DNA of 64,000 bases from Escallonia rubra (taxonomy: Eukaryota; Streptophyta; Magnoliopsida; Escalloniales; Escalloniaceae): positions 310,001 through 374,000 of the forward strand of contig JAVXUO010002747.1 in NCBI GenBank assembly GCA_033065855.1. Reading direction: 5' to 3'. Below, in pieces: positions 1 to 64,000 of this stretch. The position numbers were made by a program, and so were the translations under genes. How positions within the stretch are numbered: the first letter of the stretch is position 1; every line of letters starts with the position of its first letter. The notes under the pieces were generated by a model. The model searched no databases. It was not told the DNA's origin and saw only the letters and a list, made by a program, of their open reading frames with translations.

Positions 1-640
1 AACATTACCTCAAGAAAACAGACAAGCTCTTTCAGTTTCTACCAGTGGAATGACTAGATTTATGAACGAAACATATTGACATGGTCGGTCGGGGACTTGG
101 TTGAAACGTGAAAGATGGTTGGTAAATGGGGTATACTCACATTCAAGTACTAAGTAGTCTAACCCGCGGAATGGAATACTCATAGTTTTCATAAGCGTGT
201 TGAGCAATAATACCCAGGCAAACGCAAACATAAACAATGCGACCAACTCTTTCAAAACCACAAGCCCTGCAAATATTCAACAGTTCAAGATCCACCGGAC
301 CACCTCCCTCGCTTTGCTACTAAACGTATTCCTACGGAACCTGCAAAACATGGTTTGAGCAAAGACTAAGCCATATATGGTCATTTCCTGATTCTACTGG
401 CGGTCATTCTGGGAGCATTTTAGCGATATTGACGAATTACATCAAGATTCAGACTGTTTTAGTCTTTGATCTGCTAGGTCAATGGTTGCAGTTTAGTTGG
501 AAGGGAAGGGAAGGGATGGAAACTTGATGCAAAAGTTAACTTTAGTCATTAGAAAAGAATGAATGTCCAAGTTAAACCTAGTTTATAATTTCTTCAAGAC
601 CTATTCAACTTCTAATTCATCTTTAGTTTCATCAAACCCT
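1..640. repeat. Upstream spacer sharing a repeated module
   Basis: No gene is supported here. The stretch around 240-350 resembles 3480-3600 and 9420-9530 (for example a shared block reading ctaaacgtattcctac versus gtaaacgcattcctac). The same module therefore lies upstream of three of the small peptide genes, which suggests each gene was duplicated with several hundred bases of upstream DNA. The similarity here is older and more gapped than that between the other two copies. Confidence 0.5.
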
Positions 641-726
641 GGTAGTCAACAGTCAAAACACCCTTATTAAAAAACATGGGACAGATTCAAGTCATACCAG
701 TTGACCGCCCCTGATGCATTTAAATA
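641..726 (+). promoter_or_regulatory. Promoter cassette of peptide gene 1 (W-box doublet, TATA-like)
   Basis: The block agtcaacagtcaaaac (644-659) carries two GTCAA cores, the complement of the TTGAC W-box core. It is followed by a conserved block (aagtcataccagttga) and the TATA-like tttaaata at 719-726, about 100 bases before the ATG. The sister genes have tataaata at this place, so this copy has a weaker-looking TATA. Function is inferred from conservation across the paralogues and known WRKY-site sequence, not shown. Confidence 0.5.
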
Positions 727-826
727 TGACCCTCTTCTTTCAGTTATCCTTCATCACAGCTTCATCAATCAAAATCCCTTTTACGCACCTCTTCAATAAC
801 TTCTTTGCTTGCTCAACAAGATCAAG

Positions 827-1042
827 ATGAGGCCCTCAGTTAGCACTCTTTTAGTCATTATAGCAGTGGTATTCCTACTCAGCATGCATGGTTATGGAGC
901 TATTAGAACCCTAAATGGAGAAGAACAAGTTTGGATCAAGAATTCGCATCTTCTGCTACCATCTTTACAAACGGCTCCTGTTTGCCCTCCTGGAAATGGA
1001 TGCACCTACATTCCTACTGCAGGTTGCAGGCTATGCACCTAA
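827..1042 (+). CDS. Small secreted Cys-rich peptide, CTNIP/SCREW-like candidate (copy A)
   Basis: A 71-residue precursor. Residues 1-24 form a signal peptide (MRPSVS, then a hydrophobic core, ending GYGA), followed by a hydrophilic linker with GEEQVWIK and a C-terminus VCPPGNGCTYIPTAGCRLCT-stop. The start is the ATG in front of RPSVS because all paralogues share it and the signal peptide begins there; an upstream in-frame TTG is not needed. The C-terminal NGCTYIP...GC resembles the CTNIP/SCREW phytocytokines, secreted immune and water-loss peptides perceived by the receptor kinase HSL3 as I recall, but those carry two cysteines and this one has four. No intron is seen. It could instead be an unrelated small Cys-rich secreted peptide. 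Coding status rests on conservation between copies; family assignment is moderate. Confidence 0.65.
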   Translation: MRPSVSTLLVIIAVVFLLSMHGYGAIRTLNGEEQVWIKNSHLLLPSLQTAPVCPPGNGCTYIPTAGCRLCT

Positions 1043-3615
1043 AGATCATGCCCTGCCGTCCGGTGGCCAAGGAAGTAACAACGTGACAATACGAAGTTAG
1101 AATCAGAGAGTTAGAACTTATAAGAAACATGTCAATTGTAATTAGCTAGTGATTAATAAACGGCAAATCATGCTGTATGAAACTGTCTAATCAACTTTTT
1201 TTTTGTTTCACGTTCTTTACCCATTATTCGGGTGTAATGCGTATACGAAGCAAGTAAAGTACGATTTTTGTTATCAATTTGCATCCTCAAGGTATTGATT
1301 ATGGGTTCCTCTTCATGTTTGCAGGGAGAAAAATTCTAAATAATATACCATTAAAACGTCGGTAAGATTGCATTCAACGAAAACAATAAAACCCTAAGGA
1401 GACATCCTATCAAGAGGTTATCTAGAAAAACTATAAAGTAAATTGAAAATCTTGTCAATCGCATAAATAATGTTGGTCAAATCAAACTCTGATCTCCCTA
1501 GATACCGAGCAGCAACCAAAGTAGATCAATAAGCGACAAATCTTCCATCTAAAACACTATTCTCCTCAGTCATCGGATCGGAGGAGTATCAGCAACTCCT
1601 CCCAAACTCTTACATTAGTTGAGACTAGGATGCATGCATGTGTATTACGTCGATATACTTGTAAAAAAGATATCTAGTTATATTGGACTTAAATGCTCCA
1701 AGCATTTTAAACATTATCCTTTGAAGTCAGAATGGCTCACTATACCAGATTATTGATTCAAGTCTTCCCTCTTTTTGTCATTGGAACCCTAATTCCGCCT
1801 ACGCATTGGTGCTTCTTTAATTTGCAAGGAAAATCATTTTTGTGACTAGCCAACACATAATAACATTGATATAGGGTAGATCGATCTTGTGCACTATGCA
1901 TCGTACCTAACTTGTACCTCAAATTTTACAGAACCACCATCAGTGAAATGTAAAATCATAAAATGTTGTATTCTAAATGACGTAGCTTGGGTTAGCTCAT
2001 CAATGATACTTTTGTCATTTTATCATCCTAGTACTAATATTTTTTATTCTTTTTCTTTTTTCCGAATAAACACCAGTATCTTTGGTGCTCAACTATCATG
2101 CAGCACACAGACTACTCAAAGTTGGTCTCCGAAAACAACATAAAAATCAGAACTAAATTAAACTAAGACAGTGCCTTTAATCCCCTTTACATGCGCAACA
2201 CTTGATTCTGGTGGGTTGTGGGGAATCCACCTTCGGACTCCTCAATATCATAGAAGCTCTTGGTTTTCCCAATGGTTGCGACAGCGAACAAACTAAGACA
2301 TTCCATTTGAGCAGCCTATTGATGGTACTGTTGTTAGAAGTATTCAAAATTACATCGTTGGAGACGTCTCTATATATGATATAGCAAGCTACTAGTTTTT
2401 TCCAACATGTTTAATGCTTGTGTCGCTAATGCCAACAATGAAAGGGAAATTGATATTTGAGTTTTCACATTTTATCAATTGAGTTTCACTTTCGTCGCTG
2501 AAAGTTTCTCAAGTGTCTCTATATAAGAATTTTTACCAGAACCTGGTGAGCTCAAATACTAAAAGTGTTACTCCAATATCATTTCCCTAACAAATTAAAA
2601 CTGCTGACATAATTGCTTTTTAATTGCAACGTTTACATGTGGAAGCATTAATATTTTCAAATCCAGGGAAGCTTAAACTCTGAAACCATATTTTCAAACA
2701 TTCAAAGTGGCAGAATGACTAGGGAAGCAAAAATGACATGGGAAATGACCAAGTCACCAAACCCTCAGTCCTGTCCATTTAATCGCAACGTATGAATCAA
2801 GTAACATATAGAACGAGTAAAGCTTTGACAGAAACTTCATAGACAACGATCTAGGGAGGTGGTTCCTTGGAGTGGCAGTGATCCGAGACCATTTTGGTAG
2901 TATCAGTAGGATATCACATTCTCTTAAAGTGCTTAAAGCTTCTCGCTTTGTTGTTTCGTGCTTTTAGTTCAAAATATGTGTCAATTTGTCATTCTTACGC
3001 TCTCACTTCGATAAGTCAAGTGTGACAACAATCCGGCTACTGCATTAAGATATTGTCATCTAACCTTTCAGTTGCTACCATCTGGCTGGATACGGAGATT
3101 ATTACATTTTTGCTACCATATCCCCACCAATTAAGTAGTTCTTACTTGTTGGAAAGAACCAAAGGGGCAAATCCACAATCAAGAAGCTAAAATACATTAA
3201 CTGGAGCCTAATTGAGGAAAAAAATCTTTTTAGTCGATAATTAGGCCAATTCTAAATATGGATCAATAATCCGAAAAAGGGAAATTCAGCCCGTTCGAGT
3301 TTAAAAGAGTATATCATTGGAGGTACGGTTTTGCGAGATTATATCACATGCGTTAATTGTTGTACAACAAACCATAACATCGTCAATGACCCTCGGGGCA
3401 TAAACGTGAAAGATGGTGGTGGAGAGATGGCAATTTTTTGCTTTTTTGGCTGACTGGAACGTTTCTCCCAATATCTAGGCAAACACAAGCAAGACGACCC
3501 AACCCTTCAGACATTCAAAGCCTCCATTCCTCAAATCCTAAAATTGTTCAAGGTCCACCTTTGCTAGTAAACGCATTCCTACAAAACCAGAAATTCGGGA
3601 AGACTACAAAAATAT

Positions 3616-5103
3616 TGTATATGAGGACACGATCTTTATTTGCATGTCCTGCAAGATGTAAGATTGAGTTGGAAGAAAATAAATGTAAGGGTAAGTGAGT
3701 TAAAAAAAAATTCCCAGTAATTGATAACAATGGTCAGTTATGATAGTTAAGGTAATGGGGTACTAGGGAGATTTCAGTGATAGATGTCACAGTATGGCAG
3801 TGGTGGGAACCAGAAAGGTGACAATGATTACAAATGTAATAGTGGTAATTCTTGTGGTGGTAGTTGTAAGACTATTAATGAGATTGAGATTTGAATAGTT
3901 CTGGCAACCCATGGTTGCAATGGTACGTGTACTCGAGATGGTTGTGGTGGTGGTAATCTTAGCAATAAGATTATAGTGATGGCAGAGGTGATGGTAATGG
4001 TAACAGTTAGTAAATGGTAATTCTAAGATGATTAGAGGTTGCATTAATATAATGGTGGTTGACAAGTTATGCTCTAATATGCCTTGACAAGTGATAAGGT
4101 ATTCGTGGTAGTTCAAATATGCTCATTTACAGTGGTAGCACTAAGGTGGTTTGAGGTAGTATCAACGTAGTAGTGGTGCATGAGTTATACTCGGAATCTG
4201 GATTGGACAGCCCGAAGAAAAAGACATAGTGATGACTCGATTAATCTTTGATAATTTGAACATATACATAGAACGTACTTTGAGTACTATATTTCCTTTT
4301 CATTATGCACCGAACAAAAAATATGCGAAGTGCTTTGCATAAAGAAAGATATCAGATGACTCAATTAGCATTTATGCTTATAGGAAGGTTGAGCTTCATA
4401 TACATCATCCCTTAAGAAGGAAAATTGTAACTCTTTACTAGATTCTGTTAACAAAAACAAATAGAATTATAAAAATGAGCATATGAATGGTGATTTTTTT
4501 CCTTCACAGTATCTTTGGAGATAAGATTGCTTTAACCTGGTGATTAGAACATTGATGCTTGACTATTGAGTTAAAAGGTCTGAATCTACAATTTTATCTT
4601 AGTACGAGATTGTGGCTCATAATTTGTAACTAAATGTCAAAAGTATTGCTTATGAAAAAGCATTCTAAGGTTATACCATAATTATTTTTATTGTAAAATT
4701 CGCATCCGATTTGTAAGTAAAAGTATGCATCAAAACTTTCCAAAAAGGTGTTTTCAAGATGTGATCTTATATTTTAATTTCTATATTTGCCGGCAATTAA
4801 CAAGAGTTGTAATGTATCAATAATTAATGTGTTTTAACCAATATTTTCAACACCAATTGGTGCTTTGAAATCTCTCTAATATTCTCATGTATCTTCCTGT
4901 TCTGTCAAAGAAATTAGAATTGTTGAGTACAACTTTGTGCGTATATAACATGTACGAACAACATAGGTTGCGAGAGACATATGGATGTATATTACATGAT
5001 TACAAGAAATTTCAATAGATGCGTCTTTGTTGTACCTCTTAAAATTCAAAAGAAGACAATTTTTGAAACATGTCCCGTGCATTTGCACGGGTCCATTAGC
5101 TAA
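3616..5103 (+). mobile_element. Helitron-like insertion candidate (3' end recognisable)
   Basis: This sequence is absent from the sister unit. Its right end has a perfect 8-bp stem hairpin with a 2-base loop (5074-5091, cccgtgca/tt/tgcacggg) followed nine bases later by CTAA (5100-5103) and then T. That is the hairpin-plus-CTRR layout known for Helitron 3' ends, which insert between A and T. The left end is not resolved: I found no clear TC start, and 3616 is only where alignment with unit 2 is lost. The interior holds a simple-sequence-like gtggtg tract (3780-4190) and no Rep/helicase coding, so it would be non-autonomous. Confidence 0.4.
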
Positions 5104-5301
5104 TATTTTAAATAGGAATTGGTACTAAACTGCTACAAAGCGTGTTACTGATAGTCTTTAGCAATCAACTTAAGCTTAGAGGGGCAATGACCTTGATGAG
5201 TTTTGATGTTTATCCTGGAAGTTAAATAAAAAAGAAAACTGAATGCCCAGAATTCTCATTGACCAATTCAACTTCTAATGAACCTTTCATGAAGCCCTAG
5301 G

Positions 5302-5392
5302 AGTCAACAGTCAAAACACGCCCTTCTATCAGATTAAAGAAGACAGGAAAAATTCAAGTCATACCAGTTGATGACCCTGATGCATATAAATA
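5302..5392 (+). promoter_or_regulatory. Promoter cassette of peptide gene B
   Basis: The W-box doublet agtcaacagtcaaaac (5302-5317) is followed by aagtcataccagttga and a canonical TATA box, tataaata (5385-5392), 100 bases before the ATG. The arrangement matches copies A and B', so it is likely the core promoter. Confidence 0.55.
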
Positions 5393-5491
5393 TGACCCTC
5401 TTCCTTCATTTACTCTTCAAACTAATTTCATCAACCAATTGCAAATATAACTACTCTTCTTCAGTTTCTTTGCTTGCTCAACAAGATCAAG

Positions 5492-5707
5492 ATGAGGCCT
5501 TCAGTTAGCATTGTTCTAGGCATTATAGCAGTGGTACTTCTGCTAAGCATTCAAGGAAATGGAGCCAGTAGAATCCTGAATGGAGAAGAACAAGTTTGGA
5601 TCAAGAAAGCGCATCTTCTGCTACCATCTTTCCCCAAGGGTCCTGTTTGCCCTCCTGGAAATGGGTGCACCACCATTCCTACCGCAGGTTGCAGGACATG
5701 CAAGTAA
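5492..5707 (+). CDS. Small secreted Cys-rich peptide, CTNIP/SCREW-like candidate (copy B)
   Basis: A 71-residue precursor collinear with copy A. It has a signal peptide of about 24 residues ending GNGA, a linker with GEEQVWIKKAH, and a C-terminal VCPPGNGCTTIPTAGCRTCK. All four cysteines keep their spacing (C-x5-C-x7-C-x2-C). The CTTIP core replaces CTYIP of copy A. The start is the ATG before RPSVS, as for the paralogues. It differs from copy B' (9961) at only two residues (one in the signal peptide, one TAG/TPG change near the third cysteine), so the pair is a recent duplication. Receptor and function are not shown by sequence. A four-cysteine end suggests two disulfides after secretion. Confidence 0.65.
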   Translation: MRPSVSIVLGIIAVVLLLSIQGNGASRILNGEEQVWIKKAHLLLPSFPKGPVCPPGNGCTTIPTAGCRTCK

Positions 5708-5955
5708 AGATCGTGCCCTCGCTCGTGGACAGGAATCAACAATGTGACGATATACACAAGCAGAATTCAGAACTTACAAGTTAGAAAAATATCAAATGTA
5801 ACTAGCTAGCTGACCACAATAAAAGCCTAACCATGCTCTATATATGTAGGTGCTCAATTTTTTTTTTTTTGGGTTACAAATTCTTTACCCACAATTTGGG
5901 TGCATTTAACGAATAACAATTCAAATAAAAGTTGTGTTTATTTCGCATCCTCTTG

Positions 5956-7252
5956 GTTCCTGCAATGAAGGAGAAACATCGAAGTTTCAGATATAGCCAT
6001 TCAGGTTTTAAGTGGCGTGAAGAAACAGATTGTTGCTATATGTCTTATATTGGGGGTTCACAGGCGGAGCCCCCGATTGGAATATTTTGAGTGTCCGTAC
6101 ACGAGTAGGAGTTTTCCTTGAGTTGGACATAGCTATAAATACGATATGTTCTCTTGTATAAACGTGACAGCTGACAATTGAGAGATACACGTGAGGGAGC
6201 ATCGTAAATCTGACTTGTTCAAAATGGATTTGAGTTCTCTCTGAATTTGTGTGTTCTTGGGTTGGCTTATTGTGTTTTATACTTACTTACTAAGAACGAT
6301 TTCGTAATACAGATATACCAGGGAGCAACCAAAGACGGTACCGGGAATTAGTTTGCCTGGTAAAGCTATAATAGACGTGGATGCAACTACTAAGAAAGGT
6401 TCTTACTCTGCACATTCACCAGCTTTCCCTGAATTTTGGTTCTCAAGAATTTTCAAGATCAGTGACTTGTTTTCATCCAGAAATTGCATAGTCCGCATAA
6501 CATGAAACATATATATTTGTTAATGTACCCCCGACTTCAAATCTTCCAGTTATAAGCATCAATAATGATAATAAATTTCTTAGGTAATTCAAGGATTACA
6601 AGAATATGTCGGGGTGACAAAGGTGGAAAAAGCAGTAGTGAAAAACCTAAATTCTTGTAACAAAGATGTAGGGGCGAACCCGATCGAGCTAAGGAAAAGG
6701 TTTCCGAGCTCCATTCGCGATACTAAGACTATATATAGCTCAAGCGAGCCCGAGAGTTCAGCCTGTGAAGAAGATAGGGTATTCAAGAGTGGCTCGGCTC
6801 AGTTAAAACTTGTAGCAAAAACTACTCGAGCTTGCGAGCTCCTGCTAGAGCTAAAGACAAGCCTTCGTATATCTGTTGTTTATATTCGAACAGTAGCAAA
6901 AATATTAAGATCATCAAGCTTTACTGTGTCAAGCTTGAAATGTCGAGACTTGGCTCAGAAAATGAGAAAAATTGTGAGATTAAACCATTTTTATTTAATT
7001 TCCACATCAGTTAATGACGATAAACAGACGAAGAATCATCACAACAAAGTTGGATCAACCGACTAAAACAGTGCAAGGTCTAGGAACTGGATGCAACACA
7101 TGCAAGTTAACTAAGAAAACCATTGTCAACCTGAAGCAGTAGTAAAGCACTGCCCAGAAGAGTAGGAAAAAGTACATGGGAAAGAGAGTGGAAAACTTAA
7201 ATACACACACGAGTCAAAAAGATGACAAACCTGCTGGATGTGATCAGTAGTG
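5956..7252. other. Foreign spacer between duplication units
   Basis: This sequence has no counterpart in the duplicated units and ends where the truncated peptide copy begins, so it probably replaced the 5' part of that gene. A stretch at about 6031-6330 looks like a decayed Copia-type LTR remnant (a ggcggagccccc motif and a TATA box ctataaatac), but no partner was found. The open stretch at 6614-7066 is Ser/Lys-rich, has no recognisable domain, and I do not call it a gene. Confidence 0.35.
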
Positions 7253-7384
7253 ATGTTAGTGGTGGTAAAAGCCCCCTGGATCAAGAAATCACATCTTCTG
7301 CTACCATCTTTACAAAGGGCTCCTGTTTGCCCTCCTGGAAATGGATGCACCTACATTCCTACTGCAGGTTGCAGATGCACCTAA
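7253..7384 (+). pseudogene. 5'-truncated copy of peptide gene A (A')
   Basis: From TGG at 7277 the frame reads WIKKSHLLLPSLQRAPVC and then PPGNGCTYIPTAGCRCT-stop, nearly the same as copy A, with one residue lost between the last two cysteines. The signal peptide and first part of the linker are missing: upstream of 7277 the sequence is unrelated. A fortuitous in-frame ATG at 7253 (MLVVVKAP) would give a 43-residue product without a secretion signal. The 3' flank is about 95% identical to that of copy A by eye, so the duplication is recent. Confidence 0.75.
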
Positions 7385-9770
7385 AGATCATGCCCTGCCG
7401 TCCGGTGGCCAAGGAACTAACAATGTGACAATACGAAGTTAGAATCAGAGAGGTAGAACTTAAGAAACAAGTCAAATGTAATTAGCTATAGGCTAATAAA
7501 CGGCAAATCATGCTGTGTGAAAGTGTCTAACTTATATTTTTTTTTCACATTCTTTACCCATATTATTCTGGTATGTAATACATATACGAAGCAAGTAAAA
7601 GCATGCTTTTTTTTATTAATTGGCATCCTCGGGAAATTGATTATGGGTTCCTCTTCATTTTTCAGGGAGAAAAATCCTACATAATATAGCGTTGAAACGC
7701 CCATAAGATTGCATTCGACGAAACCAAATGAAACCCTAAGGGGACATCCTATCAAGAGGTTGTCTAAAAGAACTAGAATGTAAATTGAAAATCTCGTCAG
7801 TCGCATAAATAATGTTTGTCAAATCAAACTCTGATCTCCCTAGATATTATATACCGAGCGATTAGCAACGAAAGTAGATCAAGCAGCGACAAATCTTCCA
7901 TCTAAAACACTATTCTCCTCAGTCATCGGATCGAAGGAGAATCAGCAACTCCTCCCAAACTCTTGCAATAGTTGAGACTAGGATGCATGCATGTGTATTA
8001 CGTCCATATACATGTAAAATAGATATCGAGTTATATTGGACTTAGATGCTCCAAGCATTTTAAACATTATCCTTAATGTGGACTTTCATTTGCATGGAAA
8101 ATAAATTTTTGACTAACCAATACATAGTAACATTGATATAGGGTAGATCGATCTTGTACACTATGCATCGTAATTTGTACCTCAAATTTTACATAACCAC
8201 CATCAGTGAAATGTTGTATTCTAAATGACGTAGCTTGGGTTAGCTCATCAATGATACTTATGTCATTTTATCATCCTAGTACTAATATTTTTTCTTTTCT
8301 TTTTTTCTTTTTTTCGAATAAACACCAGTATCTTTGGTGCTCAACTATCATACAGCACAAGACTTCTCAAAGTTGGTCTCCGAAAATAACATGAAAATCA
8401 GAACTAAATTAAACTAAGACGGTGCCTTTAATCCCTTTTACAAGCGCAACTCTTGATTCTGGTGGGTTGTGGGGAACTGTTTCCACCTTCGGACTCCTAA
8501 GCGAACAAACTCCTCAATATCATATGGAGAACCACCTGAGAATAGTTTGGCTAATTATTTGAACACCAGCACATTGATATCATAGAAGCTTTGGTTTTCC
8601 CAATGGTTGCGACAGGGTACACCATCCTTATCGCTTAAGACATTCCAGTTGAGCAGCCTATTGATGGTACTTTTGTTAAAGGTATTCAAATTTACATCGT
8701 TGGAGACGTCTCTATGATATAGCAAGCTACTAATTTTTTTTCCAACATGTTAATGCTTGTATTGCTAATGCCAACAATATGAAAGGGAAAGTGATATTTC
8801 AGTTTTCACTTTTTACCGCTTGAATTTCACTATCGTCACTGAAAGTTTCTCAAGTGTCTCTATATAAGAATTTTTACTGAAACTAGTGAGCTCAAATACG
8901 AAAAGTGTTACTCAAATATCACTTTCCTTACAAATTAAAACTGCTGACATAATTGCTTTTTTATTACAAGGTTTACATGTGGAAGCGCTAATATTTTTAA
9001 ATCCAGGGAAGCTTAAACTCTGAAACCATATTTTCAAACAATCAAAGTGACAGAATGACTAGGGAAGCAAAAATGACACGGGAAATGACCAAGTCACCAA
9101 ACCCTCATTCCTTTCCATTTCGCAACGTATGACTCAAGTAACATATAGAACGAGTAAAGCTTTGACAGAAACTTCATAGACAACGATCTAGGGAGGTCGT
9201 TCGAGTCCGAAAAAGGGAAATTCAGCCCGTTCGATTTTAAAAGAGTATATCATTGGAGGTACAGTTTTGCGAGATTATATCACATGCTTTAATTGTTGTA
9301 CAACAGACCATAACATAGTCAATGACCCTCGGGGCATAAACGTGAAAGATGGTGGTGGAGATATGGCAATTTTTTGCTTTTTTGGCTGACTGGAACGTGT
9401 CTCCCAATATCTAGGCAAACACAAGCAATACGACCCAACCCTTCAGACATTCAAAGCCTCCATTCCTCAAATAGTTTAAAAATTCAAGGTCAACCTTTGC
9501 TAGTAAACGCATTCCTACAAAACCCGAAATTTGGGAAGACTACAAAAATATTGTCAATTCTGGAAGCATTTTAGTGACTCTTAAAAAGCCCGTAAATATT
9601 TTAAATAGGAATTGGTACCAAACTGCTACAAAGCGTGTTACTGAAAGTCTTTAGCAATCAATTTAAGCTTAGAGGGGCAATGACCTTGAAGTTAAATAAA
9701 AGAGAAATTGAATGTCCAGATTTCTCCATGACCAATTCAATTTCTAATGAACCTTTTATGAAGCCCTAGT

Positions 9771-9861
9771 AGTCAACAGTCAAAACACACCCTTCTATCA
9801 GATTAAAGAAGACAGGAAAAATTCAAGTCATACCAGTTGATGACCCTGATGCATATAAATA
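9771..9861 (+). promoter_or_regulatory. Promoter cassette of peptide gene B'
   Basis: The W-box doublet agtcaacagtcaaaac begins at 9771 and the TATA box tataaata lies at 9854-9861, with the same spacing to the ATG (9961) as copy B. Confidence 0.55.
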
Positions 9862-9960
9862 TGACCCTCTTCCTTCATTTACTCTTCAAACTAATTTCAT
9901 CAACCAATTGCAAATATAACTACTCTTCTTCAGTTTCTTTGCTTGCTCAACAAGATCAAG

Positions 9961-10176
9961 ATGAGGCCTTCAGTTAGCATTGTTCTAGGCATTATAGTAG
10001 TGGTGCTTCTGCTAAGCATTCAAGGAAATGGAGCCAGTAGAATCCTGAATGGAGAAGAACAAGTTTGGATCAAGAAAGCGCATCTTCTGCTACCATCTTT
10101 CCCCAAGGGTCCTGTTTGCCCTCCTGGAAATGGGTGCACCACCATTCCTACCCCAGGTTGCAGGACATGCAAGTAA
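9961..10176 (+). CDS. Small secreted Cys-rich peptide, CTNIP/SCREW-like candidate (copy B')
   Basis: A 71-residue precursor, nearly identical to copy B. It has an N-terminal signal peptide, the GEEQVWIKKAH linker and VCPPGNGCTTIPTPGCRTCK at the C-terminus with all four cysteines kept. About 190 bases of upstream DNA (cassette and TATA box) and about 240 bases of 3' flank are also almost identical to copy B. It therefore duplicated as a full transcription unit and is probably functional. The C-terminus is taken as the mature peptide because it is the only cysteine-bearing and most conserved part after the signal sequence. Confidence 0.65.
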   Translation: MRPSVSIVLGIIVVVLLLSIQGNGASRILNGEEQVWIKKAHLLLPSFPKGPVCPPGNGCTTIPTPGCRTCK

Positions 10177-10417
10177 AGACCGTGCCCTCGCTCATTGGAC
10201 AGGAATCAACAATGTGACAATGTACACAAGCAGAATTCAGAAGTTACAAATTAGAAAAATATCAAATGTAACTAGCTAGCTAGTGACCACAATAAAAGTC
10301 TAATCATGCTCTATATATGCAGGTGCTCAATTTTTTCTTTTTTTGGTTACAAATTCTTTACCCACAATTTGGGTGCATTTAACGAATAACAATTCAAATA
10401 AAAGTTGTGTTTATTTC

Positions 10418-10422
<5 letters not shown>

Positions 10423-10457
<35 letters not shown>
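10423..10457. repeat. CT microsatellite
   Basis: An uninterrupted CT dinucleotide run of about 17 units, lying exactly where homology between the two duplication units ends. Confidence 0.95.
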
Positions 10458-10460
<3 letters not shown>

Positions 10461-10745
10461 AAGAAGAAAGGAAACTACACTAAAACGAGGGAGAAGCATC
10501 AAGTTTCATCTTAGCTTATACATTATGCATCTTTCCTGATATTACTTGTTCATCTTCATCGTGTTTTTAAGGGGGGAAATGCTAGAGAACATGAGGATTG
10601 AGATATCAGCTATAAACCAATCATTTGATTGCACGCAGAAAGAATAGGAAAGCCTTAAAATGAGCAGAGACTGAAAAAAAACTAGAAAATGTGAGGGTAA
10701 TCTAGTATTTTTGGTGGTCAAACTTATTTCTCCTTAAAATCAAGA

Positions 10746-12244
10746 GGAAAGTAGGGAATGACCCCCTCTACTTTACATATTGTGCGATTTGTCCCCCTCC
10801 ACTTCAAATTTAAGCACTAAACCCCCCCACAGTTACAGAAAATGGGCACCTTAGACGGAAACCGTTAAATATAACAGCGCGTGGTCAACACGCGCATTGA
10901 CTAACGATTTTTTTTTGTAAATGACGTTTTTGCCCATTTTGTAGGGGTAATTAACTAATGACCCCATGTACTATATACGGTGTGCGATTTCTCCCCCCCC
11001 CTACTTTAAACATAACCACTAAACCCCCCCCACACTTACGAAAATTGGGCACTTTATACGGGTCTGTTATGAATCTTCGTGAAATGACCAAAATACCCTT
11101 ATTTCCTTACCCTATTTAAGTTTAATACCATTCTTTCAACTTCTTTTTCTCTCCTTTCAGACTTTTTACTCAATCCCGCATACACACACTCCACGCACAC
11201 CCAGCACGCACACACACACACAAAAACATACACACACGTACCCTAAACCCACACACAGACGCGTACCCACTGCAAACATACACACACCCTGCTCGCATGC
11301 GACTGTGGCAGCAACGTCATCGCGAATCTGGTGCAGCCCCAGCGGCGTGTAGCCAGTCACGGTGGTCATGTGATGTTGTTTGGCGCGATGTAGCGGATTG
11401 GGGTGGCACGACGACGGAGGTTAGACCTGCGATTTGGGGACGTGGTCGTCGATCTTGGTGGCAGGGATCTGGACGGATGTGCGGCAATCAGACGCCGATA
11501 GCCTGTGTTTGTGGGGATTGATGTTACCGGTGTTGATTGCGCCAGTCGCTTGGAGGCCGATCAAGAAGCCCCACTGGCTTGCAGACGCAAGGCAGTGGGA
11601 AATGGCAGCGAGGAGGCAACTCACGACGATGTGTAGTCGGATAGTATAAAGTTGGGGGAGTTGGCCGGAGTGGTGGTTACTGTGAGGCTAATCATGGTAG
11701 TTGTTGCGCCGGTGATATACCAATGCCAATCGTGGTTCCTTTATTTTTTTTGTAACTCTCTGGTGGTCGGAGAAAAAGACCAGTGGTTGTGCTCAGTGAA
11801 TCACCAATTATAGCGGGGTTGACCAGATGAGGAGGTGCAGATTGCGGGAATCCCTTGTTTGCGGTGAATCTGGTAGCGCAGAATGGGGTGGGGGACTGGT
11901 CTGACGGGTGTGGGGGGAAGGAAGGGGGAGGGTCATGGGCAAAATTGTAATTTAAATTTAACGGTTTCCATCTAAGGTGCCCAATTTCTGCAAGTGTAAG
12001 GGAGTTTAGTGGTTAATTTTGAAGTTGAGGAGGGGGGGGGGGGGAATTGCACACCGTGTATAGTACAGGGGGTCATTAGCTAATAAAGAAATAAGGGTAT
12101 TTTGGTCATTTCACGCTATTCATAACGGACCCGTCTAAGGTGCCCATTTTCTGTAATAGTAGGGGGGTTTAGTGCTTAAATTTGAAGTGGAGGGGGGCAA
12201 ATCGCACAACGTGTAAAGTAGAGGGGGTCATTCCCTACTTTCCC
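10746..12244. mobile_element. MULE-like element with doubled, long inverted arms
   Basis: The left end reads aaagtagggaatgaccccct and the right end is its reverse complement (agggggtcattccctacttt). The inverted arms run for more than 100 bases. Each arm holds two related copies in tandem: a second, diverged copy of the same arm starts near 10960 on the left and lies near 11980-12080 on the right. The interior (about 11160-11940) is GC-richer, starts with a CA-rich stretch, and has no recognisable transposase. Long arms without transposase suggest a non-autonomous Mutator-like element. A clear 9-bp target duplication was not found, so the superfamily is tentative. Confidence 0.55.
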
Positions 12245-13660
12245 TTTTCATTGAGTCTGTGGGAATCTGGAAGTTTCCTTAGCATTTTTTCAAAAAAAGT
12301 GTGGTATTTGTTAAAAAAACATGCAAAAGCGTGGTATTTTTTTTTCATAATATTGTCTCCAGAAATACCACACTTTTTTCAAAAAGCGTGATATTTTCCC
12401 CATAATATTGTTTACAAGAAATTAGCCCTCTTGCCCATCTTTTTTGCTAATCAAATTAAAAGGAACATTTTTCCCACAGAAATGGGTATTTGTCTCTTTT
12501 ATCAAATACCACACAAATTTGTTTTAAACAGCTTAAAGCAGGCTTAATCATTTTAGAATTTTACGGTGTCCCAAGCATTTTCCTTGCTCCTTATTTTCAA
12601 TAAATGCAGGGAATCATAGTAATGGCTTAGGTAACACGGAGTAAAATGTCTGAAAGCGTGAAGGCCATGTGCCTCAAAACAGTCAAAGATTAATTGTTCA
12701 AAGTGACAGACGCCCAACTCGGAAGCAGGGCGTATTCATCATCTTAGTAAACCATAACGAATTGAATTCACGTTTGTTGAACTTTTGGTGGGCGAATCAA
12801 AGGACGAATAGAGCTTTAGCAAGACTGTGACCCGAAGAGCTACGCCAATTTCATAGTGTGACAACAATCCCATGGCTTACGTAAATGATAAGAATGACTT
12901 TAGAATTTCGTTGTGTTTGAATTTAAGTCTTTAGGCAGGCACATTCTAAATCAGCCACCAGCTGTTAACGAATGCCATCACGCATATGCTGAGGCGAGAT
13001 ATCACTCGCGATAACCTTGTAATAATCATTTACGAGATGCAGGTGAGGTGCCACGTGCTATATCACGGGAGATTATCGGTCCTAGGAGATAATAATATTG
13101 CGACAATGACGAGATCTTTGGCGACAAAAACAAAGCTGCATTGTAGAGCTCGAATGTGCTATACATGAACACCTTTGGTGATTGTCACTGGTAACAAGAC
13201 CAATATGGTTCAGCAAAAAAATGGGGGACACGAGACCAAGAGGAAAGCTCCCAAAAAGAACCGAAAGATCATGCTCACACGGTTTGACAAATGTGTCACC
13301 CGAACAGCTGGGCGTGACCATGTAATGGCTTTGCTGGCTGGATGGAATTTATGTTTCATACAGAGGAAATTGCCTCAGTCAGTCCAAATATTTTGGCATT
13401 GTCGCGTAGAGTTTTGGCAATACATGAACACTGCTACGACAACTTCAAATCTCAACTCATTCAAAGTCCACCAACACCAGGACCAACGCCAAACTCAACT
13501 TACCTGTCAGGGCAGATCAGAAAGAACACCCATAAAGGGGTCCAAAATAAAGCAAATTAATGAAGCTGATTTACATTTGATCTCAGTAATGACATCTAGG
13601 CTTTGATAGTTTGAGCTAATGCAAGACTCTTTCAATTTCTAAATCCTGGTAAACCCTGGT
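12245..13660. other. Intergenic spacer
   Basis: AT-rich sequence. At 12280-12410 there are several short tandem-like blocks around gtggtattt and aaaaagtgtgg. The open stretch at 13175-13606 is Lys- and Thr-rich without a recognisable domain and has no support from the paralogous regions. I see no gene. Confidence 0.4.
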
Positions 13661-13740
13661 AGTCAACATTCAAACCCTTGGAAAATATTGAAAACTTCAA
13701 GTCAAAACAGCTCCCAGTTTATGACTTGATGCCATAAATA
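13661..13740 (+). promoter_or_regulatory. Promoter cassette of peptide gene 5
   Basis: ggtagtcaacattcaaa matches the cassette of the short peptide genes, with the second GTCAA core changed to TTCAA. A further aagtcaaaac follows at about 13698, and a TATA-like cataaata lies at 13733-13740, 78 bases before the ATG. The shared layout supports common descent of the promoters. Confidence 0.5.
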
Positions 13741-13817
13741 TATTTGCATGCTGTCCCTCTATCCTCGCACACCTCGTCATTGTCTGTTTACCTCAAGTTT
13801 GCTCAGCACAACCTAAA

Positions 13818-14129
13818 ATGAGACCTCCAATCGTTGTCTTGGCCATTATGGCGGCAATTTTTTTTCTAAGCATCAAACCACTAGAAGCTAGCCGGGCACT
13901 ACCGAATGGAGAAGCGGGAGAAGAGTGGATGAAAGCATCAGAGAATCTGCTGCTACAATCTCTACGAGGTCCTGATCGTGATCCTGGAAATGGATGTACC
14001 TACATTCCCGGGCAGGGTGGTAACCCCTGCACGCTCGGCCAGAAGAACTTTGCAGGTCATGCTAGGCCTCCTTCTCATGCATACCCACAGCTTGTGACTC
14101 GATTTGGCGTTGCTACTAAAGTAGCTTAG
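13818..14129 (+). CDS. CTNIP/SCREW-like secreted peptide precursor, canonical two-Cys form
   Basis: A 103-residue precursor. The signal peptide (MRPPIVVLAIMAAIFFLSI, ending near LEAS) resembles that of the four short genes (MRPSV). A linker (GEAGEEWMKASENLLLQSL) is followed by RGPDRDPGNGCTYIPGQGG, NPCTLGQKNFAGHARP and a 25-residue tail. The two cysteines bracket CTYIPGQGGNPC, close to the CTxIP...C core I recall for CTNIP/SCREW phytocytokines, which act through the receptor kinase HSL3. It keeps the NFAG-type extension after the second cysteine that the short paralogues have lost. The start is the only ATG before the signal peptide. Secretion is well supported; family assignment is moderately supported. 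Confidence 0.7.
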   Translation: MRPPIVVLAIMAAIFFLSIKPLEASRALPNGEAGEEWMKASENLLLQSLRGPDRDPGNGCTYIPGQGGNPCTLGQKNFAGHARPPSHAYPQLVTRFGVATKVA

Positions 14130-15480
14130 CGTCCTCAGATGACGCTAACGTCGTATATACCTTAGGAGTCAGAAACCAGATCAGAAAATGTGACGATTGA
14201 CAGAAGCAAAAGTTTCCTTCTGTTTTTTTCATTTTCTTTTCATCTCTCAACCAATTTTCATCAAGCATTCTCTATAGGTAGTTCAATTGTATTCTATTCA
14301 TGCAAGATGATGGTATATTTTCTCAAAGAACTTTCGTCCTTGTTACTGATGTATGCCCTATTTTTTGCCAGTACACAAAGAACAATTACTAGCCTAATTT
14401 GTAGAGTCAAGCTAGCTTGCTAATGCAGTCCGGCTCTGGCTTCCATGGAGGTCATATTCTCCTGGGTACGAGGTTCTAAACCAAACAATCTTTTCCAAAA
14501 AATTTAAACAGCTGAATGCTGAGTTTCTACATTGGTCTGCCTTGGATTCTCATGGACCGGGGTACAGAAGAAGGTCAACATGTTAATTTTGCACAATAAT
14601 ACATACAAATAATTCACGACAATGGTCGACAACAGGAAGGGAGGAGGGGGAAAAGAGCCTCTGAGAGTAGGGAGCAAGGTGGAAGGTGGTAGAGATAGCG
14701 TGCTAGTCAGGGCGGTAATTCCCCTCAAAACATAGATAGCAATCATTTTAGAAGAAAAAAAAATAGTACAGATACCTTCAAATGCGAGATCCAAAAGTAC
14801 CCAATCATAGCCACACTGCCAAAAAATATAGCTTTTTAGATTCTCACTTGATGTTCCTAAATTCATGAAAGAGTTAGAGTAAAATAATGAAGACCTTACT
14901 AGTAACTTATAAGAGTATTAGCAATCCATACAGGAATCTCAAATTGCAAATCATTCTCTTACCCAATACATAGGTGTGTCGGGTATAACCAAAAGAGCAA
15001 TCTGGCAAACACAACATGCTCACTTGAGATCATTCCCACAAATCAGCTGGTATATCCGTTGCATCTCACTAACAATGAACCATGCAGCAGTACCTCCATT
15101 TCAAGCCATGCTTATAACAATAAGAAGAGAGAATACAGACAAAAAAGAAACGTAATAACGAGAATGCTCGGGAACGGGTCAGAATGGCAAGAAAGCTTGT
15201 AGACATCCAACTTTTGATGGGCTGTTGCACGGCAATATGTTTAATAGCAATTGACCTGAAATAGAAGTCAAGAAAATGCAGAGCGCAATCTACAAGAACC
15301 ACGAAGAAAGGAAGAAGATCATTCTGCAGAACCTTGTTATGAAAGTCCAAACCACACTTCTGAGCTTTCTTTACCTGAGGTCTAAGATCATAGTTCTCTC
15401 CATTATATGTATTTACCTAAATCATCTATTCATTTTCTTCAGGCCTTTATAAGATAAGATGTTCCATGTATTACACTGTG
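14130..15480. other. Spacer between peptide gene and bHLH gene
   Basis: The left part is the likely 3' UTR of the peptide gene. The rest is unique AT-rich sequence without a recognisable gene on either strand. Confidence 0.4.
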
Positions 15481-15748
15481 CTCAATGACCTTTGTGACCT
15501 GTGATCACCAACATTTTGCACAAAGCATTATACAAAAATGACCGAGGAAGTAAAACTCAGCAATCTGAAGATAGGTAACCCATTATAAACATAATTCAAA
15601 TACAAACAATACAACCATAGGCTATTCTTATAATTCTACAAGGTAGTGCACTCGTCAGTGGATTAAAAGTGAGGTATTCCCCTTCTTCTACAGAATGATA
15701 TATTGCTCTGATGTGGATTTCTCTTACAAGCAGAAGTTTACAGCTGGA

Positions 15749-17245
15749 TCATTTTGAAAGAGCGGCAGCAAGCTTCTCCTTCACAAGCTCAGCGGTACCA
15801 CCTTGCGTCCGGATAGCAAATGTGTGGATAACTTCACCATCATCAGTTGTGGAGACACTAGAGTCCTGAGCTACAATCCGATGTTCCCTAAATGTCTTTA
15901 TGACTTTAGAAACCGGATGAGCATCCAATGGGCAGCTCGCTCTTACAACTGCATCTTCTTGCGTCATGTGGAACTCAATTTCTGGCATAGCGTGCTTTTG
16001 CTTACCGCCCACCATCTCCTTCTCAGCTTCCAAGATCCTTATCTTCGTCTGGAGATCAGTAATGTATGCAATGGCATCACCAAGCAGAGAGGCTTTGTCC
16101 ATCTTAGAAATATTAGGGACGACTGCTCTTAATGCATAGAACCGCTGGTTCAGCTTCTCCCTCCTCTGCCTCTCAGCTTCCACGTGATTTAATGGTTCTT
16201 CCCTGCCATTGGCAGGCTTTCTACCTCTCTTTCTGGGTTTCCTCTCATCAGGTTGAAGTGATAAGTCCTCCTTAGCTAGTTCCATAGTAGAAACTAGAGT
16301 TTGGGAATTCAAACCCCCGATCATTGGCGGGAACAATTTCACTTCACCATCATCACCTCTGTACCCATTTGAAGAATTCCCAAAAACTTGATTGCTACTT
16401 ATTGCCTGTACATCATATGACTGTGAAGGAAATCCTGAATCATCTTCAACCTTCGGAGAAAAACTTATACTGATTGGGCCTGGCTTCGCACCACCAAGAC
16501 TAAGTTCCTGCCCAAATATCTTTGGCAACACTTTTGTATGTACAGGCTGAGGTCCCCCACATATCGTTCTCACCATTTGAATTAAGTTCTGTTCTTCAGT
16601 AATTGACTTGCTAGAGCCAATCTCTACGACTCCTGATTTTACAGGAATAAACACTACTGTCTCAATTCGAGCCAATTTCGCCAGAAACGACCTCGACTGA
16701 TAATGGTCTAAACTACTTCTCATATCTGAAGTCCATATAGGTCTACCAGAATTAAAAGACTGAGCAGGAATTGAGGGCTTATCAAGGGAAAATGAATAAT
16801 ACATTGATGTTAAGTAAAACATCTCCATATCTGAAACCAAATCCAACTTGGCCGCAAAATTATCTTCCTCCGATCCCCCAAAACATGCGTGGAGCTTCTG
16901 AAGCACCCGCTTTTTCCTATCCGCCTCGTCCAAAGTTCTATTTGCAGGACAACCCCCATCCCCAACTTCACCCCCCTTAGATTCCCTACAGTGACCATCA
17001 CCCCAAATCAAGGCTGCTTTGCCGGATTTCAAGCTTGAGACTTGCCAGAAGATGGCATAAGTCCAATTTGACCCCTCAAGAATCTTGCATAGCCCCTGCT
17101 GCACTCCCAAATCCCTAGCTGTGGCAGTAAATTCTGGTAACACGTTATTGGAAGATGACCAAACCAAGAATTCAAACGCTTCGGTACCCAATACAGCTTC
17201 CACCATAGCTTTGTCCTCTTCTTTTGACCAAAACTTCTCCCCCAT
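15749..17245 (-). CDS. bHLH transcription factor, bHLH3/bHLH13 (JAM) type
   Basis: A 498-residue, single-exon coding region. It starts [16 protein letters not shown] and has the bHLH-MYC_N domain (about residues 5-250, with LIWGDGHC and [10 protein letters not shown]). Next come a basic patch ([15 protein letters not shown]) and the bHLH domain at about 352-402. The H-E-R residues (His354, Glu358, Arg362) fit E-box/G-box binding. The C-terminus is an ACT-like dimerisation region. Length and motif order match Arabidopsis bHLH3/bHLH13 (JAM3/JAM2), nuclear repressors that antagonise MYC2 in jasmonate responses. An upstream exon is suggested: ccttcag|gtaac on the minus strand at 17764 can splice to an acceptor just before the ATG, giving a 5' UTR intron of about 0.5 kb. 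I am sure of the family but not which JAM paralogue it is. Confidence 0.93.
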
Positions 17246-17829
17246 CTTTCAAAAAAAAGAAAAAGAAATCCCAACAACCACTAGGTTTAAGCTGTCTCAA
17301 AATATGAACAAACCCTTAAAACTCTTAACAACTAATAAAAGATAGTCATGTTTCTCAAGAAAATGATTCAAATTCTAGAATTTTGATGGGAATGTTGACT
17401 CTAAGACACTTGGGTATGACTCACCAACACAAAGAAACTTAATCAAACAACTACTACGGGGTCAGCCCTCTCAAAATTATGAAGAACAGAAACCCTAAAT
17501 TGAAGCAGCTATTAGGGAGTCAGTCAGATCCCTCAAGAAAGTGTTTCAAACACAAGAGGAATCCTGAAATTAAGACGCTTGGATTTTAACCTCAATTCTA
17601 CCAAACTATCACGCATAACCCCAAAATTCTTGAATTGTCTAATATTGGGTCCATTCATCATCATCATAAAGAGAGGACTTTTACAGGGTAGGAATTTCAA
17701 GAAATTTTAAACAAGAAACACGTGAAATACAGGCTACAATGAAACATAAGGAGCAAGTGTTACCTGAAGGTTACGATGGTCCATGATGGATCTGGGTAAG
17801 AAGGAAAAGGGTGCTCGTGTTTCATGCGA

Positions 17830-18710
17830 CTACAACAAACACTAGGGTGTGCTTCTAGATCTGAACACACACTACTTTATCAGGCAAATCATCAGCTGAG
17901 CTAAATCTAAAATCTATCTAAATATAATAAAAAGGACTTATCTCTGTACTGTAGGAGTAATTTCTCCTGTGATTGGCCAGTTCCGGGTGACTTGCGTTAA
18001 ACTGTTAAAGGTACCAAAACTTTATTTTTGTACCCTTTTTATATTATTAAATTTTCAAAAATATCAAATTTCACTATTAATATATCCACTTTATTTTATT
18101 TTTTTACGCATAATATCACATTTGTTTATACTGAGAAGACATATTATTAGTATTACTCGTTATATCTAGTGCAAATAAGGATAACACTAACAATTATAAA
18201 AAGTTTTTGAATTATGAAGGGACATGAAGGTATCTTCTTTGACCATAAAGATAAGTTGAGTGTAGCTGTATAAAAGTATAATATTATTTTCTAAATTAAT
18301 CATTCATTTTTTTTTCTTAAATCGAACTCACTCGTTGCAACATAAGATGTGTTGATAAGTAATAGTGTGTGTGTGTGTGTATATATATATATTGTTTCTA
18401 AAGTAGTATATAATTGAACATAATTTTTATACTCTAAAAGCAATATCCAACATTTTTGCCTTTTCAACTAACGAATGTTCTTCGTCTACCTAAATTTGAA
18501 AATGATAGTACTACTAAAAATTGTACATAAAATAAAGATGTAGGCTTCAGTGATACAAATTACAGTTGGCCTGGGCAACTCATGAAATTATGGGCTTGGG
18601 CTTGGGCTTGATCTTACAGAAATCATGATTGACGTGGGTTTGAGATTTTTAGCCCGTATAGGACAAATATTTTTTAGGGCCCTCACAAGTCACACCCATA
18701 GTAACAAAAA
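17830..18710. other. AT-rich spacer upstream of the bHLH gene
   Basis: Contains the likely bHLH promoter region and a GT/TA microsatellite (18366-18392). No gene is recognised. Confidence 0.4.
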
Positions 18711-19008
18711 TCGCGATATATTGACGATATTCGCGAATTTATCGCGATAAATTGTTGGAAAGTATTAATTCCGAATTTATCTTATTTTTAAATCTTGAAT
18801 ATCGCGATAAAACTTTATTTTCATGCTTATATTTAAATTCATATTTAGACTTCACCCTACTTTTCTTCGTGATAAAGATTAATTAATAGACTTGGATTAT
18901 GTTGATATGCTTAAAATTAAAGTGAACAAAAATTAAGCTGTAACCATGGACAACCCGTGGGCAGTCGATTTTTAGCCCATGCCTACCAACATTTTTATGG
19001 GTTAGGCG

Positions 19009-20137
19009 TAAGGCTGTATACGAACCGAGTTCGAGCCGAACAGGAATGTGTTCAAACTCGATTCATTTATTTTCAGGGATGCTTGAGCTCCGCTCGTATT
19101 CTTTTATGAGCCAGACATGGACGTTCGAACTCGGCTCAAGTTCGTCAATGCAAAAGTCGGGCTTGGCTCGGCTTGTTTGTCTAAAAAACCAAATCAACAG
19201 AACACCGGAGAAGGAGAAGAAGCTAAATTCAACAAAACAACATGTCGTCTTCTTTTACAACAACCGCCGCCATCATCTTCTTCCACGACCACCGCCGATG
19301 TCACTGATGTCTGCTTCCACCACAATCGCCGCCATCATCTACTTCCACCACGTATTGTCTTCTTCCACCACCATTGTTGTCGCCTATCCGTATTTACTAA
19401 TACCACCTGCTTCATCAACCACAAAAAAACTTTTAAAGATAAGAAGTTCAAATCTGCTTCTGAAGTCGATGGATTTTTGGATCTTCACAAGATCAGAGAC
19501 CAGAGTCGTAGAAGAACCTAGATCTAATCTGGGGTGATGTGTGCGCCTAAGAGTGAGAAGGAGATGTGCTTGCATGAGAGTTTGAAAAATAGGGTTTGTT
19601 TGTGTATCCGTGGAGGGGTGTGTGTATCTCCGATATTTCATTGTGTGTGTCTATACATGAGTGAAAGAGATAGAGGGGGAAGAAGAAAGTGTCTGAATAG
19701 GAGAAGTGCGGCTGTGAGGATTTTAAGAATATGTTAGGGTTTTCTAAATGGATAGGAAGAGGAGTTGTGTTGGGCTTTCTAGTTGCACTCTAAATTTATG
19801 ACTTGGGCTGCATACAATGTAAGAATTGTTTGGGTATGTTATTGGGCTTGGTTTTAAGTAAATTGAGTTTAGGGCCTCCATGCTTTAAACATAATATTCA
19901 TGTATATTTGCATAATCTTCATATTTTAAATATAAACATATGAATTTATTGTATAGACGAGCCGTTCACAAACACATTCGTGAACACTTTAAAGTGTTCA
20001 TGCTCGAATTGTTTAATAAACGAGTTTTAAAATGTTGTTCGTGTTCGGTTCGTATATTATACAAACGAACATGAACGAGTTTTGAAAAGAACGAATCACG
20101 AGTTGTTCGTGAACTGCTCGGTTCATTTACAGCCCTA
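19009..20137. mobile_element. Non-autonomous hAT-like element (family 1, copy 1)
   Basis: The ends are taaggctgtatacgaaccga and, inverted at the right, tagggctgtaaatgaaccga. It is flanked on the left by the 8-mer gttaggcg; the right flank has the same 8-mer with three extra bases (gtacttaggcg). Subterminal regions are dense in short cgagc/gctcg/gttcg motifs. The interior has (tt)ccaccac repeats and no transposase. The 8-bp target duplication and the terminal sequence fit hAT elements. A second copy lies at 55722-56787. Confidence 0.75.
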
Positions 20138-21297
20138 GTACTTAGGCGTGGACAAATATATATTATTCGAGAGAAACTTTCCACTAGTTGGAACTAGAAC
20201 TCAAAAACTTGATTCAGGGACCTATAAACCGAAGACGTAAATAGATTGGGCATGTGTATGGATTTTATAAGGTGGGTTGAGCATAATCTAAATTTTGGGC
20301 CCATCCAGCTCGCCCAAATTATAGCCCCAATTCAAATGGACTAAAGAGGGCATTTGATCTAGAGTTTTACTCTATTTTGACATTTTTTTTTATTTTTTAA
20401 AGTTTCAAGTAAGAGTACTTTATTCAAGTTTGGGCACAAATCTTGAATCGGTACTGCTCTAAATCTGGCCAACAAATAAATCACGGGAAATCCTCTATTA
20501 CTCTGAGCCCAAAAGCGACTCATAATGACGCCGACACCATTGCTCAGTGGACGGGATTTACGACAAATGACAATTTTGGCAATTATCTTGGCAGCACCCT
20601 AAACATAGTCCAAAATAAGAAAATATTCTTTCAAGAGCTCATCACTAAGCTGGAAAATAAATGTGCTGGTTGGAAAGGTTGCATCCTCAATAAAGCCGGC
20701 AGAGCCACCCTTATTATCTCTGTGCTCACATCCCTTCTCATATACCATACGCAGGTATTCCTTCTACCTAAGTACGTTGTTAAAAAGATTAACTCGATTC
20801 TTGCAAGATTTTGGTGGTCAGGTGACGAACACATGAAAGGAATTCACTGGATTTACTGGCATACCTTATGTGCCCCAAAACATTCTGGCGGTTTGGGCTT
20901 CAAAGATATATCCATCCTTAACCAGGCCCTTTTAGGAAAAATAAGCTGGCGAATCTGGAATGTGCCAGAAAGTCTGCTAGCCCGTGTCATGCTGGGGAAA
21001 TACTGCAATCACACATCCTTTTTGAATAGTCCAAAGCATGGTAAGTCCACTTGGGGATGACGTAGTATCATGGCAGGAAAACAGGTCGTAAATAATGGAC
21101 TAAGATTGCAAGTTGGTACGGGCTCACAAATATCAGTATGGCAAGATTTTTGGATCCCTGACTCTGACAGCAAACCCGAACCAAAAGCCGGCATTTACCT
21201 TGACCCAATGGAAAAAGTGCAAAACCTTATTACTAATGAAAGCCGACTCACTCACTTATTCCACCCCTGAAATCGTACAAAAAATCAAGGCTATTCA

Positions 21298-24200
21298 TAG
21301 AGTTGTCAAACGGGCCGGGCGGCCCGCGGGCTGGCCCGGCCCGGCCCGGTTCTGGCCCGGGCTGGCCCGGCCCCGTCGATGAACAGTAGCGGCCCGCGTG
21401 CAGAGGGCCTGGGGCCTGGGCCTGGACCAGGCCTTCAAAATCTGGAAAAACGGCCCGGCCCGACCCGGTTTGGCCCGGGCTTGGCCCGGTCTGCGGCCCG
21501 GTTATTTGGCCCGATCTGCGGCCTGGGTTTGGCCCGGTTTTGGCCCCACTTTTTTGAATCTTTTGCTTTTCCCCCCCTTTCTTCCACCCCTTTTCCAAAC
21601 TTCCACTTTTACCCCCCCAACAGCTATATAACGGCTAGTTTGGGGGGTATTTTAGTCTAACCTATATTTTTCAACTCCTTTACACTCTTACCCTCCCCAA
21701 CAACTATAAACGGATAGTTTGTAGGGGTATTTTGGTCTTTTGTGAAGTTTCTAAAATCTATAAATTCACACAATTTCTCTCTAATTTTTCACACCAATCT
21801 TCTTACTCTCTTCTTACTCTCATAACAAGGTTTGCTACTATTTTTCTCTCTAATTACTACTCTTGCTAATTACTACTAGTATTTACTAATTAGTACTCTT
21901 GTTTATTAATTACTAGTCTTGCTAAATTCTTTTTAATTACTAACTCTCTAATATTTGTTACTCGTTCATTCTTTTAATTGTTATTTCTTATTACTACTCT
22001 TATACTTGTGTATTTAGTTACTCTTACAAAGTTTAGCGTGAAATATGTCTGGAATAATTAAGAGAATTAGGCGTGCATCGTCATCACGAAAAACATCATC
22101 ATCATCGCAAGCACCACCACCAGCACAAGCGCCAGTGCCACGGCCATCAGAAACACCAATCCAAGCACCAACACAACCATTCGTTCGTGGACGAATGAGT
22201 ACAGGCTCTATGATAGATACACAAGCCAATTGGGAGTTCAATCAAAACATTCCAGATTTTGAATACACGCCTGATGAAGACCCCCCGCATTATAGTCAAG
22301 GACGCAGCTCGGTTGGCGAAGCTACTACTCAGTGGCATAATCTCAACCCTATGCCTGGTCATGATGAAGAAGGGCCGAGCAATGCCTCCGATAACGTGCC
22401 AGAAGTCCAAAAGGGGAAAAAGAAGAAAGCCGAGTGTTGGAACATTTCGACGTAGTTACGGTGGACGACATCCGAAAAGCTCGATGTAAGTACTGTCTTA
22501 AATTATTTTCGACTGGTAGTGGTAATGGACATCTTAACAGGCATTACCCTCAGTGTGCACCTCGACAAGGCCACGTCGAACCTACCCAAATGCAGTTATC
22601 TTTTGACGGTAAGTTATTTGTTTATAATCAGCGAGAGCAAAGAGACGGTCTCGCTGAATTTGTTATTCATGATGAACAAGCCTTTTCTTTTGCCGATAAT
22701 CCTAAGCACTCTAGATATATGAACACATACGTTCAACCTTTGTACAAAAAGGTTCATATAAACACAACTAGATCCGATGCACTCCGACAGTACAAGGCTG
22801 CTAAAGCACGCCTTATCGATTATTTTGATAAATTTGACGGTAAAGTTAGTCTTACTTCTGATATTTGGCAATCTCCTTATACCTTTGTTAGTTATTCTTG
22901 TGTGACCGCTCATTGGATTGATGCAGATTGGGTTATGCACAAGAGAATCATCGCTTTCGAGCACTTCCCTTATCCGCACGATGGAATGAACATTGCTATT
23001 CTTATATTAAAAGCATGCACCACATTTAAAATTAAGGATAAGATTATGAGTGTTAGTTTTGATAATGCTTCTAATAATAAAGCTGCTGTTGCAGCTTTAA
23101 AGGACACGCTTCAACCTGTATTTCATGGTAAATTATTTCATGTTCGCTGTGTTTGTCACATTATTAATTTAATTGTTCAAGATGGTTTAGCTGCTGCAGG
23201 AGATATTCTGCTCAAAATGAGGGGTATGACAGCGTATGTTAATGGCTCGAGTTTGAGAACACAACAATTTAAAACGTTGTGTGTTCAATATAATATGCCT
23301 CGCAGGAGAGCAGTTACAAATGTGGTCCACAGGTGGAACTCTACATACCACATGCTTTTACACATTCTGGCATACCGAGAAGTCTATACGCATTTTCTAC
23401 TAACCCAGTTCCCAGCCGGCTTGCCAACTCAAGAGGAATGGCAGATGGCCACATACCTAGCTGAATTTTTGGAGGTATTCTACACGTCTACCAATTTATT
23501 GTCTGGTACGTACTATCCCACCTCTCCTCTCGCTGTAATAGAAATTCTGAAGATGGCTACAATGTTAACAAAATGGAGATATATAGGACCCTTTAGGGAA
23601 ATAGTACAAGTGATGGATCAAAAATTTAATAAATATTGGAGTAAACTGCCTGCTATTTTTACTATGGCTACTTGTTTAGATCCTAGGTTAAAGTTGCATA
23701 GTGTGAACGCCTCGATACAAGAGATATCGAAATTAATGCGCTACACAGCAGAGGACACAACCTTGCTCACAGCAAAAGTGAGCAAGAAGTTTGAGGACTT
23801 GTTCAACCTCTATCGTAATTCTGCTGACGTGCGCGGGCGAGCTACATCATCATCCACTGCTGAGAGGTATTATGCGCCATACCTTCAAGGCTTTGAATAT
23901 CTAGTAGCAAGACAACTACCAGGTGAAGGTACTTCTAATTCGGGAGGTTCGTATACTTTTTCCTCTTTTCATGAGATTGGCGTATATGCAAATACTGATC
24001 ATTATTCTGATTTATCAAGGTAAGAACATGTTAATTTTAATTTGTTAAATTTTTGGAAACAAAATCAAAACATGTATAAAACTTTATCCCAAATTGCACG
24101 GGATGTACTGCCAGTGCAAGCCTCCACGGTTGCTTCAGAGTCGGCATTTTCAGCAAGCGGGAGGGTTTTGGATGACAGGAGGAGTCGTCTTAACCCCGAG

Positions 24201-25024
24201 TCGCTCGAGCTATGTGTATGTTGGAAGGATTATCTTGATGCGAAATACCGCGAGCAAGATAAACCGATTGATGATAGGAAGAGCAGTGACTCGGATATTG
24301 AAGTACTTCCGGATGATTAGGTAATTTGTTTTTATTTTCCTCTTTTGATCCTTTTGGTTGACGCTGTAGATTTCTTGATCTTTGATTGCTGATATTTTGG
24401 ATAGACATGCATTATTATTTTGATTGTTAGAGTTTTAAGAATAATTTTTTTCACAAAATATACTTTTTTTTCCATATATATAAAATAAATTTTTACAAGC
24501 AAGATATATATTTTTTCGTATATATAAAAAAATAGGTAACTTCGCCTGTTTGTTTACAAGCAGCCGGTCCCAAGCCCGGATAAAAGGAGGAGGGCCTATG
24601 AACACATTTATTATTTTTCTATATAAATTGTTATGTGTTAAGATTTTATTAATAAAGCTCACCAAGAAGAGTATGAAAATGTTTAACATATAATAAAAAA
24701 ATATAGCGGCTAACAAATAAATATGTATATACATACATACATATATATGTATATTACTTATAATGAAATAAGTAATATACATAGAGATGAAATTTAAAAT
24801 TGTGACTATTGCCTAGAGATGAAATTTAAAATTGAATAACAAGAAAAGAAAAAAAAAGGGCCCGGGCCCGGCCCAAGCCCGGCCCTAGATATTGGGCCTA
24901 GGGCCAGGGCCTGGACTGGGCCTAGGTTTGCCTTCGGCCGGCCCGGCCCGGCCCGGCCCGGCCCCACTGCAGGCCCGATGGGCTTGGTCTGGGCCGGCCC
25001 AAGCCCGGCCCTTTGGCATCTCTA
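21298..25024 (+). mobile_element. hAT transposon, 3.7 kb, nearly autonomous (family 2)
   Basis: Terminal inverted repeats are tagagttgtcaaacgggccg (left) and, inverted, tagagatgccaaagggccgg (right). The 8-bp target duplication gctattca lies at 21290-21297 and 25025-25032. Subterminal regions (21311-21545 and 24860-25015) are packed with ggcccgg motifs, probable transposase binding sites. It sits inside the LINE. Between the ends lies one transposase gene (22045-24320). Confidence 0.92.
22045..24320 (+). pseudogene. hAT transposase (BED finger, RNase H-like core, dimerisation domain)
   Basis: The N-terminal part (22045-22455, MSGIIKRIRRASSS, Ser/Pro/Gln-rich) runs into a second frame (22434-24023), consistent with one small frameshift near 22435. 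The main part has a BED zinc finger (CKYC...HLNRH), the RNase H-like core with LTSDIWQSPYTFVSYSCVTA and VSFDNASNNKAAV, and HVRCVCHIINLIVQDGL. One in-frame TAA at 24021 precedes the C-terminal hAT dimerisation domain (ASTVASESAFSASGRVLDDR, to 24320). The family catalyses cut-and-paste transposition. With only about two lesions it has been inactive for a short time, and it could once have mobilised the related element at 58956. The sequence at the TAA (caag|gtaagaa) looks like a splice donor, but no acceptor that would keep the dimerisation domain is evident. Confidence 0.88.
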
Positions 25025-26348
25025 GCTATTCATATCTCTCCACACTTGATTGCAGATCAACAGGTTTGGAGGCACACAAAGATGGGTATTTACTCCACTA
25101 AGTCAGCTTATCAGAAACTACATCAAGCGAAAACGTTAGAGTTACTTGGTAAGTGAGCTATCATGGAAAACCCACACTCAGAGAAAGCTTGGAACATAGT
25201 GTGGTCTCTGCCTATTCCCCTCAAGATAAGCTTCCTCATTTGGCAGGCCCTATGGAACCGACTTCCACTCATCACAAAACTTTGTCAATTCACCTTATCA
25301 TCTACCAACATTTGCCCTATATGCCTCCATGCACCAGAATCTCTAGATCACTTATTCTTTCACTGCCCCAAAGTGCGAGCAGTTTACAGGGCTCAAGGTT
25401 GACGCTATTCGGCGTCCGTTCCGCGAATGGCTCATTGTTTGGTTTGAATCTACTAGACTAAAAAGCACTTTTCTAAGAAAAACACTATCCATCTCCATCA
25501 CACTTTGGTGTATTTGGACCTATAGAAACCAACAAATTTTCCGACAAATATCTTTTAACCCCAACCTTGTTATACAAAATATTCATGAGCTGATCACAAC
25601 CATTACTAGCCCAGTAGCCACAAAAACCGTTAGCAGTAAACTACTGAGTGTAAAACAGTGTTATGACCTACCTTACATAATACATAGCAAACCGGACATG
25701 TGCACATGTCATAACAAAGAACCTATAACAATATTTCTAGCCATCCGTTTTGATAAAAACCTACTCAGAGCAGGTATAGGGATCTCCTGTTTAAACCAAT
25801 ATGGCATTCGATGTGCTTCAGCGGCAATCACTATTCTAGCTTCTAATTGGATGGCTGCTCAAGCTAAGGGCATATTATCTATTGCATCATGGCTCACACA
25901 AAAAAGATTACTCACCTCAAAATATGTACTGACTCAAAATTCCTTCTTTCTCAAATGACAAACAATGAAGACGTTGCCGACCCCGTGGCACCTGTATTAT
26001 ATGACTTATGTTACATTATGAACGATATGCACTTTTGTAGTATTGACAAGGCTGTAGCCCCACAGCTAAAGGAGGCCAGATCACTCGCATCTTTTGTACG
26101 TTATGCCCGCATTACCGTATACCAGGATTGGGCAAATGATGGTTTATTACGAGGGGATCTTAGTCCTTCCTGTTAATTTCTGTGTAGCTACTATTGCCTT
26201 TTGTTTTGGGAAACTTGTATATATTCGTATGCAGCACTTTGGTTACTATCTGTAAATGCCGTAATGGCTTATCTCCGAAAACCTTGTAACCTTTTGATTA
26301 TCTATGCAATTCTCATTTTCTATCAACAACAAAAAGTTTGGGCGCAAA

Positions 26349-27111
26349 CTAACTCGGCATTAAGTTCTCACTACATTATTCAAGGGGATTGACTGTGTTT
26401 CTTATACTCGTGAGCTTGTGTTAGATTCACGCATAAACTATACATGAGATTTGCTCCATATATAAGCATATTAAGAGTTTATCTTCTAGTATATGCTTTT
26501 AGCTTGGACACTAGATGTTCATGATATCATAGATATGTCATGCTTTATTCTCATAGATTTTAGTCTCATATTGTGATGTCATATGCTCTTTTGTCATTCT
26601 TACCAGGTATGTAGTGTATAAGATGAGAAGAAGTCGCAAGCCATATATCAATTGATGCAAGCAAGAAAAACTAAACCCAATATCTCTTTACTAAATAATG
26701 ATTTGGATCGCCACCAAGTACTTATTGGCGTTGCCCAATTTCAAGATAAACTCGTACATGATTTAATCTTTTAATAACTCGTTATCCATGTAACAACAAA
26801 CATGCAGTAACAATCCATCGGACCTATTAATTGGACATCAATCTCTTCCGATCCAAAAGTTCTGGATAGTCGAGATCAATGATCCGAAACGATGGAATAT
26901 TTACAGAGCTACTACGCGCCGAAAAGGGCACACACTTGCTGATAACTTCTTGCAGCAAAACAAGAAAAGACAATAGCATAATAATTTTGGTTAAAGGGCA
27001 AAAGCAAGATAGCATTATCGTAAACATTTCCATTGGTGATGATTATTTATTAGACCTTCACCAACCAAGTACTTATTACTTATTAGACATGAACAAGACC
27101 CTCTCCCCATG
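26349..27111. other. Spacer downstream of the proteinase inhibitor gene
   Basis: AT-rich sequence. The right part is the likely 3' UTR of the minus-strand inhibitor gene. No other gene is recognised. Confidence 0.4.
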
Positions 27112-27985
27112 CTACCCAACTCGAGGAACCTGAGTTACCACCCCATGTTTGTTAACCCAGACCCAAACACGGTCGCACCGATAGTCCCTGGTCACCGGAG
27201 ATCCTTCCGGCAGCACAATTGCATGAACACGAGGGTTGTCTCTCTCTATTTTGGCCGCTGCAGCTTCTCCACTCTCTCCCACCAGCTTCGGCCACTCTTG
27301 CTTACCTGTACCAAAAATCCACCAAAATTATTACCATCTATCACGTAAATGAAACTTGTTTTAACTTTGATATACGCTTCATCAAGGTACATTTACACTT
27401 ATTTTCAGTCGTCGTTTTCAAAATGCCCCTCCGACAAGATGGACCCTTGTTATCGAGGTCTAAAACTAATCAAAGCTTAGATGATGTTAGTCGCTAAAAG
27501 GACCTTTTTCGCGATACAAAACTCAAACTCGTTACTATAAAGTCTATTCACAACTACTACTTTCTTTAGCAACCAACACCACCTTTGTTGCCAAAAAAAA
27601 CACCACCTTTGTTGTTATCTTCCAGCGACTTGAAATCTAGATTCGCCAAAAGTCTTCGTGTTCAGTCCCCGACAGAGGATCCGTGTGGCCCTTCCCTAGT
27701 TAGGAAAATGTCGCATCGCTCTAGCGTTGTCATTCATTTCTTTGTTTATATTGACATACATGGATTGCGAAGATGTTACAAAAAGCATCTTTCAGGGTCG
27801 AAGAACATGTTATCCAAGCAGAATTTTGCCTTCGCCCCTTCAACAAAATGGATCCAAACTAGTTTTTTGAGTTTCAAGGGAGGAGAAAACAGGAAACGGA
27901 AAATGTACTCAGTATGGTAAAAAGGGTCTAAGAAAGTAAGCAAGGCGTTACCTCTACACTGAAGTTCCACATCTTCAGCTGCCAT
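27112..27985 (-). CDS. Potato inhibitor I family serine proteinase inhibitor (two exons)
   Basis: Exon 1 is 27952-27985 (MAAEDVELQCR plus one base; donor ag|gtaacg). Exon 2 is 27112-27305 (acceptor gtacag|gt). Joined they encode 75 residues: after the short N-terminus comes GKQEWPKLVGESGEAAAAKI, then ERDNPRVHAIVLPEGSPVT, then RDYRCDRVWVWVNKHGVV and TQVPRVG-stop. This is a complete potato-inhibitor-I domain (WPELVG-type start, binding loop GSPVTRDYRC, RVWVWV strand, end PRVG). By comparison with eglin c and buckwheat BWI-1, the P1 residue is Arg (VT-R-DY), predicting trypsin-like targets. There is no signal peptide. The 646-bp intron falls in the codon before KQEW. Such inhibitors are commonly wound- or pathogen-induced. 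Confidence 0.92.
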
Positions 27986-29716
27986 GAATCTCTTGGCTCT
28001 TTCTTTATGCCTCTGGTGACGGTACTGGTCCTGGAATGGGTTGCTGCTGGTGAGCCCTAGTGGTATAAATGGGTGAATGGGATTGCTCCTCAGAGAGCTA
28101 GCCCACAGAGTCACGCTCACCTGACATCTCATTGAATGGCGACATTCAAGTCCATTGATTTCAGTAGCAGGGTTTGCTCAGCTTTATCCAGTTGTCACTT
28201 GATGCATTCATCCTCTGACTTCTATTTTGATTGTCCTCACCTACTCTCTTTGACGTTACTATTCAAGACAAGATTAATTCACTGAGAGAGATGGATCCGA
28301 ATCCGTTGCTGTAATCATGGGTTACATCAGAAATGTTGTCTTCATTGTTGAGAGAGAGAGGAGAGAGAGAGAGAGAGGGGGATCCAACCATAGTTACAGT
28401 ACCCCTCCCTCTCTCCTCCCTCTCTCCCAGCAATGGGATAGTATCCCTGGTGGGGATCCAATTCCGAAAGAGATATATATAGAGTAATTTATTTGATGGG
28501 ACAGTTTATTTTCACAATCTATGTGTTATTTTTTTCACTAAAAGTACATCAACGTCAAAATATAAATATTTCATTAACAAATGAGGATGTGAAAAAATAA
28601 TGGTGTAAAAATAGACATTTTATTATAAGTGGCTTTAGCAAAAACTGTACTTACCGTTTTATAAAAATATATATGCACCTACCTCAAAAGTATTATTTCC
28701 AAGGTTTTTCCTTTCTACATTTTCCTATGAACATTATTAGCCCAAACGCGAGAAGAATCTTTTGGAAAATCGTCCTAGAACGGAATGAGAGATAATCAAC
28801 GCCCTTTTTCCTGCTCTTGTCCTAATTCCTTCTCTTCTTCTAAATTTTGGTCGGGTCTTACTTAATTGATGAAGTTTACTGACGGATTGAATAATGCACA
28901 TAAGAAAATATTAAATTAAAATCTTGTATGGCATGAGATTATTGGTTCGGATAACCTAGGATTGTTACATGCATGTATCATAAAATAATCTTTAAGCTCG
29001 TCTTTGCCTTTACTTCTCTGACATTAACTCTTATATCAAATTCAATGGTTCTAAATAATCTAGGTCAATGGTCCATGACTATAAAATATGTGATCCATAT
29101 TACGATTATTCATTGGCTTAACTTGGTTTTAGGATCATGTATTTTGGCCTCTGACGCAGAAGTTACTCAAACCCCGAAACAAAGAAGAGTACCGAACAAT
29201 CTACGCATCAAATTACTTTATAGAATCAAGAAGACATGTTTGGGAATTGGTCGCAAGTGTACACTATTTAGCATTATTCAGATTACAGTTGGATCAAGAT
29301 CCTATGTGTATAATGATGCACTCTTCTGCATCTGCGTAACAAATATTAGACACCCCATCCATAAATGTTTTATTCAACGATAGGCAAAAAAGAAAATAGG
29401 GGGAAGAAAAATCCTTAGCGCGAAAAGAACCATTATTTCAACAACTATAACCAACGGTCGGGATCAACAATTAAATACTGGTCACGGATATGTTGTCACA
29501 ATTTATATGCGTGCATGTTGTCACAATTTATATGCGTGATAATTGTGACGACCAATCAATCGATCATGGCGACCAATCAAGTATTCAAAAGCCATTGTTA
29601 CAAGGTGCAATAATTTAGACCGTGGACAGGCCATTAATGCTTTCACAGTTTCACGTAACAATGCAAAATGCCATATTTTTCAGTCGAACAAACTTTGGTT
29701 ACTACTATGATCGTAG
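27986..29716. other. Spacer between inhibitor and P450 genes
   Basis: The left part is the likely promoter and 5' UTR of the inhibitor gene. A GA-rich run (28349-28380) and its partial inverted partner (28403-28428, ccctccctctctcc) form an imperfect hairpin. No gene is recognised. Confidence 0.4.
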
Positions 29717-29898
29717 GAATCTTCCTCCAACCCCTTGTATAGTGACAATTAATAGTCGCTAAATGTTTCCAGTGACTTTTCTGTTAACACTTTTAGCGAT
29801 AACTTTTAACAACATTTTTTTAGCGTCACTAAATAAAAGTCACTAGAAACATTTAACAACAATTAATTGTCGCTATATGGGGAGTAGGAGGAAGATTC
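29717..29898. mobile_element. Foldback MITE, 182 bp
   Basis: The two halves are inverted copies: the left arm gaatcttcctccaacccctt and the right arm, inverted, gaatcttcctcctactcccc, extend through ...gacaattaat and further to near the centre. It carries gtcgctaaa/agtgac motifs shared with the MITE at 55426-55577. It ends 34 bp beyond the P450 stop codon and so probably lies in the P450 3' UTR. The target duplication is unclear. Confidence 0.75.
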
Positions 29899-29932
29899 TT
29901 TCAACCCTGGTAGCAGCCAAAATTTTTGAGTA

Positions 29933-31459
29933 TCAAGTAGCAACCCTTTCCTCAATCCTCACAGGAAACCCACCTTTCATCTTGGATGTGAAATCTGCTA
30001 TAAACACCGGCTCAACACCGTCCTCCAGTGCCGGAACCACCCTGTACCGCCGTAAAACACCAGCCACCAACCTCTTCATCTGCAGAAAAGCCATCTCCTT
30101 TCCCAAACAAATCCTTGGCCCCGCCTGGAACACCGGGTACGTGTAAGCGTCCCTCCCCAAAAAGCTCCACCTCCAGTCTTCCTCCGCCGCTGCATCCCTC
30201 TCCAACCACCGCTCAGGGCGGAACTCCGCCCAGTCCGACCCCCACACCCCCTCCACCCTCCCCATTGCATAGGGATGGTACGTCACCCTCGTACCCTTCT
30301 TCACAAACGTTCCGTCCGGCAAAATGTCGTCGCTTGTAGCCTCTTTTGAGTCGTTCGGGACCGGCGGGTACAGTCTCATACTCTCACATATCGAAGCATG
30401 CGTGTACACCAAGTCTTTCACGTCGTCGTACATTTGTGCTTCATTTTTGTCGCTAATTTCTTTTAAAATCTCGTTCTCGACCCCAGTATTTGTCGCTATT
30501 AACCAAAAAAACCACGTTAATGCCGCTGACGTGGTATCACGACCCGCCAATATAAAGCTAATAACAATGTCCGTGACAAAGTCTTCGTCGGAAATACCCG
30601 AACTCAAGAACCGTGACAAAAGGTCAACTGACTTCAGCGACGATTTTTCGTTCAGTTCGCGCTTCTTTTCTTTGACGACTTGTTTAGCAAACGCGCGAAC
30701 TCGGGCGACGGATGCCCAAAGATGCTTTTCGGACCCAATGTTGAAAAAGCGTTTGACTTTCCATACTAGTGGGAGAAAGTAATTGAACCTATCACTGCTG
30801 ATGCGAACCGCATTTTCAAAGGCAACGGCAAACGTTGCCTCTGGGAGTGATGGTAGTAAATAACCCGGGTCGTACCCGAAAGCAATCTCGCAAATGTTGT
30901 CAAAGGCGAACCTTTTGAGGATGTCTTGGAAATCGAGGATGGTTTTGTTGGCTGCGGCGGCGGCCAGGATGGGGAGCAGGCGGGCGTTCAGTTCAGTGTC
31001 CACCACCTGTTCGACGAATTTACGCAGAGACCTTGTGTTGAACTCATGGCTGGAAACTTGTCTTTGGAACTTCCAGGTCGTGCCATCCGAGTTAAAAATG
31101 CCGTTTCCGAGTAGGTCTGATAGAGTGGTGTGGCTAAGGTCGCCTTTTTTGTAGATATGGAAGTGGGTCTTGAGCATGTGCTGGACGACGGCCGGGTTAG
31201 CCGTCAGGACTTGGACGTACCCGAATGGGCGTTTTAGGACGAATGTCAAAGAGGGTATGCCTGTAACAACCTCTGATGTCCATTGGATACGCCGCTTTCG
31301 GTTCGCAAAGATTGCAAGGTATGAACCGATTAGTGGGTAGGATTTGGGTAGCTTGCCAGAGGAAGAAGATGGGCGGAGGGAAAAGAAGAGCAGCGGAGGA
31401 ACAAGAAGGCAAAAGAGCAATGAAGCTAAAAGCTCAAGGTTCAACATGGCTGACAACAT
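29933..31459 (-). CDS. Cytochrome P450, CYP94A-like fatty acid omega-hydroxylase
   Basis: A 508-residue single-exon P450. It has an N-terminal ER anchor (MLSAMLNLELLASLLFCLLV), then KSYPLIGSYLAI and GNGIFNSDGTTWKFQRQ. The I-helix motif AGRDTTSA, the ExxR motif ESMR, PERW and the heme loop FQAGPRICLG (Cys at about 451) are all present. The whole length aligns well with legume CYP94A1, and less closely with the CYP94B/C enzymes that oxidise jasmonoyl-isoleucine. The predicted reaction is NADPH/O2-dependent terminal hydroxylation of medium- and long-chain fatty acids at the ER, for cutin or signalling. The start is the first ATG of the anchor; an upstream TTG in frame is not used. A TATA box lies 46 bases upstream. 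Confidence 0.92.
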   Translation of the reverse strand: MLSAMLNLELLASLLFCLLVPPLLFFSLRPSSSSGKLPKSYPLIGSYLAIFANRKRRIQWTSEVVTGIPSLTFVLKRPFGYVQVLTANPAVVQHMLKTHFHIYKKGDLSHTTLSDLLGNGIFNSDGTTWKFQRQVSSHEFNTRSLRKFVEQVVDTELNARLLPILAAAAANKTILDFQDILKRFAFDNICEIAFGYDPGYLLPSLPEATFAVAFENAVRISSDRFNYFLPLVWKVKRFFNIGSEKHLWASVARVRAFAKQVVKEKKRELNEKSSLKSVDLLSRFLSSGISDEDFVTDIVISFILAGRDTTSAALTWFFWLIATNTGVENEILKEISDKNEAQMYDDVKDLVYTHASICESMRLYPPVPNDSKEATSDDILPDGTFVKKGTRVTYHPYAMGRVEGVWGSDWAEFRPERWLERDAAAEEDWRWSFLGRDAYTYPVFQAGPRICLGKEMAFLQMKRLVAGVLRRYRVVPALEDGVEPVFIADFTSKMKGGFPVRIEERVAT

Positions 31460-31504
31460 TGATGGGAGTGAGTAGTGATGATGACAACACAACACTCGTT
31501 GGTT

Positions 31505-31514
31505 CTATTTATAG
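31505..31514 (-). promoter_or_regulatory. TATA box of the CYP94A-like gene
   Basis: Reads ctataaatag on the minus strand, about 46 bases upstream of the ATG, which implies a very short 5' UTR. Confidence 0.7.
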
Positions 31515-34500
31515 AAAAACTTATAGCTAGTTTAAGGTCAATGAAGGTTTTTTTTGCTTGTACTGAATCTCCTCCTTAGGGTACAAGCACTGCCGACATC
31601 TAAACTGTGCTTTCTTCTGTTACTAGGCGCGCTAGAGACAAGATCCGAACAACATATTATCAGCAGTTCGGTTCTGTGTCCCCATCTTGTTTTTAAGATA
31701 CTACTCAAGAGAAGCGATTGTGCTAAGAGTGGCTAAAGAGTAAAGAGTCGTGATTCTGGGCTCTCAAGTCCCTCTCTATCTTGATATGGGGATTGCGTGC
31801 TCTAAACAACGGCCCGTGTAAGGCCTACTTTGTGGTCGACAGAACGTTTGCGGCCAACTGCACAATATAAGCAAGAAACACGTGAGTAGATACTGTTTGA
31901 CACGTTCCTGTATTATTTTTTTGAAATGTATGTTTCACCTAATTCATTTCTCACTAATTTTTAAGTTATTGTTCTCGAAACTGGTATCCGCACCACCCTC
32001 TTCGTCAACTGGTATCTGCACCACCCTCTTCATCAACTGGCCAATAGTCGAGTGTGATCATCATTACCTATAGTTCCGGATCCCCTTGTCTCACCCGTGA
32101 ATTTACGCGACTTTTTGGCACTATTGCGGTATGAATTGATTCAGACATTCAATTTTTTAGTGATGAAGAGTTTAAACCGCTAAATAAAGGTTATTGATTT
32201 AAAATTAATTTCGGCTTTCACTTCCAACCAGATTAAGAGGTTGAATAGGAGCCTCAGGTTCCTAAACTAGTTTCTTTTTTTAGGTTAATCAGGAGAACGA
32301 TGATATTAATATGCCAATCAAGTTACAAGAGTAGCCAAACTATTTTCCTAGAACGCTACATCTTCTTAGTTACATAAGTAGGTAAGCTACTTTCCAAGAA
32401 GGCCAGATAAATTTATACTAAAGCAATACAAGTAACATCAAGAAACTTATTTTAATGGATTTAAAAGCACTACAACAATTTTTTATATATATATATATAC
32501 AAATACTAAATTAAATTTATTCTAGACCTCTCTTTAAAGTCAAAAAGTAACTAGTTCATTTGTCTAATGCCAACTCCTTTGCTCAACATCCAAGTCTTTA
32601 GAACCCACTTATGATCACTTTACAGTGAAGGACATAAAATCACGTCCTGAACTAGTTGCAGGCGACGAAGAGTTTAAACCGTTCAGTAAAGGTCACTCAT
32701 TTAAAATTAATTTCAGCTTTTACTTCCAACCAGATTAAGAGGTTGAATAGGAGTTGCTGACTTTGCATTTATGGTCGACATGATACTCCAATTCTAAAAA
32801 GGATACAGTCTATTATGTCATCTCTCACACAAATCGTTTCAAGCCAACCAGTTACCATAATGAGTAGTGCTAATCTAATAGCACCTAATTCAATTTTCTC
32901 GGTTTCAATGTTCTACAATACCTTACATCACATACTGTCACATAATTTCGAAGTCAAACTATGGGGTATAAACTTGAGTAGACGCCATCACCTATTACTC
33001 TTAAAACAGGAGTAAATGGCATAGAGGCAAAAGAAGCTATCTTTCTAAAGAAGCAAAATTAGAAGAAAGACAACGGTGGATTTTTCTTACAGAAACCAAC
33101 TTGCAATGAGGCTCTTTGCAGGGCAACTATATACGGAGAACCTTCTTGTCTGCAATCATAAAAAATACAGGGTTGTGCTATCTGCATTTACAGGTGTGTG
33201 TGGTCAGCCTTGAAAAGAAACAAAACTTGTACATAGATTTCAAATCTACATTACCATAACAGCTGCTCCCAAATATCTCTCTCGAAAACAAAACCTGCCA
33301 ACTCCAAAGTACTAAAATGGGAGGTGGACGCTCCTTTCAATCTCACATAGTTGGTTCCTTGACGATTGGCAATGTCTCACCTTTGCATAAAACCTGTTAC
33401 GCGGATCAAAATCCACAGGTGGTCACAGATGGACAATTCCACTATAGCTTATCCTGTCTGCAGTGTGGTTTGTTCCTTTTCCTATATCTGGAAGATATAA
33501 TGTTGAAGATTAAGAACTCTAAAGATAACAGGCAGAGTAATAATGCTGTCTCTCCTCTCCTTTCTTGGAGCACAAAGTTAAGACAAACAAAACAGGGATC
33601 TCATAGGGGATTCCAAATACTAGAATATTGTAAGCCTCGTAGTACAATCGAACATGATGCATACTTCAACTCCATCGATAATCATCACATGAGTTTAAAG
33701 GACAACAACTATTGTCCTTGATCATTCTCTTAAATACCTAGATTTCTGCAACGGCAGTTTCACAGAACTGTTCTGTTCTATCATGGTCTACAGAGCTATA
33801 CGTAAATTGTGCTTCGCCAGTGCATTCGAGAACATATAACCATTGCATACACTATAATCCATCTGATAAGTTTCACCTAAGGAGTAACTACAAAATGGTA
33901 ATAAATAGCAATATTTTGCCGTGTCCCCATGTCTTCAGTTTTGAAAAATAGACGAATCCGACACTTGGACACTTATCCAACTCGGACAATCGCACCGAGT
34001 CCATGTAACATAGCCTTGGACATCACCACGTAGTTCCACTAGTCATGGAGAGGTTCATCAAGCTTAATGGAGGGGAGGGGAGTAATATAGGATCTTGTAT
34101 ACAACAAGACACGTCGATATTTGGGTGGAAGAAGGCACTGGTGCCATTCAATTCATTTGCACTGCTCTCCAAAGGGGTTAGCGACTTTCTAGTAACAGCT
34201 TTGGAATCCCAACGGATAGGTCTTCCCAGATTATTAATGAGGTGATGATAATCAGATAGATGGACGCAATACAAGCATGTAACTCCGTGAATAATTTTGC
34301 TAAACCAAGGTTTGCACACCCACAAACGCCCTCAAATAGAAAGGCGCACAGAGAATTTTCCAACCCATGCAACAAATTCTACTTTCAAGAGACATCCCGC
34401 TACCACTGTCAAACAAAGTAGGATATTCAACACCTCCGCAATTAAACCATGTCTGGAAGTATAAAAAAAGGGAGAAGCGGCTGTTGCCATTTAGTATAAC

Positions 34501-34803
34501 TCATCCTTTTTAACCTAAGCAACTATATAAGTTAGAAGTGGCTTAGAATGAATGTAGAGATGCGAGGAAAAGACCCAAGAACTTGTAATAAACTTTCAAC
34601 ATCACTAGTTCAACAAAAAGAGAGCAAATCTATGTTTCTTCTAAACATGCAAGCCAGGTCTGCACTACTACGTTTAGCTGTGATATAAGATTCAGCAAAT
34701 ATTATATGAAACTCTTACTTTTTAATCAGAAAATAATTCACAAGAACTAACAACGATTAGAATGTTGACTGAAAGCTTACTTTGTGTTGTACAATATGAA
34801 GCT
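31515..34803. other. Spacer between P450 and myosin-binding genes
   Basis: Holds a 28-bp tandem duplication at about 31979-32036 (ctggtatccgcaccaccctc, then ctggtatctgcaccaccctc). It also holds a pair of direct repeats of about 90 bp (32163-32252 and 32663-32752). The part right of about 34400 is the 3' flank of the minus-strand gene. No coding region is supported. Confidence 0.5.
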
Positions 34804-37646
34804 TTAAGGAACACAAAGGCGTCTTCTTTTACACTCGTCTTTACGTAATTCTTGTAGCTGAGTAGCTATCTCTTGAATATATTGCAATCCTTCATTCCCG
34901 TTTTGGAGCGTCTTAATAGCATTCTCAAGGAAATCACGGTCAGCCTCAAAAGCTTGCAATCTCTCATTCAGGTCAGAAATTTCATTCTCAAGAGCAGCCA
35001 AATCAAATTTATTGTTGTGTATAGAGGATTTTAGCTTATCAGTACCCAAATATGCACCATCTTCGCAAACAACATGATTGTCCTCAATTGAAGTAATGGA
35101 TTCCTTCTGAGCAGAACTTCCATTAGATTCAGACAAATCTTTCTTCACTGACAATCCATACTCAGCCTTCTGATGATTTATATGAGCAGTCCGCCTGTCG
35201 TCAGAATGCTCTTCCTTGTGTTCTATGCCACTTGTTATCTTTTCAAGGTGGAAGCCATTAGGCATGTCACTCGATGCCAGGTTACTAGAAAATGTATGAA
35301 GCTTTCTCTCTAAGTTCTTCAGATATTCTGAGATGTACAGCTTTTCATTCTCAAAATGTAAAAGTGAATTCTTGGCATCCATGGGGTTGCCACTGTCTTC
35401 ATATTTTCTGGTCGATTCACAAGAGACAGTGGCACTGCTTTCAAGTGCAATATTGTCATCCTTCAGGTTGCTGTTTTCTTCATGCAGATTCTCTGCGGCT
35501 GATTCATCTGTGAAGTTATTCCTCTGAAGTTCTAATTCGGCTTCCAGATCTTGCACCTCTTTCTCTTTTTCTGCTAGGAGATCGTTAGCCTTCTGCAGTG
35601 CATCCATATCATACTCTGCCTGCTCCTCCATCATTCTCAAGTACTGCAAGGCCTCCATATGAAGTGCTGCCTTCTCCTCTTGCAACCTAGTAATCATGGC
35701 CATCGCCTGATTGGCAGCAACAGCCGAAGCACTTCTTTCCTCCTCTAGTTCTCTATACAAAGTGCTCATGCATCTCCGGTCATACTCAACTTGTCGTTTC
35801 AGCCTATCAACAGCACTTTCACCCTCAATTTCGCTGACACTACTTCCACCAGGAGACTCATAACCAAGATCATTTCTCTCCAGCGAGGCTGACCTTTGAA
35901 ACACCCGGACCTCATCAGAGCTAGAAGCATCACTTCTATGTACTCTATCATGATAATCATGAGCTCTTGGACTTGCATGTGATGATGAACCCATCTCATG
36001 GGTGGATAATATTGGTGACAAAAACTTCAGATCTTCAACAACTTTTGCAGAATCACCGACAGAAAGTCGCTCTGCAAGCATACCTGAGAACTGTCGACCT
36101 TCATTACTTGACACCAACTTAGATGCACCAGTTTGATCAGTGTCATTTGCAACATCAATTGAAACCCTTGTCCCAGTTGTCGTACTCGATGACTCAGAGA
36201 ACTGTACTGGCTTGGTGATTGATGTGTTCCCGTCATCATTTGCTCCAATAAATTCTACCGCTGATACTATCACAAGAGAAAAGATACGTAAAATGAAACA
36301 AGATCTATGAAAACAAGTAGACATGTTTACGCACCTGCCACGCATGTGGGATTAGGGCGGGGGGGGGGGAGGAAGGGAGGGAGGGGGAGGGATTGAGAGA
36401 GAGAGAGAGAGAGAGAACACTTACACTTCTGTGGTGATACTCCAATAGGAAATCCCATGAAATTAGATTGTGGAGGAATTTCATTGAGTGGCATAAGCTC
36501 AGATAGTACATAAAGGTTATGACTGGAGGGGGATTCATGATTAGACTTCTCTGCTGATACACCAAAGGGAACTTCTGCAACATTAGATGATTGGTGGACA
36601 TCATCTAATGAGATAAGTTCTGGCAGGGCATAAGGGCTAGGCTTCGCATTCGGTTGTTCCCAGTTATGTTCTCCAAAAGGATCAGATGCCAAAGATGTGA
36701 CATCAAGTTGCACGGATTGATCCAGAAGTGAAGGCCCAGAATCAGAAGCTTGATGGGTTTGCTTCACTAGACTCTCATTGTCGCTCCCGGCCTTAGCCAT
36801 ATCTACTGAGCCACATCGTCCAATAAATTCCGCCTTGGGATCAATTTTCTCACGAGCCACACTAGTTCCATCATCGTCGTCAGAGAATGGCACCTCGGAC
36901 TCCGAATCAGAAGTGATCTTCAGCTCAGTATATCCAACGTGAGACAGTGTGTCAAGACTAGTATTACCAGCACGACGAGGAGTTATTGGCCCTGAAAATT
37001 TATCCCTCATCTTTTTAAAGCTATCCCGTCGGCTTAAACGGCTACGGCCCGGCACACGAGGCAGTGGAGGTTTGACGTTTGCTTTAGAAGCCCCTAACCC
37101 AACCGAGGTTAGTTGGAGTAATCTTTGAGCAGTTGATTTAGCTATCCAGGGCTTATTGCAACATGAACATGTCTTTTTGCTTAAAAAACCAGGAATAAAA
37201 TTCTTATTTAGAAAACGCCTAGGATAACCTAACTGCTCAAAATCCATCCCTAGCTTACCAACCAATGGCTTGTATGATTCTGAGCCAGATTTGTTCTGCA
37301 TGGCTACAGACATGAAACATTCTTCACACATGCTACGGACGTCAACAAGCTTATTGTGGATGTGGCAAGATATCAAGGCCGATATCTCTGCTCTGTGATT
37401 GCTGCAAATTACACTCCAATAACTTCCAGGTTCTTCATTTCCAGAGTAATGATCGAGTCTCGAACATAATAGGCATGGTGTCGGCAATTCACAATAATGT
37501 GCAAATCTAGTCAGCAAATATGACAATGCCGCATAGATAAACATCATGAACATCAAAAGCCATTCACAAGCTGCCGAAGACAGTAGACTCATGAACCCTC
37601 TTGGATATCTCTGTACATTGACAAATGAAGTCCCTTTGGCAGCCAT
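34804..37646 (-). CDS. Myosin-binding protein (GTD-binding, DUF593 family)
   Basis: Two coding exons: 36425-37646 (donor aagt|gtaagt) and 34804-36266 (acceptor gatag|ta). Joined in phase they give 894 residues. The N-terminus has a membrane segment (EWLLMFMMFIYAALSYLLT) and a Cys-rich stretch (CELPTPCLLCSRLDH, later KTCSCCNKPW). A long acidic, low-complexity middle follows. The GTD-binding domain (about residues 559-653) is a coiled coil containing RCMSTLYRELEEERSAS and EKAALHMEALQYLRMMEEQA. A second coiled coil lies near the C-terminus. This is the architecture of Arabidopsis MYOB proteins (Floury1-related), endomembrane receptors for the globular tail of class XI myosins. A 5' UTR exon probably ends at 38295 (gtccag|gtac), giving a 5' UTR intron of about 0.6 kb. 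Confidence 0.92.
36357..36418. repeat. G-run and GA microsatellite in the intron
   Basis: A G-rich run (36357-36391) is followed by gattgagaga and a GA repeat, all inside the single coding intron, close to the donor. On the transcribed strand it is a CT/C-rich tract. Confidence 0.9.
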
Positions 37647-37869
37647 TACCACAAAACTAACTCACATAAATCACATGAGTTCCCAGAAAAATTCGTCAAC
37701 TTCTCTTCTATTTTTCGTTCTTTTTTTCTCTCAAGAACTCATAAACACAGAAATCGACAGTCAGAAAACCCCACGCACCGGATTCAACACTGTAAGTATT
37801 CAAAAGAAAACAAGACAACGTTACAAACAAGTATCAAGCACAAGACCCAACCTTAACCCACCCATCCAG

Positions 37870-37893
37870 CGCCCCCCCCCCCCCCCCCCCCCC
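37870..37893. repeat. Poly-C run
   Basis: More than 20 C residues with one T near the right end, in the presumed 5' UTR intron of the myosin-binding gene. Confidence 0.9.
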
Positions 37894-38345
37894 TCCCCCT
37901 CTTTATGGGTATTTTTTTACTTTCGAGGGTAAAAGGACAGAAGGGAGACCAATAATTATCCATTTTTGAAGAAGATCGCAATCAAATTCAACCGGGCCAA
38001 TGCTGCATTTCCACAAATAACGACAATTGATATAGTTTTAGAAATAGTGGAAGAAAATAAAAAACCAAACCCTTAATCTACTTAATTCAAGAATGCCCAT
38101 TTACTCAAGAAACAGCTGCAATGGCAGTCAATAGCAATTGGATACAATGTGCATTGCAGCTATAGATTAAATTAGAAATACCCACGGAGAAAAAGTGAAT
38201 TAAATTTGCAAAACTATACAAATTTGACACAACACATTGTGATACCATTCATAGCCATGTGCATACCGAGATGGGTACGTAGAAAAATCTGTACCTGGAC
38301 GTTCAGCTTGAAGAAGGAGAAAAGGAGGAGCAAATGGAGATCAAA

Positions 38346-41300
38346 AAGCTCATCAACCCTCATTATTGGGGAAAATTAAATGTCCCCAAGTTATTAACCA
38401 ACATCCGAAAATTACAAAGAGGTCCTCCTCCCCACGAAATGACTGACCGTTGAAACCACCAGAATCTCCAGATTCTAGTGTTTGCCCATCAAAAGTAAAA
38501 CAAAAGGAAAGTGAAACCTTAAAAAAGACGCTTTCGCGGGGTTTCCGCATGTAATTTCCGACACGGGTGTCTGTCATGTGTGCACACCTTTTGGATATTG
38601 ACCCACCGTTTCTAATCATTAGTAAATATTCTCTTGTCATTTAACATAAAGCAGTACTGATAATGTCATTGGGTGGTGGGTGTTAGCATCTGTATTATCT
38701 CAATGCCAATTTTGAAAACCAGTAAATAACTTCATTTGGTGTAACATATCAGGTGAATGACATGAGACCCAACGCTAATCCCTGTCTATGAAATTTATGA
38801 AGAAGAGAAGAGAAAGAAAATAAAATCAATGAAGTTTTCGTCTTTCCATTTTGATAGTTTGTCAGTTTTTAGAAAGGACGGAAATAAGAGAAAAGGAAGG
38901 AAAAATTGGCATATCTTCGTATCTTCTTTTCACAATTGAGTAGAAATGGAAAGGAAAGCAAGGTTAATAAAACGTTTAAAATATCAACATTAACCTTTCA
39001 TTTTAAACGAAACTAACGTCGCGTTTGAAAAAAAAAAGGGGGGGAGGGGGCATTCTGGTAATAGTAGCTCAAAATTCCCTCTCCAACGGACAAAAAAACT
39101 CATTAGCGGAACCAAAGAAAAAATGACCTTCGATCACTTACGCCCCAAACTCACTAACGGAACCAAAGAAACTATAATCCTTTCTTTCATTTTCTCTTCA
39201 TTTCTCTTCTCTCTCTTTCTCTTGCTAAGATGTTAATTGTTGTCATTAACAGCCCATAAAGATAATTGGCCCAAAATTAGAGAAGAAGATAAAAGAAAAT
39301 AAAGCATTCATTACGACCCTATGGCCATGTTTGTTGATTTTAATTTTTCTACATATCTCAAACTATTTCTTCTTTTCTTATTTCGTGCTTTCTTTTTTTT
39401 ATGCATGCGTGCATAACTTGTACCACCACAACTAGTTGTTAATTAACCGGTCCTCTCAATTTACAAGTCACAAAATAGTTTTCAGACTTCCCAAAATCGG
39501 CCTCCAATTATGACATTGTTGCAAATCAACCCTTCCTTTGAAACCATCACAATCTCATTGATTTATGTCACCTCTAGCAAAGTTATATTAGTAACGAGAA
39601 AAAGACGTTGAGATGTTAAAACTTTAGTTATATGGTGACGCATTATCGCCCACGGCGGCCATTGTCGTTCTTCTATAGTTTGCCACCCACTTTAGCTTTG
39701 CCTTGGGCTATATTATTTCGATACATGGTGATAGATCTAATCCTCCCTTTGTTGCTAATCAAGTTTTGAGGTTTAGGTTCTTATAGTTTGTACTTTTTTT
39801 ATCGTGAAATCTAAAGGCTTCACTCTAGAATTTTGAGCTTATTTCGTGTGATCTTCTCATAGGCTTTGAGCTGATTTTCTTTACAAAGGCCTTCAAATAG
39901 GGAACCGGCTTGGGCTTGCCATCGTTGTCAGGCGCACATCCTGTGTTCTTTGACACCAGATCTTTGGTCCTTGTTCCTGATTTGGATCTTGGTTATTCTT
40001 AGTTTAGTTGACTCCTAATTTAGGTGTTTCGTATTGAGTTTGTACCATGTACAGTCAACTAATTTACACTTTTAATATTTTTGACTTGAAATTGCATTTG
40101 CAAAACGTATATGGGTGTCAACTATATAGAACGTCTGAACTTTTGAAGTGGTACAATTTTATGCAGTCCGCAACGAATTGGAGCCACCAATTGCAACCCG
40201 TTTGAGCCTTCCAATGGCAAGTCTCACTCGGGCCCATATATTTGATTTGAAAGTGACTACAAGGGAAAAAGCCCTTTAAGACTGTCATTGGCCAAATCTT
40301 GGAGTGACTAGGCCAATGTGGCACGCGCTTACCTTGACAAAACTACTTAAAGCCGGAGATTTATCAAGACAAAAGCGTTTTGTAACATGTTCGATAAAGT
40401 AATTAAGTTCTTAAAACTGAATATCTTCAATAATTTTTAATTAAATGCATTTAATAACGCTTAATTTTGTAACACTTAAAAAATTAATTCATGCAAAAAA
40501 TAAACGAAAATTTTCAGTCATGGTGGACTACTTAATACTTATCATTTAATTCTAGTGAGATAGGTGGTCAAACTTTATTAAACAAAATTTTACGTAAAAG
40601 AAGAATTGCCACAATGATGCTACCACACTCAATTTGTTGGCAACACGACCCCCATCGCTCTAAAGCAACCACCACAACCATTATGTTTCTTTCTACACCA
40701 CCACCACAACAATCACGGCCTATTTGCCCCACACTACCACCACCATACCACCATGGCCACCACCACGAGGATGCAACGACCTCCACCAAACCTTTGTTGC
40801 CACCACAACCACCTCCTGCAATGTATGCTCAAACCATCTTCATCTCCCTCTCTATATCCACCATGTTACAATCGCAACTTGTCACAACAACCAAAATTTC
40901 TACAATCAGGTCTTGACGCCTTTACAACCACCATCATTATTTGACAACAACATGTCCACCGCTCTAATAAAAGTCACCATCATAGCCACAATGTTCCTTT
41001 ATCCACCACCACCATAATAACCATAGTTGCCGCCGCACTACCACCATCAACACAATCACCACCACGAGGACGTCATTAATTCCACATAATCATTGTCGTA
41101 AACCCCTACCACCTCCTGCAAGTATGCTCAAGCTATCTCCATATCCATCGCGTTATAGTCGCCACCATGACCTCCACTTGACACCACCGCCACAATATTC
41201 AACATCACATCTTCAGGCATCATTATCACCACCATCGTTAGTACATTTCCGCCACTGTCGCCACCACCAATACAACCAGCACCTTGTTGGTATTAATAAA

Positions 41301-42279
41301 ATTATCATATACGTACATACAATTCTGATCAAAAGGATAAATTTGTAAAAATAGAATAATTTTAGATATTTACTTTTGGTTTATCAAATAAGTTAATTTA
41401 TTTTTCAGTGGTGAAAATTCAGTTGCTTAAAATTTTCAGCTTTATAGATTTAGCTATTTTAAGTTTTCAGTATTTAAATTTAGTTATATTAAGCCGCTTA
41501 GTGTTGCTAAAGTTGTTACCTCAAGCATTCAAGACATCGAGGAAAGTATAAGGGTTGTCGAGAGGTAGAATAGTCCTTCCATCATTGTTGTGATTGTAAA
41601 GGCGCCTTGAAAATTTAAGCTACCATCAATGCATAGAATATATCATATCTTCCATGCAAGTCTTTCGAAGACTTATCGAGCATATGTTGAAGATTATGCC
41701 AAGTCAAGTGTGAACAAACTAAAAATGGACATTAGCTTCACGATGTTGTATGATGCCATTAAATCATGTGCAAAGCGCATCTTCATATGAGATGGGATAT
41801 AGTGCTTAAGCAATAAACTTTAGAGGCTTCATGCAATATACGAGTACTGGGTTGATTCTTTTCACTTGCATATTTGGTTATAACTGTTAAACGCACCCAT
41901 TTGATTATTATTTCCACAAGAGATATGACCCACTTTAATAATTCTTTTAACATTTGACTCTTCTACACATACCTCTAAGTTTCTGCTATTGATTCCATTT
42001 ATCTTAGTCTCCAAATGTAATTTGATTTCACTCGTCCCTTTTGCCCCAGGATCCACAAATGCTTGAGTTTTCTCTTACCGAGATTGATAGCATTGATGCA
42101 CATTACGAGGACTTGAATTTAATTATAGAAAGAAGCATTTATCGTTTTCATCAATCTAAACAATAGGTTTCTCTTAACCAGAATCTAGATCAACTTGAAT
42201 CATATACAAGATATCTAGCATAAAAATGATAAGCACTAAGATGCAATTCAATCGCTGTGTTCTTTAGGCGAAACCCATA
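38346..42279. other. Intergenic spacer with CCA-rich low-complexity block
   Basis: 40650-41290 is a degenerate CCACCA/ACCACC trinucleotide-like tract, which gives long but meaningless Pro/His/Thr-rich frames. The rest is AT-rich without a recognisable gene. The part next to 42280 is the left flank of the LTR element. Confidence 0.5.
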
Positions 42280-45200
42280 TGTTAGCCCTATGGTTAGATA
42301 ACCTAGGCTTATATTTTGTTTGATGATAACTATACGTTGATTTTGTTCTAATGTATGATTTGAGTGTATTCTTAGTAGGTATATATATGCACACTCATGA
42401 AGATCATTTGAGAAGTTTGATAGATGGATTAAAGGTAAAGAAGCTTAGTGGACATGCTATGGAAGCTTCATCAAGTCCAATGTTAAAGAGCAAGAAATAA
42501 TGCATAGGCTAAGTTACTATTGATTATGATTGATCTTTACTATTATGTAACTAGTCTTGGTTTGATGCTTGGATTGATGACTATGACCTAAAAAACCTTA
42601 GGACACCTTGTGCATTGCATGTGAGTTCATAACCATTCACACAAGCGTGGTTCTTAAAAATGAGTGAACTTTGGAGCTTACTCAGATTTTCTCCAAAAAA
42701 CAAATGGTGCTAAACTTTTTATTTTTTGATAAAACCTTTCATTAGATTTTCAACACAAAAATCGGCACCTCAGTCCGATTTTTCTAAAGAAAGTTATGTC
42801 CAAAATAGAAAAGGGGGTTCTATGAGGCAGCCGATAGGCAGTAGGGTAATACAGTCGACTACATTGGTCAAAAATCAGTTCAACGGCTATTTTCAAGGAC
42901 AAGACTACAATGAGTAGTATAGAGGGAACCCAGTCGACTGCATTGGGAATACAGTCGACTGTAATGACAGTTTTGCTTATATAATGCCTATAACAGCTAT
43001 ATTCCACATCTTCTCTATATAAATTATTTGGGGCTTTATCATACATGATGGAAACCACATTCGAAGCCTCCATTCATCATTAGAGAAACATCAAGGTTCA
43101 TAAATTGAAATTTTCTCTCTTCATCTTCATGATTTTACATCATTAAAGAGAGCATCTTTGTGAGCAATTCTTTGATTGAGAGTGAGCATACTTCAAGTCA
43201 TCAATTCTCTCATCTCTATATTGTGCTAGAACTTCATTTGTACTCATTTCCTTTCAAGAGGATTTCTTTGTACACAATTGATATTTGTAAAAAGATTATG
43301 ATCAAGACTTGGTTGGGTTTGTCAAGTCTTGGATGAGTTTTGTGGATTCAAGGCTTGTCCTTAGTGTGGGGATATCACCAAGTGTTGTAAGGGTTTTGAT
43401 CTTGACCCGGAAGAAGATTGTTGCTAGTGAATTCTAGTGCTCTTGCAAGGGACTTCCTTGAAGAAGTAGATGTAGGCTTAAGGGTAGTTCAAGCCGAACC
43501 ATTTAAATCTCTTTATCAAGTATTTCTAACTCAGTCTCTTTACTTATTACTCTTTAATTGTTTGAGATTGCTTAGTTATCATCTTCATTGAAGTATTACT
43601 TGGTTTGATTGAGATTTATGATTGTGCTTAGTTTAAATACCTCATTAATTTTCAAAGACCCTATTCACCCCCCTCTAGGGTTGTTTTATTGGTTTCACCA
43701 TCCCTAACCAACTCAATGGAATCACGAAGAAAATCATTTCATTCACCATTTTGATAGAGTAGCACACGCTGTGGTTTGGTAACTTATCATGGTATCAGAG
43801 CTCTAATTTGGTAAGCTATTGGATTCGATTTTTCCCACTTTCATATTTGGTCCAATTTATTATAGTGTAATTTGCACTCTGTTAATTTGTGCACTTAATG
43901 TTGGTGCACCTAGATCTGTCTTTTTACGCGTAATCGGGGGGTTGCACCTATCTAAAACTTTCATATAAATTATTGAGAAAATCAAACCTATAAATCCCAT
44001 GATGTAACAATCAATATAATTCAAAATGCAAAAACCTGTAAAACCTTTTAAAAACTCAAATCAAGGTTTGATGCAAAATTGTTGCAGTTAGAAAGTAGGG
44101 CGATGGGTCAATAGTGGTAAGAAAGACCCATGACGGCAGGGTAGTGGCGGTAAAAAAGACAACATCGGCGGTGGTGACAATCGTCGATGACGACCGGTGG
44201 TGGCCAAAGAAGACGATAGCGATGGCATCATCGAGGGTGGTGGTTAAAGAACTAACTTATAAGTAGGTATGGTTTTAGTGGAAGGAGGGATGAGCCTCAA
44301 AGCTTGTTAAGAAAATGGCCTTCAAGAATGATCACTCATGAGCTCAATTCCTTGGTAATTCATCAAGAGGGTAAAACTTGGCTCTATTCAACATTGTGTT
44401 ATACACTAAACTTATATGTCATGAAGCATGCATAATTGGTCATACTTATTTCTCATGATATAAATAGCTTGCTTGTTGAGAATTAATGTGAAGCTTGCCG
44501 ATGAATGGTCATCTTGCACTTATATTGAAAATATTGATTGTTGATGACCATTATTCGCTTTGTGAAAATTCCATGTTGAAATTATGTCATCTTAATGCTT
44601 CACAATGCCATTCATACACACACCCCTTTTGGTAATGCCAAAAAAGGAATATGACTCGGTTAGACATTCAGTTATGTTTGTTGGATATTGTTGGCATGCT
44701 TTGATTGAGGGGGAGCATACATTAGGATGGAATATGCATAAGATAACTTGATAGGGGGAGCTTACATGCTTGAATCACATTCTATCTTGTTACTCTTGGG
44801 AAATGCATGTAGTTGATGAGATTATTGTGCTGCTTTGAATATCTTTCTTTGGATCATGAAGGAACTCTTGATGCCATCAGTATGAGTTCATGAGCTATAA
44901 GCACCTCACGCCATTATCTTGCTTATAACTATCTCTTCACACATGCATACCCTTGTCTCTTTGTTGATGACAAAGGGGGAGAAATAATCTTGATTCTATA
45001 TGCTATGTGATTGTGTGTTTTGAGAGAACATTGGAGGAAGAGCATATCTTGTTTTAGCTAGGGAAGCTAGCTACAAGCTTAATTTCTATATGAGATAAAT
45101 TGACCTATCTTGAGTATACAAGCAATGATTGAATGTTCTATGTGAGATTGTTGTGCTTAATTGACTATCATATGATACATCTTACCCTATATAGAATCAA

Positions 45201-46638
45201 TGTTTGTCATCATAAAAAAGGGGGAGATTGTTAGCCCTATGGTTGGATAACCTAGGCTTACATCTTGTTTTGATGATAACTACACATTGATTATGTTCTA
45301 ATGTGTGCTTTGAGTGTATTCTTAGTAGGTATATACATGCACACTCATGAAGACACATTTGAGAAGTTGGATAGATGGATTAAAGCCAAAGGAGATTAAA
45401 AGCTATAGTGGACATGTTATGGAAGCTTCATCAAGTCCAATGTCAAAGAGCAAGAAAGAATGCATAGGCTAAGTTATTATTGATTGATCTTTACAATTAT
45501 GTAACTAGCCTTGGTTTGATGCTTGGATTGATGACTATGACCTAAAAAGACCTTAGGACACCTTGTGCATTGCATGTGAGTTCATAATCATTCACACAAG
45601 CGTGGTTCTTGAAAATGAGTGAACTTTGGAGCTTACTCAGATTTTCTAAAAAAAATTGTGTTTAATCTTTTCTTATCTTGATAAAACTTTTCATTAGCTT
45701 TTCAACGCAAAAAACGGCACCTCAATCCGATTTTTCTAGAGAAAGTTATGCCCAAAATAGGAAAGGGGGTTCCGTGAGGCAGCCGATAGGCAGTAGGGTA
45801 ATACAGTCGACTGTAATTGAATACAGTCGACTGCATTCCAATGCAGTCGACTGCATTGGTCAAAATTCAGTTTCAACGGCTATTTTCGAGGACAAAACTC
45901 TAACGGCTATTTTAGAGGGATTACAGTCGACTGCATTGGGAATACAGTCGACTGCAATGGCAATTTTGCTCACTTTATGCCTATAACGGCTATATTTGAT
46001 CTCTTCTCTATATAAATGATTTGGGGCTTCATCATACACCATGGAAACCACATTCTAAGCCTCCATTCATTAGAGAAACATCAAGGCTCATAGATTAAAC
46101 TTATCTATCTTCATCTTCATGATTTTACATCATTAAATAGAACATATTTATGAGCAATTATATGATTGAGAGTGAATATTCTTCAAGTCGTCGATTATCA
46201 CATCTCTCTACTGTACTAGAGTTTCATTTGTACTAATTTCCTTTCAAGAGGGTTTCTTTGTACACATTTGATCTTTGTAAAATGATTGTGATCAAGGCTT
46301 GGGTTTGTCAAGTCTTGGGTGAGCTTTGTGGATTCAAGGCTTGTGCTTGGTGTGGGGATATCACAAAGTGTTGTAAGGGTTTTGATCTTGACCCGGAAGA
46401 AGATTGTTGCTAGTGGATTCTAGTGCTCTTGCAAGGGACTTCCTTGAAGAGGTGGATGTAGGCTTGAGGGCATATCAAGCCGAACCATTTAAATCTCCTT
46501 GTCAAGTATCTCTAAACCCTTCTCTCTTTTCATTATCGTTTTATATTTGCGTTGAGATTAAGGTTAGTTGTTTGCTAATTTTTAAAGTAGTCTTAAAACC
46601 CTATTCACCCCCCCTCTAGGGTTATTTTATTGGTTTCA
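42280..46638 (+). mobile_element. Broken Copia-like LTR retrotransposon (fossil)
   Basis: The left LTR is about 42280-43697 and the right LTR about 45229-46638. Both start tgttagcccta and end ttggtttca. A tggtatcagagc primer-binding site (initiator Met tRNA) lies at 43793, about 95 bases past the left LTR. A polypurine tract (aaaaaaggggga) abuts the right LTR. Both flanks carry aaacccat, a likely target duplication. The 1.5-kb interior has no gag or pol, so the element is a large internal-deletion derivative, clearly broken. The LTRs agree at roughly nine of ten positions by eye, so the insertion is neither new nor very ancient. The terminal and polypurine style suggests the SIRE-like branch of Copia. 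Confidence 0.85.
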
Positions 46639-47455
46639 AAACCCATCTGCCCCGACCCGTCCCGAACAACCGCCCTTCCTTTTTCCTCACAGCCACATAA
46701 CCACCCAAGACATACCCGACCCGCTCCATGCCCACTTGACCCGACCGGTGCCTTTCCCAAACCCTTTTTCCCCACAGAAACTCTAATCTTCTTAAAGATC
46801 ACGCTAGCAGCCCATTCCCCCTCGTCAGTGACGCTGCTCCCCTCTCTTCCTTCCTCTTCTCTCCCCCCGCCCCACTGTACACCGGTAGCCCCCTTCCCCC
46901 ATGTCAGCGCAACCGCCCCCTCTCTCTTCCTTCCTCTTCTCTCCCCCCGCCCCACTCTACACCAGCAGCCCCCCTCAGTCTGCGACGCCGCCCCCGCTCT
47001 CTTTCTTCCTCTTCTCTCCCTCCGCCCCCCGCGAAGGTAATAGCCCCTTGCACCGCCACCTTTCCTTCGGCATCTCACGTCGGTAGCCCCCCGTCGACGA
47101 CATCCCCATGTTCCTTCATTTTCTCTCCCCCCGCGGCCGCAACAGCCTTGCGCCGCCATCCCTCCTTCGGCATCTCACGCCGGCAGCCCGCCTCCCCCCC
47201 TCTTCTCTCCCCCCGCCCCCGTAGCCTCAACAGCCCCTTGCGCCGCCACCCCTCGAGGCAAGCGGATCATTTATGATGAAGAGGATGAGCTTCAAGAGAA
47301 TGATTCGGAGTTCTTGCAGAGTGGGCCGACAGCCCTCTGCCCCCCCCCCCCCCCCGGCGGTCGCAACAAGCCCGCGCCGTCATCCTTTGCCCCGCCGTTG
47401 CGCTCCTTACTCTTTTCTCCATTCTCCCTTCACCCGATGTTGTGTTTAAAAGAAG
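46639..47455. repeat. GC-rich imperfect tandem-repeat block with a coding-like insert
   Basis: Several imperfect units share ctcttctctccccccgcccc and a ccttcggcatctcacg motif. A short segment (about 47256-47340) departs in composition and reads as coding. The run of C at 47339-47356 is uninterrupted. The long open frames here on both strands reflect composition; I do not call genes. Confidence 0.6.
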
Positions 47456-47640
47456 GGTAATTGTGACATTTCAACGAGCTCAGTTACGGCCATCCATTTT
47501 TGCCTAGTTTTGATGAGTATAGGGAGGTTTAATTCAACTTTTAATACTAGAGGATGCTATATTGCAACCGCCCTAAAGTTCGGGGGTCAAAAAGCATTTA
47601 CCCCTTAATTTTTAGATTATTTGGAATTTTTAAGCAGAAA
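47456..47640. mobile_element. Possible single arm of a MULE-like element
   Basis: The stretch reads, inverted, as ...gacccccgaactttagggcg and ...aattaaacctccctatactc. This is the style of long arms of non-autonomous elements such as that at 10746-12244. No partner arm was found on the left, so it is only a half element at best. It ends about 100 bases before the INDH start codon. Confidence 0.3.
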
Positions 47641-47740
47641 TGATATTTAATGAAGTAATAATAATCACTACGGTATTTGACGAGTGGGATAACCCGTCTC
47701 AGTTCCAGAGCTCTCAGCTAAGAAGATCGACAGAGAAAGC

Positions 47741-50700
47741 ATGAAGAGGTTTTTGAGGTCCTTCAGTGCTGTAAGTCAATTGGGTTTTTGGGTTTATGCT
47801 TTCATATTAATCCACGCAGGCTTAAACTGAATGGTGTGTCGTGTTCTTTGATTTTGGGTGTTGTCATACATAGCTTGGAGGCGTGAGGGGTTTTGCCGCG
47901 GAATCTGGGGTTAGCCGGAGTCTCAAGATCAAAGGGATCAAAGACATTATAGCCGTTGCTTCTGGAAAAGGCGGCGTTGGCAAATCCACCACTGCTGGTA
48001 ATCTTTGGTCTCCCTATGTGTGTGTACATAATCAATCTTTATTCGCCCGTACACACCCACGCACCAATTTTTTACGTAATTAATTCGGGTGCGATCAGCG
48101 GGTTTAACGAATATCAAGGATGTTATATGCACAACTTTTGGGTGTATAACTTTTATTATCGTGACACTTGTCAGAAGGCAAGTTTCCGTAATTGGGTTTC
48201 TTTGACTCTTTGTGGCCTTTCATTTATTCGGTTGAGAATTTGGTATGGGGTAAGGGATAGTTCAGAACTGGCCGGAACAGGTGACATTAGATATTTTTTT
48301 CATTGTTATGAGAAGTGTAATCAATAATTCTTGTTTTTAATATTAAAGATGCTAAATTCAGGTTGTGAGAGGATAATTTTAAACTGATTTTGGTCGACCT
48401 GCAAGATAAGTTGGCAGAAGTTGTTAATGCAGGATTCCTAGTCTCGATGCTACCATATTGGAAAGGATCAAGGAATGGGCTTATCTGGATACATGCTAGC
48501 TGTTAATGTTAGTGTACCCTGTTTCTATTGGGCCAGGTCATCATTCTTAGTTCTGATAATTTCTTTGCTGGTTGAGAGGGGTAGAGAAATCATGCAGGTG
48601 GATGGACGATTCTTGATGCCTTTTCAGCCTGTAGACTGATGTTGGCCAATGAGTTCTCTAGAACTATGTTTCTTCAGAGATTGTATTCCCATCCAAAATT
48701 TATCTTTCTATTATGATTCCATTTTGTGCTCTTATTTAATTTCACTCTATCTTATCTTCAAATATTTGGAACTCTATTAAAGGTGCGTGGTTTTTTTGGA
48801 TGTCTAAAAGTTGTGGATGATACCAAATCTTGTAAAAGACGTTCTATCGAATTGAGGTGCACTTTAACAGCAATAAGCCAATAACATACATGTGGTCTTC
48901 CTTGCACTCATGGGCGTATCATGAACCTTGTATACGCCATGGCTATACTTTCTCATAACATATCTGAGACACTTTAGTTCTTTTTTCTTCTTTATTTTCA
49001 CTACTAATCACACACGTGTTCCTGCATATGTGCTGGTTTTGCAGTTAATTTGGCTGTTTCACTTGCCAATAAGTGTCAACTTAACGTGGGGTTGCTTGAT
49101 GCTGATGTGTTTGGACCCTCTGTTCCTACAATGATGAAACTCCATGGAAAGCCTGAAGTCAGCGAAGGTAATGCTTAATTGCGTTAAATTTTTGCTAGGA
49201 TTATGTAGATTTTGTTAAGATGTTACATTCTACGTTGTTGGTGCTTCTTGGTTGTTTGCAATTGCATTTTAAGTTTACCTGATACTAAGAATGAACTTCT
49301 TCTCACCTCTGTTGTTATTTAACTTGCTAATATAGCAAGTCATCTGCAATGTACTAGAAATAGCCCCTTTGACCCATTGAAGTCCCCAGTGAGTTAGGTC
49401 CTCTTCTCCTAAGCTTAGGATATTGACGAGGGAATTAAATCTGCCTTGTCACTAGCAGCTGTGCAGTTACATTTTAAAATGTTCAACAAGCCTTGCACAT
49501 ATCAGTGTAAGATGGGGACTTAATAAGAGGGTTGAAGTTCGACATATTAAAACACCTATGTCCAATTGGACTATGATGGGGCTGTTGAGTTTCAAATAGT
49601 TAGACGGACTGCATTGTTTATATAGATAGTAGATCGTTCTGGCTGCCATCACAGGCAAGTTAAGTAGTCCTACATTTATTTTGTAGTAAAACTGCAAAAC
49701 ATACTACTAAATGATTCTCTACATAGGATTTAAAGCTATGTTTCAGAATAAATACTTTGGTTTGGGATGAAGTGAAGTTCATATTATTTCAGAACATATC
49801 TTCGACTATGTCTAATGAATAATGATCACGTGTCTTCAACGTGTTTAGCATACCTATGGTCAGTCAAAGCTTCTTCTCTAGATGCACAAAGTTAATATGG
49901 GGGCTTGATTAAGTGGGAATACAAACACCCTGACGTTTATGTGGGGAACTTGCATGTAACCTTTTGCCGCTTCACTAGCAGTGATGATTATTTTTATGGA
50001 TGAATACCCTGCTCTTTCCCTCCCGCCGTTTATGGAAACAAATATTGTTAATCACCGTTACACTCTCTTTCGGTTGATATAGTTTTTTTTTGGGTAGAAG
50101 GTAAAGATTTTATCGCAGCTCAATAGAGCAACATCACATGAAAGATAGATCTTGCAAGTACATAACTCCACAAACTATGAAAAACAATTTATGTGAAATG
50201 GATACAGGTATATCCTATTGCAAGAAGAGATCCCTATAGTTTTGTGTGTGCGTAAACTTCCAAGTCATAGCCTTAGGAATAATTGTATTTAAATGGCCCT
50301 GAACACCAAGTGAGGCTGTTGAAATTGCTGTCCGAAAATCCTAACCTTACGTTATCCCCAGAGGCAGTAAATAGAGGCTGCAAGTACGTCTTTTCGTAAT
50401 TTTGCCAGAAAACTGGTAGGTACCTTGATAGTAAGAGCCAAAGCTTTCCACTTCTACCTCCTAGCATCTTTGAAGATTTGGTAAGTTATTGCGTGAAAGA
50501 ACCTTCTTCCATACATCAAAGGAAAAGGGACATTTAAAGAAACGATGGGTCAAACTTTCTGAATGTTGGTTACGCAGGACACATATATCATCTGCTGTAA
50601 AGCCCCTAGCCTTAAGCTTATCTTTTGTTAAACTTCTTGTGACAGGTCAACCAGAATAAAGGCAGTCTTGGGATAGTATCTTGCCATACAATCGTGCACC

Positions 50701-53700
50701 AAATCTCGTTAGGCCTATAAGACCTAAGTATCTCCAATGCACCGGTGCTTGTAAGGGTCCATTTAACAGCATCCTTGGGTTGAAATAGTTGTTAACTTTT
50801 GTTGCTTATTATGTGCTTTGTCCTCACTTCAGTAACACTTAGAAATGTTTGTTCCTTAGTTTCTGTTTCATTTATATGCACGTTATTCGTTGTAATTGTT
50901 GTTATCAGGCAAGAAAATGATTCCAATTGAAAACTATGGTGTCAAGTGTATTTCAATGGGATCCCTTGTTGATAAAGATGAAGCAATAGTGTGGAGAGGC
51001 CCTATGGTATGCCTTAACTTAAAGTACTATTCCAATTATGTTTCAGTTTACTGCTATGAAGATGTACGTAATTTGGTGACTCATTGTTGATCAGTCACTA
51101 CCTAGTTCCTGTGACTAATTTGGCCAAAATTAGTGATAAAAGAACCCCTACAAGTTTGATAATTGAACTTTCACATCATTAACCAGAACTTGATATAGCT
51201 TCACGTGACAGGTGATGAAAGCTCTTGAACAGATGTCAAGAGGAGTTGATTGGGGAGAACTAGATATTCTAGTGGTGGATATGCCTCCTGGCACCGGTGA
51301 TGCTCAGATATCTATTTCACAGAGGCTACAATTATCAGGTAGTGAAGAGTTTATTAATATGGTCGTTGACACATCAATAATTGCCACCATGTGAGTATTA
51401 AGAAATTGCTTTGCAGAAGCTGTGGCAAAGCTGCTTATTCCATCTCATGCTTCAAGTCTGTGCTATTAATTAACATGTTTGAAGCCGAATAAATCACGGA
51501 CTAGTTGATTCCAAGTGTAGCCTCAAGAGTAATTCGACCGTCAAGAAACATAAGTCCGTCTTTGGTTTTTGTTCTTTTGATCGTTGAAATAGTCTATGAA
51601 ATTTGATAAAACATAGAAAGCAGGATGTCCTATCTCTCCATGATTTGTACGTGGCAGATGAACTAAATTGATGCATCTTCGTAACTAATATATGTGAAAG
51701 TTGCGAAGAAAATAACCCCCCGGAGCAGGTTAAACAATGTACACATGAAGTATGCCAAACGAAAAGAAGCAAAGACCTTAAAAGTTGCACCCCCTTATAT
51801 CTTTGAAGAGCATATACAAATTACATCATAGAATCCAAAGAGAAATATATACCTAGTTCGTGTTGTCCAAATGATATTGAATAGCGGCCTCGGAGCTCTT
51901 AGGGTCTTAATTCTTAGCTCTTAGCTTGGAGAAGGACATTGAGTAATTCGCTCACTCCCGGCTCTCTCTGCTTATAAACCTAGCTTTGTTTACTGATGTC
52001 GTTCGTAAAGCTTTCATTTCCTTTATCAAGGTTCCTGTGATTTAGAGTATAAAGTTGACTGGAAAATTAGCAACACATAGACTACTGTTTAGTAAATCCG
52101 ATCTCTTTCAACTTACCTTTAAGAAGTGTACGCTCATGCCCAGGACAAAGCGAGACACTCTTTTTGTAAAGGAGAGAATAGAAAAAAGTTTTACATCATG
52201 AATCAAAAAATGATTGTCGTCCTTGCTAAGATGGATAAACAAGATGGATCAAGAGGAAAGTTTCCTCACATCAATGGTGCATTCATTCAAATTAGAAGTG
52301 TCAGGATGTAAAAATGACTATTTGAAGCCAAAGAGTCTACATATGTTCTTAGCCTAGTTGTATTTGCGTGTTATCAGAACTCTTCCCTATATACTTTTAC
52401 CAGGTCTTCTATACTCGAACAAACTAAGAATGTTAGCAATCAGATTGTCAGTCTCTTATATCACTAGATCTTAATGAGTTTGTAAATTTTTATTAGCAAT
52501 AATCTCTAACCTGTCAATAATGAGGACTGAGAAGGTTGTTCATTTCAGTATTTAGTTGATTTGCTATTCATTACTTCACCTCTTCTTCAGACATGCGAGC
52601 TTATTCTTATATTCTATTGTGCGGGTGCTGGTTACATTACATAGAATTCATCACTCTTTTTTTTTTTGATATGATATTTGTAGTGAAATTGGATGTCACT
52701 GTTGCAGGCGCCTTGATTGTTTCAACTCCTCAAGATGTTGCGTTGATCGATGCTCGAAGGGGAGTTAAAATGTTCACTAGGGTCTCAGTTCCTGTATGGT
52801 TTCTTGGTCTTGAACTATGTCTGGATGAGCTTTTACGTTCACTTAAATTAGGTAGTGATCATCAAGTACTAAGTGTGCTTCATTATCCGCCAAAAAAAAT
52901 TAAAAGTGAATGATGAATGTTAGTATGTAACATGGAAGTTTTAATTAGGGGATACATTAAGGGCATGTGGAACTTTCTCTTTCCATGCCGCTATATCCCT
53001 GTGGTGTGTTTCCATTTGCACTCATGCATAGGCATTATATTGTCTTTCTTGTGCTCGTAAGCACATCAAGGTCATTATTTCGCGCTTTTGGTGCCTCTTG
53101 TCGTAAGCAGCACTTGGACAATTATGACTGCTTAAAGACTGTAGAAGCTATGGTTTTGTATGAGATAGCTGACTCTGTGACATGGTCAGATGAGAGGACA
53201 AACACTCGCAAGAGTCGCATGCTTAACTATTAACATTTCGACTTTAGAAAAGAAACTTTAAATGACAAAACGTAATTATTGTACTTTAATGCAATGTATA
53301 ATTTCCTTATCTTGTTTTTCAATTCCATTCCCCTTTTTCCTCAGATATTCTCTTTTAGGAACCATTTGGTATGGGACATCCCTTCTTAGGAGCTGCTATC
53401 ACCACCCTCGATATGATGAGCCTGTATACGGTATAAATCCAGTGTGGACTTGGAGAGGCGATTCATTCTCTGCATCTGCTATTACTGCTCTTGATGCCAT
53501 CAGCTTGTATACTGTTTGGATCCATCTAGAGAGGGGGACTGGGGCTCAGTATGATGGGAGCACCCGGGTTAGTGCTCAATGCTCATAAGTTACGGATTCA
53601 TCCCCTCCCTTGAGCTCTTAGTAGGAGATACTTACCTACCAGTTGCATCCGTGCAAAAGCATGGTCGATCTCATTTGAATAGGATACTGGGCTGGAGCTA

Positions 53701-55224
53701 TGTTCCCAGGTCGGATGGTTGAGGCTGTGAGTTAGTTTTCCCATTTAGTTTAGAGGTACTTCCTGCCATTTGAAGTGGCGATTGGCAATGCTCAAACCTA
53801 TTTACATCATATGGAAGTGCCATGGATGGAAGACCCACTTAGGTTTTACTGAAATCCTAAATCACATAAAGGTACGACCTAGAGAGGGAGGCCTCTATCC
53901 CTTCTTGTATGGTGTTGGAGAGAGAATGAAGTAGACAACTTTCAGGGTTTGTATCAGATCTCTCAGTTGTTTTTTCCAGTACTATGTCGTTATCCTATAT
54001 GGTCTACGTAACATATATACCTTTTGTGGCTTAATTTCGTTTTGCTCATTAAGCTTGAGGAGATATGAGTATCTTCCAGTTGTGTACATACCCCTTTATA
54101 CGTTTCGAAAGTTGCCATCGTCCTTCTTCATTATGTGTGTTTTGTGCGTATATATGCGCACATGCATGTATATTGTATGATACCTTTTCTTTTAGTCTCT
54201 TTTAGCGTAAGCTTAAAATGTACTGATGGGAGTAAGATACACCAGTAATGCCCTTATGTTACAATTTCTTAGTACTTTGGTCGTTTTTTCAGATTTTGGG
54301 AATCTTAGAGAACATGAGCTACTTTAAATGTCCGCACTGTGGTGAACCATATTTCATTTTTGGGAAAGGAGGAGCTCGTAAAATGGCTGAGGACATGGGT
54401 TTGGGATTTCTTGGCGAGGTAAGTTCTCGAAGCAACTTGATATATTGGGCTGTTTTTCAAGGAGTATCGCTGGTTACATTGCAGCACATATACGTTGTCT
54501 AATTATGTTCTGTGCTGAAGCCTGTTGAAGGTCCATGTCTTGGCGGAATTCACCACATTTTGACCTCCTTTTTTAGTGTGTTTAAACATGCATGCTTGCA
54601 TACTTGTTCCTGTGGGCAAAACCCTAATGCCATCACTACCTCGTCCATGCATACACTGCTTAGCTTCATGATCTTGTTTTATCAGCCTAGCTAGCTTTGC
54701 ATTGATATCCTGTTAGGGTATCACATCCGAACTGATATCATGGTTTCTTCCTCTGATTTACGCCTGCATTTGACTGTTTGTATATAAAGATGCCCCCAAA
54801 GTAAAAAATGATAGAAGAGCAGGACCATGCTTGTATGCATATACAGAAGAAAAGCAAAACCAAGAAGATAAAAGTGAAGATGCTATTAACTATTGAAGGG
54901 TGCTTAATGATGGCGGTTATTTCATCAAACCCAGGAATTCTTGTTGGTTTTTTTACATGTCTGTATGTGGCCATTGTTGCGATCTCCTACTGCAAGACAT
55001 TTAAGTTAGTCGCATCTTTGTATATCTAATCTTTTTGTGCTTATCTGGCTTAGATACCACTGGAGGAGGGCCTCAGAATTGGTTGCGATGAAGGCTTGCC
55101 AATTGTAGTATCAAAGCCTGATTCTTCAGTTTCGAAAGCTTACTGTGAGGTGGCTCAAAAAGTTGTGAGCAGAATCCAGGAACTGGCTAATGATCGAGAA
55201 CTTAGACCTGAGATAACATTGTAA
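47741..55224 (+). CDS. INDH: INDH (IND1/NUBPL-like) Fe-S P-loop protein, complex I assembly
   Basis: Eight exons with consensus splice sites: 47741-47770, 47874-47997, 49045-49167, 50909-51006, 51212-51338, 52708-52793, 54293-54418 and 55054-55224, joining to 294 residues. The start [18 protein letters not shown] is Arg-rich and nearly acid-free, like a mitochondrial presequence. Walker A is GKGGVGKST (about 41-49). [16 protein letters not shown] and [13 protein letters not shown] are the Mrp/NBP35 family signatures. [11 protein letters not shown] carries the CxxC (Cys209, Cys212) that binds a bridging Fe-S cluster. The family member INDH/IND1/NUBPL helps insert Fe-S clusters into respiratory complex I. 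The single CxxC and the presequence favour it over cytosolic NBP35 or plastid HCF101. A LINE fragment sits in intron 3. Confidence 0.95.
50083..50777 (-). mobile_element. 5'-truncated L1-type LINE in INDH intron 3
   Basis: On the minus strand the sequence encodes a zf-RVT region ([18 protein letters not shown], then [20 protein letters not shown]) and a C-terminal tail resembling [10 protein letters not shown]...VRIFGQ, with stops. It ends in a poly-A (poly-T at 50083-50091 on the plus strand). Flanking 11-mers ggttgatatag (50072-50082) and ggttgaaatag (50078 of the next segment, 50778-50788) form a target duplication with one mismatch. It is opposite in orientation to the host gene, so its poly-A signal is not read in the INDH transcript. 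Confidence 0.75.
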
Positions 55225-55425
55225 AGCCATGTGCTACTCCAGATGTAGCCCCAAACTAGCCACTTTTGTGTATTTGTAGTTTTCGCGTTCCTCTCATCTG
55301 AAGTTAACCCTAGTTAAAGACTGAACACTCACCGGACATGAACTTTGACTTGAACCTGCGGCAATGTATATAGAAGGTGGCAATTGTAGTGACTAGTGAC
55401 ATTAACCACTGTATTTCATTATTGG

Positions 55426-55577
55426 AAATTTTTTGCTCCAGCCATCCGATCCCTCATTCAGCGATGAAATTAGTCACTACAAGTGTTTAGTGCATAAATA
55501 GTGACAGCATGAAAAGACGACCGATGATCTTTAGCAATAACTTTTTGTCGTTGCATTGGGGGTTGGAGCAAAATTTT
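55426..55577. mobile_element. Foldback MITE, about 150 bp
   Basis: Left arm aaattttttgctccagccat and right arm, inverted, aaaattttgctccaaccccc. The inner part keeps gcgatgaaattagtcacta versus acgacaaaaagttattgcta. It lies about 200 bp past the INDH stop and probably belongs to the same family as the MITE at 29717. Confidence 0.65.
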
Positions 55578-55607
55578 GTTCTTATCTATCTAATAATGGG
55601 TATGTAC

Positions 55608-55632
55608 GTGCGCGCGCGCGCGCGCGCGCGTA
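55608..55632. repeat. CG dinucleotide run, palindromic context
   Basis: About eleven CG units flanked by tacgtg and cgtacgtg, with a second short cgcgcgcg run at 55651. Alternating purine-pyrimidine of this length is prone to Z-DNA and is unusual in a CpG-methylated plant genome. Confidence 0.9.
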
Positions 55633-55721
55633 CGTGTCTATGTGCATGCACGCGCGCGCAATATTCCAATGCTTTAGTGTCTGAAGAAATTAGGTTCATT
55701 AGTTGGCCTTTGTGTCACGCA

Positions 55722-56787
55722 TAGGGCTGTATACGAACAAAGTTCGAGCCGGCCATGGGTGTGTTCGAACTCGGTTCATATATTTTCAGGGATGTTCGAG
55801 CTCGGCTAGTGTTCGTTTAGGAGCCAGATATGAGTGTTTGAACTCGGCTCGAGTTCGTCAATACACAACTCAGGCTAGACTCGGCTCGTTTGTCTAAAGA
55901 AACAAATTGAATCAACGATAAAAAAAAATGGCTGGAGAAAAGACCGGAGAAGAAGATGAAGTCAACGGTTTTTTGAATCTTCACAAATATCAAAGATTTG
56001 GAGTCGTAAAAGATCCTAGATCTGATAGGGGTGATGCCAAATCTAATCCGGGGTGATGGGTGTACGTGCGTGAGAGTGAGAAAGAGACGGTATGTGCGTA
56101 TGTATGTGGAGGAGTCACGCACGCACACCTGTGTAATATCACTGATCTTTCATTCAATGTCGAGAAGATAGCGATTCGAGAGGCATCAGTGACAGAGAGG
56201 ACTTGGCTTGTGTGGAGGAGCAGCTGCCGTTTGTGGGCCTGTGGCCTGACGTGGCGGTAGTCTAGCCGGCGATGGTTTGGCCGGCGGTGTGCTTGTGTGA
56301 TGAGAGAGAGAGAGAGAGAGAGAGCAGAGCAGAGGGTGTTTGACTGTTCGAGTGTCTGAAAGAAGGGCACGGCGTGGGGGGTGATCTGGGCGGCCGTGTG
56401 GGTGTTTGACTGTTGAGTGTCTCTAATGAGATAAAGAAAATGAACTTAGTGATAGAGAGAGGAAGCATGGGTGATCCACATCCTTCCACGTCCCAACACA
56501 ATACATAGATAAATGTGTAGGTTTGTAATATATATTATATTTTTGAATAAATGAACCGATGTTCGTTTATAAGGCTCGGCTCCTGTTCGACTCGTTAAGT
56601 AACGAGCCCTCTTATTCACGAACATTAATAAACAAACATCGTCATGTTCAAACTCGGCTCGTTTAATAAACGAGCCGAAAAATTGTGTTCGTGTTCGGTT
56701 CACTTATTAAATGAACGAACATGAACGAGTTTCAGAGAGAACGAACAACAAGTTGCTCGTGAACAGCTCAGTTCATTTACAGTCCTA
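55722..56787. mobile_element. Non-autonomous hAT-like element (family 1, copy 2)
   Basis: The ends are tagggctgtatacgaacaaa and, inverted, taggactgtaaatgaactga. The 8-bp target duplication is gtcacgca (55714-55721) and gtcactca (56788-56795), one mismatch. Its subterminal cgagc/gctcg motifs and internal ggagaagaag and gtgtttgactgt sequences match copy 1 at 19009. No transposase is present. A GA microsatellite lies at 56299-56324. Confidence 0.8.
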
Positions 56788-56795
56788 GTCACTCA

Positions 56796-57500
56796 AGCTG
56801 AACAAACAAAGAGCACAAATTAAAGTTGAAAGGGACACAAATCATGTTGTAATAGTGCAGTACTTTAAAATCTTGATTGGCTTATAAATGTCGTTGTAAG
56901 CGTTTTCACCGCTATTTTTTACACTTATTTGCCACATTTATAAGTTGCTCTTGTTAAAAATTTAGAAAGATTTGCAGCATATGTGTCACTATTGGCTCAT
57001 TGGCTTGTAAAACGATTTCACTTCTTAGTAACAAAAAAGCTGAGTTTTCACAAAAATGATGTTAGCACTCCAAGAATTAACCAGGCACACGAGTAACCCT
57101 TGGGTGGGGGTAGTTCTACCATATGACTTGAAGCGACAAACAGTACATTTCGCAAATCATGAGTAAATTGACTATATTGGTATAATGTGAAGTATCTCTT
57201 CACGGTTTTACTTTTTGTATCACTGAGAACGTGACACTCTCATAAATTATCAAGGATTAACGACTTAACGCGGTAGAGAAACTTCAATAATAATCACCTC
57301 TCAAAAACCATTAATACATTTTCTAACTCTACAAATTTTGAAAAAAAAAATGATAATTTAAAGAAAGAAACCAATAAGCCAACTTATCTTCTACCTTATA
57401 TATATTTGCAAAGTTTCTAAGAATCCCAAATCCCAATCCCAACTGGTGGAAGAATAGTTGAAAGTGGGCAACTTGACTTCATTGATCCATTTCCATATTC
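56796..57500. other. Spacer and promoter region of the pfkB gene
   Basis: AT-rich. A TATA-like tatatatatttgc lies at about 57397. No other gene is recognised. Confidence 0.4.
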
Positions 57501-57590
57501 ATTCATTCTGCCTTTTCTATAAGCTTCCCTCCACCAAAAAATGGTAACCCCATAAACCCAAGTATACAACTGTTCTGCATCTTCTTCCAA

Positions 57591-60500
57591 ATGCATCACC
57601 AAGGCATCATAACCCTCAAAGTTAAATCCCCACCCACCCGCAATGGACTGCCCGCACACTCAATCCTTCCCCAAAACCCTAGACTAGTCCACGCCATCTT
57701 CGCCGGCGTCCCAACTCTGCTGCTCGACAGTACTAGCGGAAAGAGGACTCGAGTTTTGACCCTTCAACGTAGTAGTAGCAACACTAAAGGGGTTCAGGTT
57801 TTACGGACCTCTTCCGGCGGCGCCGCCGCAAAAGAGTATGACGTGGCCACTCTTGGAAACCTGTGCGTTGATGTGGTGCTCAATGTCCCCGAGTTGCCGC
57901 CTCCGTCGCGGCAGGAACGTAAGGCTTACATGGATGAACTGTCGAAATCGCCACCCGATAAGGTGTCTGATACAATCTAATTACTTAGTTTTGTTTTATG
58001 TAGAATTTGTGATTATTCAATTATATAATCTGCATTTGACTTTAGTATTTCAGTTCTTGGTTACTGTCTGTGTTACTATCATTCAGTTTGATGAGATTGA
58101 TGACGTTTTCTCTAATTGATTTTTTGTGTTTGTAGAAATGCGAATTAGTGTTTATTATTTTAAATAGGAATTTTTGGGTGCATTGAAAATTTTTCCAAGT
58201 GTTTCCCAGCTTGTTTTTCGGTTTTGCATGTTTGTAATTGAACAGTTGTTCTAGATTGTACTGTATGATTCTAAACGTGTATTCTAACCATCTTAATGAT
58301 CGTGACCTTGAAACTTACTCTTTGCTCCTGATAAAAATTGCATGTTCCAAGAATACTACTTGTTGCTAGCTTATCCTGGTTACGCACCTTTGACCGCTCT
58401 TGGGATTCGCTTTAGCGAGATGTCAACAAATATTCAACGATCAGAGTTCGAAGCTATCGATCTGGTCACCCCGAATCACACACTCCAAGTCACGTGGCTC
58501 ACCATCGTTAAAATATTCAAGGTGTTGGCATTTGTGCCCTGAGGCCTTTCCCTTGGGGATCGGCCCGAGGCCTTCCCCCTTGGAGATCGGCCAGAGGCCT
58601 GCCCCTAGGGGGTCCTTGCCCCTTGGTCTCTCCTCTCCTTGGGGGCTACTTGTCTCACCTCTTAGGCTCTCCTCTCCTTGGAGGCCACTTGTCTCACCTC
58701 TTAGGCTCTCCTCCCCCCCTTGGGATCTCCTCTCCTGGGGACTCCTTGCTTATTCCTTAATCTCCTCTCACCTTGGGGAGCTCTCTGCTCCACGACCTCC
58801 GTTGCCGTGCCCAAGCGCCGTCTCTGAGTTACTTGCCCCTGGCACAACGCCCATTGCTACGCTCGCGCATCGCAATGCCCAACCGCACCCGCCTTCTATG
58901 CGTTCCCCCGGCACCGCTTCCTTCAGTCTCACCCATGCGCTATCACGGTATCATGTAGAGGTGTCAAACGGGCCGGGCGGCCCGCGGCCCAGCCCGACCC
59001 GGCCCGAAATAAACCCGGCACGGCCCGGCCCGCAGGTGAACAGTGCAGGCCCGCAGGCATAGGGCCTTGGGCCTGGGCTTGGACCAGGCCTGGATTTCCA
59101 AAAAAATGGCCCGGGCCAGGCCCGGCCCGGTTTTGGCCCGAAACAGGCCCGGCCCGTTTTCGGCCCGGATCTGGCCCGATTTTGGCCCAAAATCAGCCCT
59201 ATTTCGGCCTGCCCCACCTTTTTCAAAAAAAAAAAACTTGCCCTCCCCTTTTCCCTCCCAATTGCGTGACGCAATGATTTAAACCATGAACCAAGCATAC
59301 CCGACATGACTTGACTTGATGGTCTAATTTGCCAATAAAAGCAGTTCAAAGATCCCAGCAAGTTTAGCCTTATATAGCGTGTATTCTCTATCAAACTTGG
59401 TTTCAATTGTTCCTATTTCCTGTTAACCCTGCCGACTGGAACAAATTTTCCCTTGGTTTAGGTACAAATTAGTACTGAAAAAAAAAACTAATTAAAACTA
59501 GAAACCTGCCTTAGCCTCCGTTCACCATGCGCATCTTTATCCAGGTCTTCCAGTAAGCTGGTTGGAGGTTTGTCAAGCATCCAAAGATCGACAAGAATCA
59601 AAACACAAGCCTTCGCTAATTTGTTTGCATATTGGTCTCTCGCAAATAGAAAATAAATTTCCTTTGTTGAATGCAATTTGTATCCAACAAGGAAAGATTG
59701 GCTTCAACTGTATGATTATTGTTATATCCGTCTACACTTATGCCAATTAAGTAACAACAAATTATTTATGGACCTACATGTCACTAACAATAAACAAAAT
59801 TTTCTTCTACTGCCGTAATTGGAGCAAAATGTTTCTTCTAGGTGTAATTAACGAAATTAACGAAATGGTTTAAATTAGAATATTTGTTGTTACTTTACTT
59901 GCTTATACACATTATTAAATTAGAATTTGTGTACATAATAACAAGAAAATATCGCAATTAAAGTTTTTATTTTGAATAATCGGAGAATTTAAAAAAAAAA
60001 TTTGGCCCGGGCCCGGCCCAAGCCCGGCCCTAAAAATTGGGCCTGGACTGGGCCCAAATATCCCAGGCCACAGGCCCGGCCCGGCCCGTTTTCTCTCTGT
60101 GTGGCCCGGGCTAGGCCCGGTTCTCCCCGAGGCCCGCTGGGCCCGGGCTGGGCCGGCCCAAGCCCGGCCCATTGACATCTCTAGTATCATGTGCCCCCCG
60201 TACCATTTACTTGAGTGTGTCCCCGACACCGCACATATCTCGTTGCGCCCCATGTGCCGCACCACTTATACAGTCGGGGCCTAGGCACTTTGTCACACTG
60301 CCACTCCCTCGACACGCTGTTTATCCCTTTACCATACCATGCGCATCTCACCTGGGTCGTGGAACATACTTCGACCCACTTTCTGGAATGTGCAGCATTA
60401 CACCGGGGAGCTCCGAGTGCCCCGGTACGAGGGCTCCTCTCCTGCCAGGTAAGCAACTCCTTCAGGACACTACCTTGGCACACTCCGATTGTTTCGACAC

Positions 60501-63269
60501 AAGGACTCATTGAGGGACAGACGACTCCCCAGTAGGAGTATCTCCGCCAGGGAGCTCAGAATGCTCCGACACTAGAACTCCTCTCCCGCCAGGTAGGCAA
60601 TTCCTCCGGGGCACTATCCTGGGGCGCTCCAAGTGCTCTGGCACAAGGACTGATAGTGGGTTAGGCGACTCCTTGGGGCACTGTCTCCGCCAGGGAGCAC
60701 TGATTGCTCCGGTATGAGGACTCCCCTCCGGCTGGGGAGGTGACTCTTCCGGGGCACTACCTTGGCGCCTCGAGGTCACTTCCTTGGCCAGTTGGTTAGG
60801 TGACTCCCCCGAGGCACTACCTTGGCGTGCTCCAACAGAAGGACTCACCAGCACAATAGGCGACTCCTCCGTGACACTATCTCCACCAGGGTGTCTGCGT
60901 GACTAGTCTACGTGCTTCGACATTGAGGGCTCTTCATCGGCACTCCTAGGGACCATGACCTCCGGGTCATTCCGAGACGAGAACAGGTCTCCAGATGGCA
61001 TTGCGCCTAGTCTGCCTCGCAGTTGGGCGTTTGGCCATCCCCACTGCTGGTAGGTTCTTTGCGTTTCTCGACGTCCCTGTGAGACTCAGTAAGGACTTTG
61101 GACTAGTGGCTAGATCAAGGGCTTCTCTGCCACACCGGGCCTGTGTGAGCCAGACTTCCTAGACAGAGCGAAGTTGTGCGAGGGAGGCCTGGTGAATATG
61201 TGATTGGATCATCCGTGGAACACCGGCATTCGTGGACCCCTTGGTGAGGTGTCACTCTCTGGGAGCGTCATGTGTCGCTTGACAACATCACCTCTCGAAC
61301 TCCTATAAATAATGGACTTGAGAATTCATTTTAAAAAAACAGGTAATAATATTGTTGACACCGCTTAACCTTATTAAAGCCTGTGGCACGCCCCTTAGAG
61401 CGAAGTGAGATGCCACTTTGGGCTACAGGTGGGAGGTGATGCACGAAGCGTTCCCACATTTATGAGGTGACTACTTTAGCATCGAACCTATGACCTACAT
61501 CTACAATGGAGCAACCTTACCATCACGCCAGAGCTAGCCCGGTGCACAACCTTCCTGCCTCTGCATTCTCTGGAGAGGATTAGATGTATTATCTCCTAGC
61601 CTTTGCTATTCCAGAAAGGGTGTTCTATGATGCAAACTCCGGACCTGTCTCCTTTGGGTCACAATGGTACCAACGTGCCCCCAATATCGTATCACATACC
61701 ATTATACCGATTTTAAAGATTTACTAGAAGCGATAAAAATAATTTCGAAATAATAACAGATTAAAGAATGGGAGAAGGAAGTGACAGGATGGCTGGACAG
61801 GACCCCTAGAGAGAATAAACAAGGAAAAAGGAAAAGGACGTGCGTCACGCACTCACGTGCCACACTTCAGAGCAAAGGTCGCTGCGAAACAGAATGTTCG
61901 CTATTGTTGTCGAGCGCTTTTGAATCCACTTTCAAGGTATTGGCGTAGTTACTAACTCTAACCAGATTGTAAAGGTTACTTATCAAAAATGAAAGTTACT
62001 GTACAATTGAATGAGGCACCTTGATTTTTTATGGGAGAAGTTATACAGATCAGAATAGAGATGACGGAACAATATGAATTTCCTTACTGTAGCTACCCCG
62101 CCTAGGCCATGTCAACGCTCGTGCCTTGCCTCAGGCAAGTGCTTTTGTTGCCTTTCATAACACTTTTGCATGTTATGACTTGTTTGTTATCTTGAGAAAG
62201 GAGAGTTAGATTTAAGCAAGTGCAAGAAACTCAAATCTAATATTGTCCTACAGTACATCTTCGTTTATGGCTGCATGTAAGAGAACTTTATTTGTACTTT
62301 GCTATATAAGAGTTTAGTAGACAGGAAAAACAACCTCAACTTGGCGCAAACGTCATGCACAGAGGAAGTATACAGAAGAAATCTAAACTTTAGAGTTTAG
62401 ACATTGTCAGCCCCTTATAGTTGGTCAAATTCTCTCTGAGTTTAGCCGTCTCACATGATTAGCAACTCGTACAGAGTTGACTTTAGCTTTCTTGTATTGT
62501 ATCCAGTTAAGGTGTAGTTCTTGTATATATTCACAAACAAATGCACTTTTTCACGGACGACATTTCTTTTCTCCGCATATTATTCAAGTTTGTTTAATTT
62601 TTCTCACAGCAAAACTGGGAAGCTGGTGGTAACTGTAACATGGCAATAGCAGCAGCCAGACTGGGTCTTCGTTGTATTACCATTGGTCATGTTGGTGATG
62701 AAATCTACGGACGCTTCCTCTTGGATGTGCTTCATGACGAAGGAATTGGTGTGGTTGGGATGAGCAACGAGAATCATGTTGACAGTTCAAGTTCTGCATA
62801 TGAAACACTTCTATGCTGGGTGTTGGTGGACCCTATGCAACGACACGGTTTTTGCAGGTATAAAAAATGATCGGTTCATTGTTCTTTAAGTTTCTGTAAA
62901 ACAGCTTTGTGGAGCTGTGGTTCCTACATGGGAATTATTAACGAAGGATGATGCATCTGACATTCATTTTGTTTCAGTCGTGCAGATTTTAGTAAGGAGC
63001 CTGCATTTAACTGGATGAGCAAACTTTCTACTGAAGTTAAGATGGCTATTAAAAAGTCAAAGATCCTGTTCTGCAATGGTTATGGCTTTGATGAGCTCCC
63101 GCCTGGTCTGATTATTTCTGCTATAGAGCATGCTGTTGAAGTTGGGACATCAATATTTTTTGACCCTGGGCCAAGAGGGAAGACCCTTGCTGCCGGGAGA
63201 CCTGAAGAGCAAAGAGCACTTGACATGTTCCTGAGACTGAGTGACGTGCTTCTTCTAACTTCAGAAGAG
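57591..63269 (+). CDS. pfkB-family carbohydrate kinase, N-terminal part (continues past the window)
   Basis: Three exons are visible: 57591-57962 (ends gataag|gtgtct), 62610-62857 (acceptor tcacag|caaaac) and 62978-63269 (ends gaagag|gtttga), in phase, 304 residues. The N-terminus is Ser/Thr/Arg-rich and acid-poor, like a plastid transit peptide. The pfkB fold begins at YDVATLGNLCVDVVLNVPEL, with the ribokinase-type EAGGNCNMAIAAARLGLR motif and HVGDEIYGRF. Exon 3 has KILFCNGYGFDELPPGLI, then FFDPGPRGKTL and LLLTSEE. The catalytic GAGD region must lie beyond 64000. The family phosphorylates sugars or nucleosides; some plastid members are non-catalytic transcription-complex subunits, so the substrate is not assigned. 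Intron 1 is 4.6 kb and filled with repeats. Confidence 0.9.
58540..58947. repeat. GC-rich imperfect repeats left of the hAT insertion
   Basis: Recurrent ctctcctctccttgg, ttgtctcacctcttaggctc and gaggcc...ccttgg blocks. This and the tandem block right of the hAT insertion were probably one continuous repeat region before the insertion. Confidence 0.6.
58956..60183. mobile_element. Non-autonomous hAT element (family 2) in pfkB intron 1
   Basis: Terminal inverted repeats are tagaggtgtcaaacgggccg and, inverted, tagagatgtcaatgggccgg. The 8-bp target duplication gtatcatg is perfect (58948-58955 and 60184-60191). The ends share the ggcccgg-rich subterminal arrays and terminal sequence of the 3.7-kb element at 21298, but the interior is an unrelated or deleted AT-rich stretch without transposase. 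A perfect duplication suggests a recent insertion. Confidence 0.9.
60400..60900. repeat. Minisatellite, about 143-bp period
   Basis: Imperfect units start near 60410, 60554 and 60697, with a decayed fourth unit near 60840. Each holds a gctccg/gctcag start, a gaggactcctctcc-like block and a ggggcactaccttgg-like block. The region is GC-rich and coding frames through it are accidental. Confidence 0.65.
61340..61690 (-). mobile_element. Two Au-like SINE heads in tandem
   Basis: On the minus strand one copy has the head gttggtaccattgtgaccca (61655-61674) and tail gtgcaccgggctagc (61531-61545). A second head directly follows: tggtaaggttgctccattgt (61505-61524), then B-box-like aggttcgatgc (61479-61489). 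Head and tail resemble the Au SINE family as I recall it. RNA polymerase III boxes in the first copy are decayed. Both lie in pfkB intron 1, antisense. Confidence 0.6.
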
Positions 63270-64000
63270 GTTTGACACATACTTTGTAGATGGGTTAGTT
63301 GCACTTTTCACTCCTGAAGTATGATTTATGTGGCCCTCTAGTTCAAAATGATCAAATTGTTGAAGAGTCATCCCTCAAGTCCACTTCTATTGCCATTGGT
63401 CCATCCTTGTCCTCTAGTGACACTTTGGGGAGACAACTACGACCAAATGCTAAAGGTTCTTTCTAGCAATACTTTTTGACTGCTTTAACCGGTCGTAGTG
63501 TCATGAAAGGGCAAAGAGAGAGAAACTGAAGACATTTGAACTTGGGGGCTAATATTGCAACAGATGAAATGTTTTAGAGACTACACGCATTTCATACTTC
63601 TATGGTGAAAGTATGAATCACTTCCTAGATTGAATTAGCTTGTATTCTAGTTTATATTAGTATGGACTACCTAGGCTTATGCCGACTATTTGCTATGTCT
63701 ATAGATTATCAGTATCCTGTTTAACAGTGGTTTATGTATGACCGTTTTGTTATGTGAATTTGTAATATCCTTCTAAGTACCTCAACCTGCATTCTTTCTA
63801 TTAGCCTCTTTGCCCTTAGCAGCAGCGTCTTCTGTTGAAACTTACTGTTCCTGTCTTAATAGTTTCAGGTTTTGCAAGATATCTGTCTTAACACATTTGT
63901 TTTTGATGGTTATGTTACAAGTACGAAAGTTTATAAAACTTTATTTTTCATATAAATTGTACTTAGCACTTAGTTATAATCTTTGTATATTGTTGCTAAG
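63270..64000. other. pfkB intron 3 (to window edge)
   Basis: AT-rich sequence with no further exon recognised. The next coding exon should lie outside the window. Confidence 0.6.

Follow-up and report, generated by a model that had tools for sequence, protein, structure and literature searches.

The CTNIP/SCREW phytocytokines of Arabidopsis (AT1G06135, AT1G06137, AT2G31335, AT2G31345, and AT3G23123; receptor HSL3/NUT, AT5G25930) derive from precursors of about 70 amino acids with a C-terminal active region. CTNIP4, for instance, has 70 residues, and its activity resides in the C-terminal fragment 48 to 70 (PMC9191895). The filter applied to known CTNIPs required two cysteines located 9 to 11 residues apart, AT5G25930 was identified as HSL3, and CTNIP-HSL3 pairs proved species-specific in the cases tested (PMC9191895). 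HSL3 paralogs are expanded in Poaceae, where no clear CTNIPs were found (PMC9191895).

The window analyzed here, a stretch of 64,000 nucleotides from Escallonia rubra, contains part of a tandem array of small genes that share with this system the precursor size and C-terminal location of the active region, a GPV...NGCTxIP core, a cysteine pair of the same spacing (the second and fourth array cysteines, C2 and C4), and HSL3-clade receptors encoded in the same genome. The array differs from CTNIP/SCREW genes in having two additional cysteines (C1 and C3), CTTIP or CTYIP in place of CTNIP, and 10 intact tandem copies of two alternating subtypes. As in Poaceae, HSL3-clade receptors have multiplied within one genome, whereas here CTNIP-like genes have multiplied too. 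The array probably represents a lineage-amplified four-cysteine CTNIP variant, a predicted ligand of HSL3-clade receptors, and this genome bears on the origin of CTNIP-HSL3 species specificity.

Composition of the array

The initial annotation described three intact 71-codon precursors and a truncated copy in tandem between positions 827 and 10176. All four were recovered, along with a relative that had been missed:

827-1042, + strand: intact 71-aa precursor, CTNIP-like with four cysteines, subtype B (CTYIP); ORF call, genome search
5492-5707, + strand: intact 71-aa precursor, CTNIP-like with four cysteines, subtype A (CTTIP); ORF call, genome search
7271-7384, + strand: 5'-truncated subtype B copy, C-x5-C-x7-C-x1-C; self-comparison, genome search
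9961-10176, + strand: intact 71-aa precursor, CTNIP-like with four cysteines, subtype A; ORF call, genome search
13818-14129, + strand: CTNIP-like relative of 103 aa with two cysteines (C-x10-C) and KNFAG in its C-terminal extension; ORF call, similarity to the array

The copies are therefore real, but the proposed boundaries were too short. The contig (C2120) carries 10 intact four-cysteine ORFs between its positions 270557 and 320176, three in the window and seven upstream of it, in addition to the truncated copy; together with the adjoining two-cysteine paralog, the array spans 53 kb according to the genome search. Subtypes A (CTTIP) and B (CTYIP) alternate along the array, and the reading frame is open in all 10 full-length copies. 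A 266-nt repeat is 84 to 86% identical across three copies in the window, and self-comparison revealed recent duplications within the array (95.7 to 98.1% identity over 5.8 to 8.8 kb). Since the ORFs are duplicates of one another, a chance origin of the ORF pattern is excluded. The short cysteine DNA motif is by itself uninformative because a reversed control occurs at similar counts (2445 and 2401 occurrences on the two strands for the motif versus 2668 and 2461 for the control). The truncated copy has an A-copy-like 3' flank up to approximately position 7278 and B-type homology from approximately position 7277 (codon 36), and it lacks both the signal region and the B-type upstream region.

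Two further two-cysteine relatives are located on contig C2267 (C2267:485101 and C2267:500290), and the number of CTNIP-like genes in the genome is to be read as a lower bound. The three relatives share the core and a C-x10-C pair with the array, and the one at 13818, which is 46 to 52% identical to the array copies, also shares its upstream region. They differ in that their C-terminal region has no cysteines besides the C2/C4-type pair and, for two of the three, in a longer C-terminal extension with a common KNFAG stretch. Weak family matches (E values of 0.5 to 10) were also obtained in the genome search on contigs C2072, C1668, C1191, C1993, and C1777, and a single weak match on C1213 in a wider family search was attributed to chance.

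Cysteine pattern and relationship to CTNIP/SCREW peptides

The precursors (70 to 71 aa) comprise a hydrophobic N terminus (stretch at residues 7 to 20), a short variable linker, and a conserved C terminus, the last 22 to 23 residues of which align with the active CTNIP fragment. As first noted, all four window copies surround CT(Y/T)IP with a terminal C-x5-C-x7-C-x2-C pattern, the last spacing being x1 in the truncated copy. In all 11 array copies, i.e., the 10 intact ones and the truncated one, the active region carries four conserved cysteines instead of the two of CTNIP/SCREW peptides. C2 and C3 are separated by seven residues in 11/11 copies, and C2 and C4 by 10 residues in every intact copy and by nine in the truncated one. 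The corresponding spacing is x10 in 3/3 two-cysteine paralogs and x9 in two peptides from the PDB (9w1s_C and 9wum_B). The C2-C4 pair, like that of all three relatives, thus falls within the 9- to 11-residue range of CTNIP/SCREW peptides, which argues that C2 and C4 are the ancestral pair and that C1 and C3 were added, and not an outer pair as initially proposed. As worded, the published filter requires a spaced pair and leaves room for extra cysteines, so that four cysteines mark a variant rather than exclude the array from the family. C1 lies five residues before C2, within the GPV...G segment that the array shares with the two HSL3-associated PDB peptides, and C3 lies inside the loop. Twelve of the 22 C-terminal positions are invariant, residues between the fixed cysteines change (varying positions 58, 61, 64, 65, 66, 69, and 71), and the GPV-x-x-x-G-N-G-C-T-x-I-P core is retained in many copies.

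Loss of the tail, the other change proposed to define the array, was not borne out. The tail is short in Arabidopsis as well, as in CTNIP4, and about 30 residues follow the last cysteine in two of the three two-cysteine relatives but only a few in the third, so that the tail varies inside the family. A relic of the tail in the 3' untranslated region was rejected as well, given that the DNA following the stop codon of three copies aligned locally with the 13818 tail no better than shuffled sequences did (shuffle fractions of 0.55, 0.69, and 0.61). A structure prediction from 13 sequences was of low confidence (mean pLDDT of 68, pTM of 0.27); it contains a helix at residues 5 to 24 and two short strands (59-60 and 68-69) that would fit a hairpin closed by C2-C4, and was given no weight.

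When a profile of 13 family members was searched against the PDB, 9w1s_C ranked first (E = 0.0032) and 9wum_B second (E = 0.02), both being peptides whose PDB entries include AT5G25930 as well. By way of the two-cysteine paralogs, this result supports the proposal of a CTNIP/SCREW-derived, four-cysteine, tandemly repeated subfamily. In shuffle tests, the score against 9w1s_C was reached 7 times in 20000 for copy 5492 and 9 times for copy 827, and that against 9wum_B 7 and 48 times, respectively; the range over three four-cysteine copies was 7 to 48 in 20000, and the two-cysteine relatives scored better in most tests. When the profile was built from just the 10 four-cysteine copies, 9w1s_C had a nonsignificant E value of 0.96 and was outranked by an unrelated protein (0.37). 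A search with 28 aa of copy 5492 gave no match, and the reverse search of the genome with 29 aa of 9w1s_C did not recover the family. Taken alone, the four-cysteine copies thus appear to have a weak link to CTNIPs. No published four-cysteine CTNIP was found in the literature searched; such peptides may already lie unremarked in the eLife supplementary alignments.

Upstream regions and coding constraint

Alignment of the upstream regions identified the following elements in the window:

644-656, + strand: W-box-type site pair (reverse orientation) upstream of copy 827
5302-5314, + strand: same W-box pair upstream of copy 5492
5385-5392, + strand: TATA box (TATAAATA) of copy 5492, 107 bases ahead of its ATG
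9771-9783, + strand: same W-box pair upstream of copy 9961
9854-9861, + strand: TATA box of copy 9961

The W-box pair is part of an unbroken block of 17 columns that is invariant in 10/10 intact copies. TATA[AT]A is found at -107 to -111 in nine of them, copy 827 having TTTAAATA instead. The array upstream regions are homologous to that of the relative at 13818, with alignment scores of 100, 86, and 92 reached by 0/500 single-base shuffles. We take the W-box-type motif to be a WRKY site; its pairing would then suggest WRKY control and hence stress induction, a hint that the array genes may be stress-inducible.

Between subtypes, the coding sequences are 84 to 85% identical with at most one 3-bp gap, compared to 63 to 65% in the 300 bases downstream and 72 to 78% upstream, with many gaps in these flanks that are not multiples of three (Fisher P = 9e-8 in the one pair tested, 5492 versus 827). 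No amino acid change was observed at the four cysteines, versus 7.0 expected at the flank rate (P = 0.0009) and 3.1 at the mean coding rate (P = 0.047). The dN/dS ratio is mildly below 1 between subtypes (0.39 to 0.64) and reaches 1.0 and 1.9 in two B/B pairs. In the last 22 codons, pN equals or exceeds pS in 5/6 pairs; the changes are few and the pairs not independent, and positive selection is not claimed. With better conservation of coding sequences than of flanks, in-frame indels, and a common TATA box and W-box pair, the array copies look like genes.

Candidate receptors and competing explanations

The genome holds an expanded HSL3 clade, including a tandem cluster. Compared to solved LRR receptors, one genome receptor matched AT5G25930 best (690.7 bits versus 461.5 for HSL1), as did a second (601.2 bits versus 454.4 for GSO1 and 415.6 for HSL1). 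A tree grouped the genome receptors with AT5G25930, apart from HAE/HSL1/HSL2 (clade support of 100/100, with a program warning of long branches), and best match and tree alike place them in the HSL3 clade. The C1020 receptor is a canonical HSL3, whereas those on C2835 form a divergent, tandemly duplicated sub-clade. C1021:14610 was not counted separately: its ectodomain matches that of C1020:1138036 at all but 1 of 1713 bases, and both are located close to contig ends, making an assembly overlap likely. The neighbors of the Arabidopsis CTNIP genes include glyoxalase II; synteny on this basis was unsupported, as the three HAGH_C matches in the genome are on C2685 and C2731, away from the array and C2267.

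We favor, with a probability of about 60%, the reading that the array genes code for secreted precursors of a phytocytokine that descends from CTNIP/SCREW, keeps C2-C4, and is read by an HSL3-clade receptor. The precursors would enter the secretory pathway and a C-terminal peptide would be freed into the apoplast. C2-C4 would form a disulfide as in CTNIPs, and C1-C3 may add a second disulfide, interleaved with the first, which would make the loop stiffer or change its shape. Perceived by an HSL3-clade receptor together with SERK/BAK1 as co-receptor, the peptide could then raise or diversify a stress or stomatal signal. This would be a case of a linear-type phytocytokine shifting towards a disulfide-rich mini-protein.

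The same ancestry could have led out of the HSL3 pathway, to a two-disulfide mini-protein acting on another receptor, as an HSL3 antagonist, or as an antimicrobial peptide. Fixation of the two added cysteines while the intervening residues change would fit such a shift, and C1, placed within the GPV...G segment, could disturb receptor contact. Retention of the core in many copies, the upstream region common to the array and a two-cysteine relative, and the parallel expansion of HSL3-clade receptors nevertheless make this explanation unlikely. Less probable still is a decaying array left behind by segmental duplication, with most copies unexpressed or unneeded. One copy is clearly broken, the recent duplications would copy genes without need for function, and dN/dS is near or above 1 in some pairs; yet every full-length copy is open, the coding sequence is conserved beyond its flanks with in-frame gaps only, and the cysteines, 12 of the 22 C-terminal positions, the W-box block, and nearly all TATA boxes (9/10) have been kept. 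A C terminus drawn from another named family (PIP/PIPL, CEP, IDA, or CLE) would account for the proline- and glycine-rich motif, and a review-type statement in PMC11331138 groups CTNIP with PIP, CEP, IDA, and CLE as proline-rich peptides. Paired cysteines are nonetheless a CTNIP trait, four proteins searched matched no Pfam family at E values up to 10, and HSL3-associated peptides top the PDB list for the family profile, leaving this origin very improbable.

Within the favored reading of an HSL3-clade ligand, a more specific scenario, which we regard as tentative and rather doubtful, is that ligand and receptor diversified together. The two-subtype array of interleaved-disulfide, four-cysteine CTNIPs would be read by the C2835 sub-clade, and two-cysteine CTNIPs would stay with the C1020 HSL3. 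With a ligand that has gained a second cysteine pair and been amplified, an ancestral-type paralog nearby, and an expanded receptor clade, each ligand form can be tested against each receptor.

Organization of the array and its surroundings

Three intact 71-residue precursors and a truncated copy in tandem had been reported in the initial annotation, and all four were recovered, together with the following neighbors.

Array members and neighboring genes in the window (position, strand where assigned, feature)
827-1042, +, intact 71-codon four-cysteine open reading frame (ORF)
5492-5707, +, intact 71-codon four-cysteine ORF
7271-7384 (C2120:317271), +, truncated four-cysteine copy
9961-10176, +, intact 71-codon four-cysteine ORF
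13818-14129 (C2120:323818), two-cysteine ORF, 103 residues
15749-17248, -, bHLH-MYC_N plus HLH transcription factor, adjoining the array
22395-24023, +, hAT-type transposase ORF, 542 codons
29933-31504, -, intact-looking cytochrome P450 ORF (Pfam p450), possibly of the CYP94 type
34804-36351, -, Zein-binding domain protein

A search of the assembly (566 Mb, 3,222 contigs; gene content points to a plant) with copy 5492 gave 14 matches, 12 of them on C2120, the contig that holds the window (C2120:310001-374000); match and gene counts from this search are lower bounds. C2120 carries 10 intact ORFs with four cysteines (start positions 270557, 273410, 278665, 284811, 290075, 297374, 302592, 310827, 315492, and 319961), one truncated copy, and one two-cysteine ORF, the entire row spanning 53 kb. 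Two more two-cysteine relatives lie at C2267:485101 and C2267:500290. The fourteenth match, on C1213, was rejected as a chance match.

Five copies belong to subtype A (CTTIP), and five intact copies plus the truncated one belong to subtype B (CTYIP), with B and A alternating for the most part. Self-comparison of C2120 paired 271886-280600 with 283285-292002 (97.0% over 8.8 kb) and 283592-289382 with 296137-301918 (98.1% over 5.8 kb); these blocks are recent segmental copies, and the copies in the window are older. The truncated copy is a junction, with sequence resembling the 3′ flank of an A copy up to 317278 and B-type sequence from 317277, at codon 36; it therefore has neither the signal region nor the B-type upstream region. 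The interval separating the array from the two-cysteine gene holds an inverted repeat at window 10746-12243 (113-nt arms, 95% complementary, 1,272 nt apart), possibly a small transposon. Each intact copy in the window is also overlapped by an ATG-started ORF in the +1 frame (915-1100, 5580-5747, and 10049-10279; 55 to 76 residues).

Coding status and relationship to CTNIP/SCREW peptides

Between subtypes, coding sequences are 84 to 85% identical (5492/827, 85.2%; 278665/273410, 83.6%), compared with 63 to 65% in the 300 bases downstream and 72 to 78% in the 300 bases upstream (5492/827, coding versus downstream, Fisher P = 9e-8). At most one gap, of 3 bases, interrupts the coding alignments, while many flank gaps have lengths not divisible by three. 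The difference in identity is minor between copies of the same subtype (273410/310827: coding, 88.3%; downstream, 85.8%; upstream, 83.6%). Nei-Gojobori dN/dS was 0.39 to 0.64 between subtypes and 0.33 to 0.38 against the 13818 gene, with values of 1.0 for 270557/310827 and 1.9 for 273410/310827. Of the final 22 codons, 12 encode the same residue in 10/10 copies (C53, P54, P55, G56, N57, C59, T60, I62, P63, C67, R68, and C70). No amino acid replacement occurs at any of the four cysteines, whereas the flank rate predicts 7.0 (P = 0.0009) and the mean coding rate 3.1 (P = 0.047). Their conservation thus exceeds the neutral expectation, though it is just slightly above that of the average residue; these constraint figures derive from pairs of copies with shared ancestry, and gene conversion lies outside the model.

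No Pfam family was found at E ≤ 10 for the four proteins searched, and a 28-residue query from copy 5492 had no PDB match. Searched with a segment of the C2267:500290 protein, the PDB yielded a single chain, 9wum_B (weak E of 0.67), in which CTNIP occurs; another chain, 9w1s_C, resembles it. Both entries also contain the AT5G25930 protein, the HSL3 locus according to the available text of PMC9191895. A profile of the 13 family members placed 9w1s_C first (E = 0.0032) and 9wum_B second (E = 0.02), ahead of an unrelated ribonuclease (E = 0.57). With the 10 four-cysteine copies alone, 9w1s_C (E = 0.96) fell behind the same ribonuclease (E = 0.37), and when 29 residues of 9w1s_C were searched against the genome, the peptide family was not recovered. 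Among 20,000 shuffles of copies 5492, 827, and 284811, 7, 9, and 28 reached the 9w1s_C score and 7, 48, and 24 that of 9wum_B; for the three two-cysteine proteins, the counts were 26, 0, and 2 (9w1s_C) and 0, 0, and 0 (9wum_B). The proposed derivation from CTNIP/SCREW peptides is thus supported for the family as a whole and is weak for the four-cysteine copies by themselves: the two-cysteine relatives match both sides, and the link runs through them. Judged from its sequence, the array is genuine and appears to be coding, a lineage-amplified variant of the CTNIP/SCREW family that carries four cysteines. No four-cysteine CTNIP was found in the available main text of PMC9191895, PMC13056886, and PMC11331138.

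The available text of PMC9191895 gives a cysteine spacing of 9 to 11 residues as a CTNIP filter and reports that activity and binding require both cysteines. The spacing is C-x9-C in both PDB peptides and C-x10-C in 3/3 two-cysteine relatives; in the array, C2 and C4 are separated by 10 residues (9 in the truncated copy) and C2 and C3 by 7. Since C59 and C70 are also invariant in the 13-sequence alignment, the ancestral pair is C2 and C4, and the gained cysteines are C1 and C3 rather than the added outer pair that had been proposed. If each pair bonds as a pair, the C1-C3 and C2-C4 bonds would interleave. Nor is the short C terminus, ascribed to loss of a tail, a novelty: Arabidopsis CTNIP4 ends with its active fragment, 48-70 (PMC9191895, available text), although two of the three two-cysteine relatives here have longer C termini.

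Upstream regions and the closest relative

A TATA[AT]A motif lies 107 to 111 bases before the ATG in 9/10 intact copies, copy 827 having TTTAAATA instead. A 17-column block with two W-box-type sites is invariant in 10/10 intact copies. Such sites number 2 or 3 in 200 bases for each of the ten copies and for the 13818 gene, a count seen in 144 of 5,000 simulated 200-base stretches; the copies being related, their counts are not ten independent events. Upstream of C2267:500290 there is one site in 259 bases, and upstream of C2267:485101 none in 400 bases. Upstream alignments of three array copies to the 13818 gene scored 100, 86, and 92 (best of 500 single-base shuffles, 58 to 60), and the two regions are homologous. 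Taken together, the coding and upstream comparisons identify the 13818 gene as the array's closest known relative, and it may resemble the array's ancestor. Past their last cysteine, its product and that of C2267:500290 both carry KNFAG within a C-terminal extension.

HSL3-clade receptors in the same genome

Receptors were searched with an HSL1-type query and then with the HSL3 ectodomain. Among the 76 scored of 1,852 first-look candidates, six loci reached 585 to 687 bits, the next scoring 410.

HSL3-type loci
C1020:1074303 and C1020:1138036
C1021:14610
C2835:322493, C2835:345971, and C2835:355113
C2835:333711, a seventh, partial match (222 bits over 249 residues)

For two of these loci, the best PDB match was AT5G25930 by a wide margin. 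In a 10-row tree, Arabidopsis HSL3, both C1020 sequences, and four C2835 sequences were joined with support of 100/100, and the HSL1-, HAE-, and HSL2-like sequences of this genome fell outside that group; the program, which gave a long-branch warning, did not resolve how the three HSL3 lineages branch from one another. The C2835 copies, four ectodomain matches in about 34 kb (322493-356861), are 88 to 93% identical to one another. Over full ectodomains they are 57 to 58% identical to C1020; their identity to Arabidopsis HSL3 is 51%, compared with 57% for C1020. The tree and identities point to a further HSL3 lineage beside the canonical one, old, divergent, and repeated in tandem. By analogy, the array peptides likely act by a mechanism like that of CTNIP-HSL3; recognition of the four-cysteine peptides by the C2835 lineage is conjecture. 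The C1020:1138036 and C1021:14610 ectodomains differ at 1 base of 1,713, both lie near contig ends, and the pair is probably an assembly overlap.
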